NCBI GenBank assembly: GCA_019637095.1
Contig: JAHBWG010000041.1
Span: forward strand, 1 to 64,000
Reading direction: 5' to 3'
Length of the DNA: 64,000 nucleotides
Source: Sandaracinaceae bacterium
GTDB taxonomy: Bacteria; Myxococcota_A; Polyangia; Polyangiales; Sandaracinaceae
How positions within the stretch are numbered: position 1 is the stretch's first letter; each line of letters begins with the position of its first letter. Made by a program: the position numbers and the translations under genes. The notes beneath the pieces were generated by a model, which was given only the letters and a program-made list of their open reading frames with translations, was not told the origin of the DNA and did no database searches. Positions 1 through 64,000 of this stretch are shown here, piece by piece.

Positions 1-946
1 CCCGCGCGCGCGCCCACGCCGGCGCCGCGCGCACCATCAGCGCGCGCACGCGGTCCAGGGCCGAGACCGGCGCGTCGGTGTCCTCGGGCGCGAGGTCCTC
101 GGGCGCGACGAGCGCCTCGTCGGTCCCATCCGCGATCGCGAAGACGCGCACGTCGTCACGCGGGGGCGCCTCGCCGCGCAGCGCCTCGGGGAGCGGCTCG
201 TCCTGCATCGTGCGGTCGTCCGCCGCCTCGTAGGGCGCGTCCTCGCTCTCCTCCGCGTCGCCGTAGGCGTCCTCCCCGTAGGCTTCCTCGCCGTGCGCGT
301 CCGCGTACGCGACGGGCTCGTCCTCGTCGAACGTGTCCTCACGCGCGGGGGCCAGCGCCTCGGCCGCGGCGAGCTCCACCGCGAGCACGAGCCGCGGCGT
401 CCCGTCGACGACGCGCAGATCCACCGACGCGAGCCGCCCTCGCGGCGCGCCGCCCGCGCCCTCGAGGGTCACGCCCATGCCCACCTGCAGGAACGGGAGC
501 TCCTGCTCGACGGTGAGCCAGCGCGCCTCCTGCTCGAGCACCTCCGCCTCGATCGGCGTGGCGACCCCGTCGAGGTGCAGCCGCGCCACGCGCGCCGCGT
601 CCCCGCCGCCGAGGTGACGGACGAGCTCCTGCAAGCTCTCTTGCATGTGCTCATCGAGCGGATCGAAGCGGATGCCGAACTCGCCGCTCCGCTCGCCCGC
701 CTCGTGCGCCCAGACGACCTCGCCGCCGACCTCGATCTCCGCGCCGGTCGGCGGGCTCTCGAACTGGCAGCGCAGGCGGTCGCCGATCTCCGGCAGGTAC
801 TCGGCGCGCAGGGCGAGCCCGCCCTCCGACAAGTCCACCGCGTCCGCGTCGAAGCTCTCGTCGAAGTCCTCGTGCGCGAGCCGGATCCAGAGGTCGAGGG
901 GCACGCGGGTCGCCTTGGCCCGCCGTTCGGTGTTCGCCGCTTGCAT
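1..946 (-). CDS. PilZ domain protein, C-terminus outside the window
   Basis: The frame is open from an ATG at 946 to the window edge, so the protein (at least 315 residues) is cut at its C-terminus. Its N-terminus has the two hallmarks of a PilZ domain: a basic ERRAKATR segment (RxxxR type) near residues 7-14 and a VDLSEGGLAL segment (D/NxSxxG type) about 25 residues later. In PilZ proteins these two sites bind cyclic-di-GMP. A second beta-rich part follows and then an acidic Asp/Glu/Ala-rich low-complexity region from roughly residue 210. No membrane segment is visible. The short N-terminal PilZ form is common in delta-proteobacteria, where such proteins affect motility and polysaccharide output. 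The true C-terminal domain cannot be seen, so the effector role is open. Family assignment is firm; ligand binding is inferred from motifs. Confidence 0.8.
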   Translation of the reverse strand, partial: MQAANTERRAKATRVPLDLWIRLAHEDFDESFDADAVDLSEGGLALRAEYLPEIGDRLRCQFESPPTGAEIEVGGEVVWAHEAGERSGEFGIRFDPLDEHMQESLQELVRHLGGGDAARVARLHLDGVATPIEAEVLEQEARWLTVEQELPFLQVGMGVTLEGAGGAPRGRLASVDLRVVDGTPRLVLAVELAAAEALAPAREDTFDEDEPVAYADAHGEEAYGEDAYGDAEESEDAPYEAADDRTMQDEPLPEALRGEAPPRDDVRVFAIADGTDEALVAPEDLAPEDTDAPVSALDRVRALMVRAAPAWARAR

Positions 947-1019
947 GGCACGGGCATGCCGGAGCCGCGGCCTGGTGGTCCACTTTTCGGCAACCGATCG
1001 CTCGCCGCGCCCCCGACCG

Positions 1020-2530
1020 TCACCTCGCGAGCGTCGCCGTGAGCCACGCGACGAGCGCGACCGTCGTGAGGGCGCCGAGCGCGAGCCCGACGATCCACAC
1101 GAGCGGCCAGCCCATCACCTCGACGCGCGCCAGCCGCGCGAGCGGCGAGGGCCTCGCGGGCGGCGCCACGAACACGGCCGCCGGCAGCGCCGGCGGGTCG
1201 GTCGCGCGCTCGGGCGCGCCGCGCGCCTCCGGCATCACGATCTCGACGGTGCGCTCCGGGGCGTCGAGCGGGGCGACGCTCTCCGTCGTCGGCGCGTCGT
1301 GCCGGTTCGCCTCGACGTAGGTCGGCACCTCTTCGAAGCCGCCCTCCGGGAGCGCCGTCTCGGTCGTGTCGCCACGCTCGCCCGCGTCCGCGGGCAGGAT
1401 GCGCGTGTCCTCGCCCACGAGGTCGCCGTCGTCGCCGGGCTCGCCCGCGTCCGAGAGCAGGATGCGCGTGTCCTCGCCCGCGAGGCCGCGATCGTCCTCG
1501 AAGTCCGTGAGGTCGCCGAACGCGTCGGCGTCGCCCTCGGCGTCGAGCGTCACCGCGAGCGCGACCGGCGCCGGGACCGCGCGCAGCGACGGATAGCGGC
1601 CGAGCGCCTCGGGGAGCAGCCGCTCGCGCGTCACCGAGTCGAGCGGGACCCCGAGCGGAGGGGCGTCCGCGCGCGGCGCAGGCCGCGGCGCCGACGCGGC
1701 GCGCCGGACGGCGGAGCCCGAGGTGCGCCGCGGCGCCTCGCGCGACTCCCCACAAAACCGCGCAGCGCTGCGGTGAGCGCGCGCACCTGCTCGGTCGCGC
1801 CGCCGGGTCCGCGGCGAGCGCACGCCCTCGAGCGTCCGCGAGCGCGCGCGCGTGGGAGCGTCGCGCGCCGCGCGATCCGCGAAGCGCTGCGGCGTCGCCC
1901 GGCGCGCCGGCCGCGAGCCGCGAGCGCCGCGGCGAGCGAGTACACGTCCGAGGCCGGGCCGATCGGCTCGTCGCGCGCCTGCTCGGGCGACGCGAACGCG
2001 GCGCGCGCCACGCGCAGCGGCGGCACCGCCCGCCCCGCCTCGAGGCACACGCGCGCGAGCGCGACCCCGACGAGGCGGCCGCGCGCGCCCTCGGCGTCGA
2101 TCCAGATCGTGTCGAGCCCGACCGCCCCGTGCACGAGCGCCGGCTCGCCCTCGTGCGCCGCGGCGAGCGCCTCGGCCACGTCGGCGCCGACGAGCGCGAG
2201 CAGCTCCGTCGCGAGCACGTCCTTCGCGAGCGGCCCGCGCTCGGCGACCCAAGCGCCGAGCGGGCGCCCGTCGAGCGCCGGGTGCGCGACCCACGGCATC
2301 GAGAAGCTCACCCCGTGCTCGACGACCGGCAGGAGCGCGCCGCCGCGCTCGCCCGCGCGCGCCGCGTCGGCGTCGAAGCGCGCCGCGCTCGCCGCGTCGA
2401 GGGTCACCGGCAGCTTGCCGATCCGCACGAGGAGCGGCGCGCCGCTCGCGTCGTGTGCATCCCAGCTGGTCGTCCACGGATCGCGCTGGCGCTCGGACGA
2501 GAGGCGGATGCGGCCGACCTTCTTCAACAT
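1020..2530 (-). pseudogene. Hanks-type Ser/Thr pseudokinase with C-terminal membrane anchor, frame disrupted
   Basis: From the ATG at 2530 the frame encodes a protein-kinase-like fold, ending in the typical P+1 and F-helix region FASPEQARDEPIGPASDVYS. The catalytic loop reads HGAVGLDTIWID where active kinases have HRDLKPxN, and LVGVALARV stands where DFG is expected. The catalytic Asp and the metal-binding Asp are therefore both absent, which indicates a pseudokinase. The reading frame then breaks about three times between roughly 1920 and 1750: C-lobe text such as AADPAARPS and EQVRALTAAL continues in other frames. A final frame runs to the stop at 1020. This last part carries an acidic linker with two copies of GEDTRIL and a single membrane helix near the C-terminus (GWPLVWIVGLALGALTTVAL). 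The frameshifts may be gene decay or assembly error. An intact gene would encode about 500 residues with the kinase-like part in the cytoplasm. Confidence 0.7.
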
Positions 2531-2605
2531 CGCGGACCGCCCCGACTATAGGCCACGCGACGGGCGCGAGGGGGCTCCGGCGGGCCGCTGACGTAGAGTG
2601 ACGCG

Positions 2606-3607
2606 ATGCGCTCGTTCTCGTGCCTGTGTGCGCTCGCGCTCCTCGGAGCGTGTGGCGAGGAACCCGTCGGGCCCGTCGCCATCGAGGACGTCCGGATCGC
2701 GGAGGCGCCGCCGCCCGAGCCCCCGCCGCGCGTCGACGACGACGCGCCCCGCTTCCCCGAGGAGGCGCAGCTCCGCGCGAGCGCGGCGGGACACGCCGAC
2801 GCGACGCCGCGCCCCGTGCGCCTCGAGTGGCCGCCGGCCCTCGACGACGTTGGCGTCACCGCCTACGTGGTGCGCCTCGACGGCGAGGAGGTCGCCCGCG
2901 TCGAGGCGGCCGCCGGCGCGACGACCATCGAGCCCACGACGTCGATCGACGACGTGACGCTCGACGCGACGCGCACGTTCTCCGTCGTCGCGCTCGACGC
3001 GGCGGGCAACGCGTCGGGCCCGCTCGAGACCTCCGACGCCCTCGCCCCGTGGTTCCCGGCGCGCGCCTCGCTCGCGGTCGCCATCGACGACACCGTCGCG
3101 ACGCTCCGCTGGCCGGCGGCGCGCGACGACGTCGAGGTCACCGGGTACGTGATCCGCGTCGCGGCCGAGGACGTCGAGACGCTGCCCGCGTCGGCCCGCC
3201 GCCACCGGCTGACGTTCGACCGGAGCGCCGCGCCGCGCGTCGCCGTGATCGCGATCGACGCCGCCGGCCACCGCACCGCGCTCGGGAGCGATCTCGGCGC
3301 GCAGCTCCAAGCCGAGGCGGTCAGCGCGCTCCTGCTCGGCGCGCTGAGCAGCGAGCGCGGCGCCTTCGTCGACATCCTGAGCGAGGGCGCGGTGTCCGCC
3401 GACGCGAGCGACGTGATGGCGGGAGCGCGCGGCGTCGGGCGGCCGGCCGAGGGCGCTGGCGCCAGCCTCGGCGGCCTGTCCTGGCGACCCGGCGGCGGTG
3501 GCCTCGGCGCCTTGCGCGGAGCAGAGCAGGGTGGCGGCGAGCTGCGCGCGCGCCGGGAGCCCCCCGCCGCCGAGACCCGCGCCGCCGAGACCCCGGCCGC
3601 CGAGTGA
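2606..3607 (+). CDS. lipoprotein with two fibronectin type III-like repeats
   Basis: The 333-residue product starts with a short lipoprotein signal, MRSFSCLCALALLGAC, with the lipidated Cys at residue 16. A Pro/Asp-rich spacer follows. Two repeated beta domains come next, each with the pattern LxWPxAxDDVxVTxYVxRxxxE and ending in Val-x-AxDAAG(N/H). This is the fibronectin type III pattern seen in extracellular bacterial proteins. The C-terminus is Gly/Ala/Glu-rich and probably disordered. The gene is divergent from the pseudokinase, with 75 bp between the two starts, so they may share a promoter region. FN3 modules usually mediate surface contacts or act as spacers; no catalytic motif is present. 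The partner or substrate is unknown. Confidence 0.78.
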   Translation: MRSFSCLCALALLGACGEEPVGPVAIEDVRIAEAPPPEPPPRVDDDAPRFPEEAQLRASAAGHADATPRPVRLEWPPALDDVGVTAYVVRLDGEEVARVEAAAGATTIEPTTSIDDVTLDATRTFSVVALDAAGNASGPLETSDALAPWFPARASLAVAIDDTVATLRWPAARDDVEVTGYVIRVAAEDVETLPASARRHRLTFDRSAAPRVAVIAIDAAGHRTALGSDLGAQLQAEAVSALLLGALSSERGAFVDILSEGAVSADASDVMAGARGVGRPAEGAGASLGGLSWRPGGGGLGALRGAEQGGGELRARREPPAAETRAAETPAAE

Positions 3608-3671
3608 GCACCCTCGTTGTCCGCGCGGGCTCCGGCCGACTACCCTCGCCGCACCGCACCCGGAGGTCGTC

Positions 3672-4907
3672 GTGATCGAGTGGAGTGAGCAGCACCGGCA
3701 GATCCGGAGCTTCGTACGCAAGTTCGTCGAGACGGAGGTCGCCCCGCGGCGCGAGGCGATCGAGCACGGCGACGCGCCGCCGTACGACGTCATGCGCAAG
3801 ATGATGAGCACCTTCGGCGTCGGCGACATGGCGCGCGCGCAGTTCGAGAAGGAGCTCGCGCGCGAGAAGGCCGGCGAGGCCAAGCCCGCGCGAGAGGGCC
3901 GGCGCGAGAAGTTCTCGAACGGCGCCGCCGACGCGATGGCGATGCGCCTCATCCCGATCATCGAGCTGTCTCGCTACAGCCCCGGCATGGTCACCGCGCT
4001 CGGCGTGAGCATGGGGCTGACCGCCAACGCGATCATGAAGCGCGGCACCATCGCGCAGAAGGAGCGCTTCGTCCCGCCGCTCTTGACCCTCGAGAAGGTG
4101 GGGGCGTGGGCGATCACCGAGCCCGGCTCCGGCTCGGACGCGTTCGGCTCGATGAACGCGACCGCGCGCCGCGACGGCGACGGCTACGTGCTCAACGGCC
4201 AGAAGACCTTCATCACGAACGGCCCGTACGCCGACACGATCGTGTTCATCTGCAAGCTCGACGAGGGCAACCCGCCCGAGGAGCGCAAGATCGTCAGCTT
4301 CGTGCTCGACGGCGAGACGCCCGGCCTCACGCGCAGCAAGCCGCTGCGCAAGATGGGCCTGCACGGCTCGCCGACCGGCGAGCTCTTCCTCGACGACGTG
4401 CGCGTCGGGCGCGACCGGCTCATCGGCGAGGACGAGGACGCCGCCGGCTCGCGCCAGGGCGCCAAGGCCACGTTCACCTCGGAGCGCACCGGCGTCGCCG
4501 CGATGGCGCTGGGCATCGTCGAGCGCTGCCTCGAGCTGAGCGTCGAGTACGCCAAGACGCGCGTGCAGTTCGGGCGCCCGATCGGCGAGTTCCAGCTCAT
4601 CCAGCTCAAGCTCGCCAAGATGCAGGTCGCCAAGTCGAACATCGAGAACCTCGTGTTCCGCCTGATCGAGATGGAGGGCTGGGGCCTGTCGATGGACCTC
4701 GCCGAGGCGAGCGCGTGCAAGTTGTATTGCGCGCAGGCGGCGATGGACGTCGCCCTCGAGGCGGTCCAGCTCCACGGTGGCAACGGCTACATGGCCGAGT
4801 ACCAGGTCGAGCAGCTGTGCCGCGACGCCAAGGTGCTCCAGATCTACGGCGGCACCGACGAGATCCAAATCTCGCAGATCGCGCGCTCGCTGCTCGGGCC
4901 CCGGTAG
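3672..4907 (+). CDS. acyl-CoA dehydrogenase family flavoprotein
   Basis: This encodes a 411-residue FAD enzyme expected to introduce a double bond into an acyl-CoA thioester and pass electrons to ETF. Family signatures are [15 protein letters not shown] (flavin/substrate-binding strand) and the C-terminal [20 protein letters not shown]. The residue at the usual short/medium-chain catalytic position (the Glu of YEGT) is Gly here. A Glu in [14 protein letters not shown] lies where isovaleryl-CoA and long-chain dehydrogenases carry their base, so activity is still plausible. I chose the GTG at 3672 because homologous sequence begins there ([14 protein letters not shown]), whereas the upstream in-frame ATG lies inside the preceding gene. 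Compared with typical 380-residue relatives there is an extra charged insertion near residues 60-85 ([17 protein letters not shown]). Substrate cannot be predicted. Confidence 0.9.
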
Positions 4908-4919
4908 GTCGATCGACGC

Positions 4920-5879
4920 ATGGGAGTCCGGCTCGTCGTCCGCTCGGCCTGGGCACCGGCGCCCGCCATCGAGGCGGTCTACGAGTTCGACCAGTCTCGG
5001 ATCACGCTCGGGCGCGGCCGCGGCGCCGACGTGCGGCTCCCACACCGCGCGGTGAGCGTGCGCCACGCGACCATCGAGCACGCGAGCCGCGGCTACACGA
5101 TCGTCGACCACGAGACGACCAACGGCACCGCGGTCGGCGGCGCTCGCGTCGTCGCCGGGCGCCCCAAGCCGCTGCGCCACGGCGACACGATCGAGCTCGG
5201 GGGCTTCGTGATCACGTTCCTCGCGAACGTGCCCATCACGACCGCCACCTCCGCCGAGCGCACCGCCTCGCTCGCGCGACGGCTCGCGCGCGACGCGCTC
5301 GACGCGGAGGCGGGCTCCTCGACGCCCTCGCTCGTCGTCCTGAACGGCCCGGCGGAGGGCACGCGGCTCGCGCTGCCCGAGCCGCCGGCGCGCCTCGTGA
5401 TCGGGCGCGGCGAGTCGTGCGACCTCACGCTCGACGACGCGGATCTGTCGCGCGAGCACGCCGAGGTCGAGGTCGGGATCGAGGGCGCGTGGCTGCGCGA
5501 CCTCGGCAGCAAGAACGGCGTCTGGCTCGGCGAGCGGCGCATCGACGCGCGCCTGCTCGACGACCGCGACGAGGTGCGGCTCGGCGCGACGATGCTGCGC
5601 TTCGACGACCCCGCCGCGGCGCCCGTCGAGGCGCTCGACGGCGGCGAGGACCTCGCGGTCGAGCCGCCGCGGTTGGCCGAGCCCGCGCCGGAGCCCGCGC
5701 CCGAGCCAACGGAGGCGCCACCCCCCGAGCCGGCCGAGGCGCCCGTCGAGGCCCCGCGCCCCACGCCCCGCGCGCGCGGCGGCTCGATCGCCCCGGCGGA
5801 CATGATCATCTACGTCCTGGCCTCGGCGGTCTTCGCGCTGAGCATCCTCGGCCTGCTCTGGCTCCTGCGCTCCGGTTGA
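4920..5879 (+). CDS. tandem FHA-domain protein with C-terminal membrane anchor
   Basis: The 319-residue protein has two forkhead-associated domains. The first, around residues 20-85, has LGRGRGADVRLPHRAVSVRHA and TTNGTAVGG. The second, around residues 155-215, has IGRGESCDLTLDDADLSREH and GSKNGVWLG. The conserved GR, SxxH and NG residues that contact phosphothreonine are present in both. A Pro/Glu/Ala-rich linker (PEPAPEPTEAPPPEPAEAP) leads to one C-terminal transmembrane helix, IIYVLASAVFALSILGLLWL, so the FHA domains are likely cytoplasmic and membrane-tethered. The gene lies 12 bp after the acyl-CoA dehydrogenase and is probably co-transcribed with it. FHA proteins read phosphothreonine marks made by Hanks kinases; the pseudokinase about 2 kb upstream is a possible partner, though no direct link is shown. 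Confidence 0.88.
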   Translation: MGVRLVVRSAWAPAPAIEAVYEFDQSRITLGRGRGADVRLPHRAVSVRHATIEHASRGYTIVDHETTNGTAVGGARVVAGRPKPLRHGDTIELGGFVITFLANVPITTATSAERTASLARRLARDALDAEAGSSTPSLVVLNGPAEGTRLALPEPPARLVIGRGESCDLTLDDADLSREHAEVEVGIEGAWLRDLGSKNGVWLGERRIDARLLDDRDEVRLGATMLRFDDPAAAPVEALDGGEDLAVEPPRLAEPAPEPAPEPTEAPPPEPAEAPVEAPRPTPRARGGSIAPADMIIYVLASAVFALSILGLLWLLRSG

Positions 5880-5953
5880 TGCGGGTCCCCGTGCGTGATA
5901 GCGCCACCATTGAACAGGGGGGCCGTCGAGGCCGTCCCACACGAGCTTGGACG

Positions 5954-7693
5954 ATGCGCACTACTCCTTCTCTCGGGTTGGCTCTCACTGGTTTCGTGCT
6001 CGCCGCCGCGCTCGTCGCGGGCTGCGGCCCCTCGCGCGAGCGCTGGACGCCCGGTCAGGGCGGGACGACCGCGACGACGGGCGCGAGCGAGACGGTCGCC
6101 GCGACCAACGTGCGCGCGAGCGGGGGCCCGCGTGAGCAGCTCGAGCAGCTCGACGGGATCTTGCGCGGCCAGGGCATGGCGCCGACCGGTCCCGCCCAGC
6201 ACGGCACGCTCGATCCGGAGGGACTGATCGCGTACGCGGTCGATGCGCTGCCCAACACCTGTTACACGCTCGCGGTCATCGGCGAGGCCCCCGGGCAGAA
6301 CATCGACATGATCGTGATCGATCCGTTCGGGCGGCCAGCGGCGCACCACGTCCGGCCGGACAACCACCCGTGGGTCAGCTTCTGCGCCGCGACCGGCGGC
6401 CGCTTCATCGCGCGCGTGCAGATGGTCTCGGGCGGCGGCGGCTACTACTACGCCGCGTACCAAGGTCCTGGAGGACGGCAACTCGACTTGTCGAGCTTCT
6501 ACGGCGACACGCCCCAGGTCACCGTGCAGACCGCGCAGCTCGACGCGCAGACCCGCGCGCGGCTGTCCGCGCTCGACCAGCGCTACGCCACGCAGGGCTA
6601 TAGCCGCGTCGGCGAGCCCGCGGGCGTCGTGCTCGAGGACCCGACCCCGCGCGACTTCCAGCTCAACCTCGAGCAGGGGCAGTGCTACGCGTTCGCCACG
6701 CTCGGCGGCCCCGGCGCGATCGACACCGACCTGTTCCTCGCCGACTCCGGCGGACAGCGCCTGCGCGCCGACACCTCGAGCGCGATCGACGCGACGATCG
6801 AGTACTGCGCGCAGGTCACCGGCTCGTACGTGCTCGAGGTCCGCATGTCCTCGGGCCGCGGCCCGCTCTTCACGGTCGGCTACCTGCGCTCGGGCACCGG
6901 CGCGGTCGCCTCGCAGCAGCCGGTGATGTCCACGACGTCGACCGCCGCCGCGAGCCTCGCGGAGAACTTCGCGCTCATCGACGCCGACATGCGCGCGCGC
7001 GGCTACGAGACGCTCGCCACGCAGCAGAGCGGCCGGCTCGACCAGGGCGGCACGCGCAACTTCGAGATCCAGCTCGAGGGTGGCCGCTGCTACGCGATCC
7101 TCGCCGTCGGCGACACGACGGTGCGCGACCTCGACCTCATGCTCCTCGGCCCCGACGGCCGCACCGTCGACGCCGACGCCGGCGAGGACGCGCGCCCGAC
7201 GGTGCGCGTGTGCCCGCAAGCGAGCGGCAACTACTACATGCAGGTCCAGATGACCGCGGGCGCCGGCGCCTACGTCTACAAGTCGTACCGCTGGCCGCGC
7301 GGGACGCGCGGCCCGTTCGGCCTCTCGGGTGTGACGTGGGTGCGCCTCTCGGAGGTCACCGCGCTGCTCGGCGTCGAAGGCTTCGAGCCCGACCCCGGCT
7401 TCACCCCCGGCAACGGCCGGCTGCGCCGCCAGGGCGCGTCGGCGCAGCACCACGTCGATCTGACGGCGGGCCAGTGCTACGCGGTCGTCGCGGTCGGCGG
7501 CGAAGGCATCACCGACCTCGACATCACGATCTCGCGCGGGACGACACAGGTCGCGAGCGACTTCGGCACCGCGAGCGCCTTCCCCTCCGCGCGCCACTGC
7601 GCGCAGGCCGACGGCCGCCACACCATCACGATCACCGCCGCGGCCGGCGCGGGCACGTACCACTACCAGGTCTTCTCGCGCACCGGCGGGTGA
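5954..7693 (+). CDS. lipoprotein built of four tandem beta-sandwich repeats
   Basis: The 579-residue product begins with a lipoprotein signal ending LVAGC (Cys 24). The rest consists of four diverged repeats of about 130 residues. Each contains a CYxxxxxG strand (TCYTLAVIG, QCYAFATLG, RCYAILAVG, QCYAVVAVG), a DxDL/DMIV strand, a second Cys followed by a short segment and Gly, and a terminal VQMxxGxGxY-type strand. The paired Cys in every repeat suggests four intradomain disulfides, fitting a periplasmic or surface location. The repeat resembles the PPC (bacterial pre-peptidase C-terminal) fold, but I cannot confirm this. No catalytic motif is seen. Two in-frame helices, LSALDQRYATQGY and FALIDADMRARGYE, link the repeats. 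The ATG at 5954 is chosen because it starts the signal peptide. Confidence 0.8.
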   Translation: MRTTPSLGLALTGFVLAAALVAGCGPSRERWTPGQGGTTATTGASETVAATNVRASGGPREQLEQLDGILRGQGMAPTGPAQHGTLDPEGLIAYAVDALPNTCYTLAVIGEAPGQNIDMIVIDPFGRPAAHHVRPDNHPWVSFCAATGGRFIARVQMVSGGGGYYYAAYQGPGGRQLDLSSFYGDTPQVTVQTAQLDAQTRARLSALDQRYATQGYSRVGEPAGVVLEDPTPRDFQLNLEQGQCYAFATLGGPGAIDTDLFLADSGGQRLRADTSSAIDATIEYCAQVTGSYVLEVRMSSGRGPLFTVGYLRSGTGAVASQQPVMSTTSTAAASLAENFALIDADMRARGYETLATQQSGRLDQGGTRNFEIQLEGGRCYAILAVGDTTVRDLDLMLLGPDGRTVDADAGEDARPTVRVCPQASGNYYMQVQMTAGAGAYVYKSYRWPRGTRGPFGLSGVTWVRLSEVTALLGVEGFEPDPGFTPGNGRLRRQGASAQHHVDLTAGQCYAVVAVGGEGITDLDITISRGTTQVASDFGTASAFPSARHCAQADGRHTITITAAAGAGTYHYQVFSRTGG

Positions 7694-7995
7694 AGCGCGG
7701 CGCGCGCTGACCGGCGGCGCTTCGGGCGGTGGGCGCTGGCGGATGCCGCCACTCCCGCCGCCCGCGGCGAGGGTACGCGTCGCCCCGCGCGGCGAAACCC
7801 GTGGATCGCCCCTTGCTCCGAGGGCTCGCATGAGCGAGCTCGTCGAGCTGTGGGCAGCGCTGAGCGCGCTGTGGCCCCCATCCCCGGAGGGACTCGGAGG
7901 GCGCGAACCGTGCGCCCGGGGCGACGCGACGCTCGCGCGAGAGGTGACGCCCGCGCGGCGCTCGTCGCGCCCCCCGCCGAGCGCCGGCTAGCTCG
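7694..7995. other. 302-bp intergenic spacer between convergent genes
   Basis: This GC-rich stretch separates the four-repeat lipoprotein from the convergent small lipoprotein. An open frame of about 53-82 codons on the plus strand (ATG at 7743 or 7830) has no recognisable domain or convincing ribosome-binding site, so I do not call it a gene. I see no clear terminator hairpin with a U-tract. Confidence 0.4.
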
Positions 7996-8205
7996 CTAGT
8001 AGCTGCTCTCGCCGCCGGTGGTGTTCAGGGCGGAGCACTCGATCTGCCCGTTCTCCTGGCACGTGCAGTTGCGCGTGTAGTCGGGCGGCTCCTGGTAGGT
8101 GGAACCGGTCGCGTGGTGGTGGTTGCCGTGGCCGCAGCCGCCGCCGCACGCCGTGAGGACGCCGAGAGCCATGAACAGAGTGGCGAACGTCGCGATGATC
8201 CGCAT
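7996..8205 (-). CDS. small His/Cys-rich lipoprotein
   Basis: The 69-residue product starts MRIIATFATLFMALGVLTAC, a clean lipoprotein signal with Cys 20. The mature part is only about 50 residues. It opens GGGCGHGNHHH and later has NCTCQENGQIEC, giving a His cluster and several Cys residues. Such a composition could bind metal ions or form disulfides in the periplasm, but no family is recognised. I use the ATG at 8205 rather than one 29 codons further upstream because it places the signal peptide at the N-terminus and is preceded by AGGA about 10 bases upstream. Base composition is less GC-rich than its neighbours. Confidence 0.65.
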   Translation of the reverse strand: MRIIATFATLFMALGVLTACGGGCGHGNHHHATGSTYQEPPDYTRNCTCQENGQIECSALNTTGGESSY

Positions 8206-8304
8206 GGGCCGGGATCCTACTCGAATCCGGCGCGGTGTCGACGGCGAAGAGTGAGCGGTTCGGAGGATGTCAGACCCGCCACACAGATGCAACTCGATTG
8301 CGTA

Positions 8305-9357
8305 TCAGCCCCGGCCGCGGCGACCCCCGCCGCGGCGATGCCAGGACGCGCGCACGCGCGCGAGGAGCGCGTCCCCGAGGAGCCGCCCGAGCGCGCGGCG
8401 CGCGAGCCGCTTCGCCCGCGCGCCGGCTCCCAAGCCCGTCGGCACGCGGATCGCCTCGAACGCGCGCCGCAGCCGCGAGCGCTCGTCCTCGCGCAGCGCG
8501 AGCGAGCCCGCGGCGAGGTTGGCGGCGGCCTGCGCGCGGCTCCGCGCCCCGGCGATCGCGGAGGTCACGCCGGGCTCGCCGAGCAGCCACGCGAGCGCGA
8601 CCGCTCCCTCCGACACGCCGCACCGCGCCGCCACCGGCGCCGCGGCCGTGTCGAGCGCCGCGTGGATCTGCGCGAGCACCGCGGGGCGGAGCTTCGGTTC
8701 CTCCGCGCGCCAGTCGCCCGGCGCGAGCCGCCGCCCGCCGCGCATCGAGCCGGCGAGCACCCCCTGCGAGAGCGGCGAGTACGCGAGGAACGCGCAGCCG
8801 AGCGCGCGGCACGCGGGCAACACCGCGTCCTCCACCTCGCGCTCGAGCAGGTTGTAGCGGCTCTGCGCGCTCGCGAGCCCGACCTCGCCGAGCGCCGCCT
8901 GCGCCTCGCGCAGCTCGCGCGCGCTGTAGTTGGAGACGCCGATCGCGCGCACCTTGCCGGCGTCGCGAGCTCCGCGCAGCGCGTCCATCGTCTCGGCGAT
9001 CGGCACGAGCGGATCGCGCTGGTGCACCTGCACGAGGTCGAGGTGATCGCGGCCGAGCCGCTCGAGGCTCTGGTCGATCTCGCGCAGCACCGACTCGGGC
9101 CGCGAGTCCTTGCGCACCACGCGCTCGGGCGTCGCGAAGAGCACCTCGCCGTGCGTGCCGTCCCACGAGAGCCCCACCTTCGTCAGCACGAGCACGTCCT
9201 CGCGACCGCGCAGCGCGCGCCCGAGAAGCCGCTCCGAGGCGCCGAACCCGTAGAGCGGCGCCGTGTCGAACGCGCGGTAGCCCGCGTCGACGCACGCGCG
9301 CACCACGTCCTCGTCCTCGACCCCCATCGCCCCGAAGATCACGCGCGGCAGGTCCAC
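8305..9357 (-). CDS. aldo/keto reductase family oxidoreductase
   Basis: This encodes a 350-residue (alpha/beta)8-barrel NADPH-dependent reductase. The catalytic tetrad of the family can be read in order: Asp and Tyr in FDTAPLYG, Lys in VLTKVG and His in LVQVHQRDP. The strand GVSNYSARELREAQ and the cofactor-binding SAIAGARSRAQAAANLAA match the family's C-terminal half. The N-terminus is about 15 residues shorter than usual and begins directly at the first strand, MDLPRVIFGAMG. The C-terminus has an extra Arg/Gly-rich tail. The physiological aldehyde or ketone is unknown. Neighbours give no pathway, as the flanking genes are a small lipoprotein and a divergent ATPase. Confidence 0.9.
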   Translation of the reverse strand: MDLPRVIFGAMGVEDEDVVRACVDAGYRAFDTAPLYGFGASERLLGRALRGREDVLVLTKVGLSWDGTHGEVLFATPERVVRKDSRPESVLREIDQSLERLGRDHLDLVQVHQRDPLVPIAETMDALRGARDAGKVRAIGVSNYSARELREAQAALGEVGLASAQSRYNLLEREVEDAVLPACRALGCAFLAYSPLSQGVLAGSMRGGRRLAPGDWRAEEPKLRPAVLAQIHAALDTAAAPVAARCGVSEGAVALAWLLGEPGVTSAIAGARSRAQAAANLAAGSLALREDERSRLRRAFEAIRVPTGLGAGARAKRLARRALGRLLGDALLARVRASWHRRGGGRRGRG

Positions 9358-9444
9358 GCGCGACGTCTAGACCGGCGCGCGCGCCCTCGCTAGGGAGCCG
9401 ACGATCGCGCCCGACGAGCCACGAGCATTCTCGATGGCACTCTG

Positions 9445-9462
9445 AAATCGTCGCGATGATTT
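9445..9462. promoter_or_regulatory. AT-rich operator-like palindrome upstream of the DUF4143 ATPase
   Basis: The 18-bp sequence AAATCGTCGCGATGATTT is symmetric at 16 of 18 positions. It lies in the only AT-rich stretch of this intergenic region, 24 bp before the ATPase start at 9486 and 88 bp from the divergent aldo/keto reductase start. Such a palindrome could bind a dimeric regulator. A TAGACT element close to the start could be a -10, but I see no matching -35. Regulatory function is inferred from position and symmetry only. Confidence 0.35.
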
Positions 9463-9485
9463 TCGAATGAGGTAGACTTCGATCG

Positions 9486-10673
9486 ATGCTCGTCCGGCAC
9501 CTCGAGCCCGTGGTCGACACGGATCTCTCGACGAAGATGGTCTTCGTGGCCGGCCCGAGGCAGTGCGGGAAGACGACGCTCGCGCAGCAACTGCTCGAGC
9601 GGCGAGGGGGCGCCTACTTCTCCTACGACGTGCCCGAGCACCGCAAGACGCTGCGCGATGGCGCGCTCCCCGAGGACGCAGGGCTCTGGGTGTTCGACGA
9701 GCTACACAAGCTGCGTACGTGGCGGCGCTGGCTGAAGGGCGTCTGCGATCTGCATGGGCGCCGCCACCCGATCCTCGTCACCGGGAGCGCGCGACTCGAC
9801 GCGTACAACCGGAGCGGCGAGTCGCTCCAAGGACGGTACTTCCTGCATCGGATGCACCCGCTCACGTTCTCGGAGCTCGCGCAGCTGCCCCCGCACGACG
9901 CGCTGGACGCGATCGTCGCGATCGAGCGGCCCGCGCCCGCGGGCGGCGCCGAGCACCTCGACGCCCTCCTGCGCCTCGGCCCGTTCCCCGAGCCGCTCCT
10001 CGGCGGCTCCGAGCGTCGGGCCGCCCGTTGGCGGCTCGGCTACGGTGCGCGGCTGGTCCGTGAGGAGCTCCGCGACCTCGAGGACTTCCGCGATCTCGAC
10101 CGGCTCGAGCTCCTGTTCGATCGGCTCCCGGACACCGTGGGCTCGCTCTTGTCGATCAACGCGCTGCGGGAGGATCTCGAGGTCGCGTTCGAGACGGTGC
10201 GCGCCTGGCTCTCGGCGCTCGAGCGCCTCTACGCGATCTTCCGCGCGACGCCGCTCGGCCCTCCGCGCATCAAGGCCGTCAAGAAGGCCTCCAAGCTCTA
10301 TCTATGGGACTGGGCGCGAGTGGACGATCCCGCGGCGCGTGCGGAGAACCTCGTCGTGTCCCATCTCTTGCGCCTCGTCCACTGGATCGAGGACGTGCAC
10401 GGCGAGCGCGCCGAGCTCCGCTTCTTTCGGTCGATCGCCGGCCACGAGGTCGACGCCGTCGTCCTGCGCAAGGGCAAGCCGTGGCTCGCCGTCGAGGTGA
10501 AGCTCGAGGAGGGCCCGCTCGATCGCGGCCTGCGCTACCTGCTCGAGCGCGTGCCCATCCCGCACGCGTTCCAGGTCCACCTGCATGGCGCGACCGATCG
10601 CGTGGTGCCCGACGTCGGCCGCGGCGGCGTCCGGATCCTCCCCGCGGCGCGGCTGCTCGCGAACCTCCCGTGA
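9486..10673 (+). CDS. ATP-binding protein of the AAA/DUF4143 family
   Basis: The 395-residue product has an N-terminal P-loop, FVAGPRQCGKTTLAQQLL (Walker A GPRQCGKT, residues 23-30), a Walker B-like LWVFDELHK and the sensor-like ILVTGSARLDAYNRSGESL. Its C-terminal DUF4143-type half ends with EVDAVVLRKGKPWLAVEVK, which has the spacing of a PD-(D/E)xK nuclease core. This family is widespread, patchily distributed and often horizontally transferred, and its cellular function is not settled. The preceding 60 bp are clearly more AT-rich than the surroundings, consistent with acquisition. The gene is isolated: divergent from the reductase and convergent with the DUF2804 gene, whose stop codon lies 4 bp beyond its own. 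Confidence 0.85.
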   Translation: MLVRHLEPVVDTDLSTKMVFVAGPRQCGKTTLAQQLLERRGGAYFSYDVPEHRKTLRDGALPEDAGLWVFDELHKLRTWRRWLKGVCDLHGRRHPILVTGSARLDAYNRSGESLQGRYFLHRMHPLTFSELAQLPPHDALDAIVAIERPAPAGGAEHLDALLRLGPFPEPLLGGSERRAARWRLGYGARLVREELRDLEDFRDLDRLELLFDRLPDTVGSLLSINALREDLEVAFETVRAWLSALERLYAIFRATPLGPPRIKAVKKASKLYLWDWARVDDPAARAENLVVSHLLRLVHWIEDVHGERAELRFFRSIAGHEVDAVVLRKGKPWLAVEVKLEEGPLDRGLRYLLERVPIPHAFQVHLHGATDRVVPDVGRGGVRILPAARLLANLP

Positions 10674-10677
10674 GCCC

Positions 10678-11694
10678 TCACCAGCGCGCGACGTGCTCCT
10701 CGGCCCAGCCGAGGGCGCCGTCGATCGAGAGCGTCCGCCCGTGCGCCCGCACGGTGCCTCGCCAGCGGCCGAGCCCCCAGTGGAGGAGGCTCCGCGCGAG
10801 CCCGAGCTCGACGCGCGAGCGGCGCAGCACGATCGGCGTGAAGGTGAGCGCGACGTCCCCCGCCTCGTCGCGCACCGACCAGGGGCGCGTGAAGTCGCGG
10901 CGGTCGTAGCGCCACACGAGCGGGGCGCCGATCTTCTCGAGGCGCCCGTCGAGCAAGACGCCGTTCTCCGTCGCGCCGGTCCCGTCCGTCCACTGGCCGC
11001 CGAGCTGCAGGCCCACGCGCGCGCCCTCGACGCGCGCCGCGGCGGCGCCCCAGTTCCAGGTGACGTCGCGCGGCCAGACGCCGCGGCCGAAGTCGAGGCA
11101 GCCGAAGCCATCGCGCTCGGGGTCGATCCGGCGCGCGCGACCGAGCGCGCGCACCGAGCCCTCGGCCGGACGCGCGACGTGCTTCGAGGTGAGCTGGTAG
11201 CGCCGCTCGCTCCACGGCACGACGACGTTGAGCGACTCCTCGCCGGGCGGTCGATGCACGAGGACGTCCGCCTCGATCGGGCCGGCGAGCGTGCGCGCGC
11301 GCGCGGTCAGCCGCGTGCCCCGCGCCTCTTCGCGGATCGCCACCGACAGGTGCGGCGCGCGGAAGCGCACGTCGGCGGCGCCGAGCGCGTCGGGCAGGCG
11401 CAGGCCGAGCGAGAGCGGCACCACGGCGCTCGCGCGCGCGACGCGGCCCGAGGCGAGCTCGACGTACGCGACCTCGACGAGCCCGACCCAGTCGAGGTCT
11501 GCGCACGTGATCTGGAGCGCGCCCTCCTCGCTCTGTACGCACCAGTAGTCCCAGCGCTTGCGCCGCCCTCGCGGTCCGGGCAGCGCCGCGTCGTGGAGCG
11601 GCTGCCGGCTCCAGCCGACCGCCTCGGGGCACAGCGTCCCGTCCGGCGTGGCGAGCGTCACCCGCTCCACGATCTCGCGCTCGTCGGTCGCCAC
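10678..11694 (-). CDS. DUF2804 family protein
   Basis: The 338-residue product carries the features of the DUF2804 family: near the N-terminus TPDGTLCPEAVGWSRQPLHD, then RGRRKRWDYWCVQSE, and towards the C-terminus GFGCLDFGRGVWPRDVTWNW. The family is expected to be an all-beta fold but has no assigned reaction. I chose the GTG at 11694 (VATDEREIVERVTL) because the family's conserved sequence begins just after it. The frame remains open much further upstream, but that part lies antisense to the next gene and reads as Arg-rich shadow sequence. No signal peptide or membrane helix is visible. Confidence 0.78.
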   Translation of the reverse strand: MATDEREIVERVTLATPDGTLCPEAVGWSRQPLHDAALPGPRGRRKRWDYWCVQSEEGALQITCADLDWVGLVEVAYVELASGRVARASAVVPLSLGLRLPDALGAADVRFRAPHLSVAIREEARGTRLTARARTLAGPIEADVLVHRPPGEESLNVVVPWSERRYQLTSKHVARPAEGSVRALGRARRIDPERDGFGCLDFGRGVWPRDVTWNWGAAAARVEGARVGLQLGGQWTDGTGATENGVLLDGRLEKIGAPLVWRYDRRDFTRPWSVRDEAGDVALTFTPIVLRRSRVELGLARSLLHWGLGRWRGTVRAHGRTLSIDGALGWAEEHVARW

Positions 11695-11861
11695 CGCGGG
11701 CCGAGGGTCGCACGGCGCGCCGCGCCGGGACAGCGGGCGTGTGCAGCTCGCTGCACACAGGTGCACGGGGCGACGCGCGGCGCATGGGGGCGTGGAGCGC
11801 GCCGCAGCGCTGCGCCTCGGGCACGGACGCTGCAAACGGCCCCGCGCGAAGGAGGTGACGC

Positions 11862-13010
11862 ATGCGCGCACCCGTGACTCTTGGTGCTTCGACATGGCTC
11901 GTGTGCTCGGTCGCGTTGGTGGTGGCGGGCTGCGACGGCGGCTCGAGCGAGCCGGACGGTGGGAGCTCGCCCGATCGCGACGGCGGAGGGACGATCGACG
12001 CTGGAGCGACCGACGGCGGTGGGACGAGCGGCGGGTTGAGCGCGTTCCTGGATCGGGTCGCCGCCGCGCAGTGCGAGGCGGTCGCGCGCTGCGCGCTCGC
12101 AGAGGTGCTCTACGATCAGGCGCACACCTCCGAGACTCACTGCCGCACCACGGCGCGGGCGCGGCTCGCCGCGTACGAGGGCGCCTCGATCGCGTTCGAC
12201 GCCGCCGCGGCCGAAGCCTGCCTCGCGGAGGCGGCGCGCGTGGCCTGCGAGCAGGACTTCTACCTGCAAGACGGCTTGCCCCTCGCGTGCGACGCCGCCC
12301 TCCGCGGGACGGTCGCCGACGGCGCCGCGTGCGCGAGCGGCCTCGACTGCGTGAGCGGTCTCTGCGGGTGCATGCGGACCTGCGAGCCCGTCGCGGGCGT
12401 CGGCGCCGCGTGCACCGAGATGCCCTGCGCGCGCGGCAGCCGGTGCGAGGGCGGCACGTGCGTCGCGAACGTCGCGCCGCGGCGCGAGGGCGAGCCGTGC
12501 ACCGCAGGCTTCGAGCCGCACGGCGACTGCGGCGTCCAGCTCCGCTGCATCGAGGGGACGTGCCGCGCCGCGTCGTCCCTGCGCGTACGCACGGAGGGAG
12601 AGCCCTGCGAGTGGAGCACGACCGAGCCGGCGACCCTCGCCGAGGCGGCCTGGTGCGCCGCCGGGCTGGAGTGCGACACCTCGGGCTCCTCGCAGGTGTG
12701 CCGCCGCCCGCTCGCCAACGGTGTGGAGTGCAGCTCCTACTCGCTGTGCGATCGCGCGGCGGGCTCCTGCCAAGGCCCCTCGACCGAGATCCAGTGCCGG
12801 CCCTACGCCAACGCGGGCGAGGAGTGCTGGCCCGAAGGGCGCGGGAGCGCGTGCGCGCCGGGCCTCGTGTGCGACTCGTCCGAGCCGGAGTGCGTCCGCG
12901 CGGGCCGCGCGGTCGGGGAAGAGTGCGACAGGGACGAAGTATGCGCGTCCGGGGTCTGCGACTCCGGCGCGCGCGTGTGCACCGTCCCCGACTTTCGCTT
13001 CTGTCCGTAG
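11862..13010 (+). CDS. Cys-rich myxobacterial-type lipoprotein
   Basis: The 382-residue protein has a lipoprotein signal ending VALVVAGC (Cys 24) and an Asp/Gly/Ser-rich spacer. A short helical domain follows with the pattern QCEAVARCALAEVLYD, HCRTTARARLAAY and ACLAEAARVACEQD. The remainder is a string of Cys-rich EGF/Dickkopf-like motifs of the form GxxCxxGLxCxxGxC. Similar proteins are abundant in large myxobacterial genomes and are presumed to be surface-exposed, disulfide-rich and involved in contact or adhesion; no enzymatic role is indicated. The start is certain: AAGGAGGTGA at 11849-11858 is a perfect Shine-Dalgarno 3 bp before the ATG, one of the strongest ribosome-binding sites in the window, suggesting high expression. 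Confidence 0.82.
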   Translation: MRAPVTLGASTWLVCSVALVVAGCDGGSSEPDGGSSPDRDGGGTIDAGATDGGGTSGGLSAFLDRVAAAQCEAVARCALAEVLYDQAHTSETHCRTTARARLAAYEGASIAFDAAAAEACLAEAARVACEQDFYLQDGLPLACDAALRGTVADGAACASGLDCVSGLCGCMRTCEPVAGVGAACTEMPCARGSRCEGGTCVANVAPRREGEPCTAGFEPHGDCGVQLRCIEGTCRAASSLRVRTEGEPCEWSTTEPATLAEAAWCAAGLECDTSGSSQVCRRPLANGVECSSYSLCDRAAGSCQGPSTEIQCRPYANAGEECWPEGRGSACAPGLVCDSSEPECVRAGRAVGEECDRDEVCASGVCDSGARVCTVPDFRFCP

Positions 13011-13026
13011 CGCGTCCGCGCCGCGC

Positions 13027-13071
13027 ATGGCCGAGCCCGCCGCCACGGCGCTCGGCGCGACGATCGCGTCG
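13027..13071 (+). repeat. relic copy of the downstream BRCT coding segment
   Basis: This 45-bp intergenic stretch matches 38 of 45 positions of 13240-13284, inside the BRCT domain of the next gene, including a 24-bp perfect core (13048-13071 against 13261-13284). It would read [13 protein letters not shown] beside the genuine [14 protein letters not shown] 14-bp piece of the preceding gene's 3' end (CTGTCCGTAGCGCG, 13001-13014) also recurs at 13137-13150. The spacer therefore appears to be assembled from fragments of its two flanking genes, suggesting an old partial duplication. Confidence 0.6.
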
Positions 13072-13146
13072 GAGCGGAGAAGCGGGACGGTGACCCGGCG
13101 CCGTCTCGCTCCTCGGCGCGCTGCTGGCCTCCGCTGCTGTCCGTAG

Positions 13147-15228
<2,082 letters not shown>

Positions 15229-15256
15229 GGCGACGCTGCGCTCACGCGACGGCCGC

Positions 15257-16822
15257 TCAGGCGTGGACGTCCGCGGCGGGCGTCCACGCGGCGGGGCGGC
15301 GCAGGATCGCGTCGCCCTCGCGCCAGCTCCGGACGTCGGCGTTCGGATAGACCGGCACGCGGTAGCTGCGCTCGCGCACGCGGCGGAAGCTCGTCGCGCC
15401 GCCGCTCGTGACGGGCACGTGGTGGAACGAGTGCGCGACGTAGAACATGCGGTAGTGGAAGAAGTTCTTCTGCACGATCACGTCGGCGGCGCGCGCGGAC
15501 AGGCCCAGCGCGGACCAGAACTTCGGGTGGATCGGGAGCGGCGCGCGGTCCGTCAAGACGATGTGCGTCGTGCCGACGTCCACGCGCACCGCGCGACCGA
15601 AGTCGCCCGTCGTGCGCGCCGCGAGCACCGCGCCCTCGATCGGCACCTCGGGCATGTCGTAGCCGGGCGTGCCCGAGAGCGTGAACGACACGCGGGCGCC
15701 GTCGGGCGCGGACCAGAACCGCTCGACCGCGGCCGGGTCGTGGACGGGGACGTACGCGACGAGGTCCCCGCCGTGCGCGAGGAGCGCGCGCGCCACCCGC
15801 GTGTTGCCGCCGGGCGCGCCGGCGCCGACGATGTCGTCGCAGTCGACGAGCGTCACGGGGCCGAGCTTGCGCCACGCGCTCGCCCGCGCCTCCGCGATCG
15901 CCGCCTCGGGCGAGAGGAACTCCGGCAGCGGCACCTCGCGCTCGGCCCACGCGCGATCGGCGAGCTCGTCGGCGAGCCGCTCCGCGAGCGCGGGGTCGCC
16001 GTCGGTGCACACGTGCACGGCCCAGCCGAGATCGTCCGCCGCGGTGAACGGGTGGACCATGAAGAGGCTCGCGCTCAGGACGCGCGGGTCCTTCTTCTCG
16101 AGCCGCTTCATCCAGCGGAACACCGCGCTCATCGGCGCGAGGAAGTCGATCCCCTTGCCGCCGCCGAGCACCAGCGGCAGCTTGCGCCACGCGTGCACCG
16201 GCTGGACCTGGCCGCGGAGCGCGCGGATCAGGCGGTTGCCTGCGCGGTAGCCCGTCGGCGCGAGGTCCCAGTGCGGGTTGGTGCGGTAGGCGATGAGCAC
16301 GTCGACCGGATCGACGAGCCCCGCCGACAAGTTCGCGTGCAGGTCATAGCTCACCGCGAGCTTGGCCTCGGGCCCGATCACCCTGCGCACCCGGCGCAGG
16401 ATCACCGCCTCGGGCGGCTCGGTCAGGCCCTCGACCTGCATCGAGCCGTGCAGGGCCAGGTACACGCCGTCGAGCGCCCCGGCCGCCTCGACGCGGGCGA
16501 CCAGATCCTCGAGCAGCCACGCGAAGCACTCGGCGGTGAGCGGGCCGCTCGGCACCGCGAGCGAGCTCGCGAGCGGCACCGTCTCGACGCCTCCGGCCGC
16601 GCGCGCCGCGGCGCAGAAGCCGCTCAGCTCGGCCGCCGGCAGGTAGCCCTCGAGCTCCGAGCCCGTCAGCGAGCACGCGCGCGCGAGCGCCTCGCCCTCG
16701 AGCCGGTGCATGCGCTCGAAGTCGTCGCGCGTCGTCGACACGGGCGAGTACGCGCACGCCTCGTGGAAGATGCGTCCGTACGCGATGCGGAGCGGGCGGC
16801 CGCCGCGACCGAGCCGGATCAC
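15257..16822 (-). CDS. M81 family metallopeptidase (MlrC-like)
   Basis: The 521-residue protein matches the M81/MlrC family, named after the microcystin-degrading enzyme MlrC. Recognisable blocks are RIAYGRIFHEACAYSPV with the metal-site His-Glu, VYLALHGSMQVEGL, SYDLHANLS with the conserved Asp-x-His, MVHPFTAADDLGWAV, DDIVGAGAPGGNT, and the C-terminal segment VIVQKNFFHYRMFY. These enzymes are zinc-dependent hydrolases of peptides or related amides. The GTG at 16822 overlaps the upstream gene's TGA by 4 bp, so the two are translationally coupled. Family members are common outside microcystin degraders and usually have unknown substrates. The pairing with a PLP lyase suggests a shared catabolic substrate, which is inference. 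Confidence 0.85.
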   Translation of the reverse strand: MIRLGRGGRPLRIAYGRIFHEACAYSPVSTTRDDFERMHRLEGEALARACSLTGSELEGYLPAAELSGFCAAARAAGGVETVPLASSLAVPSGPLTAECFAWLLEDLVARVEAAGALDGVYLALHGSMQVEGLTEPPEAVILRRVRRVIGPEAKLAVSYDLHANLSAGLVDPVDVLIAYRTNPHWDLAPTGYRAGNRLIRALRGQVQPVHAWRKLPLVLGGGKGIDFLAPMSAVFRWMKRLEKKDPRVLSASLFMVHPFTAADDLGWAVHVCTDGDPALAERLADELADRAWAEREVPLPEFLSPEAAIAEARASAWRKLGPVTLVDCDDIVGAGAPGGNTRVARALLAHGGDLVAYVPVHDPAAVERFWSAPDGARVSFTLSGTPGYDMPEVPIEGAVLAARTTGDFGRAVRVDVGTTHIVLTDRAPLPIHPKFWSALGLSARAADVIVQKNFFHYRMFYVAHSFHHVPVTSGGATSFRRVRERSYRVPVYPNADVRSWREGDAILRRPAAWTPAADVHA

Positions 16823-18246
16823 GAGTACAGCTCCCCGAGGAAGAGGACGAGCAGCGCCTCGCGCGCGGCGGGCGAGGCCGCGTTCAAGAGGCGATGGATC
16901 ATCGCGGACTGCGTCGGGAGCTGGCCGTCGGCGATGCCGAGCTGGCCCATCAGCGTCCCGGCGTCGAGCCCGCCGCCGCCGCCGGCCGCGATGCCCTCGA
17001 GCATCGCGACGACCTGCGCGGGCGGCTCGATCGTGTCGGGCAGGTCCGCGGTGCACGCGACGAGGTCCTCTGCGAAGGCGCCCGCGCGCTGCGCGTTGCC
17101 GGGATCGATCGTCAGGTGGATGTGCGCCGGAGAGCGGCCGAACGCGTAGGTCGCCTGCACGTGCCAGCCGCGCGCACCGAGCCGGTCCGCGAGCTCGAAC
17201 ACGTCGCCCTTCGTCGTGCGGAACGCGAAGCAGCCCATGTCCGGCTTCGCGAGCAGCTCGAGCCCGTCGGTCGCCTCGATCGCGGCCATCACGGTCTTGG
17301 CTCCGTCCCACATCGCGCGCGCACGCTCGCGGTAGCCCTCGCGGCCGAGGTAGTGCATCACCGTGAAGGCCGCGCCGCACGCCGCGATCGACTTCGAGCC
17401 GAGCGTCGTCGTGTTCACGATCGAGTAGCCAGTCCACGTCGCGCACGCGAAGTACTGCGCGTCGCGCAGCTCGCGCCGCGCCGACAGCAGCACCGACACG
17501 CCCTTGGGCGCGAAGCCGTACTTGTGCAGATCCATCGACAGCGTGCTCACCCCTTCGACCGACAGATCGAAGCGCGGGATCGGCTCGCCGTTCTCGATCA
17601 TGAACGGCAGCACGCAGCCGCCGACGCACGCGTCGACGTGCATCGACGCGCCGTGCGCCTTCGCGAGCGCCGCGAGCTCCTCGATCGGATCGATCACGCC
17701 GTGCGCGTAGCTCGGCGCCGAGCCCACCACGAGGATCACGTCGTCGCTCATCTTCGCGCGCGCGTCGGCGACGTCGGCGCGGAACGTCGCGTCGACCTCG
17801 ACCGGGATCACCTCGACGCCGAGGTACTTCGCCGCCTTGTGGAAGCACGCGTGCGCGGTCACCGGCAGGAGCATCTTGGGCGCGGTCAGGAGCGGCCGCG
17901 TCTTTCGCGCGTAGTCGCGCGCGCCCTTCACCGCGAGCATCACGCTCTCGGTGCCGCCGGCCGTCGCCGTCCCGCACGCGCCGGGCGGCGCGTTCACCAG
18001 CTCGAGGCAGGCGGCGACCACCTGGTTCTCGATCTTGCGCGCCGAGGGATACACCGTCGGGTCGAGCCCGTTGATGGGCATGCACGCCGCGTAGGCCTCG
18101 CGCGCCACCTCGCGCGCCTCCGCGCCCGCGTCGTACACGAACGCGAACGCGCGCCCGTCGCTCGCGAGGTCGCGGGCGCGATGGTCGGTCAGCGCCGCCA
18201 TCACCTCGTCACGGCTCTTGCCCTTCTCCGGAAACGCTCGCCCCAT
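16819..18246 (-). CDS. PLP-dependent lyase/decarboxylase resembling sphingosine-1-phosphate lyase
   Basis: This 475-residue fold-type I PLP enzyme has TATAGGTESVMLAVKGARDY (phosphate and ring contacts), HACFHKAAKYLGVE, VGSAPSYAHGVIDPIEEL and HVDACVGGCVLPF, where Asp205 would hold the pyridine nitrogen. The Schiff-base lysine lies in SMDLHKYGFAPKG (Lys242). The combination of SAPSYAHGxxDPIEE and DLHKYGFAPKGxSV is diagnostic of the sphingosine-1-phosphate lyase branch rather than glutamate or aromatic decarboxylases. Such enzymes cleave phosphorylated long-chain bases to an aldehyde and phosphoethanolamine. No N-terminal membrane helix is present, as in bacterial members. It is the first gene of a coupled pair with the M81 protein. 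A strong AGGAGGT ribosome-binding site precedes the ATG, and an upstream promoter with flanking repeats is seen. Confidence 0.82.
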   Translation of the reverse strand: MGRAFPEKGKSRDEVMAALTDHRARDLASDGRAFAFVYDAGAEAREVAREAYAACMPINGLDPTVYPSARKIENQVVAACLELVNAPPGACGTATAGGTESVMLAVKGARDYARKTRPLLTAPKMLLPVTAHACFHKAAKYLGVEVIPVEVDATFRADVADARAKMSDDVILVVGSAPSYAHGVIDPIEELAALAKAHGASMHVDACVGGCVLPFMIENGEPIPRFDLSVEGVSTLSMDLHKYGFAPKGVSVLLSARRELRDAQYFACATWTGYSIVNTTTLGSKSIAACGAAFTVMHYLGREGYRERARAMWDGAKTVMAAIEATDGLELLAKPDMGCFAFRTTKGDVFELADRLGARGWHVQATYAFGRSPAHIHLTIDPGNAQRAGAFAEDLVACTADLPDTIEPPAQVVAMLEGIAAGGGGGLDAGTLMGQLGIADGQLPTQSAMIHRLLNAASPAAREALLVLFLGELYS

Positions 18247-18266
18247 CTCGACCTCCTCGGAAACTT

Positions 18267-18305
18267 GACGATGTGTCAGATAAACTTTGTTCGACGATAT
18301 GTCAG
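18267..18305 (-). promoter_or_regulatory. promoter of the PLP-lyase operon with two direct-repeat operator sites
   Basis: On the minus strand a -35 CTGACA (18300-18305) and a -10 TATCTG (18277-18282) are separated by exactly 17 bp. Two copies of GACGATRTGTCAG (18267-18279 and 18293-18305) sit 26 bp apart on the same face, one covering the -35 and one covering the -10 and transcription start. The region is strikingly AT-rich for this genome and also lies upstream of the divergent SDR gene. A regulator bound at both sites could block the promoter. Element calls come from sequence alone. Confidence 0.55.
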
Positions 18306-18365
18306 CTAATGACCGTGCGCAAGCTCACGGGAATGTCCTCGCTCGATCGGCCAATACGCTGCGCG

Positions 18366-19256
18366 ATGCGCGCGAAGACGTGTGTGATCACCGGCGCGAG
18401 CGGAGGCATCGGCCTCGCCACGGCGCGCGCGCTGCGCGAGCGCGGCTTCGACGTGTGGATCGTCGGGCGCGATCCCGACAAGCTCGCGCGCGTCGAGGCG
18501 GAGCTCGGCGCCGTCGCGTTCCGCGCCGACTTCTCGAGCCTCGACGAGGTCCGCGCGCTCGCCGATGCGCTGCTCGCGCGCGGCCGCGCCATCGACGTCC
18601 TGATCAACAACGCCGGCGTCTGGCACCAGCGCTTCACGCGCTCGCGCGACGGCTTCGAGGACACCTTCGCGGTGAACCACCTCGCGCCCTACCTCCTCAC
18701 GCGCCTGCTCCTGCCGCGCCTGCGGCAGAGCGACGAGCCGCGCGTCGTCCACGTCAGCTCGCGCCTCCACCACCAGGCCGGCCAGACCTCGTCGCTGCGC
18801 GGCCGCGCGGTGCACCTCGTCAACGTCCTGGGCGTCCCGCTCCGCGCCGTCCCCGCCGCCTTCGAAGAGGACCGCCTCGACCGCGTCGAGGGCTACCGTG
18901 GCCTCGAGGCGTACGCGCGCAGCAAGCTCGCGCAGATCGTCTTCTCGAACGAGCTGGCCCGCCGCGAGCCGCGCGTCGCGTCGAACGCCCTGCACCCCGG
19001 CTCCGTCGCGACCGACGTGACGCGCGACAGCGCCGTCCTCTCGCTGCTCATCAAGCTCGGCGGCTTCGTGATCAAGACGCCCGAGCAAGGCGCGCGCACG
19101 AGCGTGCACCTCGCGTCCGAGCCCGCGCTCCGCGGCGTGAGCGGGCGCTACTTCGCCAACTGCCGCGAGGCCGAGCCCGCCCGCGTCGTCCACGACCGCG
19201 CGCTCGCCGAGCGGCTGTGGGCCCTCAGCGCCGACCGCGTCGGCCTCCCCGCCTGA
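18366..19256 (+). CDS. short-chain dehydrogenase/reductase
   Basis: The 296-residue protein is a classical SDR with TGASGGIG in the first Rossmann turn, LINNAGVW, the catalytic Ser in VVHVSSRLHH and the catalytic Tyr-x3-Lys in EAYARSKLAQ. The architecture LxxLFAxELxRR..NALHPGxVxT resembles the retinol dehydrogenase/WW-domain oxidoreductase-like group that reduces lipophilic aldehydes or ketones. The ATG at 18366 is preferred because MRAKTCVITGASGG places the glycine motif correctly; upstream in-frame ATGs would add 31 residues overlapping the repeat-containing promoter. It is divergent from the PLP-lyase operon. Because a lyase of that type would release a fatty aldehyde, this SDR is a reasonable candidate to reduce it, but that is inference. 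Confidence 0.88.
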   Translation: MRAKTCVITGASGGIGLATARALRERGFDVWIVGRDPDKLARVEAELGAVAFRADFSSLDEVRALADALLARGRAIDVLINNAGVWHQRFTRSRDGFEDTFAVNHLAPYLLTRLLLPRLRQSDEPRVVHVSSRLHHQAGQTSSLRGRAVHLVNVLGVPLRAVPAAFEEDRLDRVEGYRGLEAYARSKLAQIVFSNELARREPRVASNALHPGSVATDVTRDSAVLSLLIKLGGFVIKTPEQGARTSVHLASEPALRGVSGRYFANCREAEPARVVHDRALAERLWALSADRVGLPA

Positions 19257-19355
19257 CGCGAGCCCTCGCGCTCACGCACGCGACGATGTGGCCGCGTCGC
19301 CGCGCCTTCTGGACCTGGCGACGAGGGCAGACCTTCGGTCGTGCGTGCGTGATTG

Positions 19356-19396
19356 GACCATGAAGATCCCGCACCCAATCCCCGATCTTCATGGTC
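19356..19396. repeat. 13-bp perfect inverted repeat downstream of the SDR gene
   Basis: GACCATGAAGATC (19356-19368) and GATCTTCATGGTC (19384-19396) are exact reverse complements separated by a 15-base, C-rich loop. The hairpin lies 100 bp beyond the SDR stop. It is AT-richer than its surroundings and has no U-tract. It could act as a transcript-end stabiliser or protein-binding site. No neighbouring gene is known to need it. Confidence 0.5.
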
Positions 19397-19524
19397 AGCG
19401 CCGCCCCGGCGGATCCGCCGCCGCGCGCGTCGCCGCCCGCTCGCCTCGACCTCGACGGCCGCGTCCTCGCCGAGGCACCACGCGCGGCGCGCCAAGAAGT
19501 GATGCGCCGAGGCGGGCGCGCCGA

Positions 19525-20038
19525 TCACCCGGCGTCGATCGTCACCCAGTCGCGCCAGTCGACCGTCTCGCTGCCCCACGCGCGGAGCGCTCGCACGTAG
19601 AGCGGCTCGGCGAGCTGCTCGATCGCGATGACCCGCCGGCCGGCGGGGTCGTCGATCCACGCTTCGGGCGCCGGCTCGTCGGGCCGAGCGGTCGTCCTCG
19701 CGTGCGCGCGTCGCGATCGCGTCGCTGACGAACCACCGCTCGCCGATCAGGACCTGGTCGAAGCGTGCGTCGCCCACCTTCACGCTTCGCGTGATCGATC
19801 GCGCGCGCACCTGCACGACCGAGCCCGCGCGCAGCGGGGGGCGATCCACCAGCACGACGGCGTCGACACCGCCCGCGGGCGTTGGCGCGCTCCCGAGCGC
19901 GTGAGGGCGCTCGGCGCCAGGCGACGGCCCGCAGCCCGCGCCGCCCCCCGAGACGAGCGCGACGCCGACCGCCACTCGCCACCGCCACGACCGACACGCG
20001 ACGACCCACGAGCCGAGGAAGCGGCGATGGCGGCCCAC
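19525..20038 (-). pseudogene. small lipoprotein-like gene with one apparent frameshift
   Basis: From a GTG at 20038 the frame gives an Arg/Trp-rich start and a hydrophobic segment ending VALVSGGGAGC, compatible with a lipoprotein signal although the lipobox is imperfect. The mature part reads on to FDQVLIGERWFVSDAIATRA. Near 19690 meaningful sequence moves to another frame: PDEPAPEAWIDDPAG, then IEQLAEPLYVRALRAWGS, ending at a TGA at 19525. A single inserted or missing base in the GC-rich run around 19680-19700 would explain it. The reconstructed protein is about 170 residues with no recognised family. Whether the lesion is natural or a consensus error cannot be decided here. Confidence 0.55.
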
Positions 20039-20135
20039 GCCACGTCGTACGCCCGGCGACCGAGGACCGTCCCGGCCGCGTCAGGGTGCGGCTGGTTCGG
20101 CTTGCGCCTCGGGGTCGGGGCCGCGCACTGTCGCG

Positions 20136-21608
20136 ATGGTGGGGCGAGCGTGCCGGTCCTGCGGAGCCACCGTCCCCGACGGCCCGCTCGTCGATGGATG
20201 GGCGCAGTGCCCCGCGTGCGAGACGGCGTTCCTCGTGGAGCAGGCGAGTCCGTCCGATGCGGCAAGCGGCTATCGCGAGGCAGTGCCGAAGAGGGTCGAG
20301 ATCCCCTACCTCCCCGATGTCGGCCCGCTCGCGCACGGTGTGCAGATCTGGCGTCTCCCGGGCCACACGCTGCGGTTGCGGATGCGGCCGGCGCCGCGGT
20401 GGTCGATCCTGCCGCTCGTGACGCTGGCGCTGACCGCGCTGGCGTCGCTCATCGCCGCCGTCATCGTGGCGGTGGTCGCCTGGGTGCTCCCCTCGTGGTG
20501 CGCGGGCGACGTCGCGCGTTTCGCTGCGAAGGCGTTCGGCGCCGCTGTGGTCGGCTTGGCGCTGTGGCACTTCGCCGGTGGGCTCCGCAACGGCTGCTAC
20601 GTCGAGCTCTCACCGCGCGGGCTCTCGACGTGGCGCGGACCGATCCCGTGGCCGTGGGCGCGAGCCATCCCGATCGATGATCTCGCCGAGCTCACCTACG
20701 ACGACGAGAGCGGGATGCTCCGCGCTCGCTCGCCTCTCGCGACGCCGCTGTTCCGCGTGAGGTCGTTCGAGGGCCGCTACGTGGCGCGCGCGCTGTCCGC
20801 GTGGCTCGAGCTGCTGCGCACCGTCGAGGCGCCCGGTCCACCCGTGCGGCGAGGGAAGCTCGGCCGCACGATCCCGTTCCTCGCGTTCGGCGCCGCCGCC
20901 CTCGCGACGGTCGTGACCGCGGCCCGCCACGAAACGCCGCGCGAAGTCTACGCCGAGCGTTGTGGTCCGGTCGTCGCGCGCGACGCGATGGTGGCGCAGC
21001 TCCCGCGTCACACCTGGGCCGACGCGCCGCCTGACGAGGCGTGGGCGCGACCGGCGCTGCGGTTCGACGGCGATCCGAACGTGGTGTTCTGGCTCATCTC
21101 CTCGCATCCCTCGGCGGCCGAATGGGAGTCGTACCTGCCCTTCCGCTTCGCGCGCGGATTCGACTGGGAGCCGTGGGCGCTCTCGCGCAGCGAGCTGCGG
21201 GAGCGCGCGGCGCGGTGCACCGCCGGCTACGGTGGCGAGCTCGTCGGGAGCCTCGACGAGCTGCGCGAGGGGCTCGTGCGCGCAGGCGGCGTCCGCTACG
21301 CCATCGCGATCACGGATCTCGAGGTGGACGACCCGGCGGTCCTCCCGTCGGCGGGCGAGGACGCCTCCGACGGCGCTGGCCGCCGCCATCATGTCCGCCC
21401 CTGCCGCGTGTCGGGGCTCGCCCACGTGATCGATCTCGACGACGGGGGCCGCGAGCTCGGGGCGGTCCGCTTCCGCGGAGGGTCGTCTGGATTGCCCTAC
21501 TACTTCGGCACGCCGTACTTCGCCGAGCGAGAGATCCTGGAGGACTGCTGGCGCTCGGCCGTGGCGGACCTCCGGCGCGAGCTCGGCTACGACATCGAGG
21601 GGACGTGA
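20136..21608 (+). CDS. membrane protein with N-terminal zinc-ribbon motif, unknown function
   Basis: The 490-residue product begins with a putative zinc ribbon, CRSC (residues 6-9) and CPAC (25-28), spaced by a GATVPDGPLVDGWAQ loop. Two hydrophobic helices follow (around residues 95-120 and 128-150), then a cytoplasmic or periplasmic beta-rich part resembling a PH-like segment (LSPRGLSTWRGPIPWPWARA), and a third helix, IPFLAFGAAALATVV, near residue 245. The C-terminal 220 residues look soluble and mixed alpha/beta (FWLISSHPSAAEWESYLPFR, YYFGTPYFAEREILEDCW). I recognise no family. It is divergent from the frameshifted lipoprotein and convergent with coaX. Confidence 0.68.
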   Translation: MVGRACRSCGATVPDGPLVDGWAQCPACETAFLVEQASPSDAASGYREAVPKRVEIPYLPDVGPLAHGVQIWRLPGHTLRLRMRPAPRWSILPLVTLALTALASLIAAVIVAVVAWVLPSWCAGDVARFAAKAFGAAVVGLALWHFAGGLRNGCYVELSPRGLSTWRGPIPWPWARAIPIDDLAELTYDDESGMLRARSPLATPLFRVRSFEGRYVARALSAWLELLRTVEAPGPPVRRGKLGRTIPFLAFGAAALATVVTAARHETPREVYAERCGPVVARDAMVAQLPRHTWADAPPDEAWARPALRFDGDPNVVFWLISSHPSAAEWESYLPFRFARGFDWEPWALSRSELRERAARCTAGYGGELVGSLDELREGLVRAGGVRYAIAITDLEVDDPAVLPSAGEDASDGAGRRHHVRPCRVSGLAHVIDLDDGGRELGAVRFRGGSSGLPYYFGTPYFAEREILEDCWRSAVADLRRELGYDIEGT

Positions 21609-21656
21609 TGGCGAGGCGGCGCGCGCGGAGGCACGCCCGTCGAGACGGACAGAGCG

Positions 21657-22424
<768 letters not shown>

Positions 22425-22434
22425 GAGCGTCGGC

Positions 22435-23091
22435 CTAGCGCGGACGCAGCGCGAGCGCCCGCTGGATCAGCTCGCCGAAGGTGGCGGCGCGCGGGCGCGA
22501 GGCGACGCGCGCGATGGGGGCGGACGGCTGGGGCACGGCGAGGACGATCGGCTCAGGCGCGAGCTCGACCGTCTCCTCGACGGCGGCGGCCACCGGCGCG
22601 GGCGGCCGCTCGGTCACGGGCTCCGGCGAGCGCGTCGAGAGCGGCGCCGTCTGCGCGAGGTCGGACGGCTCGTCGGCCTCGATGACGACCGGCTCCTCCT
22701 CCTCGGGGTAGGAGATCTCGAGCTCCGGCTCGTCCTCGTCCGCGTCGGGCGGGGCGAGCTCGAGCTCGGTGCTGATCGCGCGCTCCATCGGCGTCGGGCG
22801 CGCCGCCGGGCGCGGCGCGGAGACGAGCGCCGACGGCGGGACGCCGGGCGAGGGCGGCGCCTCGGCGACGGTCTCGGACAGGTCGAGCATCAGCTCGTCG
22901 CGGCCCGCGACGATCGTCTCCTCGACGATCTCGTCGGAGCGCTCGACCTCGGGCTCGGGCGGCGCCGCGAGCGGGGCGGCCGCGCGCGGGGCGGCCGCGA
23001 GCGGCGCGCCGCGCGTGGGCCCGTCGGTGCGGTTCTTGGCGACGCGCGCGAGCATCGCCTCGAGCCGCGCGACCTTCTCGGCGGCGCTCAC
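22435..23091 (-). CDS. acidic, proline-rich disordered protein
   Basis: The 218-residue product opens with a short amphipathic helix, [17 protein letters not shown] long Ala/Pro/Glu-rich, probably unstructured region follows with acidic stretches such as [19 protein letters not shown]. The protein ends with a second predicted helix, [13 protein letters not shown]. No domain or membrane segment is recognised. The ATG overlaps the upstream gene's TGA by 4 bp and the stop lies 10 bp before coaX, so it is translated within the same operon. The helix-disorder-helix layout suggests an adaptor joining two partners. The function is unknown. Confidence 0.65.
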
Positions 23092-23639
23092 GCGGCACCG
23101 CCGGGGGCGAGGCGACCGACGATGGCGGCGATGTCGTCACCCGACCGCGACCACTTCCACACCTTCTGCGCGACGCTCGGGTCGACGAGCAGGAAGTGCC
23201 CAGCGCTCGAGACGGGGACACAGGCGATCTCGTGCTCGGCGAGCGCGGACAAGAGGCCTCCGAGGAGCGCCGCGACGCCGAGGTGGTCCTCGTCGAGCCG
23301 CGGGATGTGGTCGAGCGAGGCGACGAGGGCGTCGCCCCAGCGCTCGACGCGCAGGCGACCCCACCCCATCACCGAGAGCACGCCGGCGGCCGACTCGAGC
23401 ACGGCCTCGACGGTCGCGTCGAGCGCGCCGCCGCCGAGCCCCTCGAGCACGCACTCGCCGAGCTCGCGGCCGAGCTTGCGCACGCTGGTGAGGTCACCGT
23501 TCGCGACAGCGGCTGAAACCAACGGCGCGACGACGCTGTCGGAGAGGACGAGCACGCGCCCCGCGCCCCGCGCCGCGATGGAGCCGGTCGCGAGGTCGAA
23601 CTCGAAGAAGCCACCCGGATCGAACGATGCTCCCGCCAT
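23088..23639 (-). CDS. conserved-looking soluble protein of unknown function
   Basis: This 183-residue protein begins MAGASFDPGGFFEFDLATGS. It contains two alpha/beta segments: VLVLSDSVVAPLVSAAVANG with LGRELGECVLEGLGGG, and VLSVMGWGRLRVERWGDALV with LLGGLLSALAEHEIACVPVS. The pattern weakly resembles V4R/heme-NO-binding-like small-molecule domains, but I would not assign it. I prefer the ATG at 23639 over one 28 codons upstream because it follows GGGGAG and because the upstream extension is charged and atypical. It heads the run that ends with coaX and overlaps the next gene by 4 bp. Confidence 0.62.
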   Translation of the reverse strand: MAGASFDPGGFFEFDLATGSIAARGAGRVLVLSDSVVAPLVSAAVANGDLTSVRKLGRELGECVLEGLGGGALDATVEAVLESAAGVLSVMGWGRLRVERWGDALVASLDHIPRLDEDHLGVAALLGGLLSALAEHEIACVPVSSAGHFLLVDPSVAQKVWKWSRSGDDIAAIVGRLAPGGAA

Positions 23640-23773
23640 GCTCAGCTCCCCGCGAAGAGCCACACGACGAGCGTGGATCGACGCGTGATCGCTTTCGTAT
23701 TCGGGTTTCGTCCGCCGTGTCAAATCCTTCGCGTTCGCGCGGGCGCGCAGGCCCTGGTATGCCGGGGCCCACG

Positions 23774-25168
23774 ATGAGGCCCGCCGCCGCGCTCGCCGTC
23801 GCGCTCGCGACGCTGTTCGCCGCGCCCGCGCGCGCGCAGACGCCGCCGCGCGGGGACACGATCATCGATCGCTGGGCCGAGGCGATGGCCGCCGCCTACG
23901 CGCGGCGCTGGGCCGGGCCGACGGTGGAGTGGCCGGCGCCGAGCGCGCGGCCCGAGGCCGCGGGCGTGGTGCGCTCGCGCGAGCACCCGGTGAGCCTCCA
24001 CGTCGGGCCGCGCGTGTCGGCGGCGCGGGCGGACGTCGCGCTCGGCGCGCTCGAGGCGGCCTACGACTTCCTCGCGACGCGCCGCTGGCCGCTCCCGATG
24101 GCCGACGCAGGGCGCGGCGGCGACGGGGGGTTCGACCTCTACCTCGTCGAGGGCGAGCCGGGCGCGGCGCGCCCGATCGCGGTCGGCTACGACGTCGACC
24201 ACGTCCACGACGGCCTCGACGGCGCGGTGCCGTTCGCGCGCCTCGACCCGACGGAGGTGCCCGACGACCGGCTCGCCGGCTGCGTGACGTCCGCGCTCGT
24301 GCAAGCCTCGTTGCTGGGGTTCGACCCGGCCGAGGCGCCGAGCTGGCGCATCGCGACGGGCGACTACGTCGCGTGGCTCCTCACGGGGCACTTCGGCTGC
24401 GGCGAGGAGGGCGTCGTGGCGCAGCAACGCGAGAGCGCGCGGAGCTGGATCGACGACGACCCGACCAGCGGCGAGGGCGGCGCGCTCTTGCTCGCGGCGC
24501 TCTCGGCGCGGGCGGACGAGCGCACGGGAGACTTCATCCGCGACCTGTGGGAGGCGGCGACGCAGCGCTCGTGGGACAGCCCGCGGCTGCGGGCGGCGCC
24601 GGACCTGTGGCAGGTGCTGAACGCGGTGATGGAGGCGGGTCGCGACCCGCTGCCGCGGTTCCTCGAAGACGTCGGCGTCGGCCGCTGGTTCGCCGGGCCC
24701 GAGGCGCGGCGCCGGCACGCGCCGATGGCGCTCTTCGGCGCGCTCCCCGAGGACGCGGCGGTGCCGCTCGAGGGGCGCACGCGCTACGGCGAGCTGCCGC
24801 GGCGGTTCGAGCCGCGCGGGCTCGAGCTCGCGCCGTATGGGTCGGCGTACGTCGTGGTCGACACCGGCGACGCGCCCGCGGGCAGCCTGCTGCGCATCTG
24901 GCTGCGCGGCGAGCTCGGCGTCGGCTGGGCGCTCGGCGCGGTGCGCGTGGGCGCGGACGGCCGCGAGCGCGGCCGCGTCCGGGCCCCGGTGCGCCCGCTC
25001 GACCCGCGCAGCTACATCCCGCTCGAGCTGACCGACGCCGCGACCGATCACGTCGTCATCGTCGTGACCAACCTCGGCGCGCGGCTCGTCGACGCGGACG
25101 AGCCGGATGATCAGGTCCGCTCGTTCCGGCTGATCCTCGATCGCGGCCCGGCAGACGGAGCGCCTTGA
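23774..25168 (+). CDS. secreted protein of unknown function, possibly a degenerate metalloprotease-like protein
   Basis: The 464-residue product has a clear Sec signal, MRPAAALAVALATLFAAPA, with probable cleavage at ARA-Q. The mature chain has GGDGGFDLYLVEGEPG, AVGYDVDHVHDG and GCVTSALVQASLLGFDPAEA, then SWRIATGDYVAWLLTGHFGCG, followed by a C-terminal beta-rich domain. This order recalls myxobacterial secreted putative metalloproteases, in which a DLYLVD strand is followed by HExxH and then a glutamate-bearing WxxEG segment. Here the expected HExxH position reads TSALVQ, so zinc catalysis is unlikely. That relationship is a weak inference. It is divergent from the coaX run, with 134 bp between starts. 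Confidence 0.65.
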   Translation: MRPAAALAVALATLFAAPARAQTPPRGDTIIDRWAEAMAAAYARRWAGPTVEWPAPSARPEAAGVVRSREHPVSLHVGPRVSAARADVALGALEAAYDFLATRRWPLPMADAGRGGDGGFDLYLVEGEPGAARPIAVGYDVDHVHDGLDGAVPFARLDPTEVPDDRLAGCVTSALVQASLLGFDPAEAPSWRIATGDYVAWLLTGHFGCGEEGVVAQQRESARSWIDDDPTSGEGGALLLAALSARADERTGDFIRDLWEAATQRSWDSPRLRAAPDLWQVLNAVMEAGRDPLPRFLEDVGVGRWFAGPEARRRHAPMALFGALPEDAAVPLEGRTRYGELPRRFEPRGLELAPYGSAYVVVDTGDAPAGSLLRIWLRGELGVGWALGAVRVGADGRERGRVRAPVRPLDPRSYIPLELTDAATDHVVIVVTNLGARLVDADEPDDQVRSFRLILDRGPADGAP

Positions 25169-25224
25169 CTCGCGCGAGCGCGGCGCAGGCGATGCGCCGG
25201 GCGCACGGGGTGCGCCGGAGGCGC

Positions 25225-25326
25225 TCAGCCGGCGAACGTCGCGATCCAGTAGGCCAGCGTCAGACCCGCGGGAATCACGAAGAAAATGGCGTCGATGGGC
25301 TTCACCGTGGCGGCCTTCGCGTTCAT
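25225..25326 (-). CDS. putative 33-residue single-pass membrane microprotein
   Basis: An ATG at 25326 gives MNAKAATVKPIDAIFFVIPA and continues with a hydrophobic helix to a C-terminal TFAG. It is a charged 10-residue N-terminus plus one transmembrane segment. Third codon positions are mostly G or C, but the stretch includes AT-rich codons around Ile-Phe-Phe and is less GC-rich than the surroundings. No convincing Shine-Dalgarno is present. It lies just after the subtilase gene on the same strand, 11 bp beyond its stop. It may be a real small membrane protein or chance. Confidence 0.35.
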   Translation of the reverse strand: MNAKAATVKPIDAIFFVIPAGLTLAYWIATFAG

Positions 25327-25337
25327 GACGAAGAGAG

Positions 25338-27200
25338 CTACGCACCGCGCATGCCACGTCGAGGGCCGAAGCGCACGAAGAGCAGGACGAGGAGCGCGGC
25401 GGGGGCGGCGGGCCTCGATCGCGGCGGCGACGCGGTGCAGCCGCCCCCGGCCGGCGCGTAGGGCCGGCGCCGGTCGGGCGCGGGCGCGAGCTCGAGCGGC
25501 GGCAGCGCCGCGCCGTCGACGAACGCCTCGACCCGCGGCCGCGGCGCGCGCGGCCAGAGGCGCGCGAACGCCGCGCCGCCCGCGAGCGAGAGCGTCTGCT
25601 CCTCGCCGTCGACGCGAAGGCGGACCCCGTCGGCGTCCGCGCGCACGGCGACCCACACGGCCTCGCCGGGCTCGAACGCGACGCGCGAGGCGACGAGCTC
25701 GACGCGATCGCTCGACGCGCCGGCGAGCCGTGCGAGCAGGCGCTCGACGTCGAGCGCGCCGAAGCCGCGGGACGGCGTCCAGCCCGCCTCCGCCGTGCTC
25801 GCGACGAGCCGCGCGCGCGCCTCGCGCCCCATCTCCGGGTCGAGCTCGAGCGCGAGCAAGAGCGCGCCCGCGACCACCGCGGCGGCCGCCGAGCTGCCGC
25901 GGACCGCCACGCGGCCGTCGACCACCAGCTCGGCGCGACCGCCGATCAGGTTCGCGCGATCGGTGAGCCGCACGTCGCTCGAGAGCGGCGCGAGGATCCA
26001 GCCGCCGGGGGCGACCAGCGCGGGCGCGAGCGCGCCGCCCGGCGTCGGCCCGCGCGACGAGAACGGCGCGACCTCGCCCGGCTCGCCGAGGGAGCCGCGC
26101 TCGCCGACGCGCGGGCGCGCGATCGTCGCGCCGACCGCGATGAGCTCGGGCGCGGTCGCCGGGATCGTGATCGTCTCGTCCTCGACGACGTGCGCGCCGC
26201 CGAGCGTGACCGGAAAGAACGTGTCGCCCAGCCGCGCCCCCGCGAGCCAGACCTCGAAGCGCGACGGGCCCTCGAGCTCGACCCGCCACGTCCCGGCCGC
26301 GAGCGGCGCCGCGTCCGACGCGAGCGTCACGGAGCGCGCCGCGTCGCGCGGCTCGACGGTGACGAGCGCGCCGTCGAGCGCGAAGGCGCCGGCGGCGAGG
26401 CGCGCGCGCGCGCCGCTCGGCGCGACGAGCCACGCCGCGCCCTCGTGGCGCACGGTGAGGCGCAGCGCCGCGTCCTCGCGCGCCGGGCGCGGTACGCCGA
26501 GCGTGACGACGCCGAGCTCGCCCGCGAAGAGGCGCCCCGCCGCGCGCACCGGGCGCTCGCCGTCGTTGCCCGCCGCGACGACGACGGGCACCGGGCCCGC
26601 CGCGCGCACGAGCGCGCGCTCGAACGCGCCCTCCCCGCCGTGGTCGCCGTCGTGCCCGCCCAGGCTCAGCAGGATCACCATCGTGCGCTCGTCGATCGCG
26701 TCGTCGAGCGCGGCGACCGCGCGGCAGAAGCGCACGCCTTCGACGACCGCGTCGTCCTCGAAGCCCTCGCGCGCGTCGCTCCACGCCGCCGCCACGACGA
26801 GCCGCGCGTCCGGCGCGAGGCCGTCCGGGCCCGCGGCGACCGCGGCCATCGCCGTGCCGTGGCCGTGAGCGTCGCCGCGGCTGTCGCTGGCCTCGCCGGG
26901 CGCGTAGACCGCGCCGCCGGCGATCGCCTCGAGCGCGTGCCCGCGCGGCGGGCCGCTCGCGTCCCACACCCAGCGCACGCGCTCGGCGCCGAGCGCGACC
27001 TCGTCGACGCCCGTGTCGACCAGGCACAGCGTGCTCCCGCGCCCGCTGACCGCGTAGCGCTCGCGCGCGGCGTCCGCGCCGACGGCCGCGCGCGCCACCT
27101 CGATCAGCGGCGCGCGCGGCCAGCGTGGGGGGAGCTGCGCGTGCGCGCTCGACGTCGCCGCAGCGAGCAGGACGACGAGCGCGGGCCAGCGTTCTCGCAC
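25338..27200 (-). CDS. subtilisin-like serine protease (S8) with MYXO-CTERM-like anchor
   Basis: The 620-residue precursor has a Sec signal with cleavage after SSAHA (residue 21). The catalytic triad can be read: Asp62 in CLVDTGVD, His114 in AHGHGTAMAAV and the Ser in VRGSSAAAAVVAGALL near residue 440. The oxyanion-hole Asn lies in VVVAAGNDG. Between His and Ser sits an inserted beta domain of about 130 residues, and after the catalytic domain another strand-rich module. The C-terminus is GGGC plus a short spacer, a hydrophobic stretch (PAALLVLLFVRF) and an RR-containing tail, matching the MYXO-CTERM/Gly-Cys sorting-signal layout. The enzyme is therefore probably processed and displayed on the cell surface. 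The Ser motif GSS instead of GTS is a mild deviation. Confidence 0.88.
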   Translation of the reverse strand: MRERWPALVVLLAAATSSAHAQLPPRWPRAPLIEVARAAVGADAARERYAVSGRGSTLCLVDTGVDEVALGAERVRWVWDASGPPRGHALEAIAGGAVYAPGEASDSRGDAHGHGTAMAAVAAGPDGLAPDARLVVAAAWSDAREGFEDDAVVEGVRFCRAVAALDDAIDERTMVILLSLGGHDGDHGGEGAFERALVRAAGPVPVVVAAGNDGERPVRAAGRLFAGELGVVTLGVPRPAREDAALRLTVRHEGAAWLVAPSGARARLAAGAFALDGALVTVEPRDAARSVTLASDAAPLAAGTWRVELEGPSRFEVWLAGARLGDTFFPVTLGGAHVVEDETITIPATAPELIAVGATIARPRVGERGSLGEPGEVAPFSSRGPTPGGALAPALVAPGGWILAPLSSDVRLTDRANLIGGRAELVVDGRVAVRGSSAAAAVVAGALLLALELDPEMGREARARLVASTAEAGWTPSRGFGALDVERLLARLAGASSDRVELVASRVAFEPGEAVWVAVRADADGVRLRVDGEEQTLSLAGGAAFARLWPRAPRPRVEAFVDGAALPPLELAPAPDRRRPYAPAGGGCTASPPRSRPAAPAALLVLLFVRFGPRRGMRGA

Positions 27201-27239
27201 GCGCGCAGCTTAGCTGCTCCGCGCCTCGCGCGGCGCGCC

Positions 27240-27704
27240 TCAGGGGGACCGCGAGGGGCGCGCGGCGTCGGGTGCGCGGGCCGTGCGCGCCGCGACGACG
27301 CGCCCCGCGCCGACGAAGACCGCCACGCCGAGCGCGTCGGCGAGCAGGTCCAAGAGATCGAACGAGCGCGCGGGCACCGCGAGCTGGCTCACCTCCTCGG
27401 CGAGCACGAGCGCGAACACGACGGCAGAGGCGAGCGGAACGCGCAGGCGGCCGAGGCGCGCGTCGCGGCGGCCCGCGGCCAGGTCGGCGAGCAGGGCGAG
27501 CGCGCCGATCAGCGCGAAGTGCCCGAGCTTGTCGCCATACGGCACGTGCGCGACGGCCGAGAAGAGGGTCGCCGCGCCGCCGAGATCGGCGACCGCGACG
27601 ATGGCGATCACGACGGCCGCGTAGGCGCCGAGCGCGAGGGTCCACGATGCGCGCACGTCTCGAGCACGGACGGCCCGCGCGCGATGTTCCCGTGGCAGGC
27701 TCAC
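27240..27704 (-). CDS. VanZ-like family membrane protein
   Basis: The 154-residue protein has four predicted membrane helices. It contains the VanZ-family features VPYGDKLGHFALIGALALL, a conserved Glu in FALVLAEEVSQLAVP, and the FDLLDLLADALGV segment with the characteristic Asp residues. VanZ confers low-level teicoplanin resistance in enterococci, but most relatives have unknown envelope functions. The start is uncertain: the GTG at 27704 adds a basic leader of about 20 residues before the first helix (WTLALGAYAAVVIAIV). It is divergent from a small lipoprotein gene whose GTG begins 5 bp away, so their promoters must overlap the coding regions or one start lies further in. Confidence 0.75.
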   Translation of the reverse strand: MSLPREHRARAVRARDVRASWTLALGAYAAVVIAIVAVADLGGAATLFSAVAHVPYGDKLGHFALIGALALLADLAAGRRDARLGRLRVPLASAVVFALVLAEEVSQLAVPARSFDLLDLLADALGVAVFVGAGRVVAARTARAPDAARPSRSP

Positions 27705-27708
27705 GCCC

Positions 27709-27999
27709 GTGCCGCGCCTGCTGCTCGCCTTCCTGTTCGCCGCCGGCTGCTACGCCGAGCCGCCGCCGCCCGCGTCGAGCGCGGAGCTCACCGGCTGCCG
27801 CCCCGGCGCGTACGGCGCGCTGAGCGAGCACCGCTGCCGCGACGATCGCGACTGCGTGCTCTGCGCGTGCGCGCGCGTCGAGTCGCGCGGGCGCCTCGCG
27901 GTGACGAACGCCGCGTGCCCGCCCGATCCCGCGTGCGATGCCGAGGCCCACTGCTGCCACGGTCGATGCGTGCGCACGCTCGGTCCGCCGCGCTTTTGA
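27709..27999 (+). CDS. small Cys-rich lipoprotein
   Basis: The 96-residue product starts from GTG with MPRLLLAFLFAAGC, a short but good lipoprotein signal (Cys 14). The mature portion has about ten Cys residues, for example GCRPGAYGALSEHRCRDDRD, CVLCAC, CPPDPACDAEAHCCHGRC. This indicates several disulfides outside the cytoplasm. The pattern RDDRDCVLCAC resembles short Cys-rich lipoproteins common in myxobacteria, for which no activity is known. Its stop lies 41 bp from the convergent hflX stop. Confidence 0.68.
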   Translation: MPRLLLAFLFAAGCYAEPPPPASSAELTGCRPGAYGALSEHRCRDDRDCVLCACARVESRGRLAVTNAACPPDPACDAEAHCCHGRCVRTLGPPRF

Positions 28000-28039
28000 G
28001 GTGGCGGAGGGGTCGCTCCGACCGACCGTCTCGCCGCGC

Positions 28040-29767
28040 TCACGGGGCGGCGACGGGCAGGTCGTCGTCGAGCGCGTGGTCTTCGAGCTCGTCGGGCGCG
28101 CGCTCGTCGGGGGCCTCGCGCTCGACGAGGCGGTCCTCGCCGAGCGGCCAGAGGTGGCGCTCGATCGCCTCGAGGAGCGGGCGCAGCGTGGTGCGGTCGA
28201 GCGCGCTGACCGTCGGGCCGCGCCCCGCCGCGATGCGCTCCGCCTCGCCGGGCGGCAGGCGGTCGCGCTTGTTGAACACGGTGAGGCGCGGCATCGTCGC
28301 GAGCTCGAGCTTGCCGAGGATCTCCTCGGTCGCGCGCACGTGCTCGGCGATCGCCGGATCGGAGACGTCGACGACGTGGAGCAAGAGGTCGGCGTCCTGC
28401 GCCTCCTCGAACGTCGCGCGGAACGCCGCGAAGAGCTCCTTGGGCAGCTCGCGGATGAAGCCGACGGTGTCGGTGATCACGACCTCGCGCTCGCGCGGGA
28501 AGCGGATGCGGCGCGAGCGCGTGTCGAGCGTCGCGAAGAGCTTGTCCTCCGCGACCGTGTCCGCGCCGGTGAGCGCGTTGAGGAGCGTGCTCTTGCCCGC
28601 GTTCGTGTAGCCGACGATCGAGACGATCGGCACGTCGCGGCGGCCGCGGCGGCTGCGCCGCTGCTTGCGCTGCTTGCCGAGGCTCTTGAGCTCCGCCTCG
28701 AGCCGCGTGACGCGCTCGCGCGCGCGGCGCCGGCCGATCTCGAGCTTCGTCTCGCCGGGGCCGCGGCCGCCGATCCCGCCGGTGAGGCGTGACAACGAGT
28801 CGTCCTTGGTGCCGAGCCGCGGCAGCAGGTACTTCATCTGCGCGAGCTCGACCTGCAGCTTGCCGTCGCGGCTCTCCGCGCGCTGCGCGAAGATGTCGAG
28901 GATGAGCTGCGTGCGGTCGAGGATCTTGAGATCCGTGACGCGCGCGAGGGCGGCGCCCTGCGCCGGCGTGAGGTTGCGATCGAAGATCAGCACCTCGACG
29001 TCGAGCTGCATCGCGCGCAGCACGACCTCGTCGACCTTGCCGCGGCCGAGCACGAACTTCGGGTCGATCTGGGGCCGCACCTGCAAGACCACGTCGGCGA
29101 CGTCGACGCCCGCGGTGCGCGCGAGCTCCTCGAGCTCGTGCAGCGACTCCTCGGCGTGCAGGGCCCCGCGCCGGTCCGTGACGTGGACGAGGATCGCGCG
29201 GCCGTCCTTGGCATCGACCGCGCGGCTGCGCTGCTGCCGCGCGAACTCCTCCTCGAGCGCGCCGACGAGCTGCGCCGGGCTCACGTCGAGCTTGCCGTAG
29301 GGGATCGGGCCGACGGTCTCGTAGGGCGGCGCGTCGCCGTCGTCGGGGACGGGGACGTTGTGGCCGTAGTGCACGGTGCGCGGCTGGCCGTCGGCGCCGA
29401 CGTTGATCACCGCGACGAGGTCGAGCCGCAGCCGCGTGAGGTCGACGATGTCGTCGCGCGTGAGCCCCTCGGGGCCGAGGTGCGTGTGGATGAGCCGCAG
29501 GCCGCGGAAGCGCCCGCGCGCGGCGCGCAGGCGCCCGAAGTCCGGCAGCCAGAGCGTCGTCGCGTCGCCGACGATGACGAACTCGACGACGCCTTTGCGG
29601 TCGACGAGGACGCCCGCCTGACGCCCCGTCGCGTGGCTCACCTCGCAGAGCGAGCGCGCGAGCTCCGGCGTCAGCAGCTGCTCGAAGGGGACCTTGCGGC
29701 GGTAGATGCGCTCGAGCGCCTTGAGGTCGGCCGGCGCGAGCCCGGTGGTGTTCCCGTGGATCTCCAA
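28040..29767 (-). CDS. hflX: GTPase HflX with N-terminal extension
   Basis: HflX is a ribosome-associated GTPase that rescues or splits stalled 70S ribosomes. The 575-residue product has the HflX N-terminal domain (FVLGRGKVDEVVL, FDRNLTPAQGAALA), the glycine-rich GGIGGRGPGETKLE and a coiled coil. The G domain follows: G1 GYTNAGKST, G3 DTVGFIRELP and G4 NKRD. It is longer than the E. coli protein (426) because of a leader of roughly 190 residues. That leader contains RLIHTHLGPEGLTRDDIVDL and AVINVGADG, a segment also seen in some clostridial and archaeal HflX. The C-terminal 25 residues are acidic. The assignment is secure. The extension's role is unknown. Confidence 0.95.
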   Translation of the reverse strand: MEIHGNTTGLAPADLKALERIYRRKVPFEQLLTPELARSLCEVSHATGRQAGVLVDRKGVVEFVIVGDATTLWLPDFGRLRAARGRFRGLRLIHTHLGPEGLTRDDIVDLTRLRLDLVAVINVGADGQPRTVHYGHNVPVPDDGDAPPYETVGPIPYGKLDVSPAQLVGALEEEFARQQRSRAVDAKDGRAILVHVTDRRGALHAEESLHELEELARTAGVDVADVVLQVRPQIDPKFVLGRGKVDEVVLRAMQLDVEVLIFDRNLTPAQGAALARVTDLKILDRTQLILDIFAQRAESRDGKLQVELAQMKYLLPRLGTKDDSLSRLTGGIGGRGPGETKLEIGRRRARERVTRLEAELKSLGKQRKQRRSRRGRRDVPIVSIVGYTNAGKSTLLNALTGADTVAEDKLFATLDTRSRRIRFPREREVVITDTVGFIRELPKELFAAFRATFEEAQDADLLLHVVDVSDPAIAEHVRATEEILGKLELATMPRLTVFNKRDRLPPGEAERIAAGRGPTVSALDRTTLRPLLEAIERHLWPLGEDRLVEREAPDERAPDELEDHALDDDLPVAAP

Positions 29768-29795
29768 GCGAGTGAACTTACCCAGCGCCTCGCCC

Positions 29796-29880
29796 GGCGT
29801 CGAGGGTGCGGGCGTGGCTCACGCGCGCGCCTCGGCCGCCGGCGTGGCCTCGTCCGCGCCGCGCCACGCGCGCGACGCCG
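29796..29880 (+). repeat. 85-bp repeat, copy A
   Basis: This segment is about 90 % identical to 31629-31714 in the same orientation, with a 40-bp core that is identical. It contains a 7-bp stem, GCGTGGC (29842-29848) paired with GCCACGC (29863-29869). On the minus strand it encodes the last 19 codons and stop of the remnant gene here, and in copy B the last codons of glpD. The two copies flank the lipoprotein gene at 30168-31556. Confidence 0.75.
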
Positions 29881-30091
29881 GACTCCGGAGCATCCAGCGC
29901 AGTGACAGCGCGGGTTCGTTCTCTGGCGTGCCGATGTACATGGGGTTCCTGTGCTCTTCGGGCTCCGCAAGCTTTTGGGCGAGCTTGCCGGCGAGCCAAC
30001 CCGACGACGCGCAGGGCACGATGCCCGTGCTCATCACCGAAGCGCCACAAAGGAAGAGACTGTCGATCGGCGCGCGCGCGGAAACGAGAAG
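29819..30091 (-). pseudogene. C-terminal remnant of an FAD-dependent oxidoreductase, tailed with a glpD-like 3' end
   Basis: An open frame with strong GC3 bias encodes APIDSLFLCGASVMSTGIVP, then CASSGWLAGKLAQKLAEP and NPMYIGTPENEPALSLRW. The first block matches the C-terminal FAD-binding motif of phytoene-desaturase-like NAD(P)/FAD oxidoreductases (TPIxxLYLCGASTHPGG type). No start codon or N-terminal Rossmann motif precedes it: the rest of the gene is missing. The final 19 residues, ASRAWRGADEATPAAEARA, are nearly identical to the C-terminus of the neighbouring GlpD because of the 85-bp repeat. It therefore looks like a truncated and recombined gene end. A GTG at 30037 could in principle start a 72-residue peptide. 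Confidence 0.55.
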
Positions 30092-30167
30092 GCGGTGTGT
30101 GCGCGGGCGTGTGGGCCGCGACGATGGTCGCGACGAGGCCGATCAGCGGCCCGGTGCTCCGCGTCGC

Positions 30168-31556
30168 TCACTCCACGACGTCCACGCGGCGGACCCAGAG
30201 CTCGCTGCCATCCCACCAGCCGACGAGGAACCCGTGGTCGTCGCTGCCGACCCGGCAGTTGGTCATGCTGCCGCGGAACGACGAGGAGACGACCGTGGTC
30301 GCGGCGCCGCGCGGGCGTCCGTCGGGGCCCACGAGCCGGAACAGGACGTGGCTGTCCTCGCGACTCCCCGGCTCGCCACCGGGGACGCCCCAGCACACGC
30401 CAGCGAGCCCGAACTTGTTCGAGCCGACGACGTCGATCGCGTCGTGATGGTAGGCCTCTCCCATCTCGGGGCCCGCGGCGCCGATGTCGCGCGGACCGGC
30501 CACGGAGCGCAGCGCGAAGGGATCGTAGACCTCGACCTCCACGCGATGGTCGCGCACGAACGCCACGATCGCGAAGTCGCGCAGGGCGGCCATGGCCCCG
30601 TCCTGGGCCCGCCGGCTCCCGAGGGGGACGCGGCCCAGCTCGGCGCCCGTGGGGTCGACGACCACGAGGTCGGCCGGGCCTACCCCGTCTGTGAAGACCA
30701 GCGGGGCGATCGCCGCGCGGCTTCCGAAGCTCGCGGCCGAGAGCGTGTTCGTCGGCGGCGCGCGTGTGTCGACCGCGGCTCGCACCCCCGCGAGCTCGTC
30801 GAAGGGCGTGCTGCGGATCGCGTCCTCGCCTGACGTGAAGCCCAGCCACTGATCGCCGTGCGCGACATACGCGACGTCGGCCGCAGTACCAGGGCCGATG
30901 GGCAACCAGGGGCTGGCTGCCACGAACGCGCCGTCGAACAGGCGCACGCGCATGAGCATCGTCCGGTCGCTGGTGATCGCTAGGGCCCAGCGACCGGCCG
31001 CCCAACGGAGCGCCTGGGGCAGCGGCACGGCCTCCGGCTCGAAGGGCGGGAGGTCGAGGACGCGCGCTTCGCCGATCCGGCTTCCGTCGGCGGCGAGATC
31101 GAACACCACGAGGCGATTCACCATGCCCTCGGTCCGCGCGAAGACGCGCGCGACCGCGATCGCCCAACGGCCAGGGCCCCATGCGATCAAGGGCGGCTCG
31201 TGGAGGAGCGACATGCCCTCGTCGCGCGAGGTGACCCGGACGGGGTCGCCCAGCACGCAGCACGGATCGTCCTCGCCGAGGTCGGGCGGCTCGATCCAAT
31301 CGTCGTCGTCGTCGCTGGGTCGTCCGCCGGGGCCAGGGTCCGGCTCGGGCTCGCGGGGCAACGGTGGTCCCGCGTCGCGCGCGCCGGCGTCGGGTCGCGA
31401 GGGTTCACCCGCATCGAAGCCCGGCGGCGTCCCCGCGTCACCGCGCGGCGAGCCTGCGTCCACGGTCGAGCCCGGCGTCCCGTCGAAACCGTGGAGCAGG
31501 TAACAGCCTGGTGAGGCGGTGAGAGACAGCGCGACGAGGAGCGAGGCCGGACGCAT
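30168..31556 (-). CDS. lipoprotein with repeated beta segments, unknown function
   Basis: The 462-residue product has a signal, MRPASLLVALSLTASPGC, with Cys 18. A long Asp/Gly/Pro-rich linker carrying DDDDDWIEPPDLGEDDPCC follows. The mature domain is built of strands in a loose repeat pattern (PPLIAWGPGRWAIAVARVF, ALRWAAGRWALAITSDRT, DVAYVAHGDQWLGFTSGED), consistent with a beta-propeller-like surface protein. Its final strands include NCRVGSDDHGFLVGWWDGSE. It lies between the two copies of the 85-bp repeat, downstream of glpD on the same strand. The ATG at 31556 is used because it starts the signal; an upstream in-frame ATG would place 24 polar residues before it. Confidence 0.72.
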   Translation of the reverse strand: MRPASLLVALSLTASPGCYLLHGFDGTPGSTVDAGSPRGDAGTPPGFDAGEPSRPDAGARDAGPPLPREPEPDPGPGGRPSDDDDDWIEPPDLGEDDPCCVLGDPVRVTSRDEGMSLLHEPPLIAWGPGRWAIAVARVFARTEGMVNRLVVFDLAADGSRIGEARVLDLPPFEPEAVPLPQALRWAAGRWALAITSDRTMLMRVRLFDGAFVAASPWLPIGPGTAADVAYVAHGDQWLGFTSGEDAIRSTPFDELAGVRAAVDTRAPPTNTLSAASFGSRAAIAPLVFTDGVGPADLVVVDPTGAELGRVPLGSRRAQDGAMAALRDFAIVAFVRDHRVEVEVYDPFALRSVAGPRDIGAAGPEMGEAYHHDAIDVVGSNKFGLAGVCWGVPGGEPGSREDSHVLFRLVGPDGRPRGAATTVVSSSFRGSMTNCRVGSDDHGFLVGWWDGSELWVRRVDVVE

Positions 31557-31628
31557 GGCTTCCCCCAGTGTACCTCCACCCGTCGCCGACCCGCCGGAGC
31601 GCGTGCCCGGGGCCGCGCCTCGGTGCAC

Positions 31629-31714
31629 GGCGTCGAGGGCGGGGGCCGCGGCTCATGCGCGCGCGTCGGCCGCGGGCGTGGCCTCGTCCGCGCCGCGCCA
31701 CGCGCGCGACGCCG
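31629..31714 (+). repeat. 85-bp repeat, copy B
   Basis: This is the partner of 29796-29880, covering the last 20 codons of glpD, its stop and about 24 bp beyond. It has the same 7-bp stem (31676-31682 with 31697-31703). Because GlpD homologues normally end shortly after the AASRAWRG-like segment, this copy is likely the original. Confidence 0.75.
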
Positions 31715-33353
31715 CGACGACCGCGCGGTAGCGCTCGATCTCGCGCGCCTCGCGCGCGCCGTCCCAGCCCAGGAGCTTCGCCATGCGCGAGGCCACCGCG
31801 GGGAGCGCACCGAGCCCCTGATCGAGGTCGCGGTAGAAGAGCTGCGTGCGCCGCACCATCAGGTCGCACACGGTGGCGGCGAGCTCCTCCTGCACCGACC
31901 AGTCGACCACGGCGAGGATCTCGGGCCGGCCCTCGACCAGCCGCGCGCGCAGCGCGCGATCCTTGGCGACGAGGTGCGCGAGCTCGAGCGCGCGCATGCC
32001 GTAGGTGTCCGCGAGGTAGCGCGCGACGTCGCTCGGGACGTGCGGGTGTCCCGCCTTCTCGACCTCCTCGGCGACGCGCGCGTGATCGTCGTCCGCGGGC
32101 CAGCCGCGCGCGCCGGGCAGCGGCGCCTTGTCGGTGCGCGCCGGCTCGAGCTCCATCGCGCCATCCGTCAGCTCGAGCAGGCGCACGGCGGTGTCCACCA
32201 CCTCGGCGGCCATGCGGCGGTACGTCGTGAGCTTGCCGCCCGCGATCGTCACGAGGCCATCCGCGCCCACGACGATCGCGTGCTCGCGGCTCACCTTCGA
32301 CTCGCTCAGCTCGCCGTTCGCGTCGGGCGGCGCCATCAGCGGCCGGATCCCCGCCCACGTGCTGATGACGTGCGCGCGCGTCAGCTGGTGCTGCGGGAAG
32401 TAGCTGTTGGCGGCGTCGATCAGGTAGTCGACGTCCTCGGAGGTCGCGGCGACGTCGGCGGGGTCGCCCTCGAAGTCGGTGTCGGTCGTGCCGACGTAGG
32501 TGCGATCGCCCCACGGGATCGCGAAGAGCACGCGCTTGTCCGACGGGTGGAAGCACACGACGGCGTTCGAGAGCGGCAAGACGTCGCGCGCCACGACGAC
32601 GTGCACGCCCTTGGTCGGGCGCAAGAGCGGCCGCGCCTCCGCGTCGCTCATCGCGACCGTCGCGTCGGTCCACGGCCCGGTCGCGTTGACGACCGCGCGG
32701 GCCGCGACCTCGCGCACGGTTCCGTCGAGCCGATCCTCGACGCGCGCGCCCGCGATCCGCCCGTGCTCGTCCCGCAGGAACCCGGTGACCTTCGCCCACG
32801 TCGCGACCACGGCGCCGTTCTCGACGGCGTCGAGCGCGGTCTCGAGGGTCAGCCTCGCATCGTCGGTCGCGCAGTCGTAGTAGAGCGGGGCGCCCTTGAG
32901 ATCGCCGCGGCGGACGGCGGGCTCGACCTCGGCGACCTCCGCGGGCTTGAGGCTGCGCGGGCGCTTGGGCGAGCGGAAGAGCGAGAGCCCCTCGTAGAGC
33001 CGGATGCCCGTGTTGATCATCCAGAGCGGCTTGCGCGCGCCCTTGTAGACGGGGAACAGGAACCCGAGCGGGTTCACGAGGTGCGGCGCCATGTCCTGCA
33101 GGATCCGCCGCTCGGAGACCGACTCGAAGACGAGGCTGAACTCGTACTGCTCGAGGTAGCGCAGCCCGCCGTGGATCAGCTTGCTCGAGCGCGAGCTCGT
33201 GCCGAACGCGACGTCGTCCATGTCGACGCACGCGACGCGCAGGCCGCGGCGCGCGGCGTCCCGAGCGATGCCGGCGCCGGTGATCCCGGCGCCGACGACG
33301 AGCAGATCGAAGCGCCCGTCGAGGGCGTCCCACATGGCCTGGCGAGTCGGCAT
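31653..33353 (-). CDS. glpD: aerobic glycerol-3-phosphate dehydrogenase
   Basis: GlpD oxidises sn-glycerol 3-phosphate to dihydroxyacetone phosphate at the inner membrane, using FAD and passing electrons to quinone. The 566-residue product has the dinucleotide fold LLVVGAGITGAGIARDAARR (residues 17-36), SSRSSKLIHGGLRYLEQYEF, DARLTLETALDAV, WAGIRPLMAPP and VTIAGGKLTTYRRMA, plus the C-terminal cap domain. It is about 60 residues longer than the E. coli enzyme, mainly in the C-terminal region. A TetR gene starts just upstream on the same strand, with its stop 11 bp from the glpD start, so the two may be co-transcribed. The last codons lie in the 85-bp repeat. Confidence 0.93.
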   Translation of the reverse strand: MPTRQAMWDALDGRFDLLVVGAGITGAGIARDAARRGLRVACVDMDDVAFGTSSRSSKLIHGGLRYLEQYEFSLVFESVSERRILQDMAPHLVNPLGFLFPVYKGARKPLWMINTGIRLYEGLSLFRSPKRPRSLKPAEVAEVEPAVRRGDLKGAPLYYDCATDDARLTLETALDAVENGAVVATWAKVTGFLRDEHGRIAGARVEDRLDGTVREVAARAVVNATGPWTDATVAMSDAEARPLLRPTKGVHVVVARDVLPLSNAVVCFHPSDKRVLFAIPWGDRTYVGTTDTDFEGDPADVAATSEDVDYLIDAANSYFPQHQLTRAHVISTWAGIRPLMAPPDANGELSESKVSREHAIVVGADGLVTIAGGKLTTYRRMAAEVVDTAVRLLELTDGAMELEPARTDKAPLPGARGWPADDDHARVAEEVEKAGHPHVPSDVARYLADTYGMRALELAHLVAKDRALRARLVEGRPEILAVVDWSVQEELAATVCDLMVRRTQLFYRDLDQGLGALPAVASRMAKLLGWDGAREAREIERYRAVVAASRAWRGADEATPAADARA

Positions 33354-33363
33354 GACCCGAGAG

Positions 33364-33915
33364 CTAGCACGCCTCGCGGGCGGCGCGCCGGATCGCGTCG
33401 GCGAGGCGCGGGCTGTGGACCGCGCGCGACAAGAGCGTGGCCCCGACCCACGTGGACAAGAGGCGCATGGCTCGGGCGCGATCGCCGTCGAGCCGCTCGC
33501 TCATCGCGTCGAGGATGGCGCGGACCTCCGCCTCGAACGCGTCGCGCACCTCCGGCTCGGCGCGGGCGACCTCGGCGCCGAGCGCGGGGACGGCGCAGCC
33601 CTCTTCGGGGCGCCGCTGGTGCTCGCGCGAGAGGTAGCGCTCGGACGCGGCGCGCCGCCACGCGTCGCCGCGCAGCGCGGCGAGCCGACCCTCGAACAGG
33701 TTGCGGCGCGACTCGGCGAACGCCGCCTCGAGCGCCGCGCCGAGCAACGCGGCCTTGCTCTCGAAGTGCGCGTAGAAGCCCCCGCGGGTGAGGCCCGCGT
33801 CCGCCATGAGGTCGTCGACGCTCGTGTCGCGGTAGCCGCGACCGCGGAAGAGACGCGAGGCCGCCTCCACGATGCGCGCACGCGAGCGGGCCTTCTGCTC
33901 CGAGGATTCCGGCAT
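33364..33915 (-). CDS. TetR family transcriptional regulator
   Basis: The 183-residue protein has an N-terminal TetR helix-turn-helix, IVEAASRLFRGRGYRDTSVD followed by DLMADAGLTRGGFYAHFESK. The ligand-binding half (RRNLFEGRLAAL, GCAVPALGAEVARAEPEVRD, MRLLSTWVGATLLSRAV) is of the NemR/AcrR-like kind, with a Cys in EEGCAVPALG that is a conserved feature of electrophile-responsive members. I use the ATG at 33915, 20 codons inside the longest frame, because the family begins about 10 residues before the HTH. It is divergent from a VOC-domain gene and upstream of glpD. A putative operator lies before its start. It probably represses itself and one or both neighbours. Confidence 0.85.
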   Translation of the reverse strand: MPESSEQKARSRARIVEAASRLFRGRGYRDTSVDDLMADAGLTRGGFYAHFESKAALLGAALEAAFAESRRNLFEGRLAALRGDAWRRAASERYLSREHQRRPEEGCAVPALGAEVARAEPEVRDAFEAEVRAILDAMSERLDGDRARAMRLLSTWVGATLLSRAVHSPRLADAIRRAAREAC

Positions 33916-33957
33916 CGCGCCCGAGGATAGCAACTTCCCGATGGCGCGCCGGCCGGC

Positions 33958-33976
33958 CGATATGTTAGTCGTCATA
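33958..33976. promoter_or_regulatory. putative TetR operator between the TetR and VOC genes
   Basis: The AT-rich patch CGATATGTTAG (33958-33968) continues into GTCGTCAT, giving TATG-N8-CATA symmetry. It sits about 45 bp before the TetR start and 85 bp before the VOC gene. The 11-mer differs by one base from CGATATGTCAG in the operator-like repeat at 18295-18305. Function is inferred from location. Confidence 0.4.
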
Positions 33977-34061
33977 CCTCACGGGGCGGCGCAGTCGGTG
34001 GGCGATGCGCTCGCCGCTGCCCCGAGGCCCGCGCCGAGCGCGCAGACGAGAGGAACCGACG

Positions 34062-34817
34062 ATGACCGAACCGACCTACACCCCGGGCATGTTCGTGTGG
34101 CGCGAGCTGAACGTCCCCGACCTCGACAAAGCAAAGGGCTTTTACGGTGAGCTCTTCAATTGGGCCTTCGAGGACGTGCCGATGGGCGACTTCGACTACC
34201 CGATGATCAAGGCAGGCGATCAGGCGATCGGCGGCATGATGAAGATGGAGGGCGCCGAGCACCCGCCGCACTGGATGAGCTACGTCTCGGTCGAGGACGT
34301 CGACGCGTCGGCGAAGGCCGCCGCCGCGCGCGGCGGCAAGGTCGCGGTCGGCCCGATGGACATCCCCAACGTCGGCCGCTTCGCGGTCGTCGGGGACCCG
34401 GACGGCGCGTGGGTGACGGTGTTCCGCGCGGCGCAGGGCGACCCGGCCCCCGGGCAGATGCCGGGCCTGGGCACGTTCTGCTGGGAGACGCTCAGCGCCA
34501 ACGACCTCGCGCGCGCAGAAGCGTTCTACGCCGAGGTCGTCGGTTGGAGCGTCGGGCCTGGGCCCGGCGGCCCGGACAACCACGTGTTCAAGGTGGGCGA
34601 GGTCGCGGTCGCCGACGTGCAGAAGGCGCAGAACATGCCGCCGAGCTGGGCGACCTACGTGGTCGTCGCGAACCTCGCGGACGCGCACGCCAAGCTGACG
34701 AAGCTCGGCGGCAAGACGTTCCTCGAGCGCTACGACGTCCCCGGCGTCGGCGGCATCGGCTTCTTCGCCGACCCGCAGGGCGCGATGCTCGGCCTGTTCG
34801 AGCCGTCGGCCGGTTGA
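34062..34817 (+). CDS. VOC (glyoxalase/bleomycin-resistance) protein, two domains
   Basis: The 251-residue protein comprises two tandem vicinal-oxygen-chelate modules. The first has GMFVWRELNVPDLDKAKGFY, GGMMKMEGAEHPPHWMSYV and FAVVGDPDGAWVTVFRA. The second has GTFCWETLSANDLARAEAFY and FFADPQGAMLGLFEPSAG. This arrangement matches the VOC subgroup annotated in actinobacteria and myxobacteria as hydroxylase-like or glyoxalase-like, with no established substrate. The ATG at 34062 follows AGAGGA and begins directly at the domain. Divergence from a TetR gene suggests induction by a small molecule, perhaps an electrophile. Confidence 0.86.
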   Translation: MTEPTYTPGMFVWRELNVPDLDKAKGFYGELFNWAFEDVPMGDFDYPMIKAGDQAIGGMMKMEGAEHPPHWMSYVSVEDVDASAKAAAARGGKVAVGPMDIPNVGRFAVVGDPDGAWVTVFRAAQGDPAPGQMPGLGTFCWETLSANDLARAEAFYAEVVGWSVGPGPGGPDNHVFKVGEVAVADVQKAQNMPPSWATYVVVANLADAHAKLTKLGGKTFLERYDVPGVGGIGFFADPQGAMLGLFEPSAG

Positions 34818-34874
34818 GCTCCCGTCTGTCGATGGATCGAGCGCGGACGCGCCCGACGGCGCCGTTCGAGGCCA

Positions 34875-35015
34875 GGCCATCGCGCAGCGATGGCCGTCGG
34901 CCGAGGGGGCCCCATCGCCCCGCGATGGGGTCGAACGCGGCCCCGCCGCGTTCGGACTGGGGAAGGGGCCCCGCTGCGGCTTTGCCGCAGCGGGGGAGGG
35001 GTGCGAAGCACCCCT
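34875..35015. repeat. array of five consecutive perfect stem-loops
   Basis: Five perfect inverted repeats lie within 141 bp between convergent genes: 34875-34895 (9-bp stem, loop GCA), 34910-34930 (9 bp, loop CCC), 34932-34954 (9 bp, loop CCCCG), 34969-34995 (12 bp, loop TTT) and 34997-35015 (8 bp, loop GAA). The first two share the arm core CCATCGC/GCGATGG. The fifth contains GCGAAGC and the first GCGCAGC, members of the exceptionally stable GCGNAGC DNA mini-hairpin class. The array may terminate transcription from both sides, stabilise RNA ends, or bind a protein in extruded form. No coding frame is evident here. Confidence 0.9.
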
Positions 35016-35023
35016 CAGCCAAC

Positions 35024-35803
35024 TCAGTGCACGACGATCGAGAGCTGGCCCGGCTGCGAGGCCGCGACGCGGAGCGTCCCGAGGGCCGCCTGGATGCAGC
35101 CCTCGGCCGCGCTCCCCGCCATCTCCGGGGGCAAGGCCACTTGCACGATCCCCTGCGCCGTCCAGCGCAGCGTCAGGTTGACCATGGGCTGATCCACGCA
35201 GCTCAGGATCGCCTCGCGCTGCTGCTGGAGCTGCGCCGAGAGCGCGGCGGTCTCCTGGCCCCCCTGCGCCGCCGTCGGCTCGACCGCGACGCCACCGCCG
35301 TAGCCGGGCGGGGGCGCGCCGCCGCCGCCGACCGCGCCGGTCATCCCCCAGCCGCACGCCGCGCCGTTGCACCCCATCTGGAAGGTGCCCTGGCGCCCGC
35401 AGCCGGCGGCGAGCCGCACGTTGGGCGCCTGGGTGAACTGCTGCTGGATCATCTGCGGCGCGCAGCCGAGCAGCGGCGCGGCCTGCTCGTTCAGCGTCGG
35501 GATGCGGCGCCACTGGCAGTTGCGACCTCGCCGCACACAGTGCAGCCAGTACTCCATCGGCACGGTGCAGCCCGTGACGGTGTAGACACCGGGCTCCTGC
35601 CCGATCTGCATCGGCGTCAGCTGCCCCGGGTGACAGCCGGTGTCGCGCGCGGCGAGGCGGATCAGGCTCTCCTGGTAGCGCTGACCGCGGCCCGCGTCGC
35701 GGACGACGACGGTGTGGCGGCGGCCGCACCCGAGCGCGGCGGTGACGGTGAGCGCGGCGAGGGCGATCATCGCCACCCGCCAAGCGAGGTCCTTCGTAAT
35801 CAT
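35024..35803 (-). CDS. lipoprotein with AgmX/TonB-like C-terminal domain
   Basis: The 259-residue product starts MITKDLAWRVAMIALAALTV and has a lipobox ending AALGC. The mature part has a Cys-containing N-terminal domain with three similar segments (DTGCHPGQLTPMQIGQEPGV, GCAPQMIQQQFTQAPNVRLA, FQMGCNGAACGW) and then a Gly/Pro-rich linker. The C-terminal module reads AILSCVDQPMVNLTLRWTAQ followed by GIVQVALPPEMAGSAAEGC. That module follows the AgmX/TonB-type pattern (helix with Cys, strand, Cys, strand) common in myxobacterial envelope proteins. I start at the ATG at 35803, which opens the signal; an upstream in-frame ATG would add 55 polar residues across the regulatory region. Function is unknown. 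Confidence 0.7.
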   Translation of the reverse strand: MITKDLAWRVAMIALAALTVTAALGCGRRHTVVVRDAGRGQRYQESLIRLAARDTGCHPGQLTPMQIGQEPGVYTVTGCTVPMEYWLHCVRRGRNCQWRRIPTLNEQAAPLLGCAPQMIQQQFTQAPNVRLAAGCGRQGTFQMGCNGAACGWGMTGAVGGGGAPPPGYGGGVAVEPTAAQGGQETAALSAQLQQQREAILSCVDQPMVNLTLRWTAQGIVQVALPPEMAGSAAEGCIQAALGTLRVAASQPGQLSIVVH

Positions 35804-35871
35804 CGGCGTGTGCTCCTCGGCTTCGCGCGACGGTGCGCGCACAGCGTGACCGCCCCCGAGCGAAGGTCGTG

Positions 35872-35898
35872 CCACGGATGATGAGTCTATCACCGTGG
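35872..35898. promoter_or_regulatory. imperfect inverted repeat upstream of the AgmX-like lipoprotein
   Basis: CCACGGATGAT (35872-35882) and ATCACCGTGG (35889-35898) pair over ten positions with one bulged A and a 6-base loop. It is the AT-richest point between the lipoprotein start and the epimerase stop, about 70 bp before the lipoprotein start. It could be an operator or a terminator for the epimerase transcript. The evidence is symmetry alone. Confidence 0.35.
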
Positions 35899-35968
35899 TG
35901 TCAGAGGGGGGAGATCGTGGCTCGCCGGGCGTATCCGCGCGTTTCCGATCGTGAACGCGCGGTCGCAC

Positions 35969-36889
35969 TCAGGCGCGGCGGCGGGGCACCGCGCGCAGGG
36001 TGCTTACGAGCCCGTGCCGCGGGGCGAACCCGGTCGCCTCGCGGAAGCGAGCGCCATCGACGGTGCAAGGATACTTGAGGTACTCGATGGCCCCCGCCGG
36101 GATCTCGGGGAAGCCGAGCCGCCCGCGCAGGACCGCGATGAGGGTCTCCGGGAGCGGCACCGCGCTCGCGCCCGCCTCCTCGATCATCACCGAGAGCGGC
36201 ACCTCGCCGGGACCGGTGACGTTGAACACGCCGTGGACGCCGGGCGTGAGCGCGTGCTCGAACGCGAGGCCGAGGTCGTCCTCGTGCAGCACTTGCTGCA
36301 TCGGGTCGTAGCCGAGCACCGTGAACACACGCCCGCGGCCGAGGTAGCGGTTGAGGAGCGTCTGCACGGACGGCCCGAGCACGTTCACCGGCCGCAGCAG
36401 CACCGTCTCGACCTCGGGGTGCCGCCAGAGCATCTGCGTCGCGTAGAGATCGGCGGCGACGAGGTCGCTCATCTCGGGGAACGTGCGCGCCGCGGACGGC
36501 GGGTGCTCCTCGGTCACGAACTGCGGCTGATCGGGGAGCGCGCCGTACACCGTCGCGCGGCTCGAGAAGATCATCTTCTTCACGCCGAGCCGCCGCCCGA
36601 CGTCGAACACCTTCGCGCTGCCCTCGAAGTTGATGCGGTGACGCTCCGCCGCGCCGCGCCCGAAGCGGCGCACCATCGCGAGGTGCACGATCGCGCGGGG
36701 GCGCACGCGGCGCACGAGATCCTCGAACCCGCGCTTCTGCACGTCGAGCCGGTGGAGCACGACCCCGGAGCGCAGGCCCTCGTTCGCGTGCAGGTCGACC
36801 GCGTGCACGGTGTGGCCCCGCTCGGCGAGCCAGCGCACCGCGACCCGGCCGAACGAGCCCGACGCCCCGGTCACGACGACGTCGCTCAA
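35969..36889 (-). CDS. NAD-dependent epimerase/dehydratase-like protein with altered active site
   Basis: The 306-residue extended-SDR protein starts at TTG (MSDVVVTGASGSFGRVAV) and has an intact nucleotide motif GASGSFG. The family's IVHLAMVRRFGRG strand, KKMIFSSRATVYG and LLRPVNVLGPSV segments follow. Where the catalytic YxxxK should lie it reads FPEMSDLVAADLYATQMLWR, with no Tyr-x3-Lys. Oxidoreduction of a sugar nucleotide is therefore doubtful; it may be a binding or regulatory relative or use another mechanism. The TTG start overlaps the upstream acyltransferase stop (TTGA), which fixes the start and indicates coupling. The acyltransferase neighbour suggests a lipid-related role. Confidence 0.75.
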   Translation of the reverse strand: MSDVVVTGASGSFGRVAVRWLAERGHTVHAVDLHANEGLRSGVVLHRLDVQKRGFEDLVRRVRPRAIVHLAMVRRFGRGAAERHRINFEGSAKVFDVGRRLGVKKMIFSSRATVYGALPDQPQFVTEEHPPSAARTFPEMSDLVAADLYATQMLWRHPEVETVLLRPVNVLGPSVQTLLNRYLGRGRVFTVLGYDPMQQVLHEDDLGLAFEHALTPGVHGVFNVTGPGEVPLSVMIEEAGASAVPLPETLIAVLRGRLGFPEIPAGAIEYLKYPCTVDGARFREATGFAPRHGLVSTLRAVPRRRA

Positions 36890-37731
36890 AGGAACACCCC
36901 GCGGCGCTCGGCGAGCCCGCGCGCGATCAGCTCGGAGACGGCGTGCTCGACGCGGCGCACCTCGGGCAGGATCACCTCGTCCTCCTCGTCGCCCGAGCCC
37001 TCGACGCGGATCGGCGCGCCGAAGTGGATGTGCACCTTCACGGGCGCGGGCAGCGGCAGACCCCACGGCACGAGCGGCAGGTACGGCAGGCCGAGCACCT
37101 TCGCGAGCGGCTCGCCGCGCGAGAGGCTCGGGCACATCTCCTCGCCGCCGATGAACGCGAACGGCACGATCGGCGCGCCCGTGCGCATCGCGAGGCGCAA
37201 GAAGCCTTGCGAGAAGCCGAGCACGCGGTAGCGGTCGGCCCAGACGCGCCCGCCGCCGCGCGCGCCCTCCGGGAACACGAGGACGAGCGCCTCCTCCTCG
37301 ACGAGCAGCCGCTCCGCGTTCTCCTGGATCCCCGTGAGCTGCCCCATGCGCGTCATGAGCGTGCCGACGACGGGCGTCTCGATGAAGAAGCGCTCGATCA
37401 TCGCGCGGGTCATGCGCGGCGGCTCCTTGTCGAAGAAGAGCGCGCTCGACACGAGCATGCCGTCGTACGCGAGCTGGCCCGAGTGGTTGCCGACGAGCAG
37501 GGCGCGCCCGCCCTCGGGCACGTGCGCGAGGCCGTGCGCCTCGACGCGGAAGTACGTCTCGTGGAACCAGCGCAGGAGCGCGAGCGTGCGGAGCTGGTCG
37601 TCGCGCGAGGCGCCCCAGCGATCGTAGCCGTAGGCGTTGAGCGGAACGCGCAGCCGCGCGTAGCGCTCGCGCAGCGACTCGTCGACCATCCGGTCCAGCG
37701 CGCGCCGGAGCGGCCGCGTCCACGTGCCCAT
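36886..37731 (-). CDS. PlsC-type acyltransferase
   Basis: The 281-residue protein is a glycerophospholipid-type acyltransferase. Its motif I reads VGNHSGQLAYDGML, the spaced variant seen in a subgroup of LPLAT proteins, and motif III reads LVFPEGARGGGR with the EGxR. Also present are FIETPVVGTLMTRMG and APIVPFAFIGGEEM, typical of this group. It would transfer an acyl chain to a lysophospholipid or a related alcohol at the inner membrane; no transmembrane helix is obvious, so it is probably peripheral. ATG at 37731 is chosen because upstream sequence is Arg-rich shadow. It is coupled to the epimerase-like gene and divergent from the dioxygenase gene. Confidence 0.85.
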   Translation of the reverse strand: MGTWTRPLRRALDRMVDESLRERYARLRVPLNAYGYDRWGASRDDQLRTLALLRWFHETYFRVEAHGLAHVPEGGRALLVGNHSGQLAYDGMLVSSALFFDKEPPRMTRAMIERFFIETPVVGTLMTRMGQLTGIQENAERLLVEEEALVLVFPEGARGGGRVWADRYRVLGFSQGFLRLAMRTGAPIVPFAFIGGEEMCPSLSRGEPLAKVLGLPYLPLVPWGLPLPAPVKVHIHFGAPIRVEGSGDEEDEVILPEVRRVEHAVSELIARGLAERRGVFL

Positions 37732-37827
37732 CGCGCCGACTATAGAGCACCGCGGCGCGGGCTCGCGGCAAGAACTCACACCCCGCGCTCGACAGGGCGG
37801 CGCGACAGCCCGCAGAGTGCGCACGCG

Positions 37828-38943
37828 ATGACGAGGAAGCCCACCGCGTACTGGGACTACATCCGCGTCGAGGAGCTCCTCGACCTGCAGGCGGGGATCG
37901 CCCCCGACGACTCCAGCCTCTCGAACGACGAGGTGCTCTTCATCACGATCCATCAGATCGACGAGCTCTGGTTCAAGCTCGCGCTGCGCGAGCTCGCCTC
38001 GGTGCGCGACCTGTTCGCGCGCGAGCGGGTGCCCGAGCAGTCGCTCTCGAGCGCGGTGCGAGGGCTCCGGCGCATCGCGACGCTCTTCGCGCACGCGTCG
38101 GCGCACTTCGAGCTGATGGAGACGATGACGACGCGCGACTACCTCGCGTTCCGCGACAAGCTCAGCCCGGCGAGCGGCTTCCAGTCCGCGCAGCTGCGCG
38201 AGATCGAGATCCTGCTCGGCCTCGAGGACTCGATGCGCATCCCGCTCGGGCACGAGGGGAGCTACCTGACGGCGCTGCGCCACGCCGACGGCAGCGAGTC
38301 GCCGGCCTCGCGGCGCGTGCAGAAGCGGCTCGTGGACCGGCCGACCTTGGCCGAAGCGGTGCGCGCGTGGCTCTACCGGACCCCGATCGACGGCTCGAGC
38401 CCCGAGAGCGACGACGACGACGCGACGGTCCTCGCGTTCGTCGACGCGTACGTCGCGGCGTACCGCGTCGAGGCCGACCACGCGCGCCGGCTCGCCGAGC
38501 ACGACGCGCTGACGCCGGCGGACGCCGCGCGGCTCGCCGAGCGCTACGCCCAGGCGGCCGAGGCGACCGCCGCGTTCCTGCGCGCCGAGGACGCGCCGCC
38601 CGAGGAGCGCGCGCGCGTGCGCCGGATCCGCGCCGCGCTCGTGCTCATCGAGGGCTACCGCGAGCTCCCGCTCCTCGCGTGGCCGCGAGAGGTCGTCGAC
38701 TCGATCGTCGCGCTCGAGCAGGCGTTCGTGATCTTCCGCCAGCGCCACGCCCGCATGGTGGAGCGGATCATCGGCCGCCGCATCGGCACCGGCGGCTCGG
38801 CCGGCGTCGACTACCTCGACCAGACCGCCCTGCGCTACCGCGTCTTCCACGACGTGTGGGCGGTGCGCACCCTCCAGATCCGCAAGGCGGCGCTGCCGCC
38901 GCTCGCGAACGAGCACGCCTACGGCCTCTCCGTCGGCGATTGA
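37828..38943 (+). CDS. kynA: tryptophan 2,3-dioxygenase
   Basis: This heme enzyme opens the indole ring of L-tryptophan to N-formylkynurenine, the first step of kynurenine catabolism. The 371-residue product shows the family's N-terminal AYWDYIRVEELLDLQ, FITIHQIDELWFKLALREL (substrate-contact His), FRDKLSPASGFQSAQLRE with the carboxylate-binding Arg, the proximal heme His in FRQRHARMVERIIG and the GTGGSAGVDYLDQT loop. It is longer than typical bacterial TDO (about 280) because of an Asp/Glu-rich insertion around residues 190-200 and added helices after it. No other kynurenine-pathway gene is adjacent. Confidence 0.9.
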   Translation: MTRKPTAYWDYIRVEELLDLQAGIAPDDSSLSNDEVLFITIHQIDELWFKLALRELASVRDLFARERVPEQSLSSAVRGLRRIATLFAHASAHFELMETMTTRDYLAFRDKLSPASGFQSAQLREIEILLGLEDSMRIPLGHEGSYLTALRHADGSESPASRRVQKRLVDRPTLAEAVRAWLYRTPIDGSSPESDDDDATVLAFVDAYVAAYRVEADHARRLAEHDALTPADAARLAERYAQAAEATAAFLRAEDAPPEERARVRRIRAALVLIEGYRELPLLAWPREVVDSIVALEQAFVIFRQRHARMVERIIGRRIGTGGSAGVDYLDQTALRYRVFHDVWAVRTLQIRKAALPPLANEHAYGLSVGD

Positions 38944-39048
38944 AGGTCACGTCGGAAGGCCTCGAGCGGATGTCCGGCGTCGAGGCGGATGAGTGGTTCC
39001 CACGCGGCCCCTAACGTGTAGGCTAGGCACCCTCTCGGGAGGCTGGGG

Positions 39049-40305
39049 ATGACGGTCGTCGCGGTGGTAGGCGCCCAGTGGGGCGATGAAGGCAAGGGGA
39101 AGATCGTCGAGGCGATCGCGCCGAAGGCGGCCCTCGTGGTGTCGTACGCCGGCGGCTACAGCCCGGGCTCGACCCTCGTCGTCGAGGGGGAGCGCTTCGT
39201 GCTGCACGTGGTGCCGGCGGGCGCGCTGCGCTCGGGGAGAGCGTGCCTGCTCGCGCAAGGGATGGCGCTCGACCCTCGCCTGGTGCTCGACGAGCTCGCG
39301 ATCCTCGAGCAGCACGGCGCGCTCGCCGCGCCGCTCGAGATCGATCAGCGCGCGCAAGTCGTCCTGCCCCACCACGTGCTGCTCGACGCCTTGCGCGACG
39401 AGTCCGAGGGCGCGAGCGGCTCGCCGCGACGCGGGGTCGGGCCCGCCTACATGGACGCGGTCGCGCGGCGCGGCGTGCGGATGGGCGACCTCTTGACCGG
39501 GGACGGGCTCGCCCAGCGCATCGAGGCGAGCATCGAGGCGAGCGCGCACGCGCTGCGCGAGCTCGGCGGCGAGGTGCCCGACCCGAAGGCCGTGCACGAC
39601 GAGTACGTCGCGGCCGGCGAGAAGCTCCGCGCGCGGATCGTCGACGGCTCGCGCCGCATCACCGACCTCACCGCCGAGGGCGGGACGGTGGTGCTCGAGG
39701 GCCCCTTCGGCACGATGGTCGACGTGACGCACGGCTACTACCCGTTCGTCGTCGGCTCCTCCACGGTGGCGGGCGGCGCCTGCGTCGGCACCGGCATCTC
39801 GCCTCGGAGCGTGGACAAGGTCATCGGCGTCGCGAAGGCGTACATCACGCGGCCGGGCCTGGGCCCCCTTCCGTCCGAGGTCACCGGCGACCTCGCGACG
39901 CACCTGCAGGACCGCGGCGGCGAGCTGAGCCCGACGTCCGCGCGTCCGCGCCGCTGCGGCATGTTCGACGTGCCGGTCCTGCGGTACGCCGCGCGCGTCA
40001 ACGGCTTCGACGAGGTCGCGCTCACCAAGCTCGACGTCCTGACCGGCCTCGACGAGATCCCCGTCTGCGTCGGCTACGAGCTCGACGGCGACGTCCGCGA
40101 CGAGCCGCCCTTCGAAGGGCAGTCCCGCATGCAGCCGCTCACCGAGATGCTCGCCGGCTGGCGCGAGTCGCTCGCCGACTGCCGCACCTACGCGGAGCTC
40201 CCGGCGAACGCGCGCGCCTACGTCGAGTTCATCGAGCGCAACGCCGGCGTCCACATCACGCGCATCGGCGTCGGCCCGGACCGCGCACAGACCATCACCC
40301 GCTGA
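39049..40305 (+). CDS. adenylosuccinate synthetase paralogue with substituted active site
   Basis: Adenylosuccinate synthetase joins IMP and aspartate using GTP. This 418-residue protein keeps the family length, the P-loop GAQWGDEGKGKIVEA with Asp13, and the distal LTKLDVLTGLDE and GVGPDRAQTI. Several catalytic loops differ from canonical PurA. The NAGHT segment bearing the general acid His41 is SPGST here, with Ser at exactly position 41; GTTGRGIGPAY reads GSPRRGVGPAYM; the FEGAQGTLLD loop is LEGPFGTMVD; and RRCGWFD is RRCGMFD. It is therefore either a PurA paralogue with another or lost activity, or an unusually divergent enzyme. A GGGAGGCTGGGG segment precedes the ATG. It is followed by a VOC protein and a sigma-54 activator. 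Confidence 0.85.
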   Translation: MTVVAVVGAQWGDEGKGKIVEAIAPKAALVVSYAGGYSPGSTLVVEGERFVLHVVPAGALRSGRACLLAQGMALDPRLVLDELAILEQHGALAAPLEIDQRAQVVLPHHVLLDALRDESEGASGSPRRGVGPAYMDAVARRGVRMGDLLTGDGLAQRIEASIEASAHALRELGGEVPDPKAVHDEYVAAGEKLRARIVDGSRRITDLTAEGGTVVLEGPFGTMVDVTHGYYPFVVGSSTVAGGACVGTGISPRSVDKVIGVAKAYITRPGLGPLPSEVTGDLATHLQDRGGELSPTSARPRRCGMFDVPVLRYAARVNGFDEVALTKLDVLTGLDEIPVCVGYELDGDVRDEPPFEGQSRMQPLTEMLAGWRESLADCRTYAELPANARAYVEFIERNAGVHITRIGVGPDRAQTITR

Positions 40306-40332
40306 GGAGCGCCTGAGGTACACTCAGCCTCG

Positions 40333-40707
40333 ATGAGCATCGCCCGCCGTTCCGGTGAGCTCGTGTTGCTTCCGGTGCTCGACCCCAATCGCGCTGCGCC
40401 GTTCTACGAGCAGCTCGGCTTCCGCGTGACCAGCGAAGATCCCGAGGAGGTCGTGCTCGAGAAGCCCGGCATGCAGCTCGTGCTCGAGCGCGTCGACGTG
40501 CTCGAGCGCGACGACGGCCGGCCGCGCATCGAGATCATGGTCGACATCGACGTGCTCGACCGGATCTGGCGCGGCGACTCGCGCGACGAGCCGACCCTGC
40601 CGGGGCCGACCCTCGCGCCGGAGGGCGTGTTCGAGTATCGCGCGCGTGATCCGTCGGGCAACCGCGTGCGGATCACCGCGCCGCTGCCCGAGCCCGACGT
40701 GCCGTGA
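40333..40707 (+). CDS. single-domain VOC superfamily protein
   Basis: The 124-residue protein has the glyoxalase/bleomycin-resistance fold pattern: LVLLPVLDPNRAAPFYEQLG (first beta-alpha with Phe-Tyr), GMQLVLERVDVL and FEYRARDPSGNRVRITAP (the DPxGN strand). These proteins bind metals, antibiotics or small metabolites. The family tells little about the substrate. Its stop overlaps the next gene's GTG by 4 bp, so it is translated together with the sigma-54 activator and might serve as its sensor subunit or target, though that is inference. It begins 27 bp after the PurA-like gene. Confidence 0.8.
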   Translation: MSIARRSGELVLLPVLDPNRAAPFYEQLGFRVTSEDPEEVVLEKPGMQLVLERVDVLERDDGRPRIEIMVDIDVLDRIWRGDSRDEPTLPGPTLAPEGVFEYRARDPSGNRVRITAPLPEPDVP

Positions 40708-43385
40708 TCGACGAGCTCGAGAGCGATCGTCCGCTGGCCGAACGCCTCGAGGTCGCCCGCGCGGAGCCGCCGAGCCCGGAGGCCGCCCTGCGCATCGCCC
40801 TCTGCGCGGCGCTCGCGATGCGTACGCAGGAGGCCGCGTCCGCGCTGCGCGCCGCGGCGGACGGCGCGAGCCCGGAGCGCCACGCCGCGGTCGCGACGCT
40901 CGTGGCGCTCTGGTCGGGGGACCCGCGCCGCGCGCTCGTCGCCGCGGAGCGCGCGCCCGATCACCCGGACGCGCGCGCGCTCGCCGCCGAGGCGCTGCGG
41001 CTCGAGGGCGACCACGGCGGCGCGCGCGAACGCGTCGAGGGCCTCCTGGAGGTCCACCCGTTCGCGCGCCTGGTCGCCGCGCACACGCACGTGGACGACG
41101 AGCCCGCGCGCACGCTCGCGATGCTCGCCGGCGTCGAGCGCGGGGGCGTGCTCGGCGCGCGCGCCCGGCGGATCCGCGCGCGCGCGTGGCTGGCCCACGA
41201 TCCGCCCGAGCCGCTCCGCGCGCGCGACGAGCTGAGCGCCGGGGTGTGGCGGCTCGCGCGCCTCGGCGCGCCGGACGAGCTCGGCCGCGCGTACCTCCTC
41301 ATGGCCGAGGTCGAGGGCCTCATCGAAGGTGGCGCCGGAGGCAGCCGCGCCGCGTCCTGGCTGGCGCGCGCGCACCCGCTGCTGACGCGCACCGGGACGA
41401 GCTTCGATCAGGCGCTCTTGCGCAGCGCGTTCCGCCGCTTCGGGCGGCGCGCGATCGACCGCCTCGTCGACCGCGACCTCGAGCGCCCGATCGAGGGGTT
41501 CCGGCGCGTCGGCGCGCGCGCGACGGACCTCTCGCGCGCGGCCGAGGAGGCGCACTCGGACGAGGCCGCGCGACGACGGCTCGAGCAGGACCTGCGCGAC
41601 GCCCTCGCCGACCTCACCGATCAGGGCGAGTCGCTCATCGCCGCGCTCGAGGGCGCGCTCGTCGACAAGGAGCGCACGGGGAGGCTCGTCGACGTGGTCC
41701 GCGGCCTGTTCCTGCTCGCCCACGAGGGGACGCTCGATCACGAGATCCCGCGCCTCGTGCTGTCGCTCGGCGGCGAGTCGGCGACGCTCGGGCTCGCCAG
41801 CGGATCCGGCTGGTCGGTGGTCTCCGAGGCGGGGTCTCGCCCGCCCGAGCTCGGCGCCCTCGGCACCGCGCTCACGAGCGCGCTCGCCGACGGCTCGGCG
41901 CGGGTGCTCGGGACGGACGACCGGGTGTTCGGCGTCGTGCCGATCCGGGCAGGCGACGCCGAGCGCGTGCTCGTGCTGCGCGGCGTCGGGCGCGGCGGCC
42001 GCGCCGCGGAGGTCGAGCGGCTGCAGGTCGTCGCCTCCGTCGCGAGCGCGGCCTACGAGCAGGCGCGCAGCGCCGAGCAGCTCCGTCTGGCCGCCGCGCG
42101 GGACGCGGCCACGCTCGAGGCGATCCGCGACGCGATCGTCACGCTCGACCGTCGCGGCCGGGTGCGCGCCATCAACGGCGCGGGCGCCGCGCTCCTCGCG
42201 GTGCCGGCCGCGGACGCGATCGGCCGGCCGCTCGGCGAGCTGCCCGGGCTGGCCCCGCTCGCGGAAGCGGCGGAGCGCGCGGTCGACGACGAGACCATCT
42301 CGCTGCGACACGTCGACGTGCTCGCGCGCGCGCGCAAGTTCGAGGACGGCGTCGTCCTGACCATCCAGGAGCTCGGGCGCGCGCGGCAGCTCGCGCACAA
42401 GCTCGTCGGCTCGAGCGCGCGCTTCACGTTCGAGGACCTCGTCGGCAAGGACTCCATGTTCCTCGACGCGGTCGCGGACGCGCGGCGCGTGGCGGTGGCC
42501 GACGTCCCCATCCTGATCACCGGCGAGAGCGGGACGGGCAAGGAGCTGCTCGCGCAGGCGATCCACAACGCGTCGCCGCGCGCCGCGCACCCGTTCGTGG
42601 GCGTGAACGTGGCGGCGATCCCGCGCGAGCTGCTCGAGAGCGAGCTCTTCGGCTACGAGAGCGGCGCGTTCACGGGCGCGCGGGCGGGCGGCCACGCGGG
42701 GCGCTTCGAGCTCGCCGGCCGGGGGACGATCCTGCTCGACGAGATCGGCGACATGCCGTTCGACATGCAAGCGAAGTTGCTCCGCGTGCTCCAGGAGCGC
42801 AGCGTCATGCGGCTCGGCGGCACGCGGGTGGTCCCCGTGAACGCGCGGGTCATCGCGACGACGCACCGCGACCTCGAGCGCTCCGTCGAGGACGGCACGT
42901 TCCGCCTCGATCTCTTCTACCGCCTGCGCGTCGTGCACCTGCGGCTGCCCGCGCTGCGCGAGCGGCCCTCCGACATCGCGCTGCTCGTCGAGCACCACTT
43001 GGCCCGGCACGCGGAGCGCGCCGGCCGCGCGCCGCTGCGCCTGGGCTCGCGCGTGCTCGCGGAGCTCGAGCGCTACCGCTGGCCGGGGAACGTGCGCGAG
43101 CTCGCCAACCTGGTCGAGGGGATCGCGAGCCTCACGCCGATCGACGCCGAAGAGATCACCGAAGTGCCGCAGGTGCTGCGCCGGATGAGCTCACGCCCCG
43201 CGCCGCCGCGGTCCGTCGGGCCACCGGCGCCGAGCGCGGTCGAGCCGCTCGACGAGGTCGAGCGGCGCGCGGTGGCGCAGGCGCTCGCCGCGTTCGACGG
43301 CAACGTGCTGCAGGCCGCCAAGGCGCTCGGCATCGCGCGCGGCACGCTGTACCGCAAGATGGAGCGCTACGGCCTCAAGGAGTGA
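40704..43385 (+). CDS. sigma-54-dependent transcriptional activator with helical, GAF-like and PAS-like input domains
   Basis: This 893-residue bacterial enhancer-binding protein activates RNA polymerase containing sigma-54. The N-terminal 270 residues are an Ala/Arg-rich helical, TPR-like region. A GAF-like part lies around 335-460 and a PAS-like part around 470-540 (AIRDAIVTLDRRGRVRAING). The AAA+ domain has Walker A GESGTGKE (about 608-615), the sigma-54-contacting GAFTGA loop (about 654-659), Walker B TILLDEIGDM and the sensor region LDLFYRLRVVHLRLPALRER. A Fis-type HTH closes the protein (LQAAKALGIARGTLYRKME). There is no response-regulator receiver domain, so signals are probably sensed by the N-terminal part or a partner. 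The GTG start overlaps the VOC gene. Confidence 0.92.
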   Translation: MIDELESDRPLAERLEVARAEPPSPEAALRIALCAALAMRTQEAASALRAAADGASPERHAAVATLVALWSGDPRRALVAAERAPDHPDARALAAEALRLEGDHGGARERVEGLLEVHPFARLVAAHTHVDDEPARTLAMLAGVERGGVLGARARRIRARAWLAHDPPEPLRARDELSAGVWRLARLGAPDELGRAYLLMAEVEGLIEGGAGGSRAASWLARAHPLLTRTGTSFDQALLRSAFRRFGRRAIDRLVDRDLERPIEGFRRVGARATDLSRAAEEAHSDEAARRRLEQDLRDALADLTDQGESLIAALEGALVDKERTGRLVDVVRGLFLLAHEGTLDHEIPRLVLSLGGESATLGLASGSGWSVVSEAGSRPPELGALGTALTSALADGSARVLGTDDRVFGVVPIRAGDAERVLVLRGVGRGGRAAEVERLQVVASVASAAYEQARSAEQLRLAAARDAATLEAIRDAIVTLDRRGRVRAINGAGAALLAVPAADAIGRPLGELPGLAPLAEAAERAVDDETISLRHVDVLARARKFEDGVVLTIQELGRARQLAHKLVGSSARFTFEDLVGKDSMFLDAVADARRVAVADVPILITGESGTGKELLAQAIHNASPRAAHPFVGVNVAAIPRELLESELFGYESGAFTGARAGGHAGRFELAGRGTILLDEIGDMPFDMQAKLLRVLQERSVMRLGGTRVVPVNARVIATTHRDLERSVEDGTFRLDLFYRLRVVHLRLPALRERPSDIALLVEHHLARHAERAGRAPLRLGSRVLAELERYRWPGNVRELANLVEGIASLTPIDAEEITEVPQVLRRMSSRPAPPRSVGPPAPSAVEPLDEVERRAVAQALAAFDGNVLQAAKALGIARGTLYRKMERYGLKE

Positions 43386-43404
43386 TTCGCGCGTCGCCTC
43401 GGGC

Positions 43405-45126
43405 TCACGGCTGGACGACGTCGGCGAGCCCGATGTCGACGTGGATCCTGCGCGCGTCACGGGCGCCGAACGCGCGGCGCATCCCGCGCTCGGCCGCGCG
43501 GCGCACCGGCGCGTCCGCGTAGTGGCCGAGGCACGCGCGGTAGTCGCGCACCGCGTCGGCGCGCCGGCCCGAGAGGTCGCGCGCCCGCCCGCGCCAGAGG
43601 TGGAACGCGGCGCGCCGCTCCGGGTCGGGGTGGCCGATCGCGAGCGCGCGGTCGAGCGCCGCCTCCGCTTCGTCGGCGTCGCCCGCCTCGAGCGCGAGCA
43701 GCCCGCGCACGTAGTGGTAGAGGGGCTGCTCGGGCGCGAGGGCGCTCGCCTCGCCGATCGCCGCGCGCGCGCCGGCGAGGTCGTCGCGATCCACGTACGC
43801 GACGTACGTGCGGCGGAAGCGCTCGAACGCCTCCGCGCCCGCCGCCTCGACGCGGAGCTCTCCCCGCTCGGGCGCGTGACCCATCCGCGCCAGGCTGAAG
43901 GGCACGAACGTCCCGTGGCTCGTCGGCGCCTCGCCGGTGCCCACCCACACCGTGCCGTCCTCGGGCCGGAACACCACCGAGCCGACGGTCATGACCATCG
44001 CGATCGAGTCGCGCACGCGGCACGCGCTCGCGCCGGTGTCCCCGAGGATCTCCGCCATCCCCTGCGGGTCGAGCGCGCCCGCGCGCTCGGCGAGCAGCTC
44101 GTTGGCGCGGCGGTGCCGCCCCTCGTTGTGCCGCCAGTACGAGCCGTAGAAGCTCACCTCCGTCTCGCCGAGCTCCTCGTCGAGGTAGACGTTGGCGTAG
44201 CCGAACCGCTCCGCGCTCGGCTCGACGCGATGGGCCACCTTGCGGTCCGGGCTCTCCTCGTAGCAGAGCACCTCGCGCGTCTTTCCGTCGGTCACGACGT
44301 ACGTCCAGCAGCCGATCGGCGTGTGCGCGTCGAGGATGCGCTGCGCCTCGTCGAGGTCCTCGGCCTCGCGCATCACGACGTCGCCGACGACCCCGATCGG
44401 CACGCCGCCCAGGCGCGTGCGATCCGTGAACATGTGCTGGTGCACGGTGAGCGTGAGGCCCGCCTCGTTCATCGCGGTGATCCCGCCGAGCGCCACGCCC
44501 GCCGCGGCCACGCTCACGTAGCGCAGGCCCTCGTCGGGCTCGTGGAAGATGACCGTCTTGGTGCTCGGCCAGCAGCCGACGCCGTGGTAGTCGAAGTTGC
44601 GCGCGTGCAAGAGCGCGCCGTCCGCCGTCGCGCTGCCCCACGCGACCGCGCTCGTGCAGCCGAGCTCGAGCCCGATGCGGTGGGCGACCGCGGGGCCGTC
44701 GCCCCGCAGCTGCATCATGCGAGAGGCGACCCACATCAGCGCGTCCGGCATCGTGCAGCCGTCGAGGAACGACTGCGGGTCGAGCCCGGCGCCCTCCGCG
44801 AGCCCCCGCAACGTGTCGTGCGCGAAGCGAGGCATCTCCCGCGCGACGCGGCGGCCGACGGTGCGCTGCAGGGCCGGCCACACGAGCCCGGAGAGCGGGC
44901 CGAGCGCGCCCTTGCCCATGAGGCTCTGGACGACGCGGCGGTAGTACGGGATCGGGCCACCGCGGACCTCGTCGGCGAGCAGCGCGCCGTGCTGGAAGCC
45001 CATGTCGTAGAAGCTGCCGCCGACGTTCAGCACGTTGACGTCGCCGACGCGGGTGAGCGCGCCGCGGCCGATGCGGCGCGTCGCCGGGCGGGGGCTCGGG
45101 CGGGGATCGTTCGTCTCGAGGTTCAT
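43405..45126 (-). CDS. C45-family (acyl-CoA:isopenicillin acyltransferase-like) hydrolase fused to TPR
   Basis: The 573-residue protein resembles the Ntn-hydrolase family C45. LELGCTSAVAWGSATADG supplies the candidate nucleophilic Cys that would become the new N-terminus after self-cleavage, followed by LLHARNFDYHGVG and VSVAAAGVALGGITAMNEAG. Relatives hydrolyse or transfer acyl groups on amides, or cleave peptides. Residues 420-560 add tetratricopeptide repeats (LYHYVRGLLALEAGDADEAE and AAFHLWRGRARDLSGRRADA), an unusual fusion that points to protein partners. There is no signal peptide. The ATG overlaps the upstream GntR stop by 4 bp, so the enzyme is likely under control of that regulator. 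Confidence 0.83.
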   Translation of the reverse strand: MNLETNDPRPSPRPATRRIGRGALTRVGDVNVLNVGGSFYDMGFQHGALLADEVRGGPIPYYRRVVQSLMGKGALGPLSGLVWPALQRTVGRRVAREMPRFAHDTLRGLAEGAGLDPQSFLDGCTMPDALMWVASRMMQLRGDGPAVAHRIGLELGCTSAVAWGSATADGALLHARNFDYHGVGCWPSTKTVIFHEPDEGLRYVSVAAAGVALGGITAMNEAGLTLTVHQHMFTDRTRLGGVPIGVVGDVVMREAEDLDEAQRILDAHTPIGCWTYVVTDGKTREVLCYEESPDRKVAHRVEPSAERFGYANVYLDEELGETEVSFYGSYWRHNEGRHRRANELLAERAGALDPQGMAEILGDTGASACRVRDSIAMVMTVGSVVFRPEDGTVWVGTGEAPTSHGTFVPFSLARMGHAPERGELRVEAAGAEAFERFRRTYVAYVDRDDLAGARAAIGEASALAPEQPLYHYVRGLLALEAGDADEAEAALDRALAIGHPDPERRAAFHLWRGRARDLSGRRADAVRDYRACLGHYADAPVRRAAERGMRRAFGARDARRIHVDIGLADVVQP

Positions 45127-45872
45127 CGCGCGTGGTCTCCGGAGATCAGGGTCGAGAGGGACTCACCGGTCGAGAGCGCCGCCGCCGCGAGGACGCGGGG
45201 GCTCGCCCAGTCGTGATAGGCGCCGACGATCATCCGGACGGACGCGGCGTCGCGCTCGCGGAAGAGGCGCACGAGGGTGCGCACGCCGGTCAGGTGCGGC
45301 TCGGTCGCGGGGCGCACCGCGTTGAGCACGTCGCGCAGCTCCGTCGCGACCTCCTGGTTCCACCACACGAGCATCTCGAAGATGCGGTTCTGCGTGGCGC
45401 GCGCGACGAGCCGCGCGAAGCGGTCCGCCTCGTGGTGGTAACGCTCGCGATCGCCGAGGGCCGTCGCGAGCACGTCGACTTGACGGTCGAGCGCCTCGAG
45501 GTCCGCCTCGGTCCGGCGCTCCGCCGCGAGCACCGACATCTGGACGTCGAGCGTGGCGCGGATCTCGAGGTAGTCGCGCAGGCGCGCGCGGTCGACGCGG
45601 CCCTCGCTGGGCACGAGCATCGCCTGGAGCACCTCGGGGCTCACCGACGCCATCGGGTCGAGCACCGCGGTCCCGCGCCGCTTGATCGGCCGCACCAGCC
45701 GGTGGACCTCGAGCAGCTTGATCGCCTCGCGGACCACCGAGCGGTTCACGCCGTACTCGAGCGCGAGGTCCGGCTCCTTCGGGAGCAGCGCGCCGACCGG
45801 GATCGAGCCCCCCACGATCCGACGCAGCAGGTCCCCCGCGACCCGATCCGCCTTTCGTCCGCCGCCGAGCAC
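45123..45872 (-). CDS. GntR family regulator, FadR (FCD) type
   Basis: The 249-residue protein has an N-terminal winged helix (LPKEPDLALEYGVNRSVVRE, then AIKLLEVHRLVRPIKRRGTA) and an all-helical FCD effector domain (YLEIRATLDVQMSVLAAERR, HHEADRFARLVARATQNRIF). FadR-type regulators bind carboxylic or fatty acids and usually repress. It is the first gene of an operon with the C45-TPR hydrolase, so that enzyme's substrate or product is a plausible effector. A near-consensus promoter ends so close to the GTG start that the mRNA is probably leaderless. Confidence 0.88.
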   Translation of the reverse strand: MLGGGRKADRVAGDLLRRIVGGSIPVGALLPKEPDLALEYGVNRSVVREAIKLLEVHRLVRPIKRRGTAVLDPMASVSPEVLQAMLVPSEGRVDRARLRDYLEIRATLDVQMSVLAAERRTEADLEALDRQVDVLATALGDRERYHHEADRFARLVARATQNRIFEMLVWWNQEVATELRDVLNAVRPATEPHLTGVRTLVRLFRERDAASVRMIVGAYHDWASPRVLAAAALSTGESLSTLISGDHAR

Positions 45873-45878
45873 GCGGTA

Positions 45879-45906
45879 CTTATAAATCAGGTTTATTCTC
45901 TGTCAA
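45879..45906 (-). promoter_or_regulatory. consensus sigma-70 promoter of the GntR operon, probably leaderless
   Basis: On the minus strand TTGACA (45901-45906) and TATAAG (45879-45884) are 16 bp apart. The -10 ends only 7 bases upstream of the GTG at 45872, so transcription would begin at or beside the start codon. AAACCTG occurs twice around it, and the -35 lies inside CTGTTGACAG, whose outer arms are symmetric. The repeat may be the autoregulatory GntR operator. Confidence 0.6.
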
Positions 45907-46045
45907 CAGGTTTGATGGCGCGGAGAAAAAGCGTGGCGACCCGTCGCGCTTCGGAATCTCTTCAGAGTCGGCTCGTCGATGGAGGTGTGAGCCGAGAGAA
46001 AGGCGGCTCCCTCCCCAGGCGCCCGACGACATCACGCTCCCTCCC

Positions 46046-46097
46046 CGACGGCGGGGACGCACCGCACCTCCCTCCTCCGCGGTCGTCCCCGCCGTCG
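46046..46097. repeat. 14-bp inverted repeat in the spacer upstream of the sigma factor
   Basis: CGACGGCGGGGACG (46046-46059) and CGTCCCCGCCGTCG (46084-46097) are exact complements with a 24-base C-rich loop. The repeat lies in the 475-bp region 45873-46347, which otherwise holds the GntR promoter and an AT-richer stretch around 46150-46230. That stretch includes a 50-codon open frame (ATG at 46171) that I do not call. The hairpin is about 250 bp before the sigma-factor start and could regulate its leader or bind protein. Confidence 0.5.
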
Positions 46098-46347
46098 CTC
46101 TCCTGACCGTCGATCGGCCCCTCGCGCGCCGCCGCGCGACGGAGAAGGAGTCAAGCGTCTGTAATCGCACATGAAAAAGGCGATGACGCGCTGCGTGTTC
46201 TTTCGGGTTGCACGGCCGCCTTTCGCTCTCATGATTCGGGGGTCCCGCGACGACGGAGCGGTCGGTATCGACGCCCTTGGGGGAGGAAGCGCGCACCGGG
46301 CGCCTGCCCGGAGCCCTCTCTGATTCGAGCGGTTCCCAGACCCGAAC

Positions 46348-47715
46348 ATGAAGAAGAACACTGCCACCGCCGCGCGCGTCCGCTCGCGGCCCCGAAGCCT
46401 CCGCGACCCGTTCGACCTCTACCTCGCCGGGCTCGGTGATCTCACGCCGCCGCTCGACCGCGAAGGCGAGGTCGCCGCGGCGACGGACATCGAGGCGGCG
46501 GAGATCGAGTGCTTCGACCTGATCCTCGACGCGGGCATCGCGCTGCCGGAGCTCGCCGAGTGGTACGACCGGCTCGCCTCCGGCGAGGCGTCGGTGCTCG
46601 AGCTGACGCACCTCGGCTCGTACGAGGGCAAGGAGGGGCACGCGCTCCTGCTCAAGCGCCTCGACGACGCGCGCAAGGCCGAGGCGTGGTGCCAGAAGCT
46701 CACGCAGCGCCGCGCCGGCTCGGGCCCCGAGCGCCGCGTCGCCCGCGACCGCAGCTGGGAGCGCCGCGCCAAGGCGACGCGCAAGATCGCCCTGCACCGC
46801 GAGCGCATGCAGGCGGTGATCGAGCGGGTCGGGCGCGAGCTCGATCGCTTCGTCGACTCCGAGGGTCGCGAGGACCCGAACGCCGCCGAGGTGGTGCGCC
46901 GCGCGGAGCTCACGCTCGGGCGCCGCCGCGCCGTGCTGCGCCGCATCGCCGTCACGCTCGGCGACGCGCGCCGCGACCTCGACCGCCGCCGCAACTTCCT
47001 CGCGGAGGCGAACCTGCGCCTGGTCGTGATGCTCGCGAAGGCGTACCGCGGCTCCGGCGTGCCGTTCCCGGACCTCGTGCAGGAGGGCAACCTCGGCCTG
47101 ATGCGCGCGGTCGACAAGTTCGACCACCGCGTCGGGACGCGCTTCTCCACCTACGCGACGTGGTGGATCCGGCAGTCGATCGCGCGCGAGGTGACGCGCC
47201 ACGCCGAGACGGTGCGCGTGCCCTTCGGGATGACCGAGAAGCGCAAGCGCCTGCGCCGCGCGGAGCGCGAGCTGACGCAGCGCTACGGGCGGCTCCCGAA
47301 CGAGCTCGAGCTCGCGAAGGAGGTCGGCATGACGCTCGAGCAGACGCGTCGCTCGCTCGAGGCGCGCACGCGCAGCATCTCGCTGCACGCGCCGATGGGC
47401 GAGGAGGGCGACCGCTCGCTCGACGAGATGCTCGCGGACGACACGGCGCAGAGCGCGGACGATCAGGTGATCGCGCGCGAGCGCGAGGGCGCGGCCGCGA
47501 AGATCCTCTCGGTCCTGTCGCCGCGCGAGCAGTTCATCCTGCGCCGCCGCTTCGGGATCGACGGCGAGCCGGACGGGCTGACGCTGCGCGAGATCGGCGA
47601 GCAGCTCAACCTCTCGCGCGAGCGGGTCCGCCAGCTCGAGGCGCTCGCGCTCGCGAAGCTCCGCGCGGTGCTCGACGCCGAGACCGCGTCCGCGCCTCGC
47701 GTCGGGTCGATGTGA
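46348..47715 (+). CDS. RNA polymerase sigma-70 family factor, group 2
   Basis: The 455-residue protein has region 1.2 (RDPFDLYLAGLGDLTPPLDR) and an Arg-rich non-conserved segment of about 150 residues. Region 2 includes LRLVVMLAKAYRGSGVPFPD, VQEGNLGLMRAVDKFD and FSTYATWWIRQSIAREVTRH. Region 3 (RELTQRYGRLPNELELAKEV) and region 4 (LSPREQFILRRRFGIDG, LTLREIGEQLNLSRERVRQL) follow. It lacks the long acidic region 1.1 of RpoD, so it is a primary-like alternative factor of the kind controlling stationary phase or development in myxobacteria. Which one cannot be told. It is followed by a tandem hairpin array and has a structured upstream spacer. Confidence 0.9.
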   Translation: MKKNTATAARVRSRPRSLRDPFDLYLAGLGDLTPPLDREGEVAAATDIEAAEIECFDLILDAGIALPELAEWYDRLASGEASVLELTHLGSYEGKEGHALLLKRLDDARKAEAWCQKLTQRRAGSGPERRVARDRSWERRAKATRKIALHRERMQAVIERVGRELDRFVDSEGREDPNAAEVVRRAELTLGRRRAVLRRIAVTLGDARRDLDRRRNFLAEANLRLVVMLAKAYRGSGVPFPDLVQEGNLGLMRAVDKFDHRVGTRFSTYATWWIRQSIAREVTRHAETVRVPFGMTEKRKRLRRAERELTQRYGRLPNELELAKEVGMTLEQTRRSLEARTRSISLHAPMGEEGDRSLDEMLADDTAQSADDQVIAREREGAAAKILSVLSPREQFILRRRFGIDGEPDGLTLREIGEQLNLSRERVRQLEALALAKLRAVLDAETASAPRVGSM

Positions 47716-47735
47716 GCGAATCGATGTGAGCGAGT

Positions 47736-47843
47736 CGAGGCGACGCCTCGCTCATCGAGCGTCGAGGCGGCGCCTCGCTCATCGAGCGTCGAGGCGGCGC
47801 CTCGCTCATCGAGCGTCGAGGCGGCGCCTCGCTCATCGAGCGT
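47736..47843. repeat. four tandem 27-bp units, each carrying two small hairpins
   Basis: The unit CGAGGCGGCGCCTCGCTCAT plus CGAGCGT repeats at 47736, 47763, 47790 and 47817; the first copy differs at one base and the others are identical. Each unit contains CGAGGC-GGC-GCCTCG (6-bp stem) and GCTC-ATC-GAGC (4-bp stem). The array separates the convergent sigma factor and glycosyltransferase genes, and the latter's stop codon (47833-47835) is inside the last unit. Just upstream, TCGATGTGAGCGA occurs twice (47707-47719, 47721-47733), overlapping the sigma stop. Confidence 0.92.
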
Positions 47844-49026
47844 CGAGCCGCGCGCGGTAGTACGCCGCCCACGCGGCCCACACCGCCTCGCGGGCGAAGC
47901 CCTCGACCGCGCGCCGTCGCGCCGCCTCCCCGTGCGCCGCGCGCAGCGCGGGGTCGTCCAGGTAGCGCAGGAGCGCGTCGCCGAGCCCGCGCGCGTCGCG
48001 CACCTCGACGAGCGCGCCGGTCCGGCCGTCCTCGACGGCGTCGACCACGCCGGTCGCGCGGTACCCGACCGTGGGCACGCCCGCGCACGCGGCCTCGAGC
48101 GGGACGTTCGGAAAACCCTCTCGGTACGAGGGGAACGCGAGCACGTCCATGCGCGCGTAGATCGGCGCGAGCTCCCACGTCTGCCCCAGGCTCACGACCC
48201 CCGGCGCGCTCGCGGCGCGGCGGGCGAGCGTCGCGTCGAGGTCGCCGACCGCGCCGGCGCCGACGAGCACGAGGCGCGCGCGCGGACGCATCGTGTGCAC
48301 GCGCGCGAACGCGTCGAGCAGGTCGCCGATGCCCTTGTCCGGATCGAACCGGCCGACGAAGCCGATGACCTCGTGGCCGTCCTCGATGCCGTGCGCGGCG
48401 AGGCGCGCGCGGCCCTCGGCGATCCGCTCCGGCGTGCGCGCCCAGCGCGCGGGCTCGACCCCGTTCGAGGAGCCGCGGCCGACGATGCGCACCTTGTCGC
48501 GCGGGACGTAGCCGCCCGCGACCACCGCCTCGAGGAGGCTCTCGCTGTTGCAGACCACGTCGTGCGCGCACGCCGACGCGATGCGCTCGGTGGCGCCCAG
48601 GATCGCGCGCAGGGCGCCGGTCGTCGTCTCGAGGCGCAGCCCGCGCAGGAGGTAGATGCGCAGCGGCACCCGGAGCGCGCGCGCGGCGAGCATGCCGAGC
48701 AGGCCCGCCTTGGGCGTGCTCGCGTTCACGATGTCGGGCGAGAGCGCGCGCAGCGCGCGCGTGAGGCGGACGAGCGAGGCGCCGTCTCGCGCGGGGCGGA
48801 TCGGGCGCTCCATCGGCACCGGCACGACGCGCACGCGCTCCCGCGCAGCGACCGCATCGAGCGCGGGGCCCGGCGACGCGATGACCGTCACGTCGAACCC
48901 CTCCTCGCGCATGAACGCGAGCTGGCCCCGCAGCAACACGTCGGCGCTCTTGGAATGGGTCACGACGTAGACGAGGCGAGCGGCTCGATAGAGGGTCACG
49001 CGACGCGGAGTGTAGCGAGCGATCAT
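47833..49026 (-). CDS. group 1 (GT4-type) glycosyltransferase
   Basis: The 397-residue protein begins MIARYTPRRVTLYRAARLVY. It has the GT-B two-domain layout: an N-terminal acceptor domain (RGQLAFMREEGFDVTVIASP, PDIVNASTPKAGLLGMLAAR) and the donor domain with EVIGFVGRFDPDKGIGDLLD, RLVLVGAGAVGD and AFPSYREGFPNVPLEAACAG (the EGFPN..E motif binding the sugar nucleotide). It resembles enzymes that elongate polysaccharides or lipid-linked glycans. The divergent neighbour is a phosphoglycosyl transferase, so both probably serve one surface glycan. The stop is embedded in the tandem array. The last two residues differ little between array lengths, so expansion would move the stop position but not add a domain. 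Confidence 0.88.
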   Translation of the reverse strand: MIARYTPRRVTLYRAARLVYVVTHSKSADVLLRGQLAFMREEGFDVTVIASPGPALDAVAARERVRVVPVPMERPIRPARDGASLVRLTRALRALSPDIVNASTPKAGLLGMLAARALRVPLRIYLLRGLRLETTTGALRAILGATERIASACAHDVVCNSESLLEAVVAGGYVPRDKVRIVGRGSSNGVEPARWARTPERIAEGRARLAAHGIEDGHEVIGFVGRFDPDKGIGDLLDAFARVHTMRPRARLVLVGAGAVGDLDATLARRAASAPGVVSLGQTWELAPIYARMDVLAFPSYREGFPNVPLEAACAGVPTVGYRATGVVDAVEDGRTGALVEVRDARGLGDALLRYLDDPALRAAHGEAARRRAVEGFAREAVWAAWAAYYRARLDAR

Positions 49027-49029
49027 GCT

Positions 49030-49692
49030 ATGAAGCGACCGATGCAGCGCGCCGCCAGGAGCTCCAACGAGCACAGCGCGCGCCGCGACCTCGAGCGCGT
49101 CGCGAAGCGCGCGATGGACATCGCGGGCGCGAGCGTCGGCCTCGTCGCGTTCGGCCCGGTGATGGGCGCGGCGGCGCTCGCGGTGCGCGCGACGATGGGC
49201 TCGCCGGTGCTGTTCCGGCAGGTGCGGCCGGGCCTCCACGGCGAGCCGTTCACGATCCTCAAGCTGCGCACGATGATCGAAGCGTCGACCGACCAGCCCG
49301 ACGCTGTGCGCCTGACGAGGCTCGGCAAGCTCCTGCGCTCGACGAGCGTGGACGAGCTGCCGCAGTTCTGGAACGTGCTGCGCGGCGACATGAGCCTCGT
49401 CGGGCCGCGCGCGCTCCTCATGGAGTACCTCCCGCTGTACTCGCCGCGCCACGCCCGCCGGCACGAGGTCAAGCCGGGCCTCACGTCGTGGGTCGCCGTC
49501 CACGGCCGCAACACGGTGAGCTGGGAGGACCAGTTCGAGATGGACGTCTGGTACGTCGAGAACCAATCGCTCTGGCTGGACCTGAAGATCCTCGCGATGA
49601 CGGTCGCGAAGGTGCTCGCCCGCGACGGCGTCACGCAGGAGGGACGCGCGACGCGCGACCCGTTCACGGGCCTCGCGCCAGAGCCCGGTTGA
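49030..49692 (+). CDS. polyprenyl-phosphate sugar-1-phosphate transferase (bacterial sugar transferase family)
   Basis: The 220-residue protein is a monotopic phosphoglycosyl transferase of the PglC/WbaP catalytic-core type. It has a re-entrant helix, RAMDIAGASVGLVAFGPVMG, then GSPVLFRQVRPGLHGEPF, ILKLRTM, TSVDELPQFWNVLRGDMSLV and GPRALLMEYLPLY. It would place a sugar phosphate on undecaprenyl phosphate to start a glycan chain. Its ATG is only 3 bp from the divergent glycosyltransferase ATG; a second Met at 49042 is an alternative start. In either case promoters must lie within the opposite coding regions. Confidence 0.9.
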   Translation: MKRPMQRAARSSNEHSARRDLERVAKRAMDIAGASVGLVAFGPVMGAAALAVRATMGSPVLFRQVRPGLHGEPFTILKLRTMIEASTDQPDAVRLTRLGKLLRSTSVDELPQFWNVLRGDMSLVGPRALLMEYLPLYSPRHARRHEVKPGLTSWVAVHGRNTVSWEDQFEMDVWYVENQSLWLDLKILAMTVAKVLARDGVTQEGRATRDPFTGLAPEPG

Positions 49693-49704
49693 GCGGGGGC
49701 GAGC

Positions 49705-52503
49705 TCAGCGCTTGCGCCGCTTGCGGGCGAGGAGCGTCTCCGCGAGCGTGTCGGGCGCCGCGGGGCGCGCGTCGTCGGGCGGCGGTGGGTCCGCCTCGGG
49801 CGCTTCGTCCCGCGCATCCTCGGCGGCCGCGGCGGGCGCGAGCGCCGCAGGCGCCGCGGCGCGCGCGATCGCGACCGACGGCGCGGGCTCGTCCGCTGCG
49901 CTCGCGGCGCTCGCCGCGCTCGCGGCGCGCCACGCGAGCCGGCGCGGCAGCACGAGGCGGCGCAGCGCGACCGAGAGCAGGAGGAGGATCATCGCGAGCG
50001 CGACCAGCTCGCGCCACAGCGGCGTGAACGCGTGGATCGGCGGCGGCCGCTCCGCGAACACGCGCGCGAGGCTCCCTTCGCGCACGCGCCCGCCGCTCAG
50101 CGCAGCGATCTGTGCGAGCCGCGCGTGATCGGTGCCGTCGCCGCGCAGCTCGTCGCCGCGGGCGCGCACGACGCCCGCCGAGCCGACGAGGCCCTCGCCG
50201 CGCTCGCGCACCGTCACGAGGTAGGGCCCTGGCGCGTCCGCGTCGAAGCTCGCCTCGTATCGCCCGGACGCCGTCTCGGTCAGCGCCACCTCCGAGGAGC
50301 GCCCGCCCGGCCCCGCGATCGTCGCGGACAGGTCGAGGTAGTTGCGCACCCGCCCGAGCTCGTCGACGGCCTCGACGCGGATCTGCCCGCGGCCGCCGTC
50401 GAGGGTCACCGCGATCTGCGCGTCGCGACGCTCCGGCGAGCGCGCGAGCGAGCGCCCGAGCTGCCCGAAGAGCGCCGCGTAGCCCGGCCAGGCGAGCCAC
50501 GGCCGGCCCCACGCCGCGCCCGCGTCGGTCGTGAACACCGCGCTCTGCCCGACGCCGTGCTGGTGCACCGCGAGGAGCGGATCGTCCTCGGTCGCGCCGA
50601 GCAGCACGGACGCGCGCGGCCGCACGTTCACCACCGCGTGGCCACCGAGCGCGGGCGCCGACGCGAAGTCGATCCCGCGCGTCACCGCCGACGGCTCGCC
50701 GACGCGCACGCGGAACGCCTCGTCGACGAGCGCCGCGCGGCTCGCCGCGATCGTCTCCTGCGTGAAGATGCGCGGCAGCTCCGTCATGTCCTCGACGATG
50801 TAGAAGCGACCGCCGCCGAGGTGTGAGAGGCGCTCGAGCTCGGGCGTGTCGGGGCCGTTGCCCATCGAGACGATCGAGGTGGTGATCCGGCGGCGCGCGG
50901 CGCCGCTGACGAGCGCGCGCGCGTTGGTCATCTCCTCGGAGTCGTAGCCGTCGCTGAAGAGCAAGAGGTGCTTGAGCTGCGTCGGCTGGCCCTCGAGCAC
51001 GTCGTAGGAGGCGCGCAGCGTCAGGTCGACGAGGATGCCGCCGCCGCCGGGCCCCGCCGCGCGGATCCGCGCCGCGATGCGCTGCGGGTCCTCCACCGGC
51101 GTCATCGAGAGCGTCCAGTCGACCTCGGTGTCGACGTGCGCGACGGCGACGCGATCGAGCGGCGAGAGCAACATCGCGGAGCGCGCGGCCGCCTCGTTCG
51201 CGAGGTCGAGCTTGGTCCGGCCCGGTGAGACCTCCACCCCCATCGACCCGCTCTTGTCGATCGCGATCACCATCGCGAGCGACGCGCGGTCGCGGCGGCG
51301 CCGCAGGTCGAACGTCGCCGGCAGCACCTCCTCGATCGGCGTCTGCGAGTAGCCACCGAGCCCGAACGCGTCGCGCGCCCCGGCCATCAACAGCCCACCG
51401 CCGAGGTCGCGCACGTACGCGGCGAGCGCGCTCATCTGTCCCTCGGTGAACGCGCGCGCGCCGACGTCCGAGAGCACGACGAGGTCGTACGTCGCGAGCT
51501 CGGCGAGGTCCGCCGGGACGCGCTCGACGCCGCCGACCGCGACCTCGACCCCCGCCCCTGAGAGCGCCTGCGCGAGCGCGGCCGCCTCGGGCGGGCGCTC
51601 CGCGAGCACGAGCGCGCGCGAGCCGCCCGCCACGCGGATCAGCGCGGCGCCCTCGTTGTTCTCCGGCGTGGCGTCGGCGCCCGCGTCGAGCGGCTCGAGC
51701 AGCACCTCGTAGCGGTGCACGCCGGGCGATGGCGCGACCTCGCGCAGCGTGAGCACGTCGGCGCCCGCGCGGATCTCCGTCTCGCCCTGCGCGATCGGCT
51801 CGCCGTCGCGGCGCACCACCACGCGCACCCGCGCCGCGTCCGTCGCGCGCGTGACGACGCGCAGCTCGAGCGGCTGCCCCGGGTCGGCCACGGGCGGCAG
51901 GCGCACGCGCTCGATCGCGATCTCCGGCCGCGGCGCGCGCTCGATCGCGAGGACGTCGATCGGCACGCCGCGCCCCGCGGCGACCGCGGCCGCGGCGAGC
52001 GCGTCGCCGCGCGTCTCGACGCCGTCGCTCACGAGCACGAGCCGCGCGACGTGATCGCCCGGCAGGTCCGCGAGCCCGCGGCGGATCGCGGCGCCGAGGT
52101 CCGTCGCGTCGCGCGGGATCGGCGCGCGCACGACGCCAAAGCTCGGCCGCGGGGCCGGCGAGACCTCGGTCGCCGCGATCGCCCCGAAGGCGACGAGCCC
52201 CGCGAGGTCGTCCGCGCGCATCCCCTCGATCGCGCCCTGCGCCGCCGCGATCGGGTCCGCCGCGCCCTCCACGCTCAAGCTCCGGTCGACCAGGAAGATC
52301 ACCGCGAGCCGGTCCACGGCGCGGCCGACCTCGAGCCGCGCGAGCGCGAGCGCGGCGAAGAGCGCCGCGAGGAGCAACGACACTTGCACCGCGCGGCGTG
52401 TGAGCCCGCGGTGCGCCGCGGGCAGGTGGCGGACGCGCCACAGCACGAGCAGCACCAGCGGCGCGCCGATCGCGAGCATCCACGGCGCGGCGAGCCGGAT
52501 CAC
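49705..52503 (-). CDS. large membrane protein with two VWA domains around a GATase-like domain
   Basis: The 932-residue protein is the last gene of the eight-gene operon. Two N-terminal helices flank a short loop (WMLAIGAPLVLLVLWRV, VSLLLAALFAALALARLEVG). A first VWA-like domain with the MIDAS motif VIFLVDRSLSVEG follows, then a beta domain, then a class I glutamine-amidotransferase-like domain without the usual catalytic Cys (YDLVVLSDVGARAFTEGQMS). A second VWA comes next, with VIAIDKSGSMG and HLLLFSDGYDSEEM. A C-terminal helix (VALAMILLLLSVALRRL) and a Pro/Ala/Asp-rich cytoplasmic tail end the protein. VWA MIDAS sites bind Mg2+ and protein ligands. GTG at 52503 overlaps the previous stop by 4 bp. 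Confidence 0.85.
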   Translation of the reverse strand: MIRLAAPWMLAIGAPLVLLVLWRVRHLPAAHRGLTRRAVQVSLLLAALFAALALARLEVGRAVDRLAVIFLVDRSLSVEGAADPIAAAQGAIEGMRADDLAGLVAFGAIAATEVSPAPRPSFGVVRAPIPRDATDLGAAIRRGLADLPGDHVARLVLVSDGVETRGDALAAAAVAAGRGVPIDVLAIERAPRPEIAIERVRLPPVADPGQPLELRVVTRATDAARVRVVVRRDGEPIAQGETEIRAGADVLTLREVAPSPGVHRYEVLLEPLDAGADATPENNEGAALIRVAGGSRALVLAERPPEAAALAQALSGAGVEVAVGGVERVPADLAELATYDLVVLSDVGARAFTEGQMSALAAYVRDLGGGLLMAGARDAFGLGGYSQTPIEEVLPATFDLRRRRDRASLAMVIAIDKSGSMGVEVSPGRTKLDLANEAAARSAMLLSPLDRVAVAHVDTEVDWTLSMTPVEDPQRIAARIRAAGPGGGGILVDLTLRASYDVLEGQPTQLKHLLLFSDGYDSEEMTNARALVSGAARRRITTSIVSMGNGPDTPELERLSHLGGGRFYIVEDMTELPRIFTQETIAASRAALVDEAFRVRVGEPSAVTRGIDFASAPALGGHAVVNVRPRASVLLGATEDDPLLAVHQHGVGQSAVFTTDAGAAWGRPWLAWPGYAALFGQLGRSLARSPERRDAQIAVTLDGGRGQIRVEAVDELGRVRNYLDLSATIAGPGGRSSEVALTETASGRYEASFDADAPGPYLVTVRERGEGLVGSAGVVRARGDELRGDGTDHARLAQIAALSGGRVREGSLARVFAERPPPIHAFTPLWRELVALAMILLLLSVALRRLVLPRRLAWRAASAASAASAADEPAPSVAIARAAAPAALAPAAAAEDARDEAPEADPPPPDDARPAAPDTLAETLLARKRRKR

Positions 52504-54386
52504 GCGGCCGCCCCCTTGCGCGTGCCCCAGAGGACCTCGATCGCGAGCAGCGCGAGCACCGCCCCGACGAGGAACGGCCAGGCCTCGCGGTGCTCGACCG
52601 GCTCGACGGTGGCGACGCCGCCCGCGCCCCCCCGGCGCGAGAACACCGCGCGGGGGGAGAGGTCGCTCTCCTCGGCGTCGGTGAGGTTGCGCAGCGCGAA
52701 GCGCTCGCGCTCGCCGACGCGCGCGACGAACACGCCCGGCTCCGCGGGAACGTCGATCACCGCGACGCCGCCGCGCGAGGTGCCGGCGAGCGCGCGGCCG
52801 CTCGGCGTCGTCACCCCGACGCGCGCGCCGTCGGGCGCGGGCACGCGCAGCGGCGCACCGAGCGCGCCCGGCGCGATCCCGCCGGCCGCGCGCCGCTCGC
52901 GCGCGCGCTCGAGCACGTTGCGGAAGAACACGACGAAGTCCGGGCGGCTCGTCCAATCCCCGTCGGCCGGATCGAACGCGACCAGCGTCGTCTCTCCGTC
53001 GGGCCGCGAGAGCGACGCGATGGCGGGCCCCGCGTCGGTCGTGAGCAGCGCGCGCGCGGAGCCGCCCTCGATCGGTCGGATCGCGCCGAGGTGCACGTCG
53101 GCGAAGCGCACGAAGCGCAGGCGCGGATCGCCCTCCTCCCACGAGACGAGCGTGGGCCGCGCGACCGGCGCGCCGAGGCCGACGCCGAACACCGCGTCCC
53201 CCGTCGGCGCGACGACGAGCGAGTCGCCCGGCGGCGCCGCCTCGGGCGTCGGTCCCGCGTAGACGAACAATCCATCGAGCGGCGGCGCGTCGGCGCCTCG
53301 CTCCGCGAGCCGCGCGAGCGAGGTGGCGAAGAGCTCGACCTCGCGGTCCGCGGAGAGCACGCGCGTGACCGCGGGCGGCGCGTCGCCCACCAGGAAGACC
53401 GGGAGCCGCCGCGCCGCCGGGCTCGGCGCCGCCGCGACGTCGTCGAGCGGGAACGGGTCGTCGCCGCCTACCGTCTCGAGCTCCACCCGCACGAGCGCGC
53501 CGCGCGCGGAGCCGTCGGGGGGGAGCTCGGCGCTCAGGACCAGGCCCGTCGGCTCGCCCGCCTCGAGCGTCAGCCGCCGCGCCGCGAGCTCGCGCCCGCC
53601 CTCGATCGAGGCGCGCACGCGCACTTCGCCGCGGCCCTCGCCGAAGCGCGCGAGGCGGACGAACACGTCGGCGCGATCCGAGATCTCCTCGCTCGGGTGC
53701 GCGCGGACGTCGAGCGCGAGGATCGCGTGGTTGGAGAGCGCCTCGCCGATCGGGCGCACCTCGACGGGGACCGTCGCGTCGAGCACGAGGGTGCCGGCGA
53801 TCGCGGCGTCCGTGAACACGACGACGCGGCTCCCGGCCGGCGCGTCGCGCAGGCGCTCGGCGGCGAGGGCGACCGCCGCCTCGAGGTCGGCGCCCGGCCC
53901 GCGGACGCGGAGCCGATCGAGCGCCGCCTCGAGCCGCACGCGATCCGAGGTCGGCGCCGCGAGCACCTCGGCCTCCGCGCCCGCGGCGACGAGCATCATC
54001 GCGCCGCCGGGCGGCAGGTCCCGCGCGAGGCCGCGCGCGAGGCCGGTGGCGCGCTCGAGCCGCGTCTGTCCGTCCTCGCGCGCCGCCATCGAGCTCGAGA
54101 CGTCGACCACGACGGCGAGGCGCGCGCCCGCGGGCACCTGCCCGGCGCCGGTCGGGCGCGCGAGCGCGAGCGCCCCTGCGATCAGGACGAGCGCCTGCAA
54201 GAGCAGCGAGAGGTGCGGCCGCAGCCGTTGCCACGGCCGCTCCGCCCGCAGGTCGCGCAGCGCCGCCTCCCACAGGAGCGTGGAGCCGACGATCCTGCGC
54301 TCGCGGCGCCGCTTGAGGACGTAGAGCAGGACGAGCGGCGCGAGCAGCCCGAGCCACGCCAGCGAGAGCGGGGAGAGCAGCTCCAT
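52500..54386 (-). CDS. BatA-like VWA membrane protein
   Basis: The 628-residue protein starts with the BatA-type N-terminal segment: SPLSLAWLGLLAPLVLLYVL, then RRRERRIVGSTLLWEAALRD and a second helix LSLLLQALVLIAGALALARP. A VWA domain follows with MIDAS motif VVVDVSSSMAAREDG and VVVFTDAAIAG. After it come strand-rich domains and a C-terminal helix (AWPFLVGAVLALLAIEVLW) that returns the chain to the membrane. The bulk is therefore probably periplasmic. Bat proteins form membrane VWA complexes with MoxR ATPases. Its start directly abuts the DUF58 stop. Confidence 0.87.
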   Translation of the reverse strand: MELLSPLSLAWLGLLAPLVLLYVLKRRRERRIVGSTLLWEAALRDLRAERPWQRLRPHLSLLLQALVLIAGALALARPTGAGQVPAGARLAVVVDVSSSMAAREDGQTRLERATGLARGLARDLPPGGAMMLVAAGAEAEVLAAPTSDRVRLEAALDRLRVRGPGADLEAAVALAAERLRDAPAGSRVVVFTDAAIAGTLVLDATVPVEVRPIGEALSNHAILALDVRAHPSEEISDRADVFVRLARFGEGRGEVRVRASIEGGRELAARRLTLEAGEPTGLVLSAELPPDGSARGALVRVELETVGGDDPFPLDDVAAAPSPAARRLPVFLVGDAPPAVTRVLSADREVELFATSLARLAERGADAPPLDGLFVYAGPTPEAAPPGDSLVVAPTGDAVFGVGLGAPVARPTLVSWEEGDPRLRFVRFADVHLGAIRPIEGGSARALLTTDAGPAIASLSRPDGETTLVAFDPADGDWTSRPDFVVFFRNVLERARERRAAGGIAPGALGAPLRVPAPDGARVGVTTPSGRALAGTSRGGVAVIDVPAEPGVFVARVGERERFALRNLTDAEESDLSPRAVFSRRGGAGGVATVEPVEHREAWPFLVGAVLALLAIEVLWGTRKGAAA

Positions 54387-55265
54387 TCACGCCTGCCCCG
54401 CGCGGGGCGCGGCGCCGAGGTAGCGGAGCAGGGTCGTCTCGAAGTCCTCCGCCGTGGAGACGCGGCCGTAGTAGAGGCCGCGCCGCTTGGCGAACGCGGT
54501 CAGCTCGTCGAGGAACGCGCGGACGCGGGCGCGGTACGCGCGCAGCGAGCGCTCGTCGAGCGACACCTCGAGCGAGGTGCCGCGCTCGGCGTCGACGAGC
54601 ACGAAGTCGCCGCCCGGGGTCGGGTCGAGCTCCTCGGGGTGCACGACGTGCAGCAGCACCGGCTCGTGGCGCTCCGCGAGGAGGCGATCGATCGGGCGCT
54701 GATAGCCGGCGGGGTCGAGGAAGTCGCTGATCACCGCGACGAGGCCGGGCCGTGGGCGGCGCGCGCAGAGCTCGTCGACCGCGCGCGCGAGGTCCGTCTC
54801 GCCGCTCGGCGCGAGCGCGTCGAGGGTGCGCAGCAGCGTGCCCACGCGCTTCTTGCCACGCACCGGCGCGCTCGGCGCGCGCAGGCGATCCGCGAACGGC
54901 CAGACGCTCACCCGGTCCGAGCCGGTCAGCGCGACGTAGCCCAGGCCCGCCGCGACGTGCTTGGCGACGTCGAGCTTCTCGCGCGGCTCGCCGAGCGACG
55001 CGCTCGTGTCGACGAGGAGGTAGAGCGAGAGGTCCTCCTCGGCGACGAACAAGCGCAAGACGAGCTCCTCGAGCCGCGCGTACGCGTTCCAGTCGATGCG
55101 CCGCACGTCGTCGCCGGGGTAGTAGGGGCGGTGGTCGGCGAACTCGGCGGACGAGCCGCGGCGCGTCGAGCGGCGCGCGCCCGCGGACGCGCCCGCGAAC
55201 CGCCGCCGCGCGACGAGGCGCAGCCGCGCGAGCCGCCGGAGGAACCCGGGGTCGAGCAGGCTCAC
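54387..55265 (-). CDS. DUF58 protein (VWA-like)
   Basis: The 292-residue soluble protein has the DUF58 hallmark SSAEFADHRPYYPGDDVRRI followed by DWNAYARLEELVLRLFVAEE. A VWA-like domain follows with MIDAS LLVDTSASLGEP and a downstream TDLARAVDEL and VAVISDFLDPAG. DUF58 proteins are almost always encoded next to MoxR ATPases and are thought to be their clients or adaptors, linking them to membrane VWA proteins. The family gives a structural rather than an enzymatic role. The ATG overlaps the permease stop by 4 bp. Confidence 0.92.
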   Translation of the reverse strand: MSLLDPGFLRRLARLRLVARRRFAGASAGARRSTRRGSSAEFADHRPYYPGDDVRRIDWNAYARLEELVLRLFVAEEDLSLYLLVDTSASLGEPREKLDVAKHVAAGLGYVALTGSDRVSVWPFADRLRAPSAPVRGKKRVGTLLRTLDALAPSGETDLARAVDELCARRPRPGLVAVISDFLDPAGYQRPIDRLLAERHEPVLLHVVHPEELDPTPGGDFVLVDAERGTSLEVSLDERSLRAYRARVRAFLDELTAFAKRRGLYYGRVSTAEDFETTLLRYLGAAPRAGQA

Positions 55266-57091
55266 GGCGAGGGCTCCGCCGGCTCGTCCGTGGCGCTCGG
55301 GTCGCTCGGCTCACTCGGCGCCGTCGCGTCCCGCGGCGCGCTCGACGCCTCGCGCGGGGGCGCATCCGCCGCGGAGGGCGCGGTCTCGCTCGCCGCGTCG
55401 CTCGCCGTCGGGTGCGACGACGCGCCCGCGGCGCGCGGGGCGCGCGGAGACGGCGCGGGGTGGCTCGGCCGGATCGACGCCGCGGCCTCGGCGAGCTGCG
55501 CGCGCCGCCGCTCGCTCGCCGCGCGCGCCCCGCGCACGCGCGCCTCCACCGTGGCCCAGCACGCGAGCGCGAGCAGCCCGTAGACGATCAGCGGCACCGC
55601 GAGGTGACCGAGGTGGGCCAGCGCGCGCGCCGAGGGGAGATCGTTGAGCTGCGCCGCGAGGATCACCGGGTAGACCGCCGAGAAGTGGACGGTGAGCGGC
55701 GCCGACTCGCTCAGCTCGTCCATCGCGCGCGTGTCGAGCAGGATCGCCACGAGGAACGGCGCGACCGCGGCGGCGGCGACGACCGCGAGCGTGACGATGC
55801 GCGCGGCGAGCCCGTGCCGCAGCACGAGCCGCATCCACGTCCCGAACGACGCCGCGAAGAGCGCGACGACCGCGAGCCCGGCCGCGAGCGCGAACGACGC
55901 GAGGTCCCACGCGAAGTGCTCGCTCCACGAGGGATGGAGGAGCCGCCGCAGCCCGACCATGACCACGAACAGCAGCGCCGCGGTGCCGACGATGAGCGCG
56001 AACGAGAAGCGCAGCGTGCCGGCGGCGCCCGGGCCGGCGAGCGCGAACGCACGGCGCACGACCGACGCCTCGCGCAGCGCGAGCTCGTAGGGCCTCGGCG
56101 GCAGCGGGGGCTCGTTCGCGAAGAGCAGCGCGTAGAACCCGAGCAGGAGCCCGAGCAGCGTCAGCCCGAGCAGCGTCATCTGCGCCTGCGATCGCGCCGA
56201 GGTCGTGAGCGCGAGCGCCACCGCGGCGACGAGCGCCGTCGCGAACGTCATCACGATCGCCCAGCGCTTGAGCGGCGCGCTGCGGTTCTCGGCGGCGGGC
56301 CGGACGCCCGCGACGGCCGACGCGAGCAGGAACCAGACGGGCAGGCCGATCGCGTACGCGGTGCCCCCGAGCAAGAGGACCCAGGTGTCCCACTCGCCCG
56401 CGCGCACGGTGAACGCGTCGATGTAGAAGAACGGGCCCTCCATCGTGAGGTGCCACTCCGAGTGCGCGATGCTGCCGAACGCCGTCATCACCGAGGTGCT
56501 CGCGAACGCGAACGGCACGTAGAAGAACGTCGCGAGCACGATCGCGAGCCGGGTGCTCGGCAGCCGCGCGCTCAGCGCGATCCCGAACGCGATCGCCGGC
56601 GCGAGCGCCACGAGCATCGAGAGCAGTCCGACGACGACCTGCGTGGGCGCGACGCCTCCGAAGAGGAAGCCGATGCCGCTCACCGGCGCGAGCGCCACGA
56701 GCACGAGCGCGAACGAGGCGTAGGCGGCGAGGAACTTCCCGTGCACGACCCGCGACGCGCTCATCCCGCTGAGCTGCAGCGACTCCCACGTCTGCTGCTC
56801 GCGCTCGCTCGTGATCGCCGTCGCCGCGTAGCCGGGCGCGATGAGCGCGATGACGAAGAGCGTCGTGCCGAGGAAGAGCTGGAGGAGCCCCTGGCCCACG
56901 CTCGCGGGCGGCACGTCGCCGGACGCGACGATCACGCCCGTGCTCAGCACGAGCAGGCTCACGAGGCCGGTCGACACGTAGAGGAAGCGCGCGAACAGCG
57001 CGGTGCGGAAGGTCGCGCGCAGCTCCTTGAGCAGGATCGGGTTCGGGTCCTCGATCGCGCCGCGCGCCGCCTCGACGATCCGCGCGATCAC
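55262..57091 (-). CDS. ABC-2 type transporter permease with long C-terminal tail
   Basis: The 609-residue protein has about twelve hydrophobic helices, roughly twice the number in a simple ABC-2 permease. A coupling-region segment, ATAITSEREQQTWESLQLSG, sits after the second helix pair and is typical for this class. Further segments include GIALSARLPSTRLAIVLATF and FALIVGTAALLFVVMVGLRR. The last 90 residues are an Arg/Ala/Ser/Pro/Glu-rich cytoplasmic tail. With the downstream half repeating the first topologically, it may be a fused dimer of permeases. It lies directly after its ATPase with a GTGA overlap. Confidence 0.85.
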   Translation of the reverse strand: MIARIVEAARGAIEDPNPILLKELRATFRTALFARFLYVSTGLVSLLVLSTGVIVASGDVPPASVGQGLLQLFLGTTLFVIALIAPGYAATAITSEREQQTWESLQLSGMSASRVVHGKFLAAYASFALVLVALAPVSGIGFLFGGVAPTQVVVGLLSMLVALAPAIAFGIALSARLPSTRLAIVLATFFYVPFAFASTSVMTAFGSIAHSEWHLTMEGPFFYIDAFTVRAGEWDTWVLLLGGTAYAIGLPVWFLLASAVAGVRPAAENRSAPLKRWAIVMTFATALVAAVALALTTSARSQAQMTLLGLTLLGLLLGFYALLFANEPPLPPRPYELALREASVVRRAFALAGPGAAGTLRFSFALIVGTAALLFVVMVGLRRLLHPSWSEHFAWDLASFALAAGLAVVALFAASFGTWMRLVLRHGLAARIVTLAVVAAAAVAPFLVAILLDTRAMDELSESAPLTVHFSAVYPVILAAQLNDLPSARALAHLGHLAVPLIVYGLLALACWATVEARVRGARAASERRRAQLAEAAASIRPSHPAPSPRAPRAAGASSHPTASDAASETAPSAADAPPREASSAPRDATAPSEPSDPSATDEPAEPSP

Positions 57092-58017
57092 TGGAGCTCT
57101 CCCTTGGTGACCTCGAGGAAGATCCGCTCGAGGTCGTTGCGGTCCGGCTCGACGCGCACGACGCGCAGCCCGCGCGCGACGCAGTGGGCGACGATGTCGG
57201 CGATCGCCTCGTCGCCCCCGCGGTAGGTGAGCTCGTAGGCGCCGTCGGGGTCGCGCTCGGCCGCGAGGACCGCGGGCGCGGCGCGCAGCAGCTCGAGCGC
57301 GTCCTCGGGCGGCGCGTAGAGGCGCACGCGCACGCCGCGCTCCGGGTGCAGCTGCTCGCCGATGGCGCCGACGTCGCCCGAGGCGACGAGCCGCCCCTTC
57401 TCGAGGATCGCGACCGACGTGCACATGTCGCTGAGCTCGGTGAGGATGTGGCTCGACAGCAGGATCGTCTTGCCCAGGCGCTGGAGCTCCTCGATGAGGT
57501 CGCGCATCTCGATGCGCGCGCGCGGGTCGAGGCCGTTCGCCGGCTCGTCCAGCACGAGCACCTTCGGGTCGTGGAGCAGAGTACGCGCGATCGCGAGCCG
57601 CTGCTTCATCCCCTTGCTCAGCGCGCGCACGAGCCGATCGCGCAGCTCGCCGAGGTCGGTCAGCTCCATCACCGCGTCGACGGTGCGCGCGCGCGTCGAG
57701 CGCGGCAGGTCGTGCGCGGCGGCGAAGAACTCGAGGTACTCGCGGATCGTGACGCGCTCGTAGACGCCGAAGTTGTCCGGCATGAAGCCGAGGACCTCGC
57801 GGACGCGCGCGGGCTCGTCGACGCAGTCGATCCCGTCGACGAGGACGCGCCCGTCGTGGGGCTCGAGCAGCGTCGCGATCATGCGCAGCGTCGTCGTCTT
57901 GCCAGCGCCGTTCGGGCCGATGAAGCCGAAGATCTCGCCCGCGGGCACGGTGAAGCTGACGTCGCGCAGGACGTGGAGCGGGCCGAACCAGTGGCTGACG
58001 TGCTCGACGCGGATCAC
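57088..58017 (-). CDS. ABC transporter ATP-binding protein
   Basis: The 309-residue nucleotide-binding subunit has Walker A GPNGAGKTTTLRMIA, Q-loop area EVLGFMPDNFGVYERVTIRE, signature ALSKGMKQRLAIARTLLHDP, Walker B KVLVLDEPANGLDP and the switch His in ILLSSHIL. The PDN instead of a Q-loop Q-rich sequence and the C-terminal 80-residue extension resemble GldA/NosF-like ATPases. It would power the permease encoded next. GTG at 58017 is chosen because homology begins at IRVEHVSHWFGPLHVL and it overlaps the upstream stop by 4 bp. Confidence 0.93.
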   Translation of the reverse strand: MIRVEHVSHWFGPLHVLRDVSFTVPAGEIFGFIGPNGAGKTTTLRMIATLLEPHDGRVLVDGIDCVDEPARVREVLGFMPDNFGVYERVTIREYLEFFAAAHDLPRSTRARTVDAVMELTDLGELRDRLVRALSKGMKQRLAIARTLLHDPKVLVLDEPANGLDPRARIEMRDLIEELQRLGKTILLSSHILTELSDMCTSVAILEKGRLVASGDVGAIGEQLHPERGVRVRLYAPPEDALELLRAAPAVLAAERDPDGAYELTYRGGDEAIADIVAHCVARGLRVVRVEPDRNDLERIFLEVTKGELQ

Positions 58018-60113
58018 GGGCCGCCCTCCCCGTCGAGCGGCGCGTCGAGCGCGGGCTCCTCGAGCTCGGAGGCCTCGTCCTCGAAGGGCGTCCCGGGCGC
58101 GAGGACGCCGCCGTAGCCGTCGTCGACGAGCACCGGCGCGCGCGCGAGCGGCGGCGGGCCCTCGGGGGTGGGCTGGACGCGGATCCAGCGCTCGTCCTGT
58201 TCGGCGGCGAAGGTGCCGCCGAGCTCCTCGCGGCGCGCGGCGAGGCGCGCGTAGAGGACCGGCGCGCCCTGAGGGATGAGGTTCCCGCCGAGCAGGTGCA
58301 CGACGCCGCGCAGCCGCGCGCGAGCGTCCGCGTCGTCGGCGCCGCCGGTCACCGCCGCGAGCGTCCGCGGCGCCTCGGCGTCGGGGCCGAGCAGGAAGTG
58401 GCGGTCGAGCGAGCGCGCCGCCGTCGTCGGGATCTCGCGGCGCTGTCCGGGCGCGAGGTCGCCGACGACGTAGAGCGAGCCGCCGGCGTCGACGACGACG
58501 GCGCCCGCGAGCGGCGTCGTGCTCGCGTTGACCACCGCGACCAGGCGCGCGCCGCTGCGCTCGAAGCGGATCGGGCCGCCCAGATCGAGCACGCGATCCT
58601 CGCGCAGGAAGGTCGTCTCCCAGAGGCCGGCGCGGAAGTCCGTCAGGCGCGGGCTCGCGCCGGCGCCGCGCAGCACCGGGCCCTCGCCCGAGCCGCCGCC
58701 GACGTGCCGCACCACCTCGCCCGGCCCGGGCCCCGGGAGGTCGAACGTGCCCGGCCGCGTCGAGTAGAGGCCCGTGTAGCGGCGCGCGAGCGCGCGCGGC
58801 TCCCCCTCGAGCGCCTCGAGGACCTCGACGCGGCGGTAGCGCATGACGACGCCCTTGCCGACGTAGCCGACCGCGAGCAGCACGACCACGCAGCCGCTCG
58901 CGACGAGCGGCGTCGTCACGAGCGCGAGCACCGGGCGGTTCTGCCGCGCGACCCAGCCGAAGTTGAGCGGCCCGACGAGCACGACGTAGAAGAGCAGCAC
59001 GAGCGCGACGAGCACGAGCGCCGGGCGGAACGCCTGGTTCGGATCGAGCGCGGCGCGCAGCGTGCCGAACGAGCCGGCCTCGTCCCAGTAGCGGCTGTCG
59101 AGCTCCTCGACGCCGCGCGCGAACGGCAGCGCCGGCGCGACGTCGTGGCTCGTCGCGAGCATTGCCGAGACGAGCGCGCGAGAGGCGCCGCCCTCGATCG
59201 CCGCGCCGCTCTCGAGGTCGTAGGGCGCGACGAGCACGCGGCCGAAGCCGACGCGCGTCATGCAGCCTCCCGCCGGGACGGCGCGCGCCGTCTCGCAAGC
59301 GAGCCGCCGCGTCCCGGGCGGGCTCGCCCACTCGGGGTCGACGTGCATCTCCTCGCTCCGCGTCATCGGACCGGCGAGCGCGGTGAGCCACGGCTGGCGC
59401 AGGTCCGCGTCGCTGCGCGGCGACACGAGCAGCGTCCCGCCGGCGCGCAGCCAGTCCTCGATCGCCTCGCGCCCGGCGGCCCCGACCCGCGCGAGCGCCG
59501 GGCCCGACGCGACGAGCAGCCCGACCGTGGACCACCCCGCGCCGCCGTCGGGCAACAGCGGATCGCCGCTCGCGCCGTCGAAGCGCACCGTGCCGACGGG
59601 GAAGCGCGCGCGACGCGGCAGCCCGCCCGCGAGCGTGTCGACGTCGAGATCGAGCAGCGCGCCGCGCAGGCGCGGCGGGTCCGAGAGCAGGACCACCGAG
59701 CGCTCGGAGGGAGCGTAGTCGATGCTGCGCTCGGCGCGCCCGAGCACGCGCCCGTCGGCGTCGAAGCGCACGACGATCGTGTTGCCGGGAGAGCCGCCGA
59801 AGACGGAGAACGAGAGCCGCCGCGTCTGCCCCGCCGGGACGTCGATCGCGTCGGCGCGCCGGTAGCTCGTCCCGCGATAGCCGCTCACCCGCGTCTCGAC
59901 GACGCCGCGCTGATCGGTCCGCGTGCGGTTCTCGAGCTCGACGACGATCGGCGCCCAGCCGTCTCCGATCAGCGTGCCCTCCCCGAACAGCGCGCCGACC
60001 TCCACGCGCGCGGGCGTCCAGAGGCTCTGCTCCTGCGCCGCCGCGCGCGCGGGCGCGAGGAGCGCGAGCAGCCCGAGCGCGAAGAGCTCGGGCGCGCGGC
60101 ACGCGCGGCTCAC
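58014..60113 (-). CDS. large membrane protein with GATase-like and beta domains, unknown function
   Basis: The 699-residue protein has a Sec-type signal (LFALGLLALLAPARAAAQ) and a beta-sandwich domain (WAPIVVELENRTRTDQRGVV). A Rossmann-like domain reminiscent of amidotransferase-like folds follows (TVGLLVASGPALARVG, AIEDWLRAGGTLLVSPRSD). Two membrane helices lie around residues 375-440 (ALVLVALVLLFYVVLVGPLN, ALVTTPLVASGCVVVLLAVG). A C-terminal strand-rich domain ends in an acidic tail. Its layout is like the periplasmic accessory proteins of GldG/DUF4350 type that accompany ABC-2 transporters and MoxR loci. It is coupled to both neighbours by 4-bp overlaps. Confidence 0.78.
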   Translation of the reverse strand: MSRACRAPELFALGLLALLAPARAAAQEQSLWTPARVEVGALFGEGTLIGDGWAPIVVELENRTRTDQRGVVETRVSGYRGTSYRRADAIDVPAGQTRRLSFSVFGGSPGNTIVVRFDADGRVLGRAERSIDYAPSERSVVLLSDPPRLRGALLDLDVDTLAGGLPRRARFPVGTVRFDGASGDPLLPDGGAGWSTVGLLVASGPALARVGAAGREAIEDWLRAGGTLLVSPRSDADLRQPWLTALAGPMTRSEEMHVDPEWASPPGTRRLACETARAVPAGGCMTRVGFGRVLVAPYDLESGAAIEGGASRALVSAMLATSHDVAPALPFARGVEELDSRYWDEAGSFGTLRAALDPNQAFRPALVLVALVLLFYVVLVGPLNFGWVARQNRPVLALVTTPLVASGCVVVLLAVGYVGKGVVMRYRRVEVLEALEGEPRALARRYTGLYSTRPGTFDLPGPGPGEVVRHVGGGSGEGPVLRGAGASPRLTDFRAGLWETTFLREDRVLDLGGPIRFERSGARLVAVVNASTTPLAGAVVVDAGGSLYVVGDLAPGQRREIPTTAARSLDRHFLLGPDAEAPRTLAAVTGGADDADARARLRGVVHLLGGNLIPQGAPVLYARLAARREELGGTFAAEQDERWIRVQPTPEGPPPLARAPVLVDDGYGGVLAPGTPFEDEASELEEPALDAPLDGEGGP

Positions 60114-61123
60114 CCCGCCAGCGCCTCCACGCGATCGGACGGGCGCGGGACCTCCGCGAGCAGCCGCGCGAGGATCGCGTCCGTCCCGACCCCGTCGGCC
60201 TCCGCTTCGAAGCTCGGGATCAGCCGGTGGCGAAGCGCAGGATACGCGACGCGCTCGAGGTCCGCGAAGCTCACGTGCGCGCTCCCGCGCATCAGCGCGT
60301 GGACCTTCGCGGCGAGCACCATCGACTGCCCGCCGCGCACGCCCGCGCCGTAGCGGAGCAGGCGCTTCGCGGTCGGCGCCGCGCCGGCGTCGCTCGGATC
60401 GCTCCTCCTCACGAGCTGCGCGACCCACCGCGTGAGCCCCTCGGCGACGTACACCTCGCGCACGAGCGCGCGCATGGCGAGCAGGCGCGGTCCGTCGACG
60501 ACGCGCGGGACCTCCGCGACGTGCGTGCCCGTCGTGCGCTCGAAGATCGCGACGAGCGTCTCCTCGTCGGGGTTGGGCACGAGCACCTTGAAGAGGAACC
60601 GATCGAGCTGCGCTTCGGGCAACGGGTACGTGCCCTCCATCTCGATCGGGTTCTCCGTCGCGAGCACGAAGAACGGCTGCTCGAGGCGGTGCACGGTGCC
60701 CGCGATCGTGACGCTGTGCTCGGCCATCGCCTCGAGCAAGGCGCTCTGCGTCTTGGGCGTCGCGCGGTTGATCTCGTCGGCGAGCACGAGCTGCCCGAAG
60801 ATCGGGCCCTTCGCGAGCTCGAACCGCTTGCGCCCGCGCTCGTCCTCGACGACCACGTTGGTGCCGACGATGTCGCCCGGCATGAGGTCCGGCGTGAACT
60901 GGATGCGCGAGAAGCGCAGCTCCATCGCCTCGGCCAACGTGCGCACGAGCAGCGTCTTGCCGAGCCCGGGCGCGCCCTCGAGCAGCGCGTGGCCGCCCGC
61001 GAAGAGGCACATCAGCACCTCCTCGACGACATCGGCCTGACCCACGATCACCTCGGCGACCGCCGCGCGCAGCGCCGCGGCCGTCTCGCGGAAGGCGTGC
61101 GCGCGATCCTCGCTCTCGCTCAT
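60110..61123 (-). CDS. MoxR family AAA+ ATPase
   Basis: The 337-residue ATPase shows the MoxR signatures: VGQADVVEEVLMCLFAGGHA, Walker A EGAPGLGKTLLVR, the RIQFTPDLMPGDIVGT segment, Walker B LVLADEINRATPKTQSALLE, sensor 1 FFVLATENPIEMEGTYPLPE and sensor 2-region RLLRYGAGVRGGQSMVLAAK. MoxR ATPases act as chaperones for the maturation or activation of membrane or secreted complexes, working with VWA proteins. Here DUF58 and two VWA proteins follow in the same operon, the expected partnership. The protein is cytoplasmic. Confidence 0.95.
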   Translation of the reverse strand: MSESEDRAHAFRETAAALRAAVAEVIVGQADVVEEVLMCLFAGGHALLEGAPGLGKTLLVRTLAEAMELRFSRIQFTPDLMPGDIVGTNVVVEDERGRKRFELAKGPIFGQLVLADEINRATPKTQSALLEAMAEHSVTIAGTVHRLEQPFFVLATENPIEMEGTYPLPEAQLDRFLFKVLVPNPDEETLVAIFERTTGTHVAEVPRVVDGPRLLAMRALVREVYVAEGLTRWVAQLVRRSDPSDAGAAPTAKRLLRYGAGVRGGQSMVLAAKVHALMRGSAHVSFADLERVAYPALRHRLIPSFEAEADGVGTDAILARLLAEVPRPSDRVEALAG

Positions 61124-62820
61124 CTCGATCCTCCACCGCCGAAGTAGGTCCGCACGTGCTCTCGGTAGTCCTCGGGGATCGGCGCGCGCTCGATCGCGCC
61201 CGCCCTGCCCTCGACCGCTTCACCGCTCGCCTCGGGCGCGCCGAGGCCCTCGGGCAGCGGCGCCCCCTCCGGGCTCACCCACTCGAACGTCGTCTGCGAC
61301 GGCGCGCCGGGGCCCATGCGCGGCCGCACGCGCGCGAGCGGTCCGTCCGAGCCGGGCACCGGCGCGCTCTGTCCGCCGCGCTCGCCCGGCCCGCCGCCCG
61401 AGCCGGTCCCTCCGGAGCCGGACCCGGAGCCCGAGCCGCTCCCCGAGCCCGAGCCGCTCCCCGAGCCCGAGCCGCTCCCCGAGCCGGCGCCGCTCCCCGA
61501 GCCCGGCCTCGCGATCGGGATCCCGCCGCCGGCGCCGGCCGTCAAGCTCGTTTGCATTCGATCGAGCTGATCGATCGCCTCGCGCAGCCGCCGCTCGAGC
61601 TCGTCGGCGTCGAGCGGCTGGCCCTCGGCGTCGGCGCGCGCGCTCGCCTCGGCGTTCTCGGCCGCCTGCGCGCGGCGCATCGCGTCGGCGAGCCGCTGCC
61701 GCTCCTCGGGCGTCAGGCGCGACCACGCCTCGCGCATCGCGTCGACCATCTCGCGCGTGAGCTGGCTTCCGTCGCCGTCGCGGGAGAGGCGCTCGAGCTG
61801 CCGCGCCACGCGCTCGCCTTGCAGCTCGGGCAGCGCGTCCGCGAGCTCGCGCGCGAGCTCGGCCTGCTCGCGCCGCCGCTCGAGCAGCCGCTCGCGCGCC
61901 GAGAGAGACTGCGCCAGCGCCTCGTCGCCCTCGCGCCGCGCCGCCGCGAGCGCCTCGCGCAGCGCGTCGCGCGCGCGCTCGCGATCCGCCGCCTCGCGCC
62001 GCGCCGCCGCGCGCTCCACGGCGCGATCGAGCGCCTCGAGGTCGCGCTCCTCGAGCGCGCGCCGCAGCTCCGGCTCGCGCGCGAGGGCCTGCGCCGCCGC
62101 GTCGCGCGCCCTGCGCTCGTCGGCGCTCTGGCGCTGGCGCGACGCCTCGAGCCGCGCCCGCAGCGCCTCGAGCCGCTCCTCCGCCTCGCGCCGGTCCATC
62201 CCCGCCGCGAGCGCCGCGCGCAGCTCCCGCGCCTCGCGCGCGAGCTCGTCGAGCTCGCGGCGGCGCGCCGGATCGCGCTCCTCGGGCGCGAGCCGCTCGA
62301 TGCGCTCGAGCGCCTGCGCGTCGAGCGTGCGCACGCGGTCGCCGTCTGCCGCGCCGCCGCCGACGCGCGGCGGCACCGGCGCGAGGAGCGCCGCGGCGAA
62401 GAACACCGCCGGCGCGACGAGCCACGCCGCGCCTCGGAGCCCGAGCGAGAGGCGCACCTCCTCCTCGTCGGCGGCCGCGAGCCGCTCCTGGGCCGCGCGC
62501 ACCGTCGGCTCGAGGAACGCGGGCACCTCGCGTTCGAGCTCCCACGCGGTCAGGATCGCCTCGCCCGCCTCGAGCCGGCGGTCCACGAACATGACGAGCG
62601 CCTCGTCGTCGGGCCGCGCGCGGCGCGCGCGCAGCCAGCCGAGGAGCGGCCCGAGCGGCAGCACGAGGGCGGCGCTCCACTTGGGCGCCCACGGCCACAC
62701 GATCGCGAGCAGCACGGCGAGCGCCCCCGCGACGACCGCGACGGTCACCGTGCTCTGCAGCATCGCCCGCGCGAGCAGGCGGCGCCGGATCGCACGCACG
62801 AGCACGTCGAGCCGTTGCAT
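61120..62820 (-). CDS. membrane-anchored coiled-coil protein with Gly-Ser linker, first gene of the operon
   Basis: The 566-residue protein has two N-terminal helices (MLQSTVTVAVVAGALAVLLA and KWSAALVLPLGPLLGWL) and a third around residue 145. A long, highly charged Arg/Glu/Ala-rich coiled coil follows from about residue 165 to 410. A Gly-Ser repeat linker comes next (from tandem 18-bp DNA units), and the protein ends with an acidic C-terminal region (APIPEDYREHVRTYFGGGGS). The topology resembles DUF4175/TIGR02302-type proteins found upstream of MoxR in alphaproteobacterial loci, though homology is unproven. The ATG at 62820 starts just before the first helix, and its stop overlaps moxR by 4 bp. 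It probably forms a periplasm-facing or cytoplasmic stalk. Confidence 0.75.
   Translation of the reverse strand: MQRLDVLVRAIRRRLLARAMLQSTVTVAVVAGALAVLLAIVWPWAPKWSAALVLPLGPLLGWLRARRARPDDEALVMFVDRRLEAGEAILTAWELEREVPAFLEPTVRAAQERLAAADEEEVRLSLGLRGAAWLVAPAVFFAAALLAPVPPRVGGGAADGDRVRTLDAQALERIERLAPEERDPARRRELDELAREARELRAALAAGMDRREAEERLEALRARLEASRQRQSADERRARDAAAQALAREPELRRALEERDLEALDRAVERAAARREAADRERARDALREALAAARREGDEALAQSLSARERLLERRREQAELARELADALPELQGERVARQLERLSRDGDGSQLTREMVDAMREAWSRLTPEERQRLADAMRRAQAAENAEASARADAEGQPLDADELERRLREAIDQLDRMQTSLTAGAGGGIPIARPGSGSGAGSGSGSGSGSGSGSGSGSGSGSGSGGTGSGGGPGERGGQSAPVPGSDGPLARVRPRMGPGAPSQTTFEWVSPEGAPLPEGLGAPEASGEAVEGRAGAIERAPIPEDYREHVRTYFGGGGSR
61427..61498 (-). repeat. 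18-bp tandem repeat encoding the Gly-Ser linker
   Basis: The unit GAGCCCGAGCCGCTCCCC occurs at 61427, 61445 and 61463 without mismatch, with a two-mismatch copy at 61481. On the coding strand it specifies six residues of alternating Gly and Ser per unit. It creates a flexible linker between coiled coil and C-terminal region whose length could change by slippage. Confidence 0.85.
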
Positions 62821-62995
62821 CGGGGGGCGAGTGTCGCTCGTGCGGTGCGCGGTCTCCAAGTGTGTTTCCCCGACCCGAACCGTAGGGCCGCCCTTGGGCC
62901 GAGGCGCGGCTCGCCGGAGGCGACGGCGCGGAGGCCTCGTGGCATTCCCGTGGCGCCGACTTGCGCGCGCGCTCGACCCGATCGATGACCGGGGG

Positions 62996-64000
62996 ATGGG
63001 ACGCGCGTGGGTGTGGGCCGGGCTCGCCGTCGTGTGCGCGGCGTGCGACGGCCGGGCGGAGACGGACGTGGACGGCGGAGCGCGGCAGGACGCGGGCGAC
63101 GCGGCCGCGGACGCGGCGAGCCTCGAGGACGGCGGCGCGGCGACGTGCCTCGAGCAGCTCGCCGAGCGGCGCGTGGCGCTCGACCCGATGGGACCGCTCA
63201 CCCAGATCCACCCCGAGGTCTTGTTCGATGGCGAAGCGATCTGGGTCGTGTACTCGCGGCCGGAGCCGGGGGGCGGGAACTTCGACGTGTGGGCGACGCG
63301 GCGCGCCTGCGACGGGAGCGTGCTCGTCGCGCCCTTCCTCGTCTCGGCCGACCCGGCCGGCAACGACGTCGATCCCTCGATCGCAGCGAGCGGCGAGACC
63401 CTGCTCATCGCGTGGGTGACCGACGACGGCTCGGGCGGGATGGGCAACCTGCAGATCCGCTCGAGGACCTTCGCGCGCGACGGCGCGCCGCGGGACGCCA
63501 CGGATCGGACGCTGCGCACGTCGTTCGAGGGGGCGCCCGTCCTCGACAGCCACCTCGGCGCGGCGCTCGTGGCGCGGCCGGGCGGCGGCTTCGTGCTCGC
63601 GGGGACGCGCGCGGTGCCCGACCGGCTGCGCTTCTCCGTCTACGCGCAGGACCTCGGGCTCGACGGCGCGCTCGAGGCCGAGGCGCGCGAGCCGGCGCCC
63701 GAGGTGCTCGTCTCGCACACGAGCGCGGCGATCGCGATCGACGCCGCGGGCGGGCGCTGGCTCGTGTTCGACCGCGCGCCGGACGACGGCGCGACGCACG
63801 TGCGGCTCGATCGGCTCGACGGCAGCGAGTCCGCGCCGGTCGAGGAGGGACTCGCGAGCTCGGGCGGCGCCGACGCGCTCGCGCACGCGGGCGCGGTCCA
63901 CGTCGCGTACGCGGGCGAGGTCGCGGGCGAGGTCGACGTGCGCATCGTCGACGCGACGCGCCCGCTCGCCGAGCGCGTGGCGCGCGTGATCGGCGAGCGT
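62996..64000 (+). CDS. lipoprotein-like secreted protein, C-terminus outside the window
   Basis: From an ATG at 62996 the frame is open to the window end (at least 335 residues). The N-terminus MGRAWVWAGLAVVCAACDG is a signal with probable lipidation at Cys 17, although Cys at the -3 position is atypical for a lipobox. An Asp/Gly/Ala-rich spacer is followed by strand-rich sequence with loosely repeated blocks (EVLFDGEAIWVVYSRPEPGG, IAASGETLLIAWVTDDGSGG, AALVARPGGGFVLAGTRAV, AAIAIDAAGGRWLVFDR). These suggest a surface beta-propeller like that of the lipoprotein at 30168-31556. The stop lies beyond the window. It is divergent from the eight-gene operon, with a 175-bp shared upstream region. Confidence 0.7.
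   Translation, partial: MGRAWVWAGLAVVCAACDGRAETDVDGGARQDAGDAAADAASLEDGGAATCLEQLAERRVALDPMGPLTQIHPEVLFDGEAIWVVYSRPEPGGGNFDVWATRRACDGSVLVAPFLVSADPAGNDVDPSIAASGETLLIAWVTDDGSGGMGNLQIRSRTFARDGAPRDATDRTLRTSFEGAPVLDSHLGAALVARPGGGFVLAGTRAVPDRLRFSVYAQDLGLDGALEAEAREPAPEVLVSHTSAAIAIDAAGGRWLVFDRAPDDGATHVRLDRLDGSESAPVEEGLASSGGADALAHAGAVHVAYAGEVAGEVDVRIVDATRPLAERVARVIGER

Follow-up and report, generated by a model that had tools for sequence, protein, structure and literature searches.

An array of five hairpins in a Sandaracinaceae bacterium that looks like a new small mobile DNA family hiding at gene ends

Bacterial genomes often carry small palindromic repeats, whose spread is poorly understood. Bacterial MITEs, RUP, the modular BOX elements and Correia-type repeats are non-autonomous, insertional and polymorphic between relatives. 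The systems closest to the array described here are the REP/BIME repeats and their TnpAREP enzymes, exemplified by the E. coli and Stenotrophomonas REPtrons (PMC2817692, PMC8266576), and the GTAG/CGTC-tagged palindromic repeats, which are single tagged palindromes of 20–40 bp whose termini can give a flanking ORF its stop codon (PMC3733652). TnpAREP-type HUH/Y1 enzymes act on single-stranded hairpins and cleave at CT (PMC8266576). Like REP/BIME, the present element is high-copy, intergenic, palindromic and non-coding, its pairing is kept by double changes, it expands in tandem and mosaic form, and its CT junction recalls the TnpAREP cleavage dinucleotide. Unlike REP/BIME, it is about 200 bp long, consists of five different hairpins in a fixed order and orientation, and lies in a strict register with stop codons. 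Like the tagged repeats it can end up supplying a stop; unlike in them, the stop at the element is in most cases either a TGA native to the gene or one rebuilt from (G)AG. In the open literature (subscription papers lay outside the scope) we found papers on REPs and no description of this family.

The window is the whole stretch of 64,000 nucleotides of contig JAHBWG010000041.1 that was analysed. A sequence-only reading of it had pointed to five exact inverted repeats within about 141 bp between convergent genes, and a perfect-palindrome search of the window, along with the coordinates of the two flanking ORFs, bore this out. The minus strand is the sense strand of the element, and the locus is laid out as follows:

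35024–35968, minus strand: host gene, a 314-aa ORF with no Pfam family
35024–35026, minus strand: TGA stop of this (right-hand) gene, in the register seen in most copies
34826–35023, minus strand: whole element, from an alignment of 43 copies
35017–35023, minus strand: spacer GTTGGCT from the stop codon to the first hairpin, from the copy alignment
34996–35016, minus strand: hairpin 5, first after the host stop codon, 9-bp stem GAGGGGTGC-TTC-GCACCCCTC
34969–34995, minus strand: hairpin 4, 12-bp stem CCCCGCTGCGGC-AAA-GCCGCAGCGGGG
34932–34954, minus strand: hairpin 3, 10-bp stem CGAACGCGGC-GGG-GCCGCGTTCG
34910–34930, minus strand: hairpin 2, 9-bp stem CCCCATCGC-GGG-GCGATGGGG
34870–34902, minus strand: hairpin 1, 9-bp stem GGCCATCGC-TGC-GCGATGGCC at 34875–34895, plus a bulged outer stem
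34870–34873 paired with 34899–34902: bulged outer stem of hairpin 1, GGCC/GGCC
34826–34869, minus strand: 3' portion of the element, conserved less well and closing with TCGACAG, from the copy alignment
34005–34817, plus strand: convergent neighbour, glyoxalase/bleomycin-resistance-like, whose stop at 34815–34817 bounds the far side

The 5' end of the element, at 35023, immediately follows the host stop codon, and its 3' end, the conserved TCGACAG (CTGTCGA on the plus strand), lies 8 nt from the stop codon of the left gene. A composition-based gene finder puts the start of the host gene at 35803. All five stems are perfect, with 3-nt loops and a GC-NNN-GC centre, and together span 142 bp; the stem lengths first reported (8, 9, 9, 9 and 12 bp, with loops of 3 or 5 bases) hold to within about one base, the 5-nt loop being unneeded. 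The arm core said to be common to two hairpins is that of hairpins 1 and 2 (CCATCGC/GCGATGG). The GCGNAGC mini-hairpin centres, also singled out, are not conserved among the copies: sister copies have other loops in the same stem, for example TTG-TTC-CAA and CTG-TTC-CAG.

The window has a G+C content of 75%, and isolated palindromes of 8–10 bp are found throughout it, which could make the array a chance cluster of palindromes. Five non-overlapping stems of at least 8 bp were observed in the 163 nt of the array, as against none in 18,998, one in 983 and two in 19 of 20,000 dinucleotide shuffles of the same sequence. The density is thus beyond what GC content explains, as the sequence-only reading had maintained. 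Folding the array gives z-scores of −5.6 for RNA and −7.2 for DNA, no second hairpin cluster of comparable kind was seen elsewhere in the window, and an Rfam scan of the window gave no family at gathering score. Given that no shuffle exceeded two stems, and given the dispersed copies and the covariation of the stems described below, we consider the chance explanation to have a negligible probability.

The genome from which the window comes (G000; 9.25 Mb in 197 contigs) was queried with positions 34860–35022. The query yielded 40 scored copies, full or nearly so, of 83–96% identity in both orientations, besides partial and tandem ones; near-full-length copies number about 47, and a sequence profile made from the 40 copies picks up at least 150 places. 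A homologous array (TGAGTTTGCGGGAGGGGTCTTGGAAGACCCCTCCCCCCGACCGGCAAAGCCGG...) has at least 46–49 matches per genome in G001 (10,327,335 bp) and G006, which both belong to a single other genus within the family and are together termed g2. The search of the whole genome and its relatives that had been suggested from the sequence alone accordingly revealed an array that is dispersed in the former and has related arrays in the latter. The consensus, written as the minus strand of the window, begins CTGAG-TTTGCGG-(GAGGGGTTG TTC CAACCCCTC)-CCCC-hairpin 4 and continues hairpin 3-A-hairpin 2-...-hairpin 1-..., with TCGACAG terminal in complete copies. The defined end of the copies is (C)TGAG-T(T/C)TNCGG-hairpin 5, the foot being mostly TGAG followed by TTTGCGG, TCTTCGG or CTTGCTG. 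In all aligned copies the hairpins keep one order and orientation, and the element as a whole is a run of five consecutive GC-rich hairpins of about 160–200 bp that encodes no protein.

The pairing of the stems is conserved across this family, contrary to the lack of conserved pairing that the sequence-only reading had named as refuting. In 40 copies 96.9% of cells pair, and double changes are seen at 15 of the 51 pairs of the stems. Doubly changed cells number 111, as against 38.9 in shuffles, none of 500 shuffles reaching the observed count, and a control in which partners were slid by 1–3 columns gave at most 7. For instance, the arm tip of hairpin 5 reads TGC/GCA, TTG/CAA or CTG/CAG in different copies, and hairpins 4 and 1 likewise display compensatory arm switches in other copies. 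One-sided G-U intermediates are rare in the stems, which fits pairing of DNA, correction templated by the opposite arm, or RNA; hence the covariation shows that palindromes are kept, and not in which molecule they pair. Some of the compensatory changes could also come from template switching between arms, with no selection involved.

The most conspicuous feature of the copies is their position relative to genes, which were called from ORF length and GC3 and not from annotation. In 36 of 43 G000 copies a GC3-periodic ORF on the sense strand ends, in one fixed register, with the TGA that borders the element, and a second script found 39 of 45 following a GC3-supported stop. An independent set that was not used to define the family has 14 of 16 at a stop, both exceptions being inner tandem copies, and for the homologous array of G001 and G006 the count is 54 of 70. 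When all sets are pooled, 107 of 131 copies begin a few nucleotides from a GC3-supported stop, typically as TGA, 8–9 nt and then a hairpin. Counted from the stop, the AGGGG of hairpin 5 lies most often at 8 nt in G000 and at 8–9 nt in G001/G006, with a minor peak at 13–15 nt where a second CTGAG-like motif comes after the stop. Copies without an adjoining stop are nearly all intergenic.

Such adjacency might arise from a short DNA target (CTGA/CTGAG) combined with purifying selection alone, with no special link to gene ends. Of 53 G000 host genes, 50 have a C just before the stop, as against 48.5% of all TGA stops, and the composition-based gene finder makes CTGAG a gene stop at 67 of 121 non-coding sites elsewhere in G000; with the pentamer alone, roughly every second non-coding insertion would already fall on a stop. 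However, the corresponding figure at the elements is 25 of 27, which indicates an excess of stops beyond a plain pentamer target. Further, the preference for C is absent in G001/G006 (37 of 54 hosts as against 65%), TGAG, TGAC and TGAT all occur at the empty target sites, and truncated element ends are likewise fused to stops (L207, L209 and L211), which favours something more than the terminal motif of the element itself. In light of this, we would give the short-target explanation a little less than an even chance.

To compare filled and empty sites we took 24 host genes of G001 and G006 and sought their orthologous sites by the 3' ends; 23 were found and aligned. This comparison covers only the related family of these two genomes. 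At 21 of the 23, the occupied site has no array in the sister genome, where the end of the host gene and its stop are conserved. The remaining two sites (L083/L133 and L073/L134) are filled in both g2 species and differ by clean internal losses of hairpins, suggesting that individual hairpins can drop out of the array. In L086/L127 the insert immediately follows ATCTGA. At two sites the stop itself changes upon insertion, from CTC-TGA to CTC-TAG in L101/L131 and from GCG-TGA to GCG-TAG in L082/L141, and in L095/L129 the inserted copy provides a TAG one codon ahead of the stop of the sister; in all three the new TAG comes from the element. The alignment of L091/L140 is too poor to place the junction. 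At the aligned empty sites, where the far-side junctions are ragged and the right junctions ambiguous, there was no constant target-site duplication, and the consensus displays no terminal inverted repeat. The element shares the non-autonomous insertional polymorphism of MITEs, RUP, BOX and Correia-type repeats, with which it is compared here in general terms, and appears to differ from them in both these respects. Taken together, these observations suggest, with a probability of roughly 0.85, that the array is a mobile, stop-codon-docked repeat, namely a non-autonomous and protein-less interspersed element resembling REP/BIME repeats or MITEs. Since the two sister genomes offer numerous sites with and without the element and the stop-codon rule is sharp, its choice of target is directly testable. 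A strong block of hairpins just behind many stops may also alter mRNA 3' ends between close relatives.

The same observations bear on the proposal that the array is a functional transcription terminator or a module for 3'-UTR stability, which recombination would have multiplied and selection would have kept behind the genes that need it. Its fixed position just after stops, the great stability of the hairpins and their conserved pairing would all suit such a role. Nevertheless, the sister species lacks the array at 21 of 23 sites, inner tandem and intergenic copies lie away from stops, and no run of T follows any of the five stems in the window on either strand, as would be expected of an intrinsic terminator; beyond the insert of L072/L125 there is still a hairpin whose tail is rich in T. 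Nor are the hosts enriched for convergent neighbours (16 of 30, as against 130 of 301 baseline genes). The direction of the neighbour makes no difference and the convergent setting at the window locus is therefore incidental. The bidirectional terminator between convergent genes envisaged in the sequence-only reading is not supported as the reason for the array. On balance a terminator or stability module appears improbable as the account of the array.

To return to the array as a mobile repeat, among 379 Myxococcota genomes the exact pattern is frequent only in G000 (47 times), G006 (19), G001 (13) and the Myxococcota MAG IP29b_bin.34 (G035; six), with single matches in three others; the reversed pattern, used as a control, gave 0 in G000, G001, G006 and G035. 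In a public-genome scan that may leave out near relatives of the window genome, the layout of CTGAG, spacer and hairpin is also seen in this MAG and once in Prado145. At one "empty" site (L097/L143) the sister carries a different array. This second array family (CTGAGTTNCCCGGGGGAGGCTGCGCGCCTCCCC..., for example L239–L262) has 28–29 matches per genome in G001 and G006, as against 0 in G000. Its distal hairpin, GCTGCGCGCGGG...CCCGCTTGC, is common to it and the first g2 family. Of 23 distinct fetched copies, 17 lie 2–11 nt behind a gene stop, with a mode of 5–6, and five of the other six are inner tandem copies. These could be members of a Myxococcota superfamily of multi-hairpin elements, in which several families with different first hairpins follow the same docking rule, the insertion machinery is directed to stop codons and the element ends rebuild the stop. 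We put this forward as a tentative generalization with less than even odds; were it true, gene 3' ends would be a genome-wide safe harbour.

The REP/BIME-like element offered by the sequence-only reading remains the closest of the options it listed, in as much as the array is a dispersed repeat with conserved structure; REP tags and BIME alternation are absent. A structured RNA and a cruciform read by a protein, also on that list, are conceivable roles of the array. A stronger version of this idea would have the array as a true REP/BIME family in an unusual composite form, mobilised by TnpAREP (RAYT). The element is indeed high in copy number, dispersed and extragenic, its palindromes are kept by compensatory change, RAYT-like genes are present in the genome, REP termini supply TAG stops (PMC3733652), and TnpAREP cuts at CT (PMC8266576) where the junction here is CT|GA. 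Yet in place of a single palindrome of 20–40 bp with a GTAG or CGTC tag at its foot there are five different palindromes and neither tag; the fixed order and orientation leave no alternation of REP and iREP with conserved spacers as in BIMEs; and no rayt gene lies between two inverted copies of the repeat in G000, G001 or G006. As the tags that define REPs are absent, we do not file the element among them. It departs from them in length, in the count and constant order of its hairpins and in its sharp gene-end register, and has neither GTAG/CGTC tags nor RAYT flanking; we therefore regard it as a palindromic interspersed repeat other than REP, and a true REP/BIME family seems unlikely, if less so than a terminator.

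RAYT-like genes number five clear cases in G000 and six in each of G001 and G006, where their products match NF047646 below its cut-off; these Y1 proteins, of about 300–430 aa, are longer than that model (the long G000 ones are C140:63903, C155:47446 and 48578, C62:733 and C150:8047). No copy of the element was seen beside a RAYT-like gene (PF01797/NF047646) in these three genomes, and such genes are equally common in relatives that lack the element. Given this lack of flanking and of co-distribution, a link to RAYTs is only plausible. An autonomous version with a transposase was not found. One IS200-type gene (C132:37703) is about 0.7 kb from a copy, which may be chance at such a copy number; its own ends look different, and the IS200 copies of G000 have ends unlike those of the element. 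As in the single-strand transposons of the IS200/IS605 group, insertion appears to occur beside a short constant motif at the base of a subterminal hairpin, with no terminal inverted repeat; unlike them, the element has no tnpA, five hairpins and an ill-defined far end.

As to how the mobile repeat might spread, copies would be made as folded single-stranded DNA by an enzyme acting in trans, most plausibly a HUH/Y1 transposase of the RAYT/IS200 type. To judge from its sequence, the CT|GA junction appears compatible with TnpAREP cleavage at CT, and cleavage at this dinucleotide, together with single-stranded hairpin substrates, suits both the junction and the lack of terminal inverted repeats. 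We would nonetheless wager somewhat against a trans-acting HUH enzyme as the mover, and offer it as a provisional candidate. Insertion would take place at or next to T|GA or CT|GA, the GA(G) or AG borne by the element would restore a TGA or TAG stop, and selection would keep mainly the harmless insertions at gene ends. Any effect on the host mRNA, such as 3' end stability, termination or ribosome release, would probably be secondary.

A few further observations concern the surroundings of the copies. In G001 the copies are co-directional with replication in 19 of 32 cases, under a guessed origin, as the GC skew of the fetched pieces did not place it; the count says little about strand bias. 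Locus-specific tandem repeats with units of 18–65 bp and up to 9 copies are seen just beyond the g2 copies L077, L083, L087, L090 and L095; overall such repeats lie behind 9 of 45 copies as against 4 of 45 control stretches, a weak difference. In MAG IP29b_bin.34, locus L150 (about 2480–2600) has units GCTGAGTTTTTGGAGGGGCTGGCCGCAGCC joined head to tail, a pattern that would arise if later copies had used the CTGAG of earlier ones as their insertion site. The module of hairpin 1, the distal hairpin, is found alone in tandem with units of about 60 bp at G000:C13:93102–93571, G000:C115:43364–43850, L024, L021 and L034. Finally, some copies coincide with contig ends or come within tens of bases of them (G000:C67:2–83, C115:64 and C133:2–65), and the repeat therefore probably breaks the assembly of G000.
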